NCBI GenBank assembly: GCA_037447655.1
Contig: JBBHKE010001907.1
Span: 94,460-158,459, forward strand
DNA: 64,000 nucleotides
Direction of reading: 5' to 3'
Source of the DNA: Zygnema cylindricum
Taxonomy: Eukaryota; Streptophyta; Zygnematophyceae; Zygnematales; Zygnemataceae
This document shows, piece after piece, positions 1-64,000 of the stretch (positions are counted from its first letter, which is position 1; each line of letters starts with the position of its first letter). The notes beneath the pieces are model-generated. The model saw nothing but the letters and a program-made list of their open reading frames with translations, searched no databases and was not told the DNA's origin. The translations under genes and the position numbers were made by a program.

Positions 1-226
1 ATTTTTATGTACCCGTTTGACACGACAATTTTGAATTGTGTAGGAACTTTTTGAGATGAGAAAGAACCTAAAAATCTTACAGAAGTAACAACAAAAAACA
101 GAAGTGAAGACAAAGAAGGAAGCTAGACAAATAACAAAGAACAAAATTGGAAAAGAAAACTTAAAAGGCAAAGCAGAGTTACCTGTCTAATTATCTGGGT
201 AATTATCTGTCTATATAACCTATCTA

Positions 227-615
<389 letters not shown>

Positions 616-1565
616 ATGTCTATTTATCTGTCTATCTATGTATCTACATAATTATCTATCTATGTAATTATCTATTTAATTATTTGTCTAATTATCTATT
701 TAATCTAATTATCTATCTAATCTAATTCTCTATCTTATCTAATTCTCTATCTTATCTAATTCTCTATCTAATCTAATAATCTATCTAATCTAATTATCTG
801 TCTTATTATCTAATCTAATTATCTAATCTAATTATCTGTCAAATTACCTATCTAATCTAATTATCTGTCTAATCTAATTATCTATTTTATTTAATTATCT
901 ATCTAATCTAATTATTTGTCTAATTATCTGTCTAAATATCTATCTAATCTAATTCACTATCTAATCTAATGATCTATCTAATCTAATTATGTATCTAATC
1001 TAATTATCTATCTTATCTAATCATCTATCTATTCTAATTATCTATCCAATTATCTGTCAAATTATCTAATCTATTTATCTGTCAAATTACCTATCTAATC
1101 TAATTATCTATCTAATCTAATCATATGTCTAATTATCTGACTAAATATCTATATAATCTAATTCACTGTCTAATCTAATGATCTATCTAATCTAATTATA
1201 TATCTACTCTAATTATATATCTAATCTAATCATCTTATATTCTAATTATCTGTCCAATTACTTGTCAAATTATTTAATCTAATTATCTCTCAAATTACCT
1301 ATCTAATCTAATTATCTATCTAATCTAATTATCTATCTAATTTTATTATCTATCTAATCTAATTAGCTGTCTAATTATCCGTCAAATTACCTATCTAATC
1401 TAATTATCTATCTAATTTTATTATCTATCTAATCTAATTATCTGTCAAATTATTTGTCAAATTATCTGTCCAATTATGTGTCAAATTATATAATCTAATT
1501 ATCTGTCAAATTATCTGTCTAATTATCGGTCTATCTATTTGTCAAATGATCTAATCTAATTATCT
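616..1565 (+). repeat. Degenerate TCTAATCTAATTATC repeat, left arm
   Basis: Loose repeats of ATCTATCTAATCTAATT with TCTGTC and CAAATTA variants fill the space between the pure TATC array and the unique core of the fold-back. No coding potential is seen. Confidence 0.9.
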
Positions 1566-2318
1566 GTCATATGTTATATTAACAAATCTTTTATATTTTA
1601 AGTAATAAGTTTACATTAACAAATCTTTTACATTTTAAGTAATAAGTTCTTTACTGAAATTAGCCTCACCTATGGAATTCAACAAGTAGACTGAGATAGG
1701 CACTTGTCTCATCAATCTAATGAAAGTTCTTAAAGGCAAAAAAAATCATCTCCCATTATCTTCCATCGTTTGAGTTGTCAGTGGGGATTTTGAGTTTTTC
1801 TCCCTTGATCTGTGTAGGCTGCCTCATGTCAGGTGGTACAATCAAAAAATGGTTGGTTTGTATTTTCTTGAATTAATAGACTATCTCCCATGTTTTCTCA
1901 ACTTACAATAAACAAATATAGCTAAACAGTCAAATTGTCAAACAGTTAAAAAGTCTAAGGATTTTTTATGGTTTTTAAGGGTTTTTGTGAACAACCAACC
2001 ATACATTTGTTTAATGTGATTTAAGAAAACATGGAAGATAGTCTATTAATTCAAGAAAATACAAACCAGTTATTTTGTGATTGTACCATTTGACATGAGG
2101 CAGCCTATGCAGATCAAGGGAGAACAATTCAGAATCCTCACTGACAACTCAAACGATGGGAGATAATTTTTTTTCGCCTTTAGGAACTTCACATTAGATT
2201 GATGAGACAAGTGCCTATCTTAGTTTACTTGTTGAATTCCTTAGGTGAAGTTAATTTCAGTAACGAACTTATTACTTAAAATGAAAACACTTGTTAATGT
2301 AACATATGATAGATAATT
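1566..2318. repeat. Non-repetitive hairpin core of the fold-back
   Basis: About 330 bp on each side pair with each other. For example, the block containing GAATTCAACAAGTAGACTGA near 1675 has its complement near 2225, and AGACTATCTCCCATGTTTTC near 1880 has its complement near 2030. The loop is about 1900-2030. A 46-bp stretch ending in AAGTAATAAGTT is duplicated on the left only (about 1580-1650). No gene is seen. Confidence 0.85.
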
Positions 2319-3240
2319 AGATTACATCATTTGACATTAGATAGATAGACAATTAGATAGATAATTTGATAGATAATTAGATTAGATAATTTGACACATA
2401 ATTGGACAGATAATTTGAAAAATAATTACACAGATATTTAGACAGATTATTAGACAAATAATTGATGGTAGATAGATAGATTAGATAGAATTAGATTAGA
2501 TAGATAATTTGACGATAATTAGATCAGATGTAGACGATTGGATTAGATAATAAGAAGTAGGATCAACTCTTGGATAATGAATTAGATTGAATGAATAAGA
2601 TAGATGTTAGACATTAGGTGAACGCATAAAAGATTAGATAGAATTAGGTGATAGATAATTAGGATCAGATATAATTAATTAGATAGGTAATTGACGGATA
2701 ATTAGGGAGATATATGACCATAACCGACGATAATGGTGGACTAGATAGTGGAGCGGAAAAATAGACGTAGATGAGATGAATTAGATAGTAATTAGATTAG
2801 ATCGAGTGAATTAGGGTAAGAATTTCTAGACAGATAATTGGTATCATATAAAGATTCATAATAATAAGATTAGATGGATAATTAGATAAGATAGAATAAT
2901 TAGATAATGGGCAATTTGGAAATAATTAGATTTGATAATTAGATTAGATTATTTGACAGACAATTAGATTAGATAGATCATTAGATTAGATAGTGAATTA
3001 TATTAGATAGAGAATTAGATTATTAGAGAATTAGATTAGATAGAGAATTAGATTAAATAGATAATTAGATTAAATAGATAATTAGATAAGATAGATAATT
3101 AGACAGATAATTGGATAGATAATTTCATAGATAGATAATTGTAAAGACACATAGATAGACACATAGATAGACATATAGCTAGATAGATAGATGGACAGAT
3201 ATAATTAGACAAGTTATATAGACAGATAATTCCCCATATA
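2319..3240 (+). repeat. GATA/AGATAATTAGATT repeat, right arm
   Basis: Reverse-complement counterpart of the left arm. The stretch 2460-2900 is far noisier than the rest, with many irregular single-base departures from the repeat. No coding potential. Confidence 0.9.
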
Positions 3241-3263
3241 ATTAAACCGATAACTCTGCTTTG

Positions 3264-3888
3264 TATATTGGGAGAATCGGTGGGTTTGGTCGATATAGTA
3301 TTATTTTGTTCGCGTTGTATTATAGTTACGTTTCGCTTGGTTTTGTTTAAAGTTACGTTTCAGTTTACGTTTGGTTGAATTTTTGCTACGTTTGATTGCA
3401 TACGTTTCAGTTTTATTTGCGGCGGTATAGTTTTGTCGGTGTCGTTTAATCATGTACGGTACTGTAACATTTTAGTGCGGCTACTTTGTGTTAAGTGCTA
3501 GTCCGTTGCATGCCGTGAAGTTCGTGTCTTGTTAGGCGTGGCGTGAAATGTTCAGCGCACCAATGTGTTTTGTAGGGCGCACGTATGCATGTGGATTGCG
3601 ACGCGTTGTGTTTGGTTTCGTAGTGGGCTTTCGTGGCAGTGAGTTGTTGGTACCTTGGAAGGTATTTAGTGAACGACTTGTGGCAGCCTTTCATTATCAG
3701 TGGCAGTGATCAGAGTTAGCAATCTGAGTGAGTGAGTGAGTGAGGAAATATTGTAAGTGAGAAAAGCTTCAATGAAATATATTTATGTTTTGCTCAATTT
3801 TCGTGTGATCTATAAAATTATTTTTATTTGCTTCCGCTGTGATTCGTGAGTGTATTTGTGAACGTCAGATCGATCCTGATTTGTAACA
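3264..3888. mobile_element. 625-bp insertion in the right fold-back arm, flanked by GCTTTG
   Basis: This stretch has no partner in the left arm. The arm homology stops at GCTTTG (3258-3263) and resumes at a second GCTTTG (3889-3894), as expected of a target-site duplication. The insert is rich in TACGTTT motifs at its left end and has a short GTGA run near 3725-3745. It contains only short open frames and no recognised domain. Its class is not determined. Confidence 0.55.
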
Positions 3889-4195
3889 GCTTTGCCTTTT
3901 AAGTTTTCTTTTCGGATTTTGTTCTTTGATAATTGTCCAGTTTTCCTTCCTTGAGTGTTAAACGGGTACATAAAAATAGAGACACCATAACTGTATTTGT
4001 AACAAATGAAAAACTTTAGTGGACTCACCAAAAACAATTGTGAAATACATCTCCCAGAACAGTATCAAGCTCATTTGTCTTCGCAGTACCCTAAGAAAGT
4101 AAGAAGGTGGCACGAAAGCGATGACGTGGGCGACGTGCAATCCATGGCGGTGAAAAAGGAAGTGAAGCTCTCACAAATCCCTGTTGAAACATTGG

Positions 4196-4412
4196 AGAGA
4201 TTTTCCGGATGGCGCCGGTTGTCAGATTCCAAAGGGAACCAAAAATAAAAAAGAGCGGCTGTGATTAGATAAAGAAATTCTGGATGGCGAGGAGATTTTC
4301 CAGATGGTAGCGCAGTCAGGATGGCGCTGGTTTTTACATTCCAAAAGGAACCAAAAATAAAAAAGAGCGGCCAAAAATAAAAAAGAGCGGTTGTGATTGG
4401 ACAAAGAAATCG
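4196..4412 (+). repeat. Two-copy direct repeat with an AAAAATAAAAAAGAGCGG core
   Basis: A block running from GAGATTTTCC through GAACC, the AAAAATAAAAAAGAGCGG core and the following TGATTRGAYAAAGAAAT occurs at 4196-4272 and again at 4288-4412. The core is doubled in the second copy. An 80-codon open frame (4006-4248) crosses the first copy but shows no recognisable domain. Nothing else is recognised between 3977 and 4800. Confidence 0.7.
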
Positions 4413-4809
4413 TGATTGTGATTGGTCCAAGAAGATTACATTTTGTGAGGTGTGTCCGCATTTGGCGTTACCTGACGACACATATCACTCACGCCAAATG
4501 TTGTATATTTATTCTATTTTTTTCAATGCGGTTACTCTATTTCATGTTCCATCATGGTAATAAACCCATATTACAGTTAAAAGTTACTCCTTTCAAGGGT
4601 CATTTTGGTAAGTTTGGTTTTTTTAAAATTAATATTTATTCTAAAACAGACACGATCATATATTAGAATACATTTTTAATGAAATTGGTGAGAAGTTCAC
4701 TATTCTAACTGAATACGCGAAACGTCGAACAACAGTTACAAAAATATTATAGGAATAATGACAAACACGTATTGTCGTTGTTTTACTATAAACTTCTAAC
4801 ATGTAGATT

Positions 4810-5160
4810 AAGGTAAATGTTCACACCGACCACGATGTTGTTGACGGGCGAGAGTTATGCGGACGACTTTTTTTCTATGTGATTGAGTCTTTTTGTTTAG
4901 TGGGATTTCACGTGCGAGCACGATTCTATTAACTTATTATTTGTACCTTTCTACTTATAAAAGTACAATTTTGTACGGTCGGACATCGTCTGTACTCCAC
5001 ACTATTTAAAACGAACCTATATTAGAATTTTTGAATCTAATTAAAACTTACCTTAAATAGGTTAATCAAATTTTAGAATCGTTTACTCTATTTAACATTT
5101 TAGAGTCGAAATTTAAGGCGACCAAATTAACGTTATTTACTCTAATTTCGATTTGCTATG
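4810..5160 (+). mobile_element. Right-hand fragment of a long TA-flanked MITE
   Basis: The sequence aligns with the right halves of the copies at 6007-6585 and 17315-17814, sharing the blocks around GACTTTTTTTC, TTATTTGTACC, AAAGTACAATTTTG and TATTTAAAACGAACC. It ends in a decayed terminal repeat followed by TA (5161-5162). The left end was not located. Confidence 0.65.
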
Positions 5161-5502
5161 TAGTGTATAGTACTAAAAGTATAGTACCGAATCGAAGCAA
5201 AAATCGCGATTGTTTTTTTAAATTTGGGGGGGGAAGGGCATAATGGGTCGGCGGCAGAGGTCGCAAAAGTCAAAATTTTACATACCTGAATCGGACATTT
5301 TTTTTTTCAAAATTTGAACACCCGAATCCGGTCGGGTTATTGCACGGTCGTAAATTGTTACCCGGTACCCGATACACGTTTATGGAAGAAAAAAAGTTAT
5401 CCGAAACTTGATTTCTCCCGACTACCTGTACCCAAATAAGTACAAAATTAGTGGTAAAAAGTACAATAATGTTAGATAGTATATAATTATAGTTCCCGTG
5501 TA

Positions 5503-5989
5503 CACAACGAATCCTAATTAGAGTAATATACGCTAATTCCGTCACCCCAAATTTTGACTCTATCACCATAAATAGAGTACATTATTCTAAATTATTCTCT
5601 ACGTTATTTAACGTACTCTTTGAATGAGCGTTAATAACTCTAATACAGTGTTATTTTAAATAGTGTGGCGTAGGGTCTGTGTCTGACCGTGCAAAATCGT
5701 ACTTTATTAAGTAAAAAAGTAAAAATAATGATTTAATACAAGTCATTACCATTTAACTGCGTTTTAACAATCCACGTAGTGCAAACATCATAGTGACGAT
5801 AAACTGAAAGTTTTGTCAAATTCTGTACGAATTGCTAATTTACTCTAGAGATATTCATCCAGTCAAATTTTATTACTTAAATAAATTAGAGTAAATTCCT
5901 TTTTGAAAAAGTTTTATCACACAAATTAGAGTTCATAACTCTAATTTTTTTCTCTAATTTTTTCTCTACTCTAATTGGGATTCACGGTG
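5503..5989 (-). mobile_element. Long MITE (487 bp), TA target duplication
   Basis: The left end CACAACGAATCCTAATTAGA and the right end TCTAATTGGGATTCACGGTG are imperfect inverted terminal repeats, and both are flanked by TA. The interior is the reverse complement of the 17315-17814 copy. There is no coding capacity. TA duplications are typical of Tc1/mariner-mobilised elements; the superfamily is an inference. Confidence 0.8.
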
Positions 5990-6006
5990 TACAGTACCAT
6001 ACAGTA

Positions 6007-6585
6007 CAACCTGAATCGTAATAAGAGTAAAGAAAAAACTAAATTAAAAAAAAAAAAAAACAATTAGAGTTATGAACGCTAATTTGTGTGGTAGAACCTT
6101 TTCACATAGGAAGTTTACTCTAATTTATTAAAGTACTCTATATTAGGTTAGGTAGGCAATAATTATCCGCCCTATAATTATGAACACTAAATTACGTAGA
6201 CGTACAAAATCTGTCAGTCTGTATAGTTTGACGTCCTTATGACATTAGTACTATTTGTGGCGCTGAATGTCTATTAATGTTCAAACTGAGACAATGCTGT
6301 CGACAGACGAGAATTATGCGAACGACTTTTTTTCAATGTGATTCATTTTTTTGTTTAGTACGATTTGACGTGGGAGCGCGATTCTATTAAATCATTATTT
6401 GTACCTTTTTACTAAAAAAATACATTTTTGCACAGTCAGAAGTCGTCCGTACTCTACACAATTTAAAACGAACCTATATTATAATTTTTTACGCTAATAA
6501 AACCTTACCTTAAATTGTATAATGAAAAATTTAGAATCATATACTCTATTTAAGGTCATAGAGTTGAAATTTAGGGCGAACGAAT
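6007..6585 (+). mobile_element. Long MITE, left part (split by copia A)
   Basis: It begins after TA (6005-6006) with a decayed terminal repeat CAACCTGAATCGTAATAAGA and aligns with the copy at 17315-17814. It stops at the duplicated target CGAAT (6581-6585), where copia A begins. The rest of this MITE reappears at 12475-12512. Confidence 0.85.
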
Positions 6586-7471
6586 TGTTGTCTTTTTGGA
6601 AAGCTTTCAGTCTCAGAGCAGCGCAGCATCACAGCAGCGCAACTGCTATACAGACAAAGCAGCGCAGCTGCTATACAGACAGAGCAGCGCAGCTGCGCTG
6701 CTATACAAACAAAGCAGCGCAGCTGCTATACAAACAGAGCAGCGCAGCTGCTATACAGACAAACCAGCGCAGCTGCTATTCAGACAAAGCAGCGCAGCTA
6801 CTATACAGACAGAGCAGCGCAGTAGCAGAGCAGCGCAGCAGCATAGCAGCGCAGCAGCAAAAGAGCAACACAGACAGGACAACCCAACCACGACAATATT
6901 TGATATGATCCGTACGGACAACGCAGCGTCTGATATTCTTAATGTGATTCTGTACATAATAGATCAACTGCGATAGATACGATTCTAGTCAAACTTAGTG
7001 GGTTACTCAGTGGTAACTTAGTGGGTAACTCAGTGGTAGCTTAGTGATAGCTCAGTGGTAGTTTAGTAATAGCTTAATGGTAGCTTGACAGATTAGTGGT
7101 AGCTTGGTGGTTTGACGTATCTCTCAGTACATTGGTATTGCCAATGCAACACAAGTATAAGACTTAGGACTCAGAACATATAATGTATCCAAACTTCAAG
7201 TAGTAAAAACCGCAAACAGTTTTTGGGAAACTTCTGAGTATTATATTTTGAGTGTTGTCGGGTCAATTGTGCTGAAACTTTGGGAGTTGTCAGTGTTTAT
7301 GCTATTCTATATTCTCATAGAGTTTTGTGAGGTTTGGATGCTTGTATAAGAATTGGTGAGCACTTAAGAACAGCTGTTTGGTAGGATTCTTGATAGGTTC
7401 TGAGAGTGTATCATGTCTACTTCTACTACTACTGCTACTCCTCCACCTGCACCGGTGGTTGTAGAACAACA
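6586..7471 (+). repeat. Copia A 5' LTR (886 bp)
   Basis: It begins TGTTGTC and ends GAACAACA directly before the primer site. The gag start codon at 7413 lies inside it, 59 bp before its end. It carries a longer minisatellite than the 3' LTR, and an 18-bp piece near 7365 that the 3' LTR lacks. Confidence 0.92.
6616..6870 (+). repeat. 25-bp minisatellite in the LTR
   Basis: Repeats of a unit close to CAGCGCAGCTGCTATACAGA plus CAAAG, with variants, about 8-9 copies. The same array in the 3' LTR (11800-11885) has only about 3 copies. The glutamine/alanine-rich open frames across it are a by-product of the repeat. Confidence 0.9.
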
Positions 7472-8333
7472 GGTTATGGGCCTGTCATCAAGAATTCCTA
7501 TCTTTTCCGGGGATAAGTATGTTTACTGGGCGGATATGGTGGAGACACATTTTGAGAATGTCAATCTTCTGGATATATTGGATGGTTCGCTGGATGAATC
7601 TGATCCGTCATGGTCTAAGAAAAATACGCAAGCTCGTTCTATTCTGAAATTTTGTATATCTGAGGACTTAGCTATGTCTCGGATAAAAATGAAAAAAGCA
7701 ATTGATATCTGGAAATCCCTTAAAAGTGATTATGAAAAGGCTAATGTCTAGGAAGAGCTTCTATTGGCTGGAAAAATTTGGGACTATAAGTACACTGGTG
7801 GTACAATGGCTGAATATTCTAACAAATTTCGTATCCTTGTAGATGCACATGCTTGTGCAGGTGGGGTGTTTCCTCTGTTTCAACAGGCAGCATTGCTTAT
7901 GAGGGGTCTCCCTCGTAGTATGAAAGGAGCATCTGACATGCTCAAACAGAGAGATAAAGCTAGCTGGACTTTACAGTTAGCCATCAATATTTTATTAGAG
8001 GAGGAAGCTACATCTAATATTCTCAATGTTGAGCAAGTAGAGGCTTTTAATTCAGACTTTGGGAGGAAAGGTCAATTTAATCAGCAACGTAATCAGTTTA
8101 CCCAGGTCAGACAGTTTAATCAGAATGGAAATAGACAATCAAACAATGCATGTTTTTATTGTAGTGAGAGAGGTCATGGATACAAATTCTGCCCTAAACT
8201 TAAACAAGCTAACGATACAGGTTTATACAGGCCAGGATGGCAACAAAGTCAGTTTTACAAAAGCTTCACGAGGCCTAAACCTCGTGGAAATGCAGTGTTT
8301 TCAACTTCTTCATCCTTCAGGACGAGACTCTGA
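7413..8333 (+). pseudogene. Copia A gag (broken)
   Basis: Capsid/nucleocapsid region of a Ty1/copia polyprotein, which would package element RNA. The start ATG (7413) is inside the 5' LTR, and the frame runs through the LTR end and the primer site. An in-frame TAG at 7749-7751 interrupts it; reading continues in the same frame to 8331. A CCHC zinc knuckle (CX2CX4HX4C, starting C-F-Y-C) lies near 8150-8195. A frameshift at about 8300-8325 separates gag from the acidic linker that leads to the protease. The UBN2/gag-polypeptide fold is inferred from position and from similarity to the other copia gag genes here. Confidence 0.85.
7472..7482 (+). other. Copia A primer-binding site (half-tRNA type)
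   Basis: GGTTATGGGCC directly follows the LTR. It is complementary to the anticodon-side end of the 5' half of initiator tRNA-Met, the primer type known for Drosophila copia, not to the tRNA 3' end. It is translated as part of gag (V-M-G). Confidence 0.8.
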
Positions 8334-8404
8334 CATTTTCTGAGGAGGACGACACGGATCTATTCGCTATGGCGGTAGCAATGGAGGGCACAAAGGACCC
8401 TTGA

Positions 8405-11400
8405 TGGATAATGGATACAGGAGCGTCAGCCCACATGTGTTGGAACAAGGCCATCTTCAAAAATCTGAAAGCAACGGCGGAGAAAAATATTTATTATGCT
8501 TGTGGAATGAGTGTCCAATCACGTGCTATGGGTGATGTGTCCTTGCTAGTTGATGTAGAAGGAAAAGCAATTGAAAGGACTCTTCACAATGTCTTATTTG
8601 TGCATGACTTTAAGAAAAATATGTTTTCTACGTCGTTGGTAGAGAGTAAAGGCTTTGAGGTTACGTTGAAAAATGGTCGGCAGGTTGTTAGCAAACATGG
8701 CAAGGTTGCGGTTACAGGTACTAGAGATAGTAGCAAGATGTATCGCATGGATATGGCTAATACCAAGGAGAATGATGTTCTGTACTCCGGTGTTTTGTAC
8801 TCATATGAGTTGTGGCATAAAAGGTTAGGCCATGTCAACTATGATAGTTTGAGGAAAATGGTCATTGCTCGAAAAATAGAGGGTGTATCAATCACAGATG
8901 AGCCGGTCAAAACTTGAGATGGTTGTGCTTTAGGAAAAATCCACCGATTGCCATTTCCTACAGAGTCTGAGCATCGGTCAACGAAACTGTTGCAACAAAT
9001 TCATTTGGATGTTTTTGGTCCTACGAAGGTTCCATCCACCGGGGGGATGAAGTATATGGTCACCTTCACAGATGATTTCTCCAGGTTTACAAAAGTTTAC
9101 TTCATGAAGGAGAAGAGTGAAGTGTTTGGTCAATTCAAACACTATAAGGCATGGGTTGAAAAACTTCATAATTTACCTATTTTGCATCTCAGATCGAACA
9201 ATGGTGGTGAATATACATCGAAAGAATTTGAAACCTTTTTACTCGACAATGGTATTAGTCATCTAGTGACTGTTCCATATTCACCGGAACAAAATGGGGT
9301 ATCGGAAAGACTAAATAGAACTCTCACGGAGAGCTCTAGGTCGATGCTTGCAGATAAAAATGTGGATCCGAAATTCTGGGCTGAGGCTCTAAACTGTGCA
9401 GTTTATATTAAGAATAGGATAGGATCAAGATCGGTAGAAACTACTTCTTACGAGATCTGGACAGGTAGCAAACCTGATGTTAGCCATTTCAAAGTCTTTG
9501 GTAGTAAATGTTTTATCTTAGATATATCTACGGATAGATGGAAAATGGAACCGAAGGGATTACCAGGTATTTTGTTAGGATATGATGATCACTCAAAAGG
9601 TTACAAAGTCTTTGTCTTTGAGAAACAAAAAATAGTTGTAGCAAGGAATATCATTGTCAAAGATGAACTAGACTCGATAGACTTATTTCAAATGACAGAG
9701 CAACAAAAGCAGCAAAAAGTACAAGAGTATGTCATTTTAGATTGCATGCAAGAAATTGTCCCGCAGATGCAACAGACTCCGGTGGTGACTTCGGAGTCAG
9801 ACTCTCTCCAACTTCCTCAACAACTTCGGGTCCAACCGGACCAACAACAGTCAATACCTGTGGATCGCAACCAGCGCGATCAGCTACACACTGATCGCAA
9901 CCAGCCCAACCAGCGCAATCAGCGCAATGCGCAGCATCTGACGATCTCAGCCTCATAATTTCCGGGGGGAAGAAGATCCAGTAGCCGCCTGCAAGCAAGC
10001 TCTCACTTTGCGTACTCGGCAGCCTCAGGGGAGCTCTTGACCATCCACGAGGCCTTCTCGTCACCAGAGCGAAATCATTGGATCGAGGCAGCAAACGACG
10101 AAATGAAGTCGATCATGGAGGCTCAAACATGGGAGCTTGTGGACCTTCCTCCGGGCCAAAAAGCGATCAGCAGCAAATGGGTATTCAAGGTGAAGTTAAA
10201 TCCCGACAACACCATTGAACGTTATAAGGCCAGACTTGTGGCAAAGGGGTACAATAAAAAGGAATGAATCGATTTTGAACAAACATTTTCTCCGGTTGTA
10301 AGATTTTCGACAGTTAGGATTTTGCTGTCCTTGGCTGCTATAGAAGATATGGAAATCCATCAGATGGATGTAAAGACGGCTTTTTTGCACGGAGAACTAG
10401 AAGAAACCATTTACATGCAGCAGCTTGAAAAGTATGTGGAACCAGGAAAAGAGCACTTACTATGCAAGTTGCTAAAATCTCTGTACGGCCTAAAACATGC
10501 CCCCAGACATTGGAATCTGAAGCTTGATGAATTCCTAACTAGCCTAGGATTTCAAAGGATAAATTCTGATCACTCTGTCTAGGTTCTAAAGGGTGAAAAT
10601 ATGATAGTGTATATAGCGGTGTATGTAGATGATTTACTATTAATTAGCAAATCAATGGCTGAAATTAACAAAATCAAAACTGCTCTAAACTCACGGTTCG
10701 ACATGAAAGACCTCCGTGAGGCAAAATACATTTTGGGTATCCAGGTAGAGAGGGACAGAAATAAGAAAGAAATAAAACTGACTCAAAAAGAGGCTATTGG
10801 AAACATGTTAGATGAGTATGGAATGCGTGGGGCAAAAGGATGTCTAACTCCAATGGAGTTTCGGCAGAAGTTGGAGGGAGAAGAGACAAAACCAGGTGTC
10901 ATTGTTAGCAAGTATTTAGAATCAGAGGAGAATGATTCTATGACATAAATACCTTACAGACAGATAGTGGGAAGCTTAATATATTTCATGAATTGTACCC
11001 GTCCTGACATTGCTGCAGCACTCGGGGTACTGTGCAAGAGTCTAGAGAATCCGAGAAAATCTGACTTTGATGCAGTAAGGAGAGTCTTAAGATATTTGGC
11101 AGGAACCAAGGACCTCAAACTCACACTAGGCGGAGGAGAAGTAAAACTGGAAACTTGGAGTGATGCAAGCTATGGCGACATGCCAAGCCAGAAATCCACC
11201 ACGGGATTCGTTCTACAAGTTGGGAACAAGACTTGCTGCTGGAGCAACAAACTTCAAAAGGTGACAGCACTGTTGACAATGGAGTCAGAATATATGGCAG
11301 CAAGCTCGGCCCTCAAAGAACTCTTATGGGTAAAATCCATGTTTCAAGAACTAGGATACATGCAAATTGGTCCACAGGTGATCTGGTGTGATAACCAGGC

Positions 11401-11608
11401 TGCCATTGCCATTGCTTCTAACCCGAGTCATCACTTCAAAAGCAAACACATGGATGTACGCTTACACTTTGTAAGAGAAAAGGTGTACTCTAGAGTGATT
11501 AAATTATGTTATTTGCCAGATGCAAAAATGATTGCTGATATGCTCACTAAAGCTCTTCCTTCTCCTAAGCTGAAGTATTGTAGGGACGTAGTGGGACTAA
11601 GTGAATAG
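8405..11608 (+). pseudogene. Copia A pol: protease, integrase, RT, RNase H
   Basis: All of pol lies in one reading frame from the protease motif D-T-G-A (from 8411) to 11608. It is interrupted only by stops: TGA 8402 just upstream, TGA 8915, TAA 9956, TGA 10265, TAG 10580 and TAA 10946. In order: protease; GAG-pre-integrase (W-H-K-R-L-G-H, about 8812); integrase core (L-D-V-F-G-P near 9007, N-N-G-G-E-Y near 9200, N-G-V-S-E-R near 9295); reverse transcriptase with Y-V-D-D near 10622; RNase H ending A-D-M-L-T-K-A-L-P. The second integrase Asp is Asn (S-N-N-G-G-E-Y), which should remove catalysis. TGA 8915 stands where a conserved Cys of the C-x2-C motif is expected. The element is dead. Confidence 0.92.
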
Positions 11609-11754
11609 TTGAATTGCTGCACTGCTATACTGCCACTCTGCGATAAGTCCACCATTGAGATATAGTTGGACAGGGTGACTTGCTAATTGTTATATTGCTA
11701 TGTTGGGATGCTGCGCTAGTTTAATATCGCACCTGCGCCGATATATTGAGTCTA

Positions 11755-11768
11755 AAGCTTTAGGGGAG
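11755..11768 (+). other. Copia A polypurine tract
   Basis: AAGCTTTAGGGGAG directly precedes the 3' LTR. Plus-strand DNA priming is the expected role. Confidence 0.6.
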
Positions 11769-12474
11769 TGTTGTCTTTTTGGAAAGCTTTCAGTCTCAGA
11801 GCAGCGCAGCAGCACAGCAGCGCAGCAGCTATACAGACAAAGCAGCGCAGCTGCTATACAGACAGAGCAGCGCAGCAGCAAAACTGCAACACAGACAGGA
11901 CAACGCAACCACAAGAAAATTTGATATGATCTGTACGGACAACGCAGCGTCTGATATTCTTAATGTGATTCTGTACAGAATAGATCAACTGCAATAGATA
12001 GGATTCTAGTCAAACTTAGTGGGTTACTCAGTGGTAACTTAGTGGGTAACTCAGTGGTAGCTTAGTGATAGCTCAGTGGTAGTTTAGTGATAGCTTAGTG
12101 GTAGCTTGACAGATTAGTGGTAGCTTGGTGGTTTGACGTATCTCTCAGTACATTGGTATTGCCAATGCAACACAAGTATAAGACTTAGGACTCAGAACAT
12201 ATAATGTATCCAAACTTCTAGTAGTAAAAACTGCAAACATTTTTTGGGAAACTTTTGAGTATTATATCTTGAGTGTTGTCGGGTCAATTGTGCTAAAACT
12301 TTGGGAGTTGTCAGTGTTTATGCTATTTTATATTCCGATAGAGTTTTGTGAGGTTTGGATGCTTGTATAAGAATTGGTGAGCAGTAGGATTCTTGATAGG
12401 TTTTGAGAGTGTATCATGTCTACTTCTACTACTACTGCTGCTCCTCCACCTGCACCGATGGTTGTAGAACAACA
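11769..12474 (+). repeat. Copia A 3' LTR (706 bp)
   Basis: It begins TGTTGTC and ends GAACAACA, and is nearly identical to the 5' LTR outside the shortened minisatellite and the 18-bp loss near 12382. It is followed by the duplicated CGAAT. Confidence 0.93.
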
Positions 12475-12512
12475 CGAATTAGCGTTATTTATTGTAATTA
12501 AGATTCGTGGTG
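12475..12512 (+). mobile_element. Long MITE, right end (continues 6007-6585)
   Basis: After copia A the MITE resumes with the duplicated CGAAT and ends AAGATTCGTGGTG, flanked by TA (12513-12514). Confidence 0.85.
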
Positions 12513-12604
12513 TAGTAGCACCTACCTATGAAATATTCATTTTTTTTTCCGTTTTTTGCTTAACCAGCCGTACTTGAATATGTTTTTATTTTATTTATAA
12601 CCCG

Positions 12605-12680
12605 GCCGAATCTGGCAGGCCCCCAAAATTTGGCACCTGAATCCGTTAAGGATCCGACTTGGCCGGTCGTGAACGGATTG
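12605..12680 (+). repeat. Short dispersed repeat, shared with 26035-26110
   Basis: GGCMGGCCCCCAAATTTGGC and the following AATCCGTT..GGATCCGAC block recur at 26035-26110. The surrounding 12513-12690 has no gene. Confidence 0.6.
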
Positions 12681-12712
12681 GGTATAAATTCCGGTAACCG
12701 AGGGGACATCTG

Positions 12713-12932
12713 CTCGGCGGCGCGTCCGTTGAATAAACTGTATAAATATACGGAATACACCGTACAAATATTGCCGATAGTTATTGGTGGTGTTATCGCA
12801 ATTAAAAACCAAATATAAATGTTTTTTATCATAACAACAATACCGAGATATCGTGCCGATATATTGATTATCGATAATCCATAAAGTGGAATATATCGCT
12901 AATAGGGAAAATCGTAAAGATACCCAACATTA
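12713..12932 (+). mobile_element. Right-end fragment of a hAT-like element
   Basis: It aligns with the right end of the element at 14479-15431: GCGCGTCCG, GCCGATAGTTAT, then several TATCG-rich blocks. It ends GATACCCAACATTA, close to the family terminus ACCCAACACTA. The left end is missing. Confidence 0.6.
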
Positions 12933-12999
12933 GTAATTTGGTATAGCACCAAATTATTTTGACGTATATATCAACAACTTTTCCGCGCGAGAGCAAATG

Positions 13000-13190
13000 T
13001 CGCGAAGCCAAAATCGCATAAGTGACATAATCCCACGAACAAAACCGCTACTATGAACCGCACAAGCGAAAGAACACTTGTACGGACATCTCACAGGTGA
13101 AATCGCATGTGTGAAGACGTCGTAAAGATGAAATCGCACGTTTTTTGTAAGAGTCGCACAAGGTAGATCGCAAGCATGCAAGTGTATCCA
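13000..13190 (+). repeat. Degenerate AAATCGCA-containing repeat
   Basis: The motif AAATCGCA or a near variant recurs about five times at irregular 30-50 bp spacing. No gene is seen. Confidence 0.4.
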
Positions 13191-13216
13191 GATTTACGCC
13201 TACGGTTTAGAAAAAG

Positions 13217-13404
13217 TAGTATTGTGTATTGTCAATAAATTTATCATGATACAATCGATACGGATAAATATCGGTTATCGAACGATGAGGGGTCTAGATA
13301 TATCGCTCGAAGACCAACAAACTACTTATAGTACGTTATATAATAATACTTTATAAAATATTGTATTATATTATTGACTGTATATAGCGTGGCATGCCTT
13401 ATTT

Positions 13405-13415
<11 letters not shown>
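13217..13415 (+). mobile_element. Left-end fragment of a hAT-like element
   Basis: It begins TAGTATTGTGTATTG and follows the left end of 14479-15431, including the shared block ATTATTGACTGTATATAGCG (13373 and 14653). It is cut off by the GA repeat and assembly gap. Confidence 0.65.
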
Positions 13416-13443
<28 letters not shown>

Positions 13444-13453
13444 NNNNNNNNNN
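13414..13453. repeat. (GA)n microsatellite running into a 10-N gap
   Basis: A GA run ends at 13443. Positions 13444-13453 are N, an assembly gap of placeholder length. Sequence on the far side is not a continuation of the GA run. Confidence 0.97.
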
Positions 13454-14037
13454 GAGTGTCTAAAGAATGCTAAAGCAGTTTACCGTAGCCTCAAAAGTCT
13501 GGGAACCTTACCTTTTCAGGCATGGTTTTCTTTGCGCTGTTTTGTGTTGTTTAACACATGAAACTACCTGCGTTTGCCTGTTTTGTATAACTTATCACAT
13601 GGAAAGCGGCAGCGAACTTAAGCAAACTTTAAAGACATTTTTATAAATGTGGACGCTTAAAAAAAAAGTACATTTTGCGTCATCATCGAATTTAAGATGT
13701 ACTACATGTTGTCGTCTTGTGTTCTTCGACCCACGGCCACGCCAAAAAACGTCATCATCAAACTTTACTTCAAAATACAGGGCTGATGTGTTTTAAAACA
13801 AAGTATTTTTCAGAAACAAATAGGAACACGTATTCGCAGGTGTAAATATTTTTACAGAAATTTCAAACGAATTCAAGCGACGGCGAAAGGTACACTATTC
13901 AATATGTTTTGTCCGTTTGCGTCCATCAAAGTACACAATTTGTTGTGTTTTGTCGCGTTTCTTTTGGTACGGACTTTTCCATTCCAAGGGTCTGAAAACT
14001 CCGATGCCATTTGACGAAATCGTAAGAAATCTGTGAG
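13454..14037. repeat. Perfect 206-bp mirror repeat (reversed, not complemented)
   Basis: The left arm is 13454-13659 and the right arm is 13832-14037. Reading the left arm backwards, base for base and without complementing, gives the right arm exactly: 206 of 206 positions, compared line by line. For example, the left arm begins GAGTGTCTAAAGAATG and the right arm ends GTAAGAAATCTGTGAG. The 172-bp spacer (13660-13831) shows no mirror relation. The left edge coincides with the end of the N gap. No coding sequence is recognised. Confidence 0.97.
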
Positions 14038-14478
14038 GGCTCCACATCAAGTCGCACACGCCGCCTCTCTCACGCGGCCTCGCATTCTCGCGACGTCCAA
14101 GGCGAATTTTAAAATTTGGTGCGACATCACAGATTGTACACTGTCAACAGTCATCACGGGTATTGTCGACGTATACAATCGTCACGCCCTTAAGTGACAA
14201 CTTCGTTTAGTACACATAAGGTCACCCGAATCCAGGTCCGCCGGATCTGCGCTAAAAAACAAAACAAATCTCTAAGTTTGAAGTACATAGAGACGCACCC
14301 TAGGAAAAAAAACATTAGTGCCATTGACATTATCGTTAGTTCGAGGGGTAACATTTAGAGTTTACAATATAGGGTCATTGACAATACTAACGATACACGG
14401 GGTAGATTTGCCGATTTGGCATACAGAGGAATTGTGGAAATTGGAAAAATTTGTGCTCAGAGCCCTTTCACAAAAAAG
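14038..14478. other. Non-coding stretch, no recognised feature
   Basis: CpG-rich at the start (14050-14120), then AT-rich. No long open frame, RNA gene or element end was recognised. Confidence 0.5.
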
Positions 14479-15431
14479 TAGTGTTGTGTATCGGTAAAAA
14501 AAAATTCGCGATAACACCGATACCGATAGTTATCGGTTATCGAACGGTCAGAGGTCCCGATATATCAGTCTGAGACCAACAAATTCCATATCGGCGATAA
14601 CTTAACAAAAATATAGTATGCATACAATAGTACATTATAACATTTTGTATTATATTATTGACTGTATATAGCGTGGCATGCCACGTATACAAATTTGTTC
14701 TGTCTCTGTTTAACTGCGACTTATTACGGGCAACACAGCACATTAACGTTGGGCGATTAGCTGAACAAAAATTTTACGGCGACTTACGGATTTTGGACCG
14801 ACAAACTAGTGAACATGGAACGGTAAAAGGACAACGGACACAAAGTACAACGGACGCAATATAACATTCAGCGCGCCGCCGGAATCGAGCGAACAACTTG
14901 GAATGAGAAAATACGAGCGGACGGCCAGCGTGAACACCGACATCTCGGAATGGCTCTTTTGGCAGCTTATGCCGAAAAAGGCAGCAGATTGACGTGGCAA
15001 GTCCCCAATGGATCCCAAAGAAGCAAGGGACAAAGCCATGGCGTCATATGTGAAAGGTACATCGTTTTTACTGGATCCAAACCAAAACCGTACAACTCTC
15101 ATGGCGGCTACTGTACTTTTTATGCTTTTACAACTGTACAATACAGTGATCTGATTAGAAGACACCTTAGGAGATAGGGGTTGTGAGTAGGGCGCGTCCG
15201 GGGAATAACACGTATAGTTCACTGTATTGATCGTACATTTATCTGTACGGTCCGTATAGATATCGCCGATAGTTATCGATATCGGTGTTATCGTCGATGA
15301 TAACCGATAAATATAGGCTATTTGTCGGCGATAACACCTATAACGATGTATCGTACCAATATATCGATTATCGGGTACCCGAAAAAGGCCCATATCGGCT
15401 ATCGGCAAATCCTTACCGATGCACAACACTA
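14479..15431 (+). mobile_element. hAT-like non-autonomous element (953 bp)
   Basis: Terminal repeats TAGTGTTGTGTATCGGTAA and its imperfect complement TTACCGATGCACAACACTA bound the element. The flanks CAAAAAAG (14471-14478) and CAAAAAGG (15432-15439) match at 7 of 8 positions, the 8-bp duplication expected of hAT transposons. Subterminal TATCG-rich repeats are typical transposase-binding clutter. No transposase is recognised; the longest frames lack a domain. Confidence 0.8.
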
Positions 15432-15710
15432 CAAAAAGGCCTCCGGTCGCCGTGGCTGCCAAATCTTTTGCAATCTAGTCTTGTCACTTCTCTGTTAGCA
15501 CAAACAGCCAAGGTATAACACTGAATTTTCACCGAGAAAAGACAGCATACGGTAACCGAGGATCGCATGGGAGTATCTGTACGGTCAGGCTGTGCAGTCA
15601 TTATTGTCCGGATCTTCCTAATTTCAGAAGCCCACTTGGCTTGGGGACAAATTTACCAAATCTTAATATTTCATAATATATTATTTGGTGCGAACCTATT
15701 AAGATCTGGC

Positions 15711-15990
15711 CTCGGTGGACCAGCGTCAAGACTGCAGGCTTTCATCACGGTGAGACACCGAGGCCAATCTATATATTCGTACAATCAAGATCCGATGACG
15801 TGGATGCTCCCAAAGCTATTTTCAACGTCTTCTTATAAAGAGATCCTGTCTCGGTGGACAAGTGTGAAGACGTCAGACTTCCTCCACAAGGAGACACCGA
15901 GGCCAATCTCCGCATTCGTAAAGTCTACTTAGGATATTCAGTGACGTGGATACGCCTAAAGCTACTTTCGATGCCTTCTATAAAGCAATT
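15711..15990 (+). repeat. Two-copy tandem repeat, period 139 bp
   Basis: Unit 1 is 15711-15849 and unit 2 is 15850-15990. Each opens with CTCGGTGGAC and about 50 bp later contains GAGACACCGAGGCCAATCT, so each unit can form a CTCGGTG/CACCGAG stem. Units are roughly 75 percent alike by eye. Function unknown. 15440-15710 holds nothing recognised. Confidence 0.8.
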
Positions 15991-16188
15991 TTGTCGTTAC
16001 CATAGTAATAGATCTGACCAAATCTGTGCATATCCCTGGGTAGCTTTCGGTTCAGCTATTTTAATTCTTTCTAATTCCACACGTGTGTGTAGACATGGCA
16101 TGACAAGTCCCGACAAACCTACCGACAGGCCGGGATTTTTAACTCGCGAATGCGACCAAAGCGACACTAAAAAGCTGTAGCTACAGTA

Positions 16189-16404
16189 CACCGTGAATCG
16201 CTATTAGCGTCAATGTTTTTTTGCCACTTAAAACATATTTTATCCGTACACAGTTGTTGGATCTTCGATTTGAGACCGCCAATCGGAGGCTGAGAATGAT
16301 GCCTTTCAATCGCAACCGTCAGATCCTGAATCCGACAAGAGTGTACGGAGAAAATATGTTTTAAGTGGCGAAAAAACCCTTGACGCTAATAACGATTCGC
16401 GGTG
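16189..16404. mobile_element. Short palindromic MITE (216 bp)
   Basis: Flanked by TA (16187-16188 and 16405-16406). Ends CACCGTGAATCGCTATTAGC and its near-perfect complement. The interior is itself an inverted repeat around GCCACTTAAAACATATTTT, so the whole element folds back. A relative lies at 36554-36771. Confidence 0.88.
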
Positions 16405-16504
16405 TAGCTGTGAGTCTGCGACTGACAGTGAAATCGACGTCACGCAACCTGACGTTCGGATGTGCTGTTCGTAAAGTTAGCGCGATGAACCGATCGATGT
16501 TTGA

Positions 16505-16645
16505 AACATCTTTTCTCGTACACATTTGTCGAATTGTAGATCTGACGGTTGCGATTGAAAGGTAAGATTCTGAGCTTCCGATTGGCAGTCTCAAATTGAA
16601 GATCGGACAGGTGTTTAAGGAGAAAATATGTTTTCAGTGGCGAAA
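16505..16645. mobile_element. Partial copy of the short palindromic MITE interior
   Basis: It repeats the interior of 16189-16404 (ACATCTTTTCTCGTACAC, GATCTGACGGTTGCGATTGA, GGAGAAAATATGTTTT) without the CACCG ends. Confidence 0.7.
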
Positions 16646-16904
16646 ATATTATTTAGATCGCTAGAAAAGGACAATTGCGTAGCCATTCATGATTTGATTT
16701 CGTGGCGGTTACGAATAAAATAGTACGGAATAGCAAAAATATGCAAATCAAACTTATGTTCCGTCTGTTTCACGCGTGCCAATGTTTTTCTGAGATTAAC
16801 TCCGAAATTCGTGCGGATCGATCCCTTTTAACGACGGCAAACGCTCACTGCAATTCGGTGTACACGTTTCATCCTCGTGTCCGTCCATCACACGCGTGGA
16901 AAAT

Positions 16905-17005
16905 AACAGGACTGTCCAATCTCCCGCGACTATCCCAATCATTTACCTTTTGCGGGTCATTTTTTGCAGTTCATCGCATTTTTTAAAACGAGCGTCTATG
17001 GATCG
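16905..17005 (+). repeat. Dispersed repeat shared with the GT92 intron (34905-35005)
   Basis: The blocks TCCCGC, CCAATCATT.ACCTTTT, GGTCATT and AAAGCGCATTGGACG-like sequence occur in the same order in both places. Open frames in 16700-17240 have no recognised domain. Confidence 0.6.
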
Positions 17006-17314
17006 GAGGTGGTCCCCAGGAAGCCCAACGCACAGAGCTCCGCCACGTCAGGCCCTAACGCTGTCATTGCACGGTCGTTTCGACGACTGGAAAACATTCG
17101 ACCGTCCAGATCAAACTCCACGGCCATTTTATGGCCCAATCATCGAGAACGACAATTTCGGTTTTCCATCAAGTTCTCTGATTTTCCATACGTCCAAATT
17201 GTTTCTGCAAGATTTGTAGCGCATACACAAACTGGCTAGTACATACTATTTTATAGCCAGGTGTATCACGTCGATTATGTATTATAGAAATGAGCACCAC
17301 GATACTGTACACTA

Positions 17315-17814
17315 CACCGCGAATCGTAATTAGAGTAATGAAAGAATTAGAGTACAAAACTAAAAAAAACAATTAGAGTAATTGACGCTAATTTATGTGA
17401 TAGAGCTTTTTCAACTATGAAGTTTACTTTAATTTATTTAAGTACTCTAATTTGGAAAGCTAATGTCCTCTACTGTAAATAAGGTACTCGTACGGAATTT
17501 GGCAAAACGTACAGTTTATCGTCACTATGACGTTTGCACTACGCGGTTTGTTAAAACGCAGCTACATGATAACGGTCTGTATTGAATCATTATTTGTACT
17601 TTTTTACTTAATAAAGTACAATTTTGCACGGTCTACCACCGTCCGTACTCCACGCTATTTAAAATGAACCTGTATTATAATTAAAAACGATAATTAAACT
17701 ATACATTAAATAGAATAATGAAAAAAATATAATCATTTACTCTATTTTATGTGATAGAGTCGAAATTTCGAGCGACCGAATTAGAGTAATTTACTCTAAT
17801 TACGATTCGCGGTG
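17315..17814 (+). mobile_element. Long MITE (500 bp) with perfect terminal repeats
   Basis: Begins CACCGCGAATCGTAATTAGA after TA (17313-17314) and ends with its exact complement before TA (17815-17816). The left TA together with the right TA reconstructs the end of the hAT-like element at 17815-18802, so this MITE inserted into that terminal TA. Confidence 0.92.
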
Positions 17815-18802
17815 TAGTGTTGGGTATCGAGGACCATTTGTCGATATTCGATATATATCAAATTTCAGGTACCCGGTAATCGATATATTGCTTCCATATA
17901 TCGAATTTAAAATCATCGCGATTTATCGCAGATATATCTCCAATATATCGTATCGCCAATATATCGAAGCTTCTTAAAAGAAAAAAAATATTGCTAGTCA
18001 ATTCTCGGAAGAAGAGAAGGACAGTTGTCAAAGTGGTGGAGGATGTGTTTTTTTTTCGCGGAAACTGCAAATCGGAAACCGTAAATGGATTAATTGATAA
18101 CCTAATTAATTGAGAATTGATTAGCTGCAGCTGCTATAACTACGTGCCGCTGCAGCCATAACTAGTGCTACTGCAGATGCTAGTACTAGTACTAGCTACT
18201 GCTGCTGCCAGTAGTACTAGCTGCTGGCAGTGCTACTACAGCAGCAGGTAGTACTAGCTACTACTACTCCAATTAATAAAAATAATAATAAGATTTTACA
18301 ATTTGTACACTTCAAAAAATAGTTAATAATAATAAGGGTAAAAATTCACATTTTATACACTTCAAAAATTAATAAATAAAAGTAATAATAAAAATTCATG
18401 CCTTCAACGAACAATCTGCAATTTTATTTTCATGTCATACTTTGACTAAATTAGTGGGGGTTTCAAGTTTTCATATGTGAATTTATGTACCGTAGTACGT
18501 ACTAAATAAGTAACTATATGAATTAGTATTAAGGTATTAGTACTTTTTCGTCGGTTACATTTTGCGGCGTTACCTTTTAAAACACATAATGAAAATTACG
18601 TCGTACGTCGCGTTTCATAAAAATTGTCGTTATCGCTAAAACAACATATTAAATACAAAATTTATTTTATAAAATACAATATATCGCGATACATATTGCG
18701 ATAATTTATGTTGGTCGTGGTACGATGTATCGAGGACTTTCTTCGATCGATATTTGAATATCGAAATTATTGCGATATGAAACTACCCGATACCCAACAC
18801 TA
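17815..18802 (+). mobile_element. hAT-like element (988 bp) with MITEs in both terminal TAs
   Basis: Ends TAGTGTTGGGTATCGAGG and CCCGATACCCAACACTA. Removing the MITEs at 17315-17814 and 18803-19000 brings CTGTACAC (17305-17312) and CTGTACAT (19003-19010) next to the ends, a 7-of-8 match as expected for a hAT duplication. The interior has TATCG-rich ends and no transposase. Around 18120-18265 it holds a CTG/CTAGTA-rich simple-sequence patch. Confidence 0.85.
18120..18265 (+). repeat. CTGC / ACTAGT simple-sequence patch
   Basis: Interleaved CTGCAG, GCTGCTG and AGTACTAGCTACT motifs, low complexity, inside the hAT-like element. Confidence 0.75.
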
Positions 18803-19000
18803 CACCGTGAATCGTTATTAGCCTTATGTACGCTATATTTGCACCCCAAAATTTTGACATTGATACCTTAAATATAATAAATTACACTATTTAAGGACGT
18901 GGACCATAATCGCCACGTCTCTTGGCACTAAATCATAATGAATGACGCTAATTTTTTCTTTACACTTATAATTTATATACGCTAATAACGATTCAAGGTA
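18803..19000. mobile_element. Short MITE (198 bp) in the right terminal TA of the hAT-like element
   Basis: Starts CACCGTGAATCGTTATTAGC after TA (18801-18802) and ends CGCTAATAACGATTCAAGGTA before TA (19001-19002). Confidence 0.85.
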
Positions 19001-19015
19001 TACTGTACATATTAC

Positions 19016-19847
19016 TAGTGTTGGGTATCGAGGACCAATTGCCGATATTCGATATATATCGAATTTCAAGGACCCGATAATCGATATATCGCTTCGATAT
19101 ATCAAATTTCAAACTATCGCGATATATCGCCGATATATCGAATCGTCGATATATCGAAGCTAAAAAAAAAAAGAATCCCACAGGTTTTCAAAGAATCGTG
19201 ACTTCGGACAAAGTGACTGTAAAATCTTTGCCGGAAAGAAATACGGTTTTGTCCTGAAAGTCAGCAGAGTGAAGGAGATCTCTGAGGTACATTGACGAGG
19301 TACACTTGTGAAGTACACGTACATCATACGCAAGTACAATTTTACAGACGAAAAAGGTCGGTTTCAGATATTCGATGATTTTTTAGATTTGGTAGTCAGC
19401 TCACGTGGAGCCACTCATATCAGAACACGTATGTAAAACTTTTTGACAAAAGATACGCGATGTACACGAGACCTCTGTAATACATAAATTTTGCTGACCG
19501 TACTATTACAGAGACATCCTCGTGTAACCATAACCCCAAATAATTAATCATTAGAATTTCAGAATTAGTACTTTTTTGTTCGTTACATTTTGCGGCGTCT
19601 ACCTTTAAGTCACGGAACGAAAATCACGGCGTACGTGGCGTATTAGACAATTTGACTTTTTCGGTAAATTAACATATTATATAAAAGAATAAAAAATATA
19701 CATTGAAAAAATACTATATATCGCGATATACATCGCGATAATTTATGTTGGTCTCGGTACGATATATCGAGGATCCTGCTCGATCGATATTCGATATATC
19801 GAATATCGAGATTATCGCGATATGAATTTACCCGATACCCAACACTA
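19016..19847 (+). mobile_element. hAT-like element (832 bp)
   Basis: Ends TAGTGTTGGGTATCGAGG and ACCCGATACCCAACACTA. The flanks CATATTAC (19008-19015) and CATACTAC (19848-19855) match at 7 of 8. Same family as 17815-18802. No transposase. Confidence 0.85.
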
Positions 19848-19869
19848 CATACTACTGAAGGTGCTACAC

Positions 19870-20145
19870 ATAGTTCAAAAGTATGCCTTTGTTATGGAGG
19901 GCCTTTGGTTGACACCTTTATCGTAAGTTGTGTTAAGGGCTTTTCATGTGATCTTCTTATATCACTACTTTGATCAACGACCGTCCGATCCTCTGAATCT
20001 GACGGTGTAAACATCTTTTTTTTGTACGAATATTTTAATTTGTCCTAGTAGGTCCGAATACAATACGGGTCTTAAGGTCATATTGTATGTTTTGCATACA
20101 ATTGGCATTTTGTATGGGCTTACTTTCACCTACTTTTGAACTATC
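19870..20145. mobile_element. 276-bp inverted-repeat element with 9-bp target duplication
   Basis: Terminal repeats ATAGTTCAAAAGTA and TACTTTTGAACTAT lie between two copies of GTGCTACAC (19861-19869 and 20146-20154). A 9-bp duplication suggests a Mutator-like origin, which is an inference. The right target copy overlaps the first bases of a CACCG MITE end, so this element landed in a MITE junction. Confidence 0.7.
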
Positions 20146-20151
20146 GTGCTA

Positions 20152-20300
20152 CACCGTGAATCGCCACCAGCGTTAATAAATAATTAGTGTAGACAAGTAA
20201 AGTGTTATTAAATATAATCTAGATTTTTCACTCTAATTTATTGATAACTCTAATTTGGGTACATTTTTCCATACCGAATCCGATATAACACGTGTTCACA
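20152..20300 (+). mobile_element. Left end of a long MITE
   Basis: TA then CACCGTGAATCGCCACCAGC and the ACTCTAATTTATTG-type interior of the family. The right end was not found. Confidence 0.55.
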
Positions 20301-23300
20301 TATCTGACGTTTGAACATCTAATAACACGTTCGCGTGAGTTTTGCTCATCTTTATCATTAATGGTACTTTCGCATGTAACCGAAACTTAGTATTATTACT
20401 TTTTTTTTAGCAAAGATTCTCCGTACAGCTTTCGTAGCATTCGGATGTAAACGCAAATAACTTGTTACTTTAAAAAGTGACTTACGTAGACGTGTACGAA
20501 ATAATGTGACAGATGAAATGGTACACAAATTCAGGTGAAACTTCCACTCGACTTCAATTTGAGGCGTCTCTCTGCACGTTGTACAAATTTTGTGACTTCG
20601 TAATGTCCGTACACCACATTATCGACTTGTCGAAACCCTAAAAAACCTTTCGTGTTCGCACAGAAATGTGGTTTCGTTTTTCGTCTTCCCATTTGCCGAC
20701 GGGTGTCCAATGTTTTTCTACACCATATGAGTGAAGACACATGTGTTTGAGAGCGACAACCTTGCACAACAATTAACGCACGGAAAACAATATGAAGAGG
20801 ATGTAAACGTGCAGTGGAGTTTTTGTTTTGGTATTCCGCGCACAAAAAATGGAAATTCCAACACGTGCGACAGCATCAGCCTATTCGCTCATCTTATTGG
20901 ACTATATTTAAAATCACATCGCGAGGTGATTTGATGTACAATTTGAACACGTGCTGGAAGGACGCGGAAATGGGTCGAAATGCTATATACGACAAATTGC
21001 ATCGCGCTATACGACAAACTACTGTACGTTTAGAGTTTCAGGTAACGCAACTTGTACGGTGGTAATTTCAAATTGTTGGTACGGCTACGGATTTTCTCGT
21101 TTTTTTCTAAGTTATGAAGAAAAACGACAAAAAATAAATGTAACTTGAGCACATGCGAAAGTACCCTAAGAATCAAATATGAGTGCTCTTTTGGGGGCGC
21201 TCTCAATTTCTCGTGTCGACGCATTTTTTCACACTTATTTTTTACGCATGTACGAAATAATGAGCGGTTTTAGTAAAAGGATTACACATTTTGTACACCA
21301 TACTATTAAAGATGACCGTCAAATAGAGTTATTAACGCTAATTACCCAGTACCTTATATAACTTAAAAAAATGAATTATTGTTATTAATTCTATTTCACA
21401 TTATAGGATCCAAATTTGGGGGCATGGAACTAAGGTTATTAACAATAATATCGATTAAAGTTGTATTGTACCCTACTACCCTAGCACTTAACACAAGATC
21501 AAGCACAAACAGACACACTACGGGTCAAAAAATAAAATTCACTTTAGTTTACTGATGAAAATTGATATGTATACATACAAACATTCGAACTTAAACGAGT
21601 TTGAGGTGAAATCAAGAAGTTAGTAAAACGGAAATATGGAAACGAAAACGCCTATTGCCAAGTTCGCGCGCACTCTCTAATGAAGTTTCTTTAATAAAAA
21701 CATAAAAATGAGATTTTTCGCTACAATATCCTTATATATATTTATCTACATTAATCGATTCTACATACTTACTTGGTTAGAGCAAATTACACCTGCGTTA
21801 TACTTCCATGTACTTAGTTTTATTTGGATTGGTTTGCCAATTTATTTGAAAAAAGTTGACCTTTTCCCAACAAATTTTGTAAAACAACCATGACACTTTA
21901 CATAATTTAAAAGATACTGAGCATTGTTTCCGGTTGTTCATGGGAGGTTTGCAATGTTTTGTGTTAGTACTTGTTAGAAAGTCATGTTTTTTATCAGTAG
22001 ATCCCTTGTCACGAGATTCTTTAGTATATTATATCGAGGTTATTCCATTAATGTGCAATAGTTTGCTCCCATATCCATTTTTACACCAATTTTGTTTACA
22101 TTATTATTGTATTCGAGATGTAACCGTCGTTGTACCAAATACGATCATTTTTGGGTTTAGCGTTTTAACGTACCAAATCATTATGTTTTTTTACAAATTA
22201 TTATGACAACCACGATCACTTAGGCTCTATGGCTTTATCGATTAATAATTAAAAAGGTGTAAGAAGCGATAAATTTTGTCCGTAAGTCATTATTTACTAG
22301 CTTGAGTATATTTAACCTTCCATTGGTGGTACGCATATAATTCTTATTTTATTTTAACTATTAACAACAAAAATACCTTGTGCCACGTTTGTATTTACCA
22401 CTTTTCACATATAAGCGCAATTAAATAATATTGCCACATATTGACCCGACATGATACAATATGTTGTGTATAGCGAATGGTTATTTGTGTTGCATATCGA
22501 ACATATTTTTGGTCGATTTTAATTAGTTTGATATTATATACTCGACGGTCGGTAGGTGTAGGTTTAAACACATTTTTGTAGGGTGACAATAACAACATTT
22601 GGTTTCGATATTTGAAACACCCTTAACGCCTAAAAAATGCATATTTTTTTGTTTTTTTGTTTTATGTGCGGTTTTGCATCCAATCCTTTGTCCAAATCCC
22701 TTAATGCTATCTTTAACATTTTTTTTTTTATATTAAAAAACTGGTCTGGGTATTTTCGTACATTTCAAGGCTATTTAAGGGTTTAAAAATTTCCGTAATT
22801 CTTTCCACTCTTGGGTCCAACACACCACGTCTAACACAACATAACACTTTGATATACATCATCCTATTTACATTTTGAGTCGCGTCTACTTGTTTTGCTA
22901 CAGTAAATTAGTATTTAACAATGCAAAAGAAAAAAGTGATTTTAACGTGTGAAATAGCCAAAGAGGCCTTAGGGGACCCAAAACGTTTTTGCCATAAAGC
23001 TTAAAAAGTTTGGAGATTACGCTAACAGCTAACTGTACCTTCTTGTGTTTTTTGACGTAAGCACAGGCGCCCAGCCAGCATCGCATCTGCGGAAAGGGTT
23101 TTGGTCCCTCCAGTCTCCCCACGAACCAAAGTCCCAAACGACTTCGCGTAGATCAGGTGGATGCCGCATTTTTTTGAATCGTTCGAAAGTTCGAACAGCT
23201 ATACTGTACCGTAACTGTACTATAGCAGCAGGAAACTGCTGTTCGGCAAAATCTGTGTAGAGTGACTTTGTTCACACTGGAAGTTTACGGCAAAAAACAT

Positions 23301-23620
23301 GACAAATTTATATGATCCGTACCAATCAATTCCAGGAAAGAGAAAAAGGCCGTTGGACGGTGTTTAAACGGTTAAAACACAACAGTTTTTGAGAGTACTG
23401 TAGCGGCGGACAAAGTCAGGCTCAACATGCGCCAAAAGCGACAGCTGCAGCACGACATCAGAAGTGGAGGTGGATTGGCGGAAGCCATGAAATTGTACAC
23501 AAGAGAAATATCAATGCATTGGAGAGAGGAATTGATTTGTATTTGGGATGATTTCATTAAGTGAGAAGAGTCACTTATATACAAAATATACAATGCTAAT
23601 TACTGTGGAGTCTAAGCGCT
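20300..23620. other. Long non-coding AT-rich stretch
   Basis: Only short open frames of fewer than 105 codons in both strands, none with a recognisable domain, and no splice-like arrangement. A 45-codon frame at 23427-23561 (M-R-Q-K-R-Q-L start) looks protein-like in composition but cannot be assigned. No RNA gene recognised. Confidence 0.5.
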
Positions 23621-23639
23621 CTACGGTGCGCTGTAACAA

Positions 23640-23830
23640 AGTAATCTTAGTCTAGACTGGACCGTCGGCTAAAAGACTGGACCGACGGTCAAAGGACTTC
23701 TACGTAAAGGACTAGACCGACGTATGTAACGAAAAGGTACAATTGACTGGACCGACGTATGGAAGTACGGACAGGACCAAAAAGTGAGACGTGCGGACAA
23801 GTCGGTCAACAAGACTTGACCGACGTAAGA
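23640..23830 (+). repeat. Degenerate repeat of GACTGGACCGACGTATG
   Basis: Six to seven variants of GACTGGACCGACG with spacers containing ACGTA. No gene. Confidence 0.65.
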
Positions 23831-23972
23831 AAACGTACGAACAAGACAAAAAATATCCTACGCTAAATGTCCTGTAACAGTGACGCGTGGCTGGACACAT
23901 CAGGCGATATTATCGGCAACACAACACGAGGCATAATCTGCAACCCTAAAACAGTGGAAGTTCAGAATTTTG

Positions 23973-24229
23973 GAGACACCTGTCTATTTTTAGTACCATA
24001 AACTCTACGGTATAGTACACCGCGAGTCGCTATTAGCGTTAATCACTCTAATGCGGCGCCCCGAGATTTTCACCCTAATTCTTAAATAGAATGATGAAAA
24101 TAACCCTAAAAACCAAACTAGAGCGGCTGATTTCCTTGAAAATCCCCAAATTCCTAATTAGCGTTAATCACACTAATTGTTATTTAGACACCTGTCTATT
24201 TTTAGTACCATAAACTCTACGGTATAGTA
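23973..24229 (+). repeat. Truncated MITE bounded by a 45-bp direct duplication
   Basis: A segment from AGACACCTGTCTATTTTTAG to ACTCTACGGTATAGTA occurs before (23973-24017) and after (24185-24229) a CACCG MITE end with a short interior (24018-24184). The second copy is followed by another MITE. Confidence 0.8.
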
Positions 24230-24771
24230 CACCGCCAATCGTTATTAGCGTTGTGTACGCTAATTCCGTCCCGCTTTTTTTTATTTTTTATTCTCCTTTA
24301 GTGTAGTTCATTCTATTTTTTTTCTTTATTCTATCTAGGGTTATTTGCAGTACGTTTTCTCTTAAATAGAGTGGTGCTGGTCAGTGTCAGACCGTACATA
24401 AATGTACCTTTTTTAAGTTAAAAAGTACAATAAATTAGTTTTAGTAACCGCGGATGCATGAGAATGTGCGTTCTAACAAGGAAAAAAAACTAGATCGTAA
24501 AAAATACCGTTCGCAAGTATTCGTCCGACAGCCGCGTTTCGACTGTGTGAATGTACGATTTGTGTATGATTTGATAGAGTTTGTACGGAGACCTATATTA
24601 GTGTAAGCATGTTTGGGACCGACATTTCTTTTTTCAAAGATCCAAATTACCATAGTCAAACAAATAGAATGAATGATTTTTTCCAAAATTCTCAAATTCT
24701 TAAATAGCGTACACCACAGTAATTATTTTTATACGCTAAAAAAACTTACACGCTAATAACGATTGGCGGTG
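24230..24771 (+). mobile_element. Long MITE (542 bp)
   Basis: Ends CACCGCCAATCGTTATTAGC and its exact complement, with TA on the left and a mutated flank on the right. The interior contains the GGTCAGTGTCAGACCGTACA block shared with 25010-25060 and, inverted, with 25630-25690. Confidence 0.88.
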
Positions 24772-24852
24772 GTTCGTGGATTTTTGTTCAACCGGAGGTT
24801 TCCTGCCCGCATCGACTTGCCGATATTCTGTGTTGCCAATGCATTGATAGTA

Positions 24853-25350
24853 CACCGCGCATCGTTATTAGTGTCAACAACTCTAATTTGGGTTCTTAAA
24901 ATTTTGTTTTTTTTCCCCAAATAGGATACATGATTTTAAAAATTTTTTTTACGTTAATTAAGGTACCGTACAAAATAGGGTAAAGAACGAAAGTACACTA
25001 ATATCTAAACAGTGTGGTGTACGGTCGATGTCAGAACGTACATAAATGTACCTTTTCAAGTGAAAATTTTACAAAAAATGAATTAAATCAGACGCGAACG
25101 CATGGGAACGTGCGATAAAAAAGTGGGATTGGTCTGACACGTAAATTAGTCTGACATGAACGGATATTTAAATTTAACAACGGTGTACGATTTTTTATAT
25201 CTTGTTTGGATACATATAATAATGTATATAATCGTACAGAAAATTCCCATTTTTGCTGTTCCAAATTAGCATTAACGCCGAAATTATAATACACCTTTTT
25301 TTTATTAAATTTCAAATTCTTAATTAGCATCAATTACGGTAAATTTACTT
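24853..25350 (+). mobile_element. Long MITE, left end and interior
   Basis: TA then CACCGCGCATCGTTATTAGTG, followed by the family interior (TACGGTCGATGTCAGAACGT near 25020). No clear right terminus. Confidence 0.65.
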
Positions 25351-25428
25351 CCACACTATTTAAACCTTGACACTAGCGTCTTCAATTTTGAGGGCCACAC
25401 TAAATACAACCTCAAATTGACCAACCAG

Positions 25429-25470
25429 GCAGTGTGGGACGATAAAAAAAATAAAATACCACACTGCCAA
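25429..25470. other. Perfect 10-bp hairpin, GGCAGTGTGG / CCACACTGCC
   Basis: The stem arms flank a loop of about 20 bases rich in A. No T-run or gene context suggests a terminator. Confidence 0.7.
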
Positions 25471-25509
25471 AAAAATTACCAAAACCTACGGACCAACCCC
25501 GTTGGCGTT

Positions 25510-25795
25510 CACAAAGTCGAAACGCGGCAGTCAGACGAATGTGTGTGAACGGGATTTTTTACGACATGGTTTTTTTCCCTTTTTAGAACGCAAATTCTCA
25601 TGCGTCCGCGGTTACTAAAACTAATTTATTGTACTTTTTAACTTAAAAAAGGTACATTTAAGTACGGTCTGACACTGACCGAACACCACTCTATTTAAGA
25701 GACAACGTACTTTCATTTTTTACGGTACTTGGAGAATAACCCTATTTAGAGTAATGAAAAATATAGAGTAAACTACGCTATTTGAGAATTTTCCC
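25510..25795 (-). mobile_element. Inverted fragment of a long MITE
   Basis: Reverse complement of about 24340-24570, including the GTCGAAACGCGGC, TTCTCATG and CGGTTACTAAAACTAATTTA blocks. Confidence 0.75.
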
Positions 25796-28182
25796 GGTTT
25801 TTTTTTTTTCCCGGTTTTTTTTCCCACGGAATGTCATCCTACGCCGTGTCATTTCGCTAAAAAATTCCGTCCGGCGGCGTGCGCTGTACTTCGATCTTAC
25901 GTCAGATTCGGACGTTCGTACAGGAGTGTGCACGACGCACACACATACAGTATGCCTACGTTGCGAGAGTTTTGTGCAAAGTTTTGTGCGCCTACCAAAG
26001 GCCTACCATAAAAAAGCCTACTTTTCAACTATGGCCCGGCCCCCCAAATTTGGCAACAGAATCCGTTCCGGATCCGACGCGGGCGGTCGGTTAACGGTCG
26101 GTCACGGTTTCGGTTGACCGTTTGCGACCTCTGGGACAGATATACCGTAGAAGCGTCAATTTTAACTGACCGCGATTTCTTGGCATTGAGTATTTTGGCT
26201 CGCGCTCGTTTCGACGTCGAAAATGCCAATTTGGATTGGACTCCCGACAAGTCTGTTATTGTCGTTTGGCACTATCTAACGACAAATTTGTTTTGGACCG
26301 GAACACGGAAAGGCAGCACATATCTACCTGGATGTGACGAAAAGTGAAAATTATGCGCCTACTAGACGACGAATATGCGGGGGGACGTCGCTTGATTTTC
26401 CGCGTGGTCCAGAATCCAAGTACGTGGCTACGTACGGCTCATTTGTCACCCCCCAATTCCGGTCATTTGCTTTTAGAGGCAACTAAACGACGCGTCTTGT
26501 CTTTGTAGTTTGTTTACGCGACAAAATGATTTCGGCCCATATTGTTATCTCCCCAAATTAGAAGTACAGTGTTGCCGATGAACGTTTTTTGTCACTATCT
26601 ACAATATCAGGTAGTCGGATCGCTCGGCAATCAGTCATATTGATAATCGGACGTACCGCGTTGGCTCACACCGGAGCAACATTACGGATTTCCATGTTTG
26701 CGGCACTCTCTCCATCCATGTGCAGATCCTGGATTATTTTTGCCTCCCCGAGTTCCATGTCCCGGGGAAATTTTCTATCCAAGTGAAATTTCAAATTCGA
26801 GGTGGCATCTTTGTGAGGCTGTAATTTTTTTTTTTTCTAGTCAATTTAGGGGAAAATGTCCGTACATGGACGCGGCAGCTTTTGCAGTTATAACGTAAAG
26901 TTCTAAATTTAGACTCACCGGTTAACACGTGGCAGCATTTTACAAAACTCTTGAGTCTTGTATCATTTTACAATATCCAAGTGATTACTTGGACAGTTGG
27001 CCCAGTTGGTCTCATGAGAGCCACTTCAAGACAAAATGCTCGTTAACAAGGCAAACGACAAAACTCGTTTCGCTTCCATCCAAGAGTTCGAATTGCTTGG
27101 AAAAAAATCCCCTACGAGCAAACCCCTAATAGGTGAAGCTTTACTGAATTACTGCACATGTAGCCTCCCGCTTCGCCGCTATGATTGTTTGTCGGCTTTT
27201 TGGAGTGACGAGCATTCACATCTTTTACATTTCAGTTGTCTTTTGTTTGTTTCTTCATTCTCGAGAAATTTCTAACAGTTTTTAGCTTGAATAACGTTCA
27301 CAAGATTCACATTCCTAGCAAAACGTCGTACTATGTTTCAAGGTACGCACTGCATGCTTTTATTTTCCCGTCCGTACATGGAATGCTGAGTTCCTTTCTT
27401 CATCGTACGTCTTTCAATGCCAGCTTCTACTGTGACTGAATTGTAAAACCTTTAGTAGGCGAGTCGCTTACTAATTAGGGTTAGCACACCAGTTAGACCA
27501 TCTTTATCTTTTATTGTTTGTGTCACTTTTGTCGAAAAGTGTCGTACAATGCCTGGCTGAATGGAGGTGAACATAAATGTCTGAAGAGCTTGGAGCAGCT
27601 GAATCGTCTGCTCAGAAAGGTTTTCCTTATGTTTCTTTTTCACAGTTTCGTAAAGCTAATATATTATAAGCTGGAGAGAGCTGCAAAAAAAGTTTGAAGT
27701 TTAACACCTGATTGGAAAAAATGATTAGAAAACTAAAATACCAACTAGAAGAGTTTGCAATTGTGTCTGCTACAGGATCAAGCTGAGCCATAAATCTGTT
27801 TCAGAGAACAAAAGTACGTATTTTACCTCAAGTACACTCACAAAAGGAGTAAAATAGGCGTTTAGTGCGATAAGACTGTCAGGGGACCGCGTCTGTTTTA
27901 CTCCTTTTATTCATACAACACAGCGAAAAACCACACTTTTGTTCTATGCTCTGTTTAACAGTAAACTGAACATTTTGGATATGTATTCTGTTTCTAAAGT
28001 AATATAGTTTATGTCAAATGAACAGCATCTAACTGACTATTCTTAATTTTATTAGAACTTGCATGTGGCACCTATAGCACTTTTACCATATTCTTTTGTT
28101 TGATCAATATCAAACAAGTAGTTCCTAAAATTCTTAAATTAAACTTCTTTAACTGTCTTAAATGGAATTTCTTTTTTACAGC
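25796..28182. other. Non-coding stretch upstream of the GT92 gene
   Basis: Short open frames only. A 76-bp repeat at 26035-26110 is shared with 12605-12680. A 13-bp perfect inverted repeat AAAAGGAGTAAAA / TTTTACTCCTTTT lies at 27842-27854 and 27896-27908. The promoter and any 5' non-coding exon of the GT92 gene should lie here but were not pinned down. Confidence 0.45.
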
Positions 28183-28228
28183 GGTGTTTGGTATTTTTGC
28201 GAGGAGAAGGCGTAAAAATTCACAGCAA

Positions 28229-31200
28229 ATGAGGACAAACACGGGAGTCCCCAGTCAGCCATCCAGGTCGTGGCCAGTACCGCCTCTGAAAACACCAAAA
28301 TCTAGCCGGTTTTCTCGCGTTTTACGTCCTTGGAACATGGTTTTGTCAAGAGATTGTTTCATGTTTGTGTTTCAGTTCGGGATTGCCTTTCTAATTTTTC
28401 AATTCCTAAGAACTGGGCAGTACATGGAATCTGAGACATCTTCTCGGATAAACCAGGAAAGTCTGGACGAATGGGATAGGACTGGAAATTCTGCTATGCT
28501 TGAGAGCCTATCAAGCAGCAGCAACTTAAAGCTGGGTAGGTTGCTGTACTCACTACAATATACAATATACATTCATTCAAGTTCCATTTTCTCAAATTAG
28601 TAATGCTGGTTGAAGTTTCAGCTCAAATCTAGTATGGTTAATTTTTGAGCATAGACTGCAAAAATTACATGTTTGGAAGAAAGGACATAACTTGATGATT
28701 TAATTTTCCATTTTAGTAGTATATAGATTATTAGAACTTGCAGTTAAGTTTCTTTTTGTTATAGGTAATCTGTATAATATGCTAAGAAATTCTCACTCAA
28801 TATTGTATTTAAATGTTCACAGTCAGAACCATTAATGTAAAACTGTAATATACTGGTTTCCTTCAGAGATTTCTGAAATAGCGTTGATACATCAGTTAAT
28901 GTTTGCATTGACTAAAGCTTGTAGTAATGATTGATGTTCTGATAATAACTGATGTGCTTGTGTAGTTTATTAATAAAGTTGTCGAGTTGAGAAATGCTTG
29001 ATGAAACTGGTAGAGCTCAATGAAAACTAGTATTCTTTTTATGCTGTAAAATTTATGTATTGCTTCTTGTCAGCAATGTTGTTTTTGGAATAACGTTGAA
29101 TGAAGCTACTTTGCATACTACTTGAATTTCCTTAAATGTAAGCTAAATCTATGTACACAAAATGATGACTTTTTGAAAACAATTCTATTTTAACTGTTGA
29201 AGTAAACTTGACAGTCAGCTGAACCATGTTATCCTTATCCCTTAGTTAAATCCATCTCTCAAGGCTTTAACTCTGGACGGTGTAAATTCTATGGGCCGTT
29301 TTTCTTAGGTGTACACATAAACTAATATGGATGCAAATCTTTGTGGGTTGGACGTCTCCAACTAGGCCGTGTTTTAGTGTTTTAATGTGAATCATAGTTT
29401 TTCTAATTCATCCTATTGGTAGGTCCAGGCTAATGACTGTGGATGTTGCACCAATACACGTGTCTGTAATGGCTTGACATCCTTTTTGGATATTTTTTTG
29501 ATTCGATTTTGTCTCCTCAGTCCCTCCACTCCAACAGCTTTGGCTTAATGCATTACTGTACGCTGAGTTTGCAGGAGCTGATGTGGCGGGAGCAAACATA
29601 GATCACAACGGATCAACGGCAAATCCATGCCTCACAGAACGCCCCTTACTCCTACGAGCTTTGCACGAAAAGGTGCCTGTCCCCTTCTCGGGGGTCGGCA
29701 TTCATAGTTTCATCCTTCGAAGTTCATATCGCGTCAACAACCGACACTTTGTTGCAATCGGATTGTCAGCTCTCTCATTGCACAGTTTGAAGACGGTAGG
29801 AAAGTCTGGACTTTAATCTTTTTCAAGTTCTGCGTAATTGACCATAAACTGTTTTGTTAAGATAGAGGCGACTGTGCAACCAAGTTCCAAATTATTGAAG
29901 CTTATTTATTAACAAGCGCATAGGCTGTTCCTCGAACGTCTGAGATTGATTGCAGGGAGTTCACTGTGAATGGCAAGCCTCTAATCAAAAGCGAGTCGAG
30001 GGCAGACAATTTATTGTGTGGCCTGGAGAACATCATGATTTGATGTATGAATCTGCTATATACCATTGCGAGCTTGAGGAGGGGACAAACCCGGTATTGG
30101 AGGATCTCTTGTTATGACTATTGGTGAGTATTTGGCTGCTGTTGAACAACAAAGCTTGAATAGGATATGGAATGGAAGTTTTCAATCTGCTGAATTTTTG
30201 GTTTTTCAGTCGTCGCTGCATGTATGGAGTAATCCCGCATCTTGAAGGACTGCAAGTTTTCCTTTTCTGGAAGACGCTCATCATCTTATATGCAAGGAAG
30301 ACTGTCTATGGTTATATCCTCTTTTTTTTTCAAACACATTGAAACCTCAGATAGTGTCAAATTACGATGTTTTCGGGGATAACTTTATGTTGTTTCTGTA
30401 CATGCCTCTCTTTAATTGCTGAGTAAGACCACCCTTGTTGGGTTTGAGAGGGGGAGGTCAGATGAGGAGTTGACTGTTGTTTATACGGAGGAGACTGGGC
30501 GAACGCAATTAGAGCCATCTGCGCCTTTCAAGTACAACCTTGCATTCTGTTCCTTCCCTGTTTATCGAGATGCAGTTCCCCAACGGTTGTCTGAATGGTT
30601 GCAGGTAACAACCATTCTCTTGGGGTCATTATATCTTGAAGAAAAACACCTTGTCCGAACAACCTTCTAAACCTCCTCCATTTTCAATAATTGTGTGGCG
30701 GTGGTGAGGAAGAGTTACATATTATCGTTGATACTGAAAGTGAGCTGCACACTTAAGGCGAAGAGAGAAATCTGCTGAGTGTAGCCAGGTGCTTTACTTC
30801 TATTTGAAAAGGTCATATTATATGAAGTTAAGTACATAATGAATCGTGCAATGGTATATTTTTGTACGAGGTATTATACAGAAGTCCAGCGCCTACAAAA
30901 TGATGGATAAATTAGCATTCTCTTCCTTGGCTAATGAAAAGTTTAGTTGACTTTTTGTTTACTGTATGGTCATAAAGTAAACTTAGTATTGATCCCGATT
31001 TGAATTGACGGACGGCCTTATATGCCTGGATTATTGTTTATTTACCCGGTAGAAAATATGTTGTTACAGAACTATTTAATCCATGATCTTGGCCTCCTAC
31101 AAATCCTCTGACCTCACTTCATATGAAAAATCGTACATTTTATATTTTTTTCTGTGCGGTTGAAAAATACGTACACTGTCTCATACTCTTTTACTTCTTA

Positions 31201-32739
31201 ACATAGGTTTACTTGTTAAATGTTTTCCTGTAGAAGGGGGGATTCAACAGATCCTCAGCTTGATCGCCTTCTTAGGATAGTGGTTGTTCCAAAACTATGG
31301 AGTTACAAAACTTGACATCAGTCAGGTTATGGTGGGAGATTTATGCAGTACGCTTATCGCTATGTGGGTGTCGACTATTTTGTGCTCCATGATGGGGGGC
31401 CCATTGATGAGTCATTTATGGAGGTGAGAAAAAGGAGCACGATCTATCTTGAAATATGGTAGTTTAAGGGTTATATGGTAGGAGACGCAATTTGTTTTAG
31501 AGTGTTGGTAGGCGCTTGATGTTGACAAATTTGATGACTTTGATGGAGGTGTTTTTGAAGTTGAGGTTTGTATCCTTATCTGTAGTCTTTTCAATGTCTC
31601 TAACATGTTCAGTTCCATGCTTCCTTATCAACCATTTACCAGAAGGGCAAGGATATGAAGGCTCTTCCTATTTGTGAAGGCATGTAGAGGAATTCTGAGT
31701 GAATAAGATACGAATACTGATGAAGGGTACCTAAATACATCAACAGACTCGGAGGAATTAGAACTGTGTCTGCAAGAAATATATGGATGTCCTATAAGTC
31801 AATCTAAGTTTGGATAAATTGCATAACTTATTTCAGCCATGCCTGGGCATTTTCATTCACTTCCTAGGTTAGCTTCCTTGATGTCACTTAACAAGATAAT
31901 GCCCAGGGGTTAATCAAATCTATGTTTGATGTCAGCACTAATAATTCTTATCATGTTTCCTTCCTGGCGTTGATATACTTTCAGGCTCTTAATCCATACT
32001 TAGAGTCTGGCTTGATGGAGATTATAGATGTTCGAGCTCAGTACCAATATGAATCCAAGCACAATGTTTTGACGCTAAATGACTGTCTCTATCGAATGCG
32101 ATGGTTGGCGAACTGGGCTCTTTTTGTTGACTTCGACGAATATCTTTATGCTGAACCGCCTCAAACTGTCCTTGGCATTCTAAAAGAGCATTCTGAAGCA
32201 CCATACATGACATTTGGAAGCCTCTGGTGGTCAGTGACAATGTGCAGGTGGGCCTGGTGGTTTATTGTAGGAGCAGTGATTTGTAATGGGATGCATTTGC
32301 ATTTAGATTTGCTTTGAGTTCTTCATCTTGAGTAGGATTTTTCATCCCGTGGCTTTGAGAAAAGTAATCCTTGTTAACCAGTATAGAGTCGAATCATCGA
32401 GGGAAAAACATATTATTGTACAAATTTCAATTCCTTAGTTACTGAAAACGAATGAATGCCCTTGTCGTATGCGTCAGTGTTGGCTTGAACCATACTGTGG
32501 TAGAGGTTTAGTTCACGAGTCTATTATGTCAATCATAACAACATCCACCCATATTAACCATTCGCAGAAATAACAGTGGTCAATCACAGGCTACCATAGT
32601 ATTCACACTCTCATTCCCACACGCAAGGCATTATTCCATAAACCTAAGATCCTTCTTTGTGTTTTCTTGTTACATCATACTTTTCCCCTAATAGTGTTTA
32701 ATTTTAATAAAATTGATTATCATAATATTATTGAAGTTA

Positions 32740-32829
<90 letters not shown>

Positions 32830-35632
32830 ATTATGACAATCGATATTATCATGTGAATTTACATATTGTCAATTGAAAATCATTAAGCTATAATTCATTC
32901 ACAGGGCAGGTCACGGAAAGGCATGCATACTTACATGTTCATTATTCATACACTATTGATGGTCAACATATATAGTCACTTGTACACAGAAGGCTTTTAT
33001 GTTTATATCAAGCACAGGCAAGCAGTAGGATGAGATTTTATACTTAAGACGCACATGGATTTGGAATTAATGTAAGTCATTTAGTCTACGAAGTAGAAAA
33101 AAAACATAATAACTTTGACAGCCTATTTTAGTCTGTGGCTGTTGTCGTGAGATCAGTTAACTAATGCGCTTACTTCAAACGTTTTGATTTGGGGTTGCCT
33201 TTCCTATCATTTTGACATTTTTTCACCAGAAGTTCTGAAGGGAAGAGTTTATGGCCTGTGGAAAGAATGACATTCCATTGGCCTGGCGTTTATTGTGTTC
33301 TCGAACGTGCATATCCAAAAGAAAAGTGTCTCAATTATCATGGACACCGGAAGTTTTTGGTAACTCCTCGAAAAGTGTGGGTCTTGGAGGTCCATCGGCC
33401 CATCGATCCCATTGAAGGAGGAGTGGATTTAAACACAACCATGATTCGAAGCAATCACTTTCAGGTAGTCTACAAACTGTTTATTGTCATTATGGAGAAT
33501 TGTTTTCTATTTTTCTACTGGGGAAAGGGAGAACATGTTTTGCACTTTTTCTTTGTTTGGTTCCCGTTCATGTTATTCATCTCCTCGGATGCTACAAAAG
33601 CAAACTATAGCGGAAAACTGCTGCAGGGGTTTTCACATCAGTCTCAAGAGATTTACAGGAAATCACTTTCAACAAGCCCCAAATCTTCTTTCTGGATCCA
33701 CGTTATGACCCTCTCCACTCTTACGTTGTATCTTGACTATGGGGATGCTTGTGTTAAAAACAATTTGTTCTTTCAACCCCAAACTGAACAGGACATTGCC
33801 CATTGCTATTTGTGTTAATAACACTAATTCAGTCGTGACTTTTTTTGGCTGAAAATCATAGAGAGTGTTAATAACACTACACTATTTAAGGAGCCGTCTT
33901 AAATTGGCCTCGTCATTCTACCCTAAATTAGTATTGCTGATCCTAATTTTGCTTCAATACTAATAGTTCTTTCACAATAATAGCGATAGGCAGTGTAGCA
34001 ACAAATTGCCTTCTGCCACTTGTCACTGCCCACTTCTCTACCTGGTTACCTTCTGCTTTCCTTGTTTGTGTCCTACTTCCCTTTCTTGAATCGAATTGTC
34101 GTTACATCTGAGTCACAATTTCGCTGTTCCCTATGTAGTTATGAAGACCATCATTATGCATGCTGTTGTATGTCTTGCTTAAATATTTCAGGATTTTGTT
34201 TAACTGTTATTAAGTTTATTCTACTTCGATGAGTTAAAGAGAATGTGTAATGTTATTGTGTTCTACTTACACAGTTTAAAAGCTTACTGTATTGAGAAAG
34301 AGAAAGTGTAACGTTATTTTACACAATTTAGCTGTAAAAAAGCTTTTTGTATTTTACTAAAGAGAAAGAGAAAGTCTGACTAGTACTCTGCCCGGTTTGG
34401 TTCAGTTTCATTTTGGGCCGAACCGGACCAAACGGTTTTAAACCGGGTTTGGAAATCCCAAACTAAACTAAACCATCGGATTCCGCCAAACCCAACCGCC
34501 AAATTGCTAAACCGTTCATAAATCCGAAATGTATTTCTAAGGGCCTAGCTCCACTGGCTCATAAAACGCCAGTTTTGGGTAAGAAAACACACATTTGGGC
34601 GATGACCCTTTTGGTGTGTCAATTTCAGGACTCGGATCATTATTTTGGCCATGTGCGATTCGCCATGTGGCCATAACAAACAAAAGGAAACAAAAATATG
34701 TGAAAAAATCTTTGTTTCCAGCTGTTTATCACATATTTTTTTTTGGAATCAACTCTCAAATTGGAGAAGCAGTTTCTGACCGCGAAAAAAGTTTTAGGAA
34801 CATCGCGCACAATTTCAGTGTATCTTTTTTTTTTGTTCTTCTTTGGGTTTTTTTAGGGTTTTTAGGGTTTTTAAGGGTTTACAAAAATCACAAGCGGAAA
34901 GGTAGTCTGCCAGATTTCCCGCAGTTGTGCCAATCATTGACCTTTTTAGGTCTATTTTTGCTGGTCATTGCTTTTTTGGAAAAAAGCGCATTGGACGACC
35001 CGAAATAGGCCAATAGGAATAGGAACTAACAATTTGTACCATGATCTTACTTTTTTGTAGACCTCTTGTTTTTTGTATATTTTGTATGGTAAATTTATTA
35101 CCTGTATGTGTACATTTGACTGTACATTCGTACAACGGTTCAAATCGGGGTTTCCCTGATGGAACCAAATCGAACGGTTTTTAAGATGACTGGAACCGCC
35201 GTAACTGTATTAAATCGGGTTCAAAAAAGACAAAACTAAATCGGCAAAAAAACGGTTTGGTGCGATTCGGTTTACTTTCACCCCAAACCGGGCCGAGTCC
35301 TGTAACATTATTGTGTTCTACTTAACACAGTTTAATTGTAACTAAGCTCATTGTACTTACAATAAGAGAAAGAGAGCGTAACATTATTTTACACAATTTA
35401 ACTGTACTTAAAGCTTATTGTACTTACATGAGAGAAAGAGAAAGTGTAACGTTATTGTGTTCTTTGATTTGTCCAGGGACTGCTTAGACCGTCTATTCGC
35501 ACCTGCTCAGAAACGGTCAAACAGGACCAGGAACTTGATGACTGGTGGGTGGAGTCCCTTAACTTCGCCGAGGCAGTCAGAAGAGCAAGAGAAACAGGTC
35601 CACCTTGGAAGAAACTCTCAATACGGTCGTGA
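28229..35632 (+). CDS. Multi-exon glycosyltransferase family 92 (DUF23) protein
   Basis: Probable Golgi type II membrane glycosyltransferase; the GT92 family includes galactan galactosyltransferases, but substrate here is unknown. Exons I can support: 28229-28535 (basic N-terminus, then a membrane segment F-M-F-V-F-Q-F-G-I-A-F-L-I-F), 29521-29795, 29956-30093 or 30123, about 30428-30604, 31322-31423, 31512-31565, 31985-32247, 33230-33464 and 35477-35632 (stop TGA). Family features: W-L-Q then Y-F-V-L-H-D-G-G, N-D-C-L-Y-R-M-R-W, the metal-binding-like D-F-D-E-Y, and H-R-K-F-L-V-T-P-R-K-V followed by V-H-R-P. Joined exons give about 570 residues, normal for plant GT92. Exon 1 is preceded by a strong acceptor (TTTTTTACAG at 28182), and the frame is open up to it, so an upstream exon is likely. 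The join between exons 3 and 4 is unresolved (see findings). Confidence 0.8.
32744..32824. repeat. (AT)n microsatellite in a GT92 intron
   Basis: About 40 uninterrupted AT units in the 982-bp intron between the D-F-D-E-Y exon and the following exon. Confidence 0.97.
33815..33995. mobile_element. MITE-like remnant in the last GT92 intron
   Basis: GTTAATAACACTA, CACTATTTAAGGAG and AATAATAGCGATAGGCAGTG echo the MITE interior and right terminus. Ends are decayed. Confidence 0.45.
34225..35470 (+). repeat. About 80-bp tandem repeat, interrupted by a 922-bp insertion
   Basis: Units of the form TAACGTTATTGTGTTCTACT..CAGTTTAACTGTA..AAGCTTATTGTA..GAGAAAGAGAAAGTG occur at 34225-34380 (two) and 35303-35470 (two), all in the last intron of the GT92 gene. 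The last unit runs to the final exon's acceptor region. Confidence 0.8.
34381..35302. mobile_element. 922-bp inverted-repeat element in the GT92 intron
   Basis: Ends TAGTACTCTGCCCGGTTTGG and, inverted, CAGGACTCGGCCCGGTTTGG, followed by further matching GGTTT/AAACC blocks. hAT-like termini, but no clear 8-bp duplication. It contains several TTTAGGG-like units near 34845-34878, an imperfect plant-telomere motif. A 137-codon frame (34595-35008) has no recognised domain. Confidence 0.7.
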
Positions 35633-36550
35633 GGGTTTTTGACAGGTTGGAAAATAACATGGACGTATCTTACGGACGTTTTCGTAAGATTGTGATCCGT
35701 AGAAAAGTATTCTCTGTCACTGTCACTGTCAACTGTGTATCTATGTGTGTTAGTTCGGTTTTTCTCTTTTTGCACACAAGGCCAGCTCAAGAATTTTGCT
35801 CGATTATAGATGGAGGAGATGTAGGTATCCTATAGGTGTGATTGTAAATTAGGGGCTCCACAAGGGACGTATTTTCCTTGGAGAAGTTTTTTTATTTGTC
35901 CATAAAGGCTGCTCAATTTTAGCTGTGCCTACTCATTTTGGAGTTTAGTCAATGAGGATCATTATATTATGCAGTTATTGTTGTCTTTGGCTCACACAAG
36001 AATATGTAGAAAGTCGTAACATATGGAGGAACAGATTGGATGACGTCAGCGTAGACAAGTGGAAGGGAAAGTAATTGTCACAGGAGCAGTGTTTGTTTCA
36101 AAGTTAGAATGAAAATCTAATGGAATGCTTACTATTGCGTATTGAATCAAGAGCGTTGATTTTTGGATTTTGTTTTGCACACGGGGAGAGGTTTTATTTA
36201 TTCATCTGCTTGTACCTTTCGGTACGTATTGACGAGATATCCTCCTCAGAATTAATGTCACACCTTTTTTTCTGTAAATGTGGTTTTTGGCCTGCACATG
36301 GTCTGTCCTTCCAAACAAAGTTTTGAAGCATCGGGAACATCTAACCAGATAACATGTCCATTTTTGCCCTTCCTGTCCTCTTCGTCGTTTTGCACACAAT
36401 AGTACACGGAATCCTTGTCACTTCAACCGCCAATCATCAGGTAGCCATAAAGCTATCGGCTTTGGGTGGGATAGGTTCCATTTGGAGGTCAAATTAGTCC
36501 TAGGGTGCACGCAAGAAAACAAAACACTGGGCAACCAAGAGCAATCAACA
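35633..36550. other. GT92 3' flank, no recognised gene
   Basis: Probably includes the 3' untranslated region. Only short frames. No element boundaries seen until 36554. Confidence 0.4.
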
Positions 36551-36553
36551 GCA

Positions 36554-36771
36554 TACCGTGTATCACTATTAGCGTTAATAATTATTTCGCCACTTAAAAC
36601 ATCTTTTCTCCATACACACTTGTCCAATATTCAAATGGAGGCCGCCAATCGGAAAGTAAGTATCATGGCTTTCAATCGCAACCGTTTAGATCCATAATCC
36701 GATAAGCGTATGCGGAGAAAAGATGTTCGAAGTGGCAAAAAAAACATTAACGCTAATAGCGATACATGGTT
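36554..36771. mobile_element. Short palindromic MITE, second copy
   Basis: Same arrangement as 16189-16404: decayed CACCG end, ATTAGCGTTAAT, GCCACTTAAAACATCTTTTC, a GATTGCGG-type middle, then the complements. Roughly 218 bp. Confidence 0.8.
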
Positions 36772-37449
36772 GTACATCAATGAGCATCCACTAGAATGTT
36801 GACAATGGCTTATTGTTGACATTGACGCAGTAATCACAATGCGTGCAAGGATCTGGTTTTTGCAAAACACCACCACGTCATAAAAAGTACAGACGCGGAT
36901 CGAACGGCAATGATCAATTTTCTATTTTTGCATTTTTTCTTAATATGACGATTTGATTAAGTTCCGCGAAAATGGAGATTTTGTGATTAACCCTAATTCT
37001 TTAAAAGATTTCAAACCGCATGAGATTGCATGTAAGTTGATTGTTGCTATCCCACCAAAAGAAAAAGTAGAAGCCAAAAAAATGAGCTTTAAAGCTGAAA
37101 ACCTCAAAAACCTAGCCTGAAAACTTCTGAAAAGACAGTGAAAGAAAGATGTCAACTTTCACAATAGTGTGTAGGGCACATGAAAAAAAAAAAAAAACAA
37201 CTGAGCATTTAGATTTTCTGAGCATTTATTGTGAAAAACAACACGCAAAATTGATATCTACCGATCGTTGAGTATTGGTACAGACATCAAGCTGCGTAAC
37301 ATCCATTGTGTTTCAGATTGATTCGCATCAATAATAAAAAGTCAGATTTTAACAAGATTGTTAAGATACTGGGGGACAATGTTGCGAATCGCTATAAACG
37401 CATTTCTAACCCATAGCTTGTTTTGCCCTCTCAACTCAATGTAGCACTA
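36772..37449. other. Non-coding stretch, no recognised feature
   Basis: Short frames only. No terminal repeats recognised. Confidence 0.4.
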
Positions 37450-37970
37450 TTAATGCATGCATAATGCAATTATGGATCACTGGCCCACCAAATGCACCTT
37501 ATATGAAGTTTTCTAAGATAATATTTGCCCGTTTGACTTTCCCATCAATAAGTGCCACTTGGCACGCAAATATTCTCACCACCTTCACCAGGAGTACGAC
37601 TTTTGAGTCGAACGCAAAAAATCACTGAATTTGCTCCCCTAGCATTTATATGGCTGCCAAAGATGGCCTATAACACAAAAGTCTCAGAGGGCCCAAAATT
37701 ATCTAAGTCCTAAATCCCTCTCTGAACCTCCTACTACTACTGTACCTAACCAATCACAAGACTGTAAGGTACAAGAAGGTACAGGAGCCGCTGTACTTCT
37801 TGTACGGCCATGGTACGGCATGGCTGTCCCACTGACGCTGTCAATTCCTGAGCCACTGTCGCTCCCCCCTTAATGTCCGCTGTCCACTCATGCCTTACCA
37901 CGTGTCATCCACCGACATTTAGCTCAAAAACCGCCAAATGTCCACCTCGGTGCGTCGGCTATGAGCCGTC
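37450..37970 (-). repeat. Degenerate minus-strand copia LTR fragment
   Basis: Follows the D/E-type LTR in reverse: GAGTCGAACGCAAAAAATCA, AATTTGCTCCCCT, CTAAGTCCTAAATCCCTCTC, ACCAATCA, TACGGCATGG and CCACGTGTCATC, in the same order as 44470-44810. It abuts the plus-strand LTR of copia B head to head. It may be the far LTR of element F. Confidence 0.65.
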
Positions 37971-38511
37971 CCATCGGAAACCGAAAAAAAGAAGCCAGCA
38001 TCGCGGAATGGACGATTTGGCGGTTTGCGGCCCCAACCACGCCGTGTGACACGTGGCAACATTACATTGGATAGCGGCATCTCCGAGACATACCATGGCG
38101 AACACAAAAATGACAGGCGTCACCTTCTTGGCCATGTCGTACACTGACCGTACAGAAAGTACTCCAGGCCAAGTACCTTTTCTGTACTGTACACTTAATT
38201 GATTGGCTCCGTACTTCAGTAATAGAGGGATAAGAGAGGGGTTCAGGACTTAGAAAATATTAGGTAGTAGCCTCTCTCCCAGAGCGCTTCTTTATAAAAG
38301 GTCATATTTGTTACTGCTCAGGGGAGCAAATTCAAGGACTCTTTTTGTGGCAGACTCAGGGGAATCAGCTCTTCCAAAGAGTGCAGTTTGGTCAGCCTGT
38401 ATTCTGTCAGGGTGTCAGCAATATTCAAACAAAGCTTAAAGAACTGAGGTTATCCTAAAGGGTTCTAGCAAGCTGCCTACTCTGAGTACCAATGGAGGTC
38501 TCACAGTTGCA
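37971..38511 (+). repeat. Copia B 5' LTR, right half only
   Basis: Matches the right half of the B 3' LTR (about 43345-43869) and ends CTCACAGTTGCA before the primer site. The left half is missing. Gag ATG (38492) lies in it. Confidence 0.85.
38293..38300 (+). promoter_or_regulatory. TATA box of the copia B LTR (TATAAAAG)
   Basis: TATAAAAGGTCAT lies about 200 bp before the gag ATG. The same box is at 43626-43633 in the 3' LTR and at 46373 and 58140 in the D LTRs. Confidence 0.7.
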
Positions 38512-39780
38512 GGTTATGGGCCCACCCTCTAGGGTGCCCATATTCAATGGGACTTGTTTCATCTACTGGGAGAGTATGATGATGGGAGCCCTATGTGAGA
38601 AAAGATTTTGGGGAATAGTGAGTGGGCGAGTAAAGCACCCATCCGGTCTTGCTATTCCTCCAAGGTTTGTAGGAAACAGATTTGGTAGGAAACCAGATCC
38701 ACCGCCATTAGAGGACTCAGAAGACGGAGAAAGCATTGTGATGGAAAATGGTAAAGAAAAAGATAAAACCACACCTATAGCAACCGGATCAGCTTTCATG
38801 TCTCCTATTTCGAGGAACGAGGAGAATGACATCGATACGTGGGACTACAACAACATGACGGCTAAGTACTTTGTTCTCCCTCATCTCACACAAGGACTCG
38901 CAGGTCCTCATTTCCAAGTGGAAAGGGCATCCGATCTGTGGGATACGCTTATAGAGATGTACCGCAACGGTACTATTCAGGAACAGAAGTTAGCAGATTA
39001 AAAGATCAATGGATACTTTCACAAACGAGAGAAGATGATTGATTTTGTGCAATGAGCTGGCTATACTTTTCATGGAGTTAGAGTGTGCCAGAAAGGTAGA
39101 AACCGAGAAGGCAAAGGTTCACTACTTACTTATGAAACTACCCGATGAGTATGAGAACATTGTGAACCGGGTATAAGATCTGCCGGACTCCAGGTGGATA
39201 TGGAATTCCGTAGTTGGTATGATTCTCGTACGAGAGAATACAATCGAAATCCGGAGGGGAGTCAAGAATAGACAAGCCTTGGCGGCCGAAGCAAGTTGGA
39301 AAAACAAAGATTCACGGAAACCCCTTGGAAGTCATGGAGGGGAAGACCTAAAAAATCAATCCGATGAGTCTGGAACAAGGGGACTACAGGTGCTTTGTCA
39401 TTTCTGTAAGAAACGCGGGCATTACATTGCAGAATGTACCAAACTGATCGAGCTTCGAATAAAGGAGGGGCAGACCGAGGTCAAACACGAGGGAAGAAAA
39501 ATGCACTTGTCACACAGGTACTCGAGGAGGAATCCGATGAGGAGGACGATGAACTTCTTTTGGATGAAGAGTTGGAGGCAAAGACACAAGTTGAAATCCC
39601 ACAAAAGCAGAAATTTACTTTCGGTGGACTGAAAGGTGAAGGAGTTAGGATTGTGGATTCAGGTGCTTCCATGCACATGTGGAAGGATAAACATCTATTC
39701 ACTAAGTTGAGAAAGATTCCTACGGTAGAGAATTAATATGGAGATGGGAGGGTAGTTACCACTACTTATGTAGGATCGGT
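38492..39780 (+). pseudogene. Copia B gag and protease (broken)
   Basis: Starts M-E-V inside the LTR and runs through the primer site (Q-V-M-G-P). A TAA at 38999 stands where related copies have Gln, and frame changes follow near 39050 and 39430. The zinc knuckle C-H-F-C-K-K-R-G-H-Y-I-A-E-C is near 39400-39440. The protease motif V-D-S-G-A-S is near 39655. TAA at 39734 follows I-P-T-V-E-N. Confidence 0.85.
38512..38526 (+). other. Copia B primer-binding site (half-tRNA type)
   Basis: GGTTATGGGCCCACC, 15 bases complementary to the end of the 5' half of plant initiator tRNA-Met as I know its sequence. Confidence 0.85.
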
Positions 39781-42700
39781 AGATCTGAAAGTCGTAGTGG
39801 AGGGAAAAACCTCAATAGTTACGTTCTCCCATGTATTATTTATTCCAGAGTTAAACAAAAACCTTATCTCTACATCTGTATTAGATGATAAAGGATTTGA
39901 AATTAGCACCAGAAAAGGAGTTTTTACAGCTAGCTTTGAGGAAGATGTGTACTTCACTGTTGAGAAAGGTAGTCAAGGAATTCATGCTTGCTTTAAGTAA
40001 TGAAAAACTCAAACTGTCTGCTAGTGTCAATGATATTATGTTGTGGCATAAGAGACTTGGGCATGTAAATCTAGAAAAGCTAAAAGGAATGAAAAAGATG
40101 GGAGTAGTTGAAAGGATACGCTTTGGGGAAAATGATAATGTAAGTGATTGCAGTGGGTGTGCTCAGGGTAAAACACACAGGCTACCATTTCCAAAGGAAG
40201 CAACTTATAAAGGAGAAAAAGTCCTTGATTTGGTACACACGGAGATTTGGGGACAAGTAAGAGTGCCATCACCCGGAGGAAAAAGATTTATGCTAACCAT
40301 TACCGATGATTGGTCTCGCTACTCCCGAGTATACTTACTGAAAAACAAATCAGAAACTCCGGAGTATTTCAAACAATATAAAACATGGGCCGAGAAGCTT
40401 CACGAGACCTCAATAAAAAGAGTAAGAAGTGACAATAGAGGGGAATATTCCTCCAATCAGTTTGAGTTCTTAAGAGAGGATGGTGTGCAACATCAAAAGA
40501 CAGTTCCGGAAAACCCGGAACAGAATGGTGTTGCCGAGAAATTGAATAGGACACTGAATGATAGTGCCCGGAGTATGTTGTCAGATAAAAGGATAGGAAA
40601 AAGATTTTGGGTCGAAGCTATGAATTGTGCTAATTATTTGAGAAATAGAGTACTTACATCGGCGGTGAAAGACCAAAATCCATATGAGAGATGGACCGGG
40701 CAAAAACCAAATCTATCTCACTTAAAGGTTTTTGGTAGTAAAGTCTTCAGTTTAGATACAAACAGATCTAACTGGAAACTAGATCCTAAAGGGAAACGCG
40801 GATAGTTGCTAGGATATGATTAGGATGTAAAAGGGTATATAGTGTATGATCTAAAAAGAGAAGATATAATTCTAGTAAAACACCTGGTAGCTATGGATGA
40901 AGGGAAGTCAGTAGATCCCTTCAAATCCTCAAAGTTTGTCAGAATCAGATTTGCATCAAACAATTCTGATGACTTTCACCTTCCTAACTATCCGGGTCTC
41001 CAAGAAGATGATACTCTTACAAGGTCGGACGATATCCTTGCAGGCTCAAAACAAACCGAGAAAGACTTGGAAACAACGATGACACCTATACCTGAAGCGG
41101 AAGGCGTGGTGGAAACTGTTATGGATCCAAGGGACATGGGAGAAGTCGTGGTGATTCGAAAGAATCAACGGGAACCATCTATTCTGGCCGCATATTTTGA
41201 TAGAGGAAGAAGAAGCAACAAAAGGCTTCAAGAGAAACAAGTTAACAACAAGGTATCTAAACTTTCTCATCTTGATGAACCTCAAACATATGGAGAGGCA
41301 ATGAACTGCACGGAGAGAAACCGGTGGAATACATCCATCAATGAAGAGATGGCTTCAATCATGGCGGCTGACACATGGGAATTAGTGGACTGTCCACCTG
41401 ATCGCAAAGCAATTGGATGTAAATGGGTTTTGAAGTTAAAACTGAATCCTGACAATACTATTGAGCGGTATAAGGCTCGGTTAGTGGTCAAAGGTTTTAC
41501 TTAGAAAGAGGGAATAGACTACGAAGAAACCTTTGCTCCGATCGTCAGATTTCCCTCGGTCAGGATATTTCTCAGTCTAGCAGCTGTAGAAGACATGTAA
41601 GTATAACGGATGGACATCAAAACTGCCTTCTTGCATGGAGAACTAGAGGAGGACATCTTCATGCGACAGCCGGAAGGGTTCGTGGAACAAGGAGAAGAAA
41701 GTAAGGTATGCGGGTTGACCAAATCTCTCTATGGTTTGAAACAGGCACCCAGACAGTGGAACAAGAAACTTGATGAGTTCTTTACTGGTCTGGGATACAT
41801 TCGGATAAATTCAGATAATTCAATTTATGTTTTTGAAGATGAGAAAGGTGTCATCTTTATTGCAATTTATGTAGATGATTTTCTTGTTCTGAGTAAGTCA
41901 ATGGAGAAAATCAACAAAACTAAAAACAGATCTGAAGGGAAAATTCGAGATGAAGGACACGGGGGTGGCGAGATATATTCTGGGAATTCAAGTAGAGAGA
42001 GATAGAGAGAAGAGAATAATTAGACTAACTCAGAAAGAGGCAATTGGACACATGTTGAAAAAATTTCAGATGGACAAAGCCAAGAGTTGTACAACTCCCA
42101 TGGATCTATAGAATGGAAGTGAGGGGAATGAGGAAGGAGACATCCTAATTCTAGATGATAAACAAGGTCCAAAAGAGAGGAAGTTCATACAGACTATCCC
42201 ATACAGATAGGTAGTGGGCAGTCTGATTTATTTCATAAATTGTACCAGACCGGATTTGGCAGCAGCTGTAGGAGTGCTAAGTAGGAGTCTAAATGCTCCT
42301 ACCAAAAGGGATTGGGAAGGTGCTAAGAGGGTCTTCAGATATCTCATAGGAACTAGGGATCTATGGCTGTATCTGGGTGGGGAAAATACTGGCATCACTA
42401 CTTGGAATGATGCCAGCTATGGGGATGCTCAGATGCGAAGATGTACAATTGGATATGTGTTGTATGTGGGGAATGGTGCTTGTTGCTGCAGCAGTAAGAA
42501 GCAAAAGGTCATTGCTCAGTCCACTATGGAGGATGAGTATATGGTATCTTGCTCTGCTGTGAAGGAATTGATGTTGGTCAAAACCTTGCTTGGTGAATTA
42601 AGACATCTTAAGATTGGATTTCAGAAAATATTCTGTGATAATCAAGCAGCAATTGCAATTGCTACTAATCGTAGAACATCACTCCAAAGCAAAGCACATG

Positions 42701-42855
42701 GATATCAGACTTATCTTTTTTAGGGAAAAGGTGGAGAACAAAATAATAAGTCTAGAATATAGACCAGATAGTGAAATGGTGGCAGACATGATGACAAAGC
42801 CTTTGCCTTCTCCTAAATAAATATTTTGCAGAGAAAAGTTTTGACTTAAACTAAA
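39781..42855 (+). pseudogene. Copia B pol: integrase, RT, RNase H (broken)
   Basis: Pre-integrase W-H-K-R-L-G-H near 40045. The integrase core has H-T-E-I-W-G where relatives have H-T-D-I-W-G, so the first catalytic Asp is Glu; the later S-D-N and N-G-V-A-E are kept. RT has Y-V-D-D near 41868. RNase H spans about 42214-42820 and ends A-D-M-M-T-K-P-L-P. Frame changes near 39990, 41940 and 42690 plus scattered stops (40803, 41503, 42109, 42208) inactivate it. Confidence 0.9.
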
Positions 42856-42867
42856 AGGTGACTAGAA

Positions 42868-42878
42868 AATAAGGGGAG
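42868..42878 (+). other. Copia B polypurine tract
   Basis: AATAAGGGGAG directly before the 3' LTR. Confidence 0.6.
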
Positions 42879-43869
42879 TGTTGAAATTAAAAGGCTTTCT
42901 TATCTATTTTCTAGGTTTTTTAAGTAATCTAAAACGAGGAAGGAAAAACATAGGCAACCTGCTTCTAACTTCTCTGTCTAGCCCCATACTTGTCGTAGTC
43001 AATGGAGGTTGAAGAAGAAGCTAGAGCCATGGCTGCCTATGCTTCTCCTAGAGTCAGAAGGCAGTTCTTTATTAAACTTACCAAAAAGGTTAACGGACCC
43101 AGGATTTGATCATGGTACCTACCGTTCGTCTGAATAGACCAGCGTCGTTACCATGTAGCCTAACACCTGTGTCGAGGTATATAGGGTACGATATCTACTT
43201 AAATATGAACAAATTGGAAAGTTCACTTAACTGACGAACGGACCATACTCACATAGATATAGTTAGATAGAATCACATCTAAAAATACCACTTGTATTTT
43301 AACGTCTATAAATTAAGCCCGATACCAATCGGACGGCGTAGAAAGAAGCCGACATCGCGGAATGGACGATTTGGCGGTTTGGACACGTGGCAACTTTACA
43401 TTGGATAGCGGCATCTCCGGAACATACCATGGCGAACCCGAAAATGGCAAGCGTCACCTTCTTGGCCATGTCGTACACTGGCCGTACAGAAAGTACTCCG
43501 GGCCAAGTACCTTTCTGTACTGTGCACTTAAATAATTGGCTCCTTACTTCAATAGTAGAGGGATAAGAGAGGGGTTCAGGACTTAGAAAATATTAAGTAG
43601 CAGCCTCTCTCCCAGAGCGCTTCTATATAAAAGGTCATCTTTGACCATTGATAATTTATTGCTCAGAGGAGCAAATTCAAGGATTCTTTTTGTCACAGAC
43701 TCATGAGCTCTTCCAGGGGGTGTAGGCTCTTCCAAAGGGTGTAGTTTCGTCAGTCTGTATTTTGTCAAGGTGTCAGCAATATTCAGACAAAGTTTGAAAA
43801 ACAGAGGTTATCCTAGAGGCTTCTAGCAAGCTGCCTACTCTGAGTACCAATGGAGGTCTCAGAGTTGCA
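42879..43869 (+). repeat. Copia B 3' LTR (991 bp)
   Basis: Begins TGTTGAAATTAAAAGG and ends CTCAGAGTTGCA. Contains a TATA box at 43626 and a tRNA-like hairpin near 43089-43130 (AACGG/CCGTT stem around AGGATTTGATCATGG). It abuts RT sequence of element F. Confidence 0.9.
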
Positions 43870-44310
43870 TTGTGGCGCGTGCTTAAGTCCATACAACAAC
43901 TTGATCAATTTGCACACCTTATTTACTTGTCTATTCTCCACGAAACCTTTCGTTTGCTTCATGTTTTGTTCTTGTTGAACCTCCATGTTTTTCCTTGCTT
44001 CCAGACCACGGAGAATTCTCACCAGCGAAACAAAGGTACCCTCATAATCTTTCCCATCTTTCTGTTTTTCTTCGAGTCTTTTACTACTCTTTTTTCCTCC
44101 TTGAAGTTCAGCTGTTCATATTGATGGTATCCTCGGATTCTTCTTTGGATGCTCCTCAGATTTGCTATCTATGGAGACCTGTTCAGTTACTTCTTCTTTC
44201 TTTTCGTCCGGCATAGGAAGAATCTCTTCTTCCACTTCAAATTTTCCTTCTGTTGTACTTGCATTGACTTGATGAGTTGTCTCCCCCGTTACATCTTTTG
44301 TTTCAAAGTC
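43870..44310 (-). pseudogene. Element F, linker and start of RT (minus)
   Basis: Reading minus: an acidic linker rich in E and K, then V-C-K-L-I-K-L-L-Y-G-L-K-H-A-P, the RT region around the conserved L-Y-G-L-K motif. Cut at 43869 by copia B and at 44311 by a solo LTR. Confidence 0.75.
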
Positions 44311-44315
44311 ATAGT

Positions 44316-45385
44316 TGAAACTCTGAGACCTCCATAAGTCCTCAAAGTGGACAGCTTCCAAGAAGCCTCTAGGATAATCCTGACCCCTTTGTGTTTCAGC
44401 AAAAACAACTGCCACCCTGGCAGACAAAAACTCTGACCACCTACACCGTTGTGAAGGCAAGACTCTCCTCAGTCAATTGCAAAAAGAATCTCTGAATTTG
44501 CTCCCCTGAGCAGTAAGTTATGGAGGGTCAAAGTTGACCTTTTGTACAGAAGCTCTATGGGAGAGAGGGTCCTATCTCCTAATTTTTCTAAGTCCTATCT
44601 CTCTCACAGACTCTATCTACTGATGTACGGAACCAATCAGGTACAAATCAGGTTACAGTTCCGTCGCAAAAGGACAGCTATCGGTGTTCTTTATGTAAGG
44701 ACATTGTACGACATGGCCTAAATGTCGACACATGTCATATCCGGATTCGGTGTCATAATCTCCGGAGATTCCACTATCCAATGTAATTTCGCCACGTGTC
44801 ATCTGATGTGGCGATGGCCACAAACAGCCGAATTCTTTTTCCGCGATCTCGGCGCTAATTCCGGCCGTCTTATTAAATTCGGATTTAATCGTAGCCGTAA
44901 TAAATACATGCGCGGTTTTCGTTTCACTTAAGAAATAAATGCGCGGTATTGATTTCTTGTCCGTACCGTAATCCGTACTTATACATTACCGGATCTATGT
45001 ATCCCGTAAACAATTACAGTTAAATGATTTATCCTACGTATACATGTTTAAATAATTATCAAACTATATACTATGTAACACTAGTTCTTAGACTTAACGG
45101 CTAAGGCTACCGGCTATCCACTGTCTGCCGGCCGGTAGGTACAGGGATCAAATCCTGTGGCCGGCACATACCTTTTAGATAAAATAAACCCCTAACTAAT
45201 ATAAATTTCCCGTAAACCTCTGGATAGCCTAGGTAGCCATGGCTCTAGCTCCCTCTCGAATTTCTCAGTGACTGCGACAAGTTTGAGAGTTGGAGAGAGA
45301 AGTTAGAGGTAGACTGCCTCGGCTTCTTTCTATATTTCTATTTAGACCTAGAAAATACTAAAAAAATGGACCATTAATTTCTACA
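44316..45385 (-). repeat. Solo LTR (1070 bp) with perfect ATAGT duplication
   Basis: Reading minus, it begins TGTAGAAATTAATGG and ends CTCAGAGTTTCA. Flanked by ATAGT at 44311-44315 and 45386-45390. It interrupts F pol. No internal sequence remains, so it arose by LTR-LTR recombination. Its TATA position reads TACAAAAG. Confidence 0.92.
45126..45166. other. tRNA top-half-like hairpin in the LTR
   Basis: TGCCGGC..GCCGGCA outer stem (7 bp) encloses ACAGG-GATCAAAT-CCTGT, which resembles a T-arm and Pol III B box on the strand antisense to the LTR. Equivalents: 45772-45812, 48618-48658, 54001-54041, 61326-61366 and 60218-60262. Confidence 0.65.
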
Positions 45386-45562
45386 ATAGTCGGTTTCAAA
45401 TTTGATTTTGACAATTTTGTTGTATTTGATGAGATGTACAGATTTTCCTTCATCTATTACAACTAGATGCTTTATCAAGATTTTATCTTTCTCGTCAAGA
45501 TCATAGACTCTATATCCTTTTACCTCCACATCATATCCCACTATGTATCCGGGTTTACCCTT
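45386..45562 (-). pseudogene. Element F, end of integrase region (minus)
   Basis: K-G-K-P-G-Y-I-V-G-Y-D then V-K-G-Y-R-V-Y-D-L, the conserved region after the integrase core. It continues 58371 onward once D is removed. Confidence 0.8.
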
Positions 45563-46602
45563 TATAGAAATTAATGGTTTTAAAGTATTTTCTAGGTCTG
45601 AAAAGAAATAAAGAAGCCGAGGCAGTCTATCTCTAACTTCTTTCTCCAAACTCTCAAACTCGTCGCAGTCACTGAGAAATTGGAGAGGAAGCTAGAGCCA
45701 TGGCTACCTAGGCTATCCTGAGGTTTACGAGAAATTTATATTAGTTAAGGTTTATTTATTTAAAATGTATGTGCCGGCGACAGGAATTGATCCTTGTACC
45801 TGCCGGCCGGCAGACAGGAAATAGCCGGTAGCCTTAACCGTTAAGTCTAGGATTGATGTTATGTGGTATATAGTTTGATAATTAATTAAATATGTATACG
45901 TACGATAATTCATTTAACTATAATAGATTACGGGATACATAGATCCGGTAATATATAAAGTACGGATTACCGTACGGACTAAAAATCAATACCGCGCATT
46001 TGTTTCGTAAGTGAAACAAATACAGCGCATGTATTTATTATGGCTACGATTAAATTAGATTCTAATCGGACGGCCGCAATTAGCGCTGAGATCGCAGAGG
46101 AAGATTTCAGCGGTTTGTGGCCATTGCCACATCGGATGACGCGTGGCGAAATTACGTTGGATCGTGGAATCTCCGGAGATTATGGCACCGAATCCGGATA
46201 TGACATTTAGGCCATGTCGTACAATGTTCGTACCTAAAGTACACCGGCAGCTGTACTTTTGCGTACGGAACTATATTCTGATTGGTTCCGTACATCAGTA
46301 GATAGAGTCTGTGAGAGTGATAGGACTTAGAAAAATTTAGAAGATAGGACCCTCTCTCCCAGAGAGCTTCTGTATAAAAGGTCAACTTTGACCCTCCATA
46401 ACTTACTGCTCAGTGGAGCAAATTCAGAGATTCTTTTTGCTATCGACTCAGGGGAGTCTTGCCTTCACAAGGGTGCAGGTGGTCAGGGTTTTTGTCTGCC
46501 AGGGTGGCAATTATTTTTGCTGAAACACAAAAGGGTCAGGATTATGCTAGAGGCTTCTTGGAAGCTGTCTACTCTGAGGACTTATAAGGTCTCAGAGTTT
46601 CA
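45563..46602 (+). repeat. Copia D 5' LTR (1040 bp)
   Basis: Starts TATAGAAATTAATGG (TG mutated to TA) and ends CTCAGAGTTTCA. TATA box TATAAAAG at 46373-46380, followed by GGTCAACTTTGACC (46380-46393), an inverted pair of TTGACC motifs. The gag ATG seen in E is mutated here to ATA. Confidence 0.92.
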
Positions 46603-47821
46603 GGTTATGGGCCCACCCTCTAGGGTACCAATCTTTAATGGAACTGGTTTCATATACGGGGAAAGTATGATGATAGGAGCTCTATGCGAAAAAACGTTTT
46701 GGGGGATAGAGAGTGGACGGTTGGGGCGTCCATCAAGTCTTGGAATTCCTCCATGGTTAGGAGGAACCAGATTCACCAGGAAAGAGGATCCACCTTCAAC
46801 GGAGAAAGCAAAAAAAGGAGAGGTGGTGGACAAAGGAAAGGAGAAGGAGACGACCACACCAATACCAACTGGTTCGAAATTCATGTCACCTATTCCGAGG
46901 AACGAGGAGAATGATACTGAAACCTGAGACTTCAACAATATGGCGGCAAAGTACTTCATCCTACGCCATCTCACTCAAGGACTTGCATGTCCTCATTTGC
47001 AGGTAGAAAGGGCATCCAATCTTTGGATGGCTCTCATAGAGATGTACTGAAGTGGTACGATTCAGCAACAACAGTTGGCTGATCAGAAAGTTAAGGAGTA
47101 TGTATACAAAGGGGGAAATATGTTGGATTTTTGCAATGAGCTTGCTACACTCTTCATGGAGCTAGAGAGTGCGGGAAAAGATTTTAGTGAAAAAGAAAAG
47201 GTTAACTGTTTACTGATGAAGTTACCTGATGAGTTCGAGAACATAGTCAACCGTGTGCAGGACTTGCCGGACTCAAGGTGGATATGGAACTCAGTGGTAG
47301 GGATGATTCTCGTTCGAGAGAATACAATTGAGATCCGAAGGGGAGGAAAGAGTGGCCAAGCCTTGGCAACAGCGACTGATTGGAGGAACAAGGATTCCCG
47401 AAAACCGGTCAGAAACTATGGGGGTAGGGAGCAGAAAAAACAGGCCGACGAGTTCGAACAAAGGGCTCCCAAAGGTTTATGTCATTTTTGTAAGAAACCA
47501 AGGCACTATATGGCAGAGTGCACTAAGCTAACCGAGCTTCGGTAAAAAAAAAGGGCAGACCGGTGGTACCCCGAGAGGAAAGAAAAAGGCCCTTGTCACA
47601 CAGGTACTTGAGGCGGAATCCGAGGACGAGGACGATGAGCGCCTTTTGGATGAGGAGTTGGAGGCGAAAAACGAGGTCAAAATTCCACGAAGGCAGAAAT
47701 GTGTTTACGGTGGATTGAAAAGTGAAGCAGGCTGGATTGTAGATTCAGGTGCCTCCATGCACATGTGTAAGGATAGACACCTGTTCACTAAGAGAAGAAA
47801 GATTCCCACCGTAGAGAAAGA
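46585..47821 (+). pseudogene. Copia D gag and protease start (broken)
   Basis: Frame enters from the LTR (V-S-E-F-Q-V-M-G-P). A TGA at 46925 stands where relatives have Trp, and another TGA is near 47048. From 47075 the frame is open to 47545, including the zinc knuckle C-H-F-C-K-K-P-R-H-Y-M-A-E-C. The protease motif V-D-S-G-A-S is near 47740. The gene is cut at 47821 by element E. Confidence 0.88.
46603..46617 (+). other. Copia D primer-binding site (half-tRNA type)
   Basis: GGTTATGGGCCCACC directly after the LTR, translated as V-M-G-P-P. Confidence 0.85.
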
Positions 47822-48859
47822 TGAAACTCTGAGACCTCCATAAGTCCTCAGAGTAGACAGCTTCCAAGAAGCCTCTAGGATAATCCTGACCCCTTTGTGT
47901 TCCAGCAAAAATAACTGCCACCCTGGCGACAAAAACCCTGACCACATGCTACCCTGTGAAGGCAAGACTCCCTTGAGTTGATAGCAAAAAGAATCTCTAA
48001 ATTTGCTCCCCTGAGTAGTAAGTTATGGAGGGTCAAAGTTGACCTTTTATACAGAAGCTCTCTGGGAGAGGGGGTCCTATCTTTAATTTTTCAAAGTCCT
48101 ATCTCTCTCACATACTCTATCTACTGATGTACGGAACCAATCAGAATTGAGTTCCGTACGCAAAAGTACAGCTGCCGGTGTACTTTATGTACGGACATTG
48201 TACGACATGGCTTAAATGTCGACACATGTCATATCTGGATTCGTGCCATAATCTCCGGAGATTCCACGATCCAACGAAATTTCGCCACGCGTCATTCGAT
48301 TTGGCGATGGCCACAAACCGCCGAAATCTTCCTCCGCGATCTCGGCGCTAATCTCGGCCCTCCGATTAAATTCGGATTTAATCTTAGCCGTAATAAATAC
48401 TTGCACGGTATTTGTTTCAATTACGAAACAAATGCGCGGTATTGATTTTTGTCCGCACCATAATTCGTACATTATATATTACTGGATCTATGTATCCCGT
48501 AATCCATTTTAGTAAAATGATTTATCCCACGTATAATCATATAAATAAATATCGTACTATATAATACTTAACACTACTGCTAGACTTAACGGCTAAGGCT
48601 ACCGACTATTTCCTGTCTGCCGGCCGGTAGGTGCAAGGATCAATTCCTGCCGCCAGCACATACCTTTTAATTAAATAAACCCTAACTAATATAAATTTCG
48701 CGTAAACCTCAAGATAGCCTAGGTAGCTATGGCTCTAGCATCCTCTCCAATTTCTCAGTGACTGCGACAAGTTTGGAGAGAGAAGTTAGAGGTAGACTGC
48801 CTCGGCTTTTTTATTTCTTTTCAGACCTAGAAAATACTTTAAAACCATTAGTTTCTACA
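47822..48859 (-). repeat. Copia E 3' LTR (1038 bp)
   Basis: Reading minus it begins TGTAGAAACTAATGG and ends CTCAGAGTTTCA. The TATA box is intact (complement near 48042). The polypurine tract AAATAAGGGGAG lies at 48860-48871 on the minus strand. Confidence 0.92.
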
Positions 48860-48954
48860 CTCCCCTTATTTTCTAGTCTATTTTAATTTCAGACCACACT
48901 TCTCCCTGCAAAAAATTAGCTTAGGGGAAGGCACAGGTTTGGTCATCATATCTG

Positions 48955-51900
48955 CTACCATCTTATATCTGGTCTGTACTCTAAACTGATTATTTTGTTT
49001 TCTACTTTCTCTCTAACAAAGCTGAGTGTGATGTCTATGTGTTTGGCTTTAAAATGATGTTTAGGATTGGCAGAAATAGCGATTGCTGCCTGATTATCAC
49101 AAAATATTTTCTGCACACCACTCTTAAGGTGACCAAGCTCACCAAGCAAAGACTTGACCCACATCAATTCTTTTACAGCAGAGCAAGAGGCCATATACTC
49201 AGCCTCCATGGTGGACTGAGCAATAACCTTTTGCTGTTTGCTACTTGAACAGCAAGCCCCATCATCCACATATAATACATATCTAGAAGTGCATCTCCTC
49301 ATCGGAGCATCACCATAACTAGCATCACTCCAAGTAGTGATGTCAGTATTTTTCCCCACCCAAATGCAACCATAGTTCCCTAGTTCCTATCAAATATCTA
49401 AGGACTCTCTTAGCTGCCTCCCAATCCTTCTTAGTGGGAGCATTTAGACTTCTACTCAGCACTCCTACTGCTGCAGCTAAATCCGGCCGGGTACAATTCA
49501 TAAAATAGATTAGATTTCCCACTACTTGCCTGTAAAGAATAGTCTGCATGAACTTCTATTCTTCAGGAAATAATTCCTCGTCTAAGACTATGACTCCTTC
49601 TTCCTCACTTCCCTTCTTAAACTCCATTGGAGTTGTACAACTATTAGCTTTATCCAATTGAAATTTTTCAAGCATGTTCCCTATTGCTTCCTTTTGAGTG
49701 AGTCTTATAATTTTCCTTTTTCGGTCTCTCTCTACTTGAATTCCCAAAATATATTTTGCTTCTCCCATATCTTTCATTTCAAATCTCCGTTTAAGATCGG
49801 TTTTCAATTAATTAATTTTTTCTATTGATTTACTTAAAACAAGCAAATCATCAACATAAATTGCAATAAATAAAAAACCTTCCTCATCTTCGAAAATATA
49901 GATTGAGTGATCTGAGCTGATTCGAATATATCCCAGACCGGTAAGAAACACATCAAGCTTGTTATTCCATCGTCGAGGCGCCTGTTTCAAACCATAAAGA
50001 GTTTTAATCAGCCTGCATACCTTACTCTCCTCTCCTTCCTCCACAAATCATTCGGGTTGTCGCATGAAGATCTCCTCTTCCAATTCTCCATGCAAAAAGG
50101 CTTTCTTGATGTCCATCTGATGCACTTCCATGTCTTCCGCTGCTGCTAAACTGAGAAGTATGCGGACGGAGGGAAATCTGACCACCGGGGCAAAGGTTTC
50201 CTCGTAGTCAATTCCTTCCTTTTGTGTAAATCCCTTTGCCACTATCTGGCCTTGTAGCGCTCGATTGTGTTATCTGGGTTCAGTTTTAATTTGAAGACCC
50301 ACTTACAACCAATTGGTTTTCGGTTAGGTGGACAGTCCACCAGCTCCCAAGTATCAGCTGCCATGATTGAAGCCATCTCCTCATTGATGGCTGTCTTCCA
50401 CCGGTTTCTTTCTGGACAAGTCATCGCCTCTCTATAAGATTGAGGTTCATCTTGATGAGATAGTTTAGTTACCTTGTTATTAACCTGTTTTTCTTGCAGT
50501 CTTTTGCTACTTCTCCTCCCCCCCTCAAAAATCTGATGCCGGAATAGATGGTTCTCGTGGATTCTTTTGAACAAACTCGGCTTCTCCCCTATCCCTTGAT
50601 TCCGAATCAATTTCCACCACGTCTTCCGCTTCGAGTAGAGTTGTCACTGGAGTTTCCACAGCCGAGTCCTTTTCGGTCTGATTTGTTCCTGCAAGAATGT
50701 CATCTTCTCTAAAAACCTGGATAGTTAGGAAGCTCAAAGTCATCGGAATTTTCTGACTCAAATCTGATTTTTACTGACTTTGTATATTTGAAGGGATCCA
50801 CAGACTTTCCTTCATCCATAACTACTAGATGCTTTACTAAGATTATATCTTCCCTTTTTAAATCATAAACTCTATATCCTTTAACATCTTCATCATATCC
50901 TAATAAGTATCCCGGTTTTCCTTTAGGATCTAGCTTCCAATTGGACCGATCAGTATCTAGACTGAATACTTGACTGCCGAAAACCTTCAAGTGAGATATG
51001 TCTGGTTTTCGGCCTGTCCATCTCTCATAAGGTGTTTGGTCTTTTATAGCTGAAGAAGAACTCTATTCTTGAGGTAATTAGCACAGTTCATTGCTTCTGC
51101 CCAAAACCTTTTTCCTATCTTTTTATCCGACAACATACTTCTAGCACTATCACTTAGTGTTCTATTTAACCTTTCAGCCACCCCATTCTGTTCCGGGTTT
51201 TCTGGAATTGTCTTTTGGTGTTGGACCCCATCTTCCCTCATAAAATCCTCAAACTGGTTAGAAGCATACTTTCCACCATTGTCACTCCGTATTCTCTTGA
51301 TTGGAGTTTCATGGAGTTTTTCGCTCCATGCTTTATATTGTCTAAAACAATCCTGAGCTTCTGACTTGTTTTTCAAAAAATACACCCGGGAATACGGAGA
51401 CCAATCATCAATCATAGTCATCATAAATCTCTTCCCCCCCGGTAAGGGCACTCTAGCTGGTCCCCAAATATCTGTGTGTACTAGATCTAGAATTTTTTTC
51501 TCCCTTATAGGTGGCTGTTTTAGGAAAGGGTAATTTGTGTGCTTTACCTTGAGCACATCCACTACAATCACTTATATCATCACTCTCACTGAACTGAATC
51601 CCTTCCACCACACCCATCTTTTTCATCTCTCTTAACTTATCTAGATTCACATGCCCAAGCCTCTTATGCCACATCATAATTTCATGAACACCACTTTAAT
51701 AAAGTTTCTTCGTTTCATTACTTAAGATCAGCCTAAACATCCCATGGCTACCTTTCTCAGCAATGAAATAGACATCCTCCTCAAAACTAGCAGTAAAGAC
51801 TCCTTCCCTACTGGTAGTGAAAAAACCCTTATCATCTAATATAGATGTAGAAATAAGGTTTTTGTTCAGCTACGGAATAAACAATACATCGGAGAATGTT

Positions 51901-52070
51901 AATATGGATGTCTTTCCTTCTACTAACACTTTCACATCTACCAATCCTACAAGAGTAGTGGTGACTATCCTCCCATCCCCGTACTCTATCTCTACGGTGG
52001 GAATCTTTCTTATCTTATTGAACAGGTGCCTATCCTTACACATGTGCATGGAGGCACCTGAATCTATAAT
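48955..52070 (-). pseudogene. Copia E protease and pol (minus, broken)
   Basis: Reading minus: protease I-D-S-G-A-S just after the gag stop; pre-integrase W-H-K-R-L-G-H near 51665; frameshift near 51490; integrase with D-I-W-G-P, R-S-D-N-G-G-K-Y and N-G-V-A-E-R (51571-51044), so all three catalytic residues are present; linker; RT with Y-V-D-D near 49850; RNase H from 49549 down to 48955, lacking the last motif because of a frame change. About six stops or frame changes interrupt it. It is the best preserved pol in the window. Confidence 0.9.
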
Positions 52071-53222
52071 CTAGCCTGCTTCACCTTTCAATCCACCGTA
52101 AACACATTTCTGCCTTCGTGGAATTTTAACCTCATTTTTCGCCTCCAACTCCTCATCCAAAAGGAGCTCATCGTCCTCGTCCTCGGATTCTGCCTCAAGT
52201 ACCTGTGTGACAAGGGCCTTTTTCTTTCTTCTCGGGGTACCACCGGTCTGCCCCTCCTTTAACCGAAGCTTGGTTAGATTAGTGCACTCTGCCATATAGT
52301 GCCCCGGTTTGTTACAAAAATGACATAAACCTTTGGGAGCCCTTGGTTCGAACTCGTCAACCTCATTATTCTGCTCCCTCCCCCTATAGATTCCGACCGG
52401 TTTCCGTGAATCCTTGTTCCTCCAATCGGTCGCTGTTGCCAAGGCTTGGCCACTCTTTCCTCCCCTTCGGATCTCAATCGTATTCTCTCGAACGAGAATC
52501 ATCCCTACCACTGAGTTCCATATCCACCTTGAGTCCGGCAAGTCCTGCACACGGTTGACTATGTTCTCGAACTCATCAGGTAACTTCATCAGTAAACAGT
52601 TAACCTTTTCTTTTTCACTAAAAACTTTTCCCGCACTCTCTAGCTCCATGAAGAGTGTAGCAAACTCATTGCAAAAATCCAACATATTTCCCCCTTTGTA
52701 TACATACTCGTTAACTTTCTGATCAGCCAACTGTTGTTGCTGAATCGTACCACTTCGGTACATCTCTATGAGAGCCATCCAAAGATCGGATGCCCTTTCT
52801 ACCTGCAAATGAGGACATGCAAGTCCTTGAGTGAGATGGCGTAGGATGAAGTGCTTTGCCGCCATATTGTTGAAGTCCCAGGTTTCAATATCATTCTCCT
52901 CGTTCCTTGGAATAGGTGTTATGAATGCCGAACTAGTTGCTATTGGTGTGGTCGTCTCCTTCTCCTTTCCTTTGTCCACCACCTCTACTTCTTTTGTTTC
53001 CTCCGTTGAAGGTGGATCCTCTTTCCTGGTGAATCTGGTTCCTCCAAACCCTCGAGGAATTCCAAGACTTGATGGACGCCCCAACCGTCCACTCACTATC
53101 CCCCAAAACCTTTTTTCGCATAGAGCTCCTATCATCATACTTTCCCAGTATATGAAGCCGGTTCCATTAAAGATTGGTACCCTAGAGGGTGGGCCCATAA
53201 CCTGAAACTCTAAGACCTCCAT
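52071..53222 (-). CDS. Copia E gag, 383 codons, open frame ending at an amber codon
   Basis: Longest open frame in the window. ATG at 53222-53220 lies in the 5' LTR; the frame runs through the LTR end and primer site (L-E-F-Q-V-M-G-P-P). The capsid-like region includes G-T-G-F-I-Y-W-E-S-M and M-L-D-F-C-N-E. The zinc knuckle C-H-F-C-N-K-P-G-H-Y-M-A-E-C is near residues 302-315. Acidic tail D-E-D-D-E-L-L. It ends TAG where D has Trp (G-W-I-V-D-S-G-A-S), so the stop is probably a mutation that separates gag from protease rather than a natural end. Role: particle protein packaging element RNA. Confidence 0.88.
   Translation of the reverse strand: MEVLEFQVMGPPSRVPIFNGTGFIYWESMMIGALCEKRFWGIVSGRLGRPSSLGIPRGFGGTRFTRKEDPPSTEETKEVEVVDKGKEKETTTPIATSSAFITPIPRNEENDIETWDFNNMAAKHFILRHLTQGLACPHLQVERASDLWMALIEMYRSGTIQQQQLADQKVNEYVYKGGNMLDFCNEFATLFMELESAGKVFSEKEKVNCLLMKLPDEFENIVNRVQDLPDSRWIWNSVVGMILVRENTIEIRRGGKSGQALATATDWRNKDSRKPVGIYRGREQNNEVDEFEPRAPKGLCHFCNKPGHYMAECTNLTKLRLKEGQTGGTPRRKKKALVTQVLEAESEDEDDELLLDEELEAKNEVKIPRRQKCVYGGLKGEAG
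53188..53202 (-). other. Copia E primer-binding site (half-tRNA type)
   Basis: Complement of GGTTATGGGCCCACC next to the 5' LTR end. Confidence 0.85.
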
Positions 53223-54254
53223 AAGTCCTCAGAGTGGACAGGTTCTAAGAAGCCTCTAGGATAATCCAGACCACTTTGTGTTTCAGCAAAAATAACTTCC
53301 ACCCTGGGAGACAAAAACTCTGACCACCTACACCTCATGAAGGCAAGACTCCCCTGAGTCGATAGCAAAAAGAATCTCTGAATTTGCTCCCTTGAGCAGT
53401 AAGTTATGGAGGGTCAAAGTTGACCTTTTGTACAGAAGCTCTCTGGGAAAGAGGGTCCTATCTCCTAATTTTTCTAAGTCTTGCTTCTCTCACAGACTCT
53501 ATCTACTGATGTACAAAACCAATCAGAATACAATTCCGTATGCAAAAGTACAGCTGCCGGTGTACTTTATGTACGGACATTGTACGACATGGCCTAAATG
53601 TCGACACATGTCATATCCGAATTCAGTGCCATAATCTCCAGAGATTCCACGGTCCAATGTAATTTCGCCACGCGTCATCCGATGTGGCGATGGCCACAAA
53701 CCGCCAAAATCTTCTTGCGCGATCTCGGCGCTAATTTCAGCCGTCCGATTAGATTTGAATTTAATCGTAGGCGTAATAAATACATGCGCGGTATTCTTTT
53801 CACTTAAAAAATAAATGCGCGGTATTGATTTCTTGCCTGTAGCGTATTCCGTACTTATACATTACCGGATCTATGTATCCCGTAAACAATAACAGTTAAA
53901 TGATTATTCCTACGTTTACATGTTTAAATAATTATCAAACTATATACTACGTAATGTTAGTCCTAGAGTTAACGGCTAAGGCTACCGGCTACTTCCTGTA
54001 TGCCGGCCGGTAGGTACAAGGATCAATTCCTGTCGCCGGCACATTCCTTTTAAATAAATAAATAAACCCCAACAGAAAATTCCCGTAAACCTCAGGATAG
54101 ACAAGGTAGCCATGGCTCTAGCTTCCTCTCCAATTTCTCAGTGACTGCGACAAGTTTGAGAGTTGGAGAGAGAAGTTAGAGGTAGACTGCCTCGGCTTCT
54201 TTCTATATTTCTATTTAGACCTAGAAAATACTAATAAATCCATTAGTTTCTACA
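53203..54254 (-). repeat. Copia E 5' LTR (1052 bp)
   Basis: Reading minus, begins TGTAGAAACTAATGG and ends CTTAGAGTTTCA. The TATA position reads TACAAAAG, unlike the 3' LTR, so promoter strength may be reduced. tRNA-like hairpin at 54001-54041. Confidence 0.92.
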
Positions 54255-57200
54255 ATAGAGTACGGGGATGGGAGGATAGTCACCACTACTCTTGTAGGAT
54301 CAGTAGATCTAAAAGTGTTAGTAGAAGGAAAGACATCCATATTAACATTCTCCGATGTATTGTTTATCCGGAGCTGAACAAAAACCTTATCTCTACATCT
54401 GTATTAGATGATAAGGTTTTTTTACTAGCACTAGGGAATGAGTCTTTACTGCTAGTTTAGAGGAAGAGGTCTATTTCATTGCTGAGAAAGGTAGCAAAGG
54501 GATGTTTAGGTTGATTTTAAGTAATGAAACAAAAAAACTTTATTATGTTGGTCTTCATGATATTATGATGTGGTATAAGAGGCTTGGGCATGTGAATCTA
54601 GATAAGTTAAGACAGATGAAAAAGATGGGAGTGGTGGAAGTGATTTTGTTAAGTGAGAGTGATAATATAAGTGATTAGAGTGGATGTGCTCAAGGTAAAG
54701 CACACAGATTACCCTTTCCCAAAACATCCTGTTATAAGGGAGAAAAAATTCTAGATTTAGTATACAAAGATATTTGGGGACCGGCTAAAGTAGCCTCACC
54801 AGGGGGGAAGAGATTTATGATGACTATCATTGATGATTGGTCTTGGTATTCCAGGGTGTATTTTTTGAAAAACAAGTTAGAAGCTCAGGATTGTTTTAGA
54901 CAATATAAAGCATGAAGCCAAAAACTCCATGAAACTCCAATCAAGAGAGCAAGGAGTGAGAATGGTGGAGAGTATACTTCTAACCAGTTTGAGGATTTTC
55001 GGAGGGAAGATAGAGTCCAACACCAAAAGACAGTTACAAAAACCCCAGAACAGAATGGGGTAGCTGAAAGATTAAATAGGACACTAAGTGACAAAAGATA
55101 GGAAAAAGGTTTTGGGTCGAAGCAATGAACTGTGCTAATTACCTCAAAAAAAGAGTTCTAACTTCAGCTTTAAAAGATCAAACACCTTATGAGAGATAGA
55201 CAGGCGGAAAACCAGACATATCTCACTTAATGGTTTTCGGAAGTCAATTATTCAGTCTAGATACAGATCGGTCTAATTTGAAGCTACATCCTATAAGAAA
55301 ACCGGGATACTTATTAGGATATGATGAGGATGTTAATGGATATAGAGTTTAAGATCTAAAAAATGAAGATATAATCTTAGTAAAACATCTAGTAGTTATG
55401 GATGAAAGAAAGTCCATGGATCCCTTCAAATATACAAAGTCAGTAAAAATCAGATTTGAGTCAAAAAATTCCGATGACTTTGAACTTCCTAACTATCCAG
55501 GTTTTAGAGAAGATGACATTTTTGCTGAAACAAATCAGACCAAAAAGGACTCGGTCGCGGAAACTCCAGTGACAACTCTACCTGAAGTGGAAGACGTGGT
55601 GGAAACTCATCGAATCAAGGGATAGAGGAGAAGCCAAGATTGTTCGAAAGAATCCACGAGAACCATCTATTCCGGCCACAGATTTTAAGGGGGGAAGGAG
55701 AAGTAGCAAAAGATTGCAGGAAAAACAGGTTAATAACAAGGTAACAAAACTATCTCATCAAGATTAACGTCAGACTTATGGAGAGGCGATGACTTACCCA
55801 CAAAGAAACTGGTGGAAGACAACCATCAATGAGGAGATGGCCTCAATTATGGCAGCCGATACTTGAAAGCTTGTGGATTGTCCACCTAACCGAAAACAAT
55901 CGGTTGTAAGTGGGTTTTCAAATTAAAACTGAACTCAGATAACACCATTGACCGTAACAAAGCCTGAATAGTGGTAAAAGGATATACATAAAAAGAGGTA
56001 ATTGACTACAAGGAAACCTTTGCCCTGGTAGTCAGATTTCCCTCCATCTACATACTTCTCAGTCTGGCAGCAGCGGAAGACATGGAGGTGCACCAGATGG
56101 ACATCAAGACAGCCTTTTTGCATGGAGAATTGAAAGAAGAGATAGGAAAGAGAGGAAATTAAGGTATGCCGACTGATTAAATATCTTTATGGTTTGAAAT
56201 AGGCACCTCGACAGTGGAATAAAAAGCTTGATGAGTTTCTTACCGGTTTGGGATATATCCCGATTAGCTTAGATCACTCAATCTATGTTTTTAAAGATGA
56301 GGAAGGTGTTATATTTATTGCAATTTATGTTAATGGTTTGTTTGTTCTAAGTAAATCAATGGAAAAAATTAATAAACTGAAAACCAATCTTAAGGGGAGA
56401 TTTAAAATGAAGGATATAGGGGAAGCAAAAAAAAAATTGGTAATTCAAATGGAAAGAGACCGAAAAGAAAAATTATAAGATTGACTCAAAAAAAAGCAAT
56501 AGGGAACATGCTTGAAAAATTTCAAATTGATAAATCTAATAGTTGTACAACTCCAATAGAGTTGAAAAAGGGAAGTGAGGGGAGTGAGGAAGAAGGAGTC
56601 ATAATCTTAGACGAGAAATTATCTCCTGAAGAACAGAAGTTCATGCAGACTATTCCTTATAGGCAAGTAGTGGGAAGTCTAATCTATATTTTGAATTGTA
56701 CTCGTCCGGATTTAGCTGCAACTGTAGGAGTGCTGAGTAGAAGTCTAAATGCTCCCACTAAGAGGGATTGGGAGGCAGCTAAGAGAGTCGTTAAATATTT
56801 GATAGGAACTAGGGATCTATGGTTGCATTTGGGTGGGGAAAATACTGACATCACTACTTAGAGTGATGCCAGTATTGGTGATGCTCCGATGAGGATATGC
56901 ACTTCTAGATATGTATTATATGTGGGTGATGGGGCTTGCTGTTGGAGTAGCAAACAGCAAAAAGTTATTGCTCAGTCCACCATGGAGGCTGAGTATATGG
57001 CCTTTTGCTCAGCTGTAAAAGAATTGATGTGGGTAAAGTCTTTGCTTGGTGAGCTTGGTCACCTTAAGAGTGGTGTGCAAATTTTTTTTTGTGATAATCA
57101 GGCAGCAATCGCTATTTTTGCCAATCCTAAACATCATTTTAAAGCCAAACACATGGACATCAAACTCAGCTTTGTTAGAGAGAAAGTAGAAAACAAAATA

Positions 57201-57333
57201 ATCAGTTTAGAGTACCGACCAGATAGTGAGATGGTAGCAGATATGATGACCAAACTTGTGCCTTCCCCTAAGCTAATTTTCTGCATGGAGAAGTGTGGTC
57301 TGAAATTAAAGATTGACTAGAAAATAAAGGGAG
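54255..57333 (+). pseudogene. Copia D pol: rest of protease, integrase, RT, RNase H (broken)
   Basis: Resumes at Y-G-D-G-R-I-V-T-T after E. Integrase second Asp is Glu (S-E-N-G-G-E-Y, near 54955), and the region after N-R-T-L is shortened near 55085. The RT catalytic box reads Y-V-N-G instead of Y-V-D-D (near 56328). RNase H 56640-57290 is open in two pieces and ends A-D-M-M-T-K. Stops are numerous throughout. Polypurine tract AATAAAGGGAG at 57323-57333. Confidence 0.9.
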
Positions 57334-58370
57334 TGTAGAAAATAATGGTATTTTTAAGTATTTTCTAGGTCTGAATATAAATATAGAAAGAAGTCGAGGT
57401 ACTCTACCTCTAACTTCTCTCTCCAACTCTCAAACTTGTCGCAGTCACTGAGAAATTGGAGAGGAAGCTAGAGCCATGGCTACCTAGACTATCCAGAGGT
57501 TTAGGGGATATAAATATTAGTTTATTTATAATTAAGGATATATTTACTAAAATACATATACCACTTCCAGGATTTGAACCTGCAACCTGCCGGCCGGAAT
57601 CCACCCGGTAGCCGATAGCTTTAAACTATTAACTCTAGAGGTAGTGTTACGTACTATAGGGTTTGATATTTAGTTAAACATTTATACGTAGGATAGTTCA
57701 ATTAACTGAAATAGTTTCACGAGGACATAGATCCAGTAATGTAAAAGTACTGATTACGGTACGGATAAGAAACGAATACCGCGCATTTATTTATTACAGC
57801 TACGATTAAATGTTTAATTTAATCGGACGGCCGCAATTAATGCCGAGATCGGGGAGGAGGATTTCGGCGGTTTGTGGTCATCGCCACATCAGATGACACG
57901 TGGCGAAATTACATTGGATCGTGGTATCTCCGGAGATTACGGCACCAAATCGGGATATGACATGTGTCGACATTTAGGCCATGTCGTACACTGTCCGTAC
58001 CTAAAGTACATCGGCAGCTGTACTTTTGCGTACGGAACTCAATTCTGATTGGTTCCGTACATCAGTAGATAGAGTCTGTGAGAGAGATAGGACTTAGAAA
58101 AATTTAGAAGATAGGACCCTCTCTCCCAGAGAGCTTCTGTATAAAAGGTCAACTTTGACCCTCTATAACTTACTGCTCAGGGGAGCAAATTCAGAGATTC
58201 TTTTTGCTATCGACTCACGGGAGTCTTGCCTTCACAGGGGTGCAGGTGGTCAGGGTTTTTGTCTGCCAGGGTGGCAGTTATTTTTGGTGGAACACAAAGG
58301 GGTCAGGATTATCCTAAAGGCTTCTTGGAAGCTGTCTACTCTGAGGACTTATAGAGGTCTCAGAGTTTCA
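57334..58370 (+). repeat. Copia D 3' LTR (1037 bp)
   Basis: Begins TGTAGAAAATAATGG and ends CTCAGAGTTTCA. TATA box at 58140-58147. Its hairpin has a canonical T-loop (antisense GGTTCAAATCC) but a weakened outer stem. Confidence 0.92.
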
Positions 58371-59473
58371 CCCTCTGGCATCCACTTTATTTGCACATGA
58401 ATACAAAACTCCCTTCTTTTCATTGCTTAAGACAACCCAAACATGCATTGGCTTCCTTTTTAGCTATGAAATGAACCTCATTTTCAAAACTAGTAGTGAA
58501 CACACCTTTTCTAGTTTTTGTCTCATATTCTTTGTTATCTAAAACCAATGTAGATATCAGATTTTTGTTTGACTGAGGAATATTCAAAACATTTGACAAT
58601 GTCAATAAGGATACCTTTCCATCCACTAAGACCTTAAGGTCTACTGATCCAGCTAAGCTAGTGGTGACAATTCTCCCATCCCGTACTCTACGGATGGAAT
58701 CTTTCTCAGTTTTATAAACCATTTTTTATCTATACACATATACATGGATGCTCCTAAGTAAATGACCCATCCATCATCGGGTGTTTCTTTCATTCCTCCG
58801 AATTCACACTTTTGCCTTCTTGGAATTTCTGTCTCCATGTCCTTTCTTTCTTGTTTTTCAGCAAAGAGATGCTCTATGTCGAATGTCTTTTTCTTGTCTC
58901 CATCCACTTGTGTTGCCACAAGTGTCTTTTTTTTCCCTCATTGACAAGAATTTGCCTGCCCATCTTTCATTCGTAGCTCCGCCAATCTGGTGCAATTTAT
59001 CATGTTATGCCCGAGTTTCTTGCAAAAATGGCATGCTCCCTTTAGGGGACCGTTTCTTGGTCCCTCAGATTGTCCTTCTCTCCCCCCTCCATCGAAACAC
59101 TTGTAAGGTTTCCTTCAATTTTAGTTCTTCCAATCTGTCTCTGAAGCAAGTGCTTGAATACTAGGATTTCCTCGACGGAGCTATATCGTATTCCCCAAAC
59201 CAAGATCATCCCAACAACTGAGTCCCAAATCCATCAATTGTCAGGTAATTCTTCGACCTGGTTATTAATGTTTTCATACTCATCTGGAGTTTCATGATAA
59301 AGTATTGACTTTCTGTTTTTGTCTCTACCTTTTCTGCACTCTCAAGTTCAATATAAATTCCAAAATGATCATTACAAAAATCTAGCATGCTACCACCTTT
59401 ATAAACATAGGCTTGTATTTTTTTGTCTGCTAGCTGTTGTTCGTGGATAGTTCCACTCTTAAAGCTGTTGTTT
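58371..59473 (-). pseudogene. Element F gag end, protease and pre-integrase (minus, broken)
   Basis: Reading minus: Q-L-A-D-K-K-I-Q-A-Y-V-Y-K-G-G, zinc knuckle C-H-F-C-K-K-L-G-H-N-M-I-N-C near 59030, protease site decayed to Y-L-G-A-S (near 58770), then S-V-D-L-K-V-L-V and N-K-N-L-I-S. At the D insertion the frame K-W-M-P-E-G joins K-P-G-Y of 45562-45386, so most of the integrase was already deleted before D arrived. Confidence 0.82.
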
Positions 59474-60460
59474 CTGCAATTTTGTGTCCCCCATTGGGCT
59501 ACACAATTTAGAAAGCCTCTACGTAGTTTTTGACCAGCCCCCTTTCAACTAGAACCAGTGCTACCCGAGCAAACAAATAGAAAATCTGACTACACCTCTG
59601 TGTAGTCTAGACTCTCCTTAGTCCACAACAACAAGAATTATTGAAAACGCCCAACCAGGCGATAAGTTACGAATGGGCAAAGATGCCAATTTATATACAA
59701 ACTTGTTAGAAGAGAGGCGGCTACCTCCTCAATCCTCTAAGTCATAAACCCCTCTCACAACCCCTATCAATTGATGTACGAACCAATCAGAAGACTGTTT
59801 AGTACAGAAAAAGTTACTATGACCGATGTCCTTTCTGTACGGCCTGTGTACGACAAGGCCATGGAGTGGACATTTGTCTCCTTTGGACTTGTCCCCATGC
59901 TCCATGGGATTCGCGCTTCCCAATCTTATCTTGCCACGTGGCGCCCCGTCATGTCATGCCCGAAAACCGCCAAGAGGGTCATTGCGGGATCTCGGCGATG
60001 ATGTGTGCCCTCGGATCCAAACCTGCTTTTAGTACTAGCCGTTTAAAACAAATGTATGGGACATTTGTTTTGTGCGTACTATATTTCAACTAGTCTCTAT
60101 GTTCTTTATCTATAGTTCCGTTAATCGGATTAATGTTCTTGAGCAAGTTTTAAATAGTTATCACATCCTATATATCTCAGCACAGTTCCTAGACTATAGG
60201 TTAACGCAAACAGCTACTTTCACGGAGGTGAGGTACCAGGATCAAATCCTCGGTCCGTGAAACCATTTTGGTAAATCTACTACCTTCCCTTTCCTGTCTC
60301 TTTCAGATAACCTAGGCAGCCAAGGCTCCACCTTCCTCACTTTCTTTCAGCAACTACAACAAGTATGGGGGCCAGAGAGAGGAGGTGGAGGCGGGGTGGC
60401 CATGCTTTCCATTATCTATTAAGACCTACAAAATACCTTCTAAATCTAGTGATTTCAACA
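59474..60460 (-). repeat. Copia G 3' LTR (987 bp)
   Basis: Reading minus, begins TGTTGAAATCACTAG and ends GACACAAAATTGCA. It contains a hairpin at 60218-60262 with stem TTTCACGGA/TCCGTGAAA around AGGATCAAATCCT. A gag-like ATG lies 20 bp before its end. It interrupts F gag at 59473. Confidence 0.88.
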
Positions 60461-60473
60461 CTCCCTTTATATT

Positions 60474-61114
60474 CTAGTCTAATTTCAATATTTCCTTTAA
60501 TCCACATTTTAACTTGGGAGAGGGCACAGGTTTGGTCATCATATCAACAACCATTTCCTCATCACCTGTATACACAAATTTCACAAGTTTGTTATCAACC
60601 TTTTCCCTCACAAAACTTAATCTTATGTCCATATGTTTAGCCTTCAAATGATGTTTTGGATTGGTTGCAATTACAATGGCTGCCCGATTATCACAAAACA
60701 CTTCCTGCACTCCCTCCTTCATATACTCAAGTTCTTGAAATAAAGTTTTGACCCACATCAACTCTTTCACAGGAGAACAAGAGGTCATGTACTCAGCCTC
60801 CATATTGGACTGAGCAACTACCTTTTGTTGTTTGCTACTGCAACAGTAACCACCTTCCCCCACATACAACACATACCCAGAAGTACATCTTCTCATAAGT
60901 GCATCCCCAAAACTGGCATCACTCCAAGTGGTGAGGTTAATGTGCTCTCCTCCAAAAAGCAACCATAAATCCCTGGTTCCCACCAGATATCTTATGACTC
61001 TCTTGGCTGCCTCCTTGTCTCGCTTCCTAGGATCATTAAGACTCCTACTGAGGACTCAAATTGCTGGTGCTATATCCGGTCTAGTACATGTCATAAAGTA
61101 GATAAAGCTTCCTA
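60474..61114 (-). pseudogene. Copia G RNase H (minus)
   Basis: Open from 60983 to 60474: G-T-R-D-L-W-L, T-W-S-D-A-S, E-A-E-Y-M, C-D-N-R-A-A-I, and the end V-D-M-M-T-K-P-V-P. Upstream to 61114 the T-R-P-D-I-A-P region has a stop. Cut at 61115 by an LTR fragment. Confidence 0.88.
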
Positions 61115-61541
61115 TGTAGAAACTAATGGATTTATTAGTATTTTCTAGGTCTAAATAGAAATAGAAAGAAGCCGAGGCAGTCTATCTCTAACTTCTCTCT
61201 CCAACTCTCAAACTTGTCGCAGTCACTGAGAAGTTGGAGAGGAAGCTAGAGCCATGGCTACCTTGGCTATCCTGAAGTTTACGGGAATTTAATATTAGGG
61301 TTTATTTATTTAATTAAAAGTTAAGCGCCGGCGGCAGGATTTGATCCCTGTACCTACCGGCCGGCAGATAGGAAATAGCCGGTAGCCTTAGCCGTTAGGT
61401 CTAGCTATAGTGTTACGTACTATATAGTTTGATAATGATTTAAAGATGTATACGTACGATAAATTCATTTAACTGTTACGGATTACGGGATACATAGATC
61501 CGGTACGGATGACGGTACGGATTACGAATCAATACCGCGCA
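61115..61541 (+). repeat. Truncated D/E-type LTR in copia G
   Basis: Begins TGTAGAAACTAATGG, follows the D LTR to ATACCGCGCATT, then stops abruptly at G pol. Most of the G RT is missing at this junction. Hairpin at 61326-61366. Confidence 0.85.
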
Positions 61542-63050
61542 TTTCCCTATTCATGGAAGTCGGTTACTTCTCCTCCTCCTCTGTTTCCTCGAAGTGTATA
61601 GGAATATGAGGAGATTCAGGTATATCTCCCCTATCTTGGATCTCCTCTGAATCTGCAATCATGTTTTCCCTCATGTCCTTTCCGGAAAGATCCGAGTCCT
61701 CCTCACTCTTGGACTCAAAACTGATTCTTATCTTCTTAGTATATTTGAAGGGATCAAATGACTTCCCATCATCCATGCCAACTAGATGCTTTACCAGAAT
61801 GATATCTTGTTTGCTAAGTCATTAACTCTATATCCCTTAACATCTTCATCATATCCCAAAAAATATCTCGGTTTCCCTTTAGCATCTAGTTTCATGTTTT
61901 TCCTATCTGTGTCAAGACTGTAAACTTTACTACCGAATACTTTCAGGTGAGAAATATATGGTTTCCTTCCAACCCATCTCTCATAAGGTGTCATTCCTTT
62001 CACGGCTGAGGTAAGGACTTTATTCTTAATTTAGTTAGCACTATTCATGGCTTCTGCCCAAATCCATTTTCCTATCGTCTTGTCGGCCAACATACTGCAT
62101 ACGATATCTCTTAGAGTACGGTTCAACCTCTCAGCCACCCCATTTTGTTCTAGATTTTATGGTATATTTTTTCTGATGCTGAACTCCCCAATCCCTCAGG
62201 TATTCTTGAAACTGGTTAAAGGTATATTCTCCCCCATTATCACTCCTTATTCTCTTAATTGGGGTTGCGTGCAACTTCTCACTCCATGCTTAATATTATT
62301 TGAAGTAAGTTGGTGTTTCAGACTTTGTTTTTAGGAAGTAGACTCAAGAGTATCTACACCAGTCATTAGTGTTTGTCATCATAAACCTCTTACCTCCTAT
62401 CGAAGGTACTTTTGTTGGTACCCAAGTTTTTGTGTGGACCAGATCTAGTACTTTCTCACCTCTATATGTGGCAGTTTTGGGAAAGGGAAGTATGTGAGCC
62501 TTACCTTGGGCACAACCACTACAATCATCCACCATTACATTATCTCCAATCTGAATGCCTTCTACTACACCAAGCCTCTTCATTTCCCTTGGCCTATCAA
62601 AATGCACATGTCCCAACCGCTTATGCCATATCATCAAGTTTGGAACACCAACATAGAAAGCACTATTCTTTTCATTACCCAGGTTAAGCCTAAAAATTCC
62701 TGAATACCCTTATCTGGTGTGAAGTTGACTTCATCCCCATACTTACCTGTAAAGACTCCCTTTCTAGTGAAGGTATCAAAATTCCTTATCATCTAATACA
62801 GAGGTAAAGATAAGATTTTTACCCAAAAATGTTTGTAGAGTACATGTGAGAAGGTGAGTATAGTAGTCTTACCCTCCACAAAGACTTTCAGATATACCGA
62901 ACCCATTAGATTTGTAGCAACTACTCTCCCATACCCATACTCTATCTCTACAGTAGGGAATTTTCTTAGTTTGGTAAAGAGGTGTCCGTCACGACACATA
63001 TGCATGGATGCACTTGAGTCAATGATCCATCTTTCTTGTGGAGCCTCTCG
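61542..63050 (-). pseudogene. Copia G protease, integrase and linker (minus, broken)
   Basis: Reading minus: protease decayed from D-S-G to D-S-S-A-S (near 63020), pre-integrase W-H-K-R-L-G-H-V-H (near 62625), C-S-G-C-A-Q-G-K-A-H, then a stop-rich integrase (62340-62010), Y-F-L-G-Y-D-E-D-V-K-G-Y-R-V (near 61850) and an acidic linker (61776-61564). Confidence 0.85.
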
Positions 63051-64000
63051 AATGGCTCCTAGGGCACACTTCTGTTTCCGAGGGATCTCCTTCTCCTCCA
63101 GATTCTCATCTAGAAGCTCCCATCCTCCTCCTCAGAGGACTCGTCCTCCTCGGTCTCTCCTTTCACTTGTGTAACCACAAGTGCCTTCTTCTTCCCTCCG
63201 GAAGGACTCCCTCCACGGTTCTCTTGAAGCCTCAACTCCGCCAGGTTGGGACACTCCCATATGAAGTGTCCAGGCTTTTTACAAAAATGACAGAGACCCT
63301 TTGGGAGCCTCGGTCCTCCAGAGTGACCTCTTTCTCCTTTGAAACAGCTGTACGGCTTCCTCGAATCCTTCCTCCACCGGTCCGTTTTGGCAGCTAGAGC
63401 TTGAATGCTCTTTCCTCTTCTTCGAATCTCTATAGTGTTCGCTTGCACAAGTATCATCCGGAGCACTGTGTTCCACTTTCAAGAACTGTCATCCATTTCT
63501 TGCACTCGGTACACTATGTTCTCAAACTCATCAGGCAACTTTATGATGAGGGCGTTGACTTTCATCTTCATTGTACCGGTCCACCCGGCACTCTCCATCT
63601 CCATACAAACAAGAGAGATCATTACAGGTGTCTAACATTTTCCCCCCTTTGTAAGTATACTATCCTAACCTTTGCTCGGCCTACTAGAGCTCGTGGATGG
63701 TACCGCCTCTATACATCTCCACTTAAGTCTCCCACAACTCTTGGGCCTTAAGAATGTGAAGATGGGAGGTTGCCAAAGCTTGAGTAAGGTGCCTCTGAAT
63801 GAAATGTCTAGCAAGTTTGTGTATTCCCACGTTTGAATATCGTTTTCTGTAGCCTTCACGGCCGCCATTTCGAGTGCCGTGGCGATAGGAGTAAGAGGTG
63901 TCTCCTTCCCTTTCCCCTTTTCGGACACACTGCTGTCCCCGTCGTCTGCTTCTTCCGTTGGAGCAAATGCTACTGCAGAAAACCTCACTCCACCAAGTCG
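63051..64000 (-). pseudogene. Copia G gag (minus, broken, runs off the window)
   Basis: Reading minus from the window edge: V-A-F-A-P-T-E-E-A-D, T-P-I-A-T-A, N-D-I-Q-T-W-E-Y, then a frame change near 63800, G-G-K-M-L-D-T, and from 63466 an open frame with zinc knuckle C-H-F-C-K-K-P-G-H-F-I-W-E-C (near 63285) and an acidic tail. The G 5' LTR should lie beyond position 64000. Confidence 0.82.

Follow-up and report, generated by a model that had tools for sequence, protein, structure and literature searches.

Is a perfect mirror repeat, in which one arm is the other read backwards without complementing, a feature of the genome of Zygnema cylindricum or a product of the way in which its sequence was put together? 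The question is raised by the window analysed here, a 64-kb stretch that covers positions 94460-158459 of scaffold C1430 in an assembly of 352,776,454 bp in 2689 contigs. We conclude that the mirror is not a real feature and, with a probability of about 0.95, that it is an artefact of assembly software rather than biology.

The mirror pair and the adjacent gap

When one of the segments 13454-13659 and 13832-14037 is reversed without complementing, the two are identical at 206 of 206 positions, as the preliminary description of this DNA had stated, and the match extends no further at either end. From base composition, the expected number of such pairs in the window is ~10^-110.6, and a BLAST comparison of the reversed window with the window itself, with simple repeats filtered, returned this pair as its sole match. 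Since the arms are reversed and not complemented, they lack the reverse complementarity that defines the arms of an inverted repeat or hairpin. An Rfam search of the window gave no match.

The left arm starts directly after a 10-N assembly gap (13444-13453), which is the window's single N run, so that the outer edge of the mirror does lie exactly at the end of the gap, as had been reported. Immediately 5' of the gap there is a 35-nt AG run (13409-13443), identified by Tandem Repeats Finder as an (AG)17.5 microsatellite with 100% matches. The earlier counts of GTAC and CATG in the arms, 0 and 3 in the left and 3 and 0 in the right, proved accurate; the accompanying characterization of the surroundings as GTAC-rich holds in part, the corresponding counts being 4 and 1 in 14038-14700 and 342 and 235 in the window from 3301 on, but 2 and 4 in 12901-13400.

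Mirrors at the gaps of scaffold C1430

Scaffold C1430 was read whole (253,124 bp) and all gaps on this one scaffold were examined (n=4), namely an N run of 8817 nt at 23643-32459 and three runs of 10 nt each at 81871-81880, 107903-107912 (the gap of the window) and 196240-196249. Local mirrors were defined as complexity-filtered matches of at least 22 nt with copies starting no more than 1.5 kb apart; they were sought as exact runs, and their identity is accordingly 100% by design. Five were found, with arms of 147, 77, 82, 206 and 130 nt and spacers of 102, 52, 116, 172 and 228 nt, and no rule was discernible in either set of lengths. All five are flush with the edge of an N run (on both sides of the 8817-N run and on the right-hand side of every 10-N gap), and each of the four N runs has an exact flush mirror, the sequence being different at each. 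The remaining three of the eight gap edges, each on the left of a 10-N gap, carry no mirror, and nothing else that satisfies the above definition of a local mirror was detected across the 253,124 bp of the scaffold. The probability that one random mirror meets a gap edge is ~6.5e-5. Within ~3 kb of the gap edges, a mirror copy of the outermost 30 nt was present in five of eight cases, compared with none of eight for a reverse complement and none of eight for a direct copy. The suspicion that the structure is an artefact, for which mirrors beside other gaps had been named as the sign to look for, is thus borne out at all four gaps of C1430. The three other gaps, each with its flush mirror artefact, fall in loci L096, L097, L091 and L102.

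Relaxing the search added little. With the distance limit dropped, two more pairs appeared, linking 191.6 kb and 196.3 kb of the scaffold, because the parent sequence of the mirror at the fourth gap has a direct paralogue at 191330-192100 that is 98.1% identical. Three weak matches of 78-81%, spread from 71.4 to 205.7 kb, are CT/AG simple repeats. At a threshold of 16 nt, 60 pairs were obtained, and among the 40 that were listed, those beyond the pairs already described are 16-19 nt long. It is conceivable that the 8817-N run is a withheld stretch displayed as N; since mirrors adjoin it on both sides, it is more likely, although not certain, to be a true gap.

Other sequences, those from the same genome being free of N runs, served as controls. 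No such mirror was found in 20 kb of scaffold C1848 or in seven 3.2-kb loci (L083-L089), and 60 kb of scaffold C121 contained none except for one self-overlapping CT-rich 22-mer. Likewise, a set of 81 loci from T7-like phages and viruses, which total 1,575,504 bases and include 4 N runs, contained no mirror of at least 22 nt; many of these loci are closely related to one another, and the set comes from other sequencing projects, so that it bears on the rarity of mirrors and not on the program used here.

The native arm and its dispersed relatives

A search of the same genome with the right arm (13832-14037, plus strand) yielded 40 scored matches, the window itself and 39 others with 90-95% identity; these were drawn from 1683 first-look candidates, and some span part of the arm. 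Seven of the 39 other copies (loci L083-L089) were compared with the window. All seven align with it from 13659-13666 to 14296-14302, with 89-92% identity, and the homology of the window copy to these relatives breaks at a poly(A) stretch near 13660. This boundary was considered as the natural end of the repeat, given that the seven relatives aligned from there, and was ruled out because the relatives extend ~105 bp further left: the 104-107 bp to the left of the junction in L085 match all six other copies, with 75-96% identity, so that seven of seven relatives carry a common sequence of ~105 bp at the point at which the mirror takes over in the window. Because this shared sequence is found exactly at the switch, the window copy of the repeat (13660-14302, plus strand) is cut at the poly(A) stretch, with ~105 bp of the relatives' left part missing and the left arm displacing other sequence.

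A similar break was observed at the fourth gap, where the homology to the 98.1% identical paralogue ends 4 bases from the mirror junction. The mirror is therefore contradicted by homologous copies at two gaps, by seven of seven relatives at the gap of the window and by one 98% paralogue at the fourth. The link of the mirrors to gaps and the displacement of homologous sequence at two gaps are direct observations.

Judged by these alignments, the right arm is genuine, a parent sequence lying within a dispersed repeat, and the left arm (13454-13659) is a spurious copy, the letters of 13832-14037 written backwards and uncomplemented in the place of ordinary family sequence. The proposal that the left arm is the reversed copy, initially based on the tetranucleotide counts, is supported in this way. 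In a leave-out k-mer test, the likelihood ratios in favor of the right arm as native were 0.94, 2.86, 7.03 and 5.05 at orders 1-4; composition, which alone is weak evidence, thus points mildly to the same arm.

In two of the seven relatives, L083 and L086, the repeat is followed on the right by a decayed inverted copy of itself (70% over 669 nt and 79% over 276 nt, respectively), so that the family may form foldback pairs. This observation bears on the rival explanation that fares best, namely, that the two arms are in truth the halves of an inverted repeat (foldback) and that the complement step was lost when the left one was written, for example, in a case-sensitive complement run on lower-case letters, so that an ordinary hairpin-forming locus was miswritten. 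Such a loss would account for reversal without complementing that uses genuine letters of the adjacent flank, and, besides the two relatives, real inverted repeats exist nearby, e.g. 16218-16347/16517-16646. We nevertheless consider it quite improbable: five gap edges on a single scaffold would each have to carry a perfect foldback, and all seven relatives have the common family sequence, and no inverted copy of the arm, directly to the left of the junction.

Origin of the mirrors and sequence context

Under the preferred reading, an assembly artefact, the true start of the contig that follows the gap would lie near 13660, at the poly(A) stretch inside the dispersed repeat. A step of end extension or partial gap filling would then have added to this end of the contig 206 of its own letters, those that lie 173-378 bases in from the edge, backwards and uncomplemented, and left a residual gap of 10 Ns (residual N runs being at least 10). 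An addition of the same kind would have occurred at every gap of C1430, and the underlying fault was probably an error in the handling of direction or strand. The exact runs of 77-206 nt that start right at the gap suggest that finished letters, rather than raw noisy reads, were the source. Some findings count against this reading: three of the eight gap edges lack a mirror, the arm and spacer lengths follow no apparent rule, and the outer end of the mirror in the window, GAG, happens to suit the AG run ahead of the gap.

Assemblies are commonly improved by extending flanks part of the way into gaps, and the minimum residual gap of Pilon is 10. The passages on gap filling in the Pilon paper describe flank extensions that shrink captured gaps (PMC4237348), and in the present case, too, contig ends next to a remaining gap appear to have gained sequence. 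However, proper extension uses correctly oriented reads, whereas here the contig's own letters run backwards, so that Pilon offers a likeness only. Supernova, according to the portion of its description that deals with unresolved cycles, writes for each such cycle a path and then 10 Ns, and the 10 Ns that come after a simple repeat resemble those after (AG)17.5 in the window (PMC5411770). In contrast to what is seen here, this convention gives no reversed copy, and on C1430 the 8817-N gap also has mirrors; neither of the other two 10-N gaps is preceded by a simple repeat. As the origin of the mirrors, the Supernova convention fails on the 8817-N gap with its two-sided mirrors and on the non-simple sequence before the other 10-N gaps. 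Among the titles and opening lines of abstracts covered by a literature search, no description of this artefact was found.

A real biological duplication, in which some process copied a strand backwards, would be consistent with a mirror that is exact and far beyond chance, and the preliminary description had noted that a genuine structure would demand a new copying mechanism. Such a mechanism is unsupported by the data, and we regard the explanation as barely credible: the five local mirrors on C1430 all abut N runs, none of the seven relatives of the repeat has the mirror, and we know of no polymerase that copies a strand backwards. The converse order of events, in which a genomic process that writes a strand backwards produced the mirrors and thereby broke the assembly, so that the mirrors caused the gaps, deserves equally little credence. 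Arms of 206 nt are far longer than typical H-DNA mirror repeats. A triplex-forming (H-DNA) mirror maintained by function is the least plausible explanation of all, since, although mirror symmetry is common to both and polypurine-polypyrimidine mirror repeats are described as an H-DNA-forming motif (PMC9171763), the arms here are 48% purine, are not homopurine and do not make up a polypurine-polypyrimidine tract, a composition that refutes it, and their position beside assembly gaps is already accounted for by the gap.

As an assembly artefact, the mirror is of importance solely as a warning on data quality. The 353-Mb assembly may contain many false stretches beside gaps that resemble normal DNA, escape the usual searches for direct or reverse-complement matches, and could mislead the annotation of repeats, genes and markers. 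A self-search that is reversed without complementing, carried out beside N runs, detects such stretches at once, and they should be masked.

Several other elements were noted in the window. A Ty1/copia retrotransposon occupies 6785-12474, with an integrase ORF at 8918-9958 recognized by Pfam and other copia-like ORFs judged by eye; these ORFs are flanked by direct repeats (6785-7471 and 11813-12474, 91% identical) that look like the LTRs of the element. A search with the integrase retrieved 398 proteins at E <= 0.001, and among the 120 listed, the named ones are mostly from plants; no relative was found in viral_contigs. Broken copia-like copies, 64-91% alike, cluster at 37988-63544 in both orientations and partly form large inverted repeats. 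A genuine inverted repeat at 16218-16646 has 130-nt arms that are 83% complementary and a 169-nt spacer, with related sequence at 36548-36763. Finally, long degenerate tandem arrays extend over 180-3263, of the TATC type on the left and the GATA type on the right, and make up a large imperfect inverted repeat.
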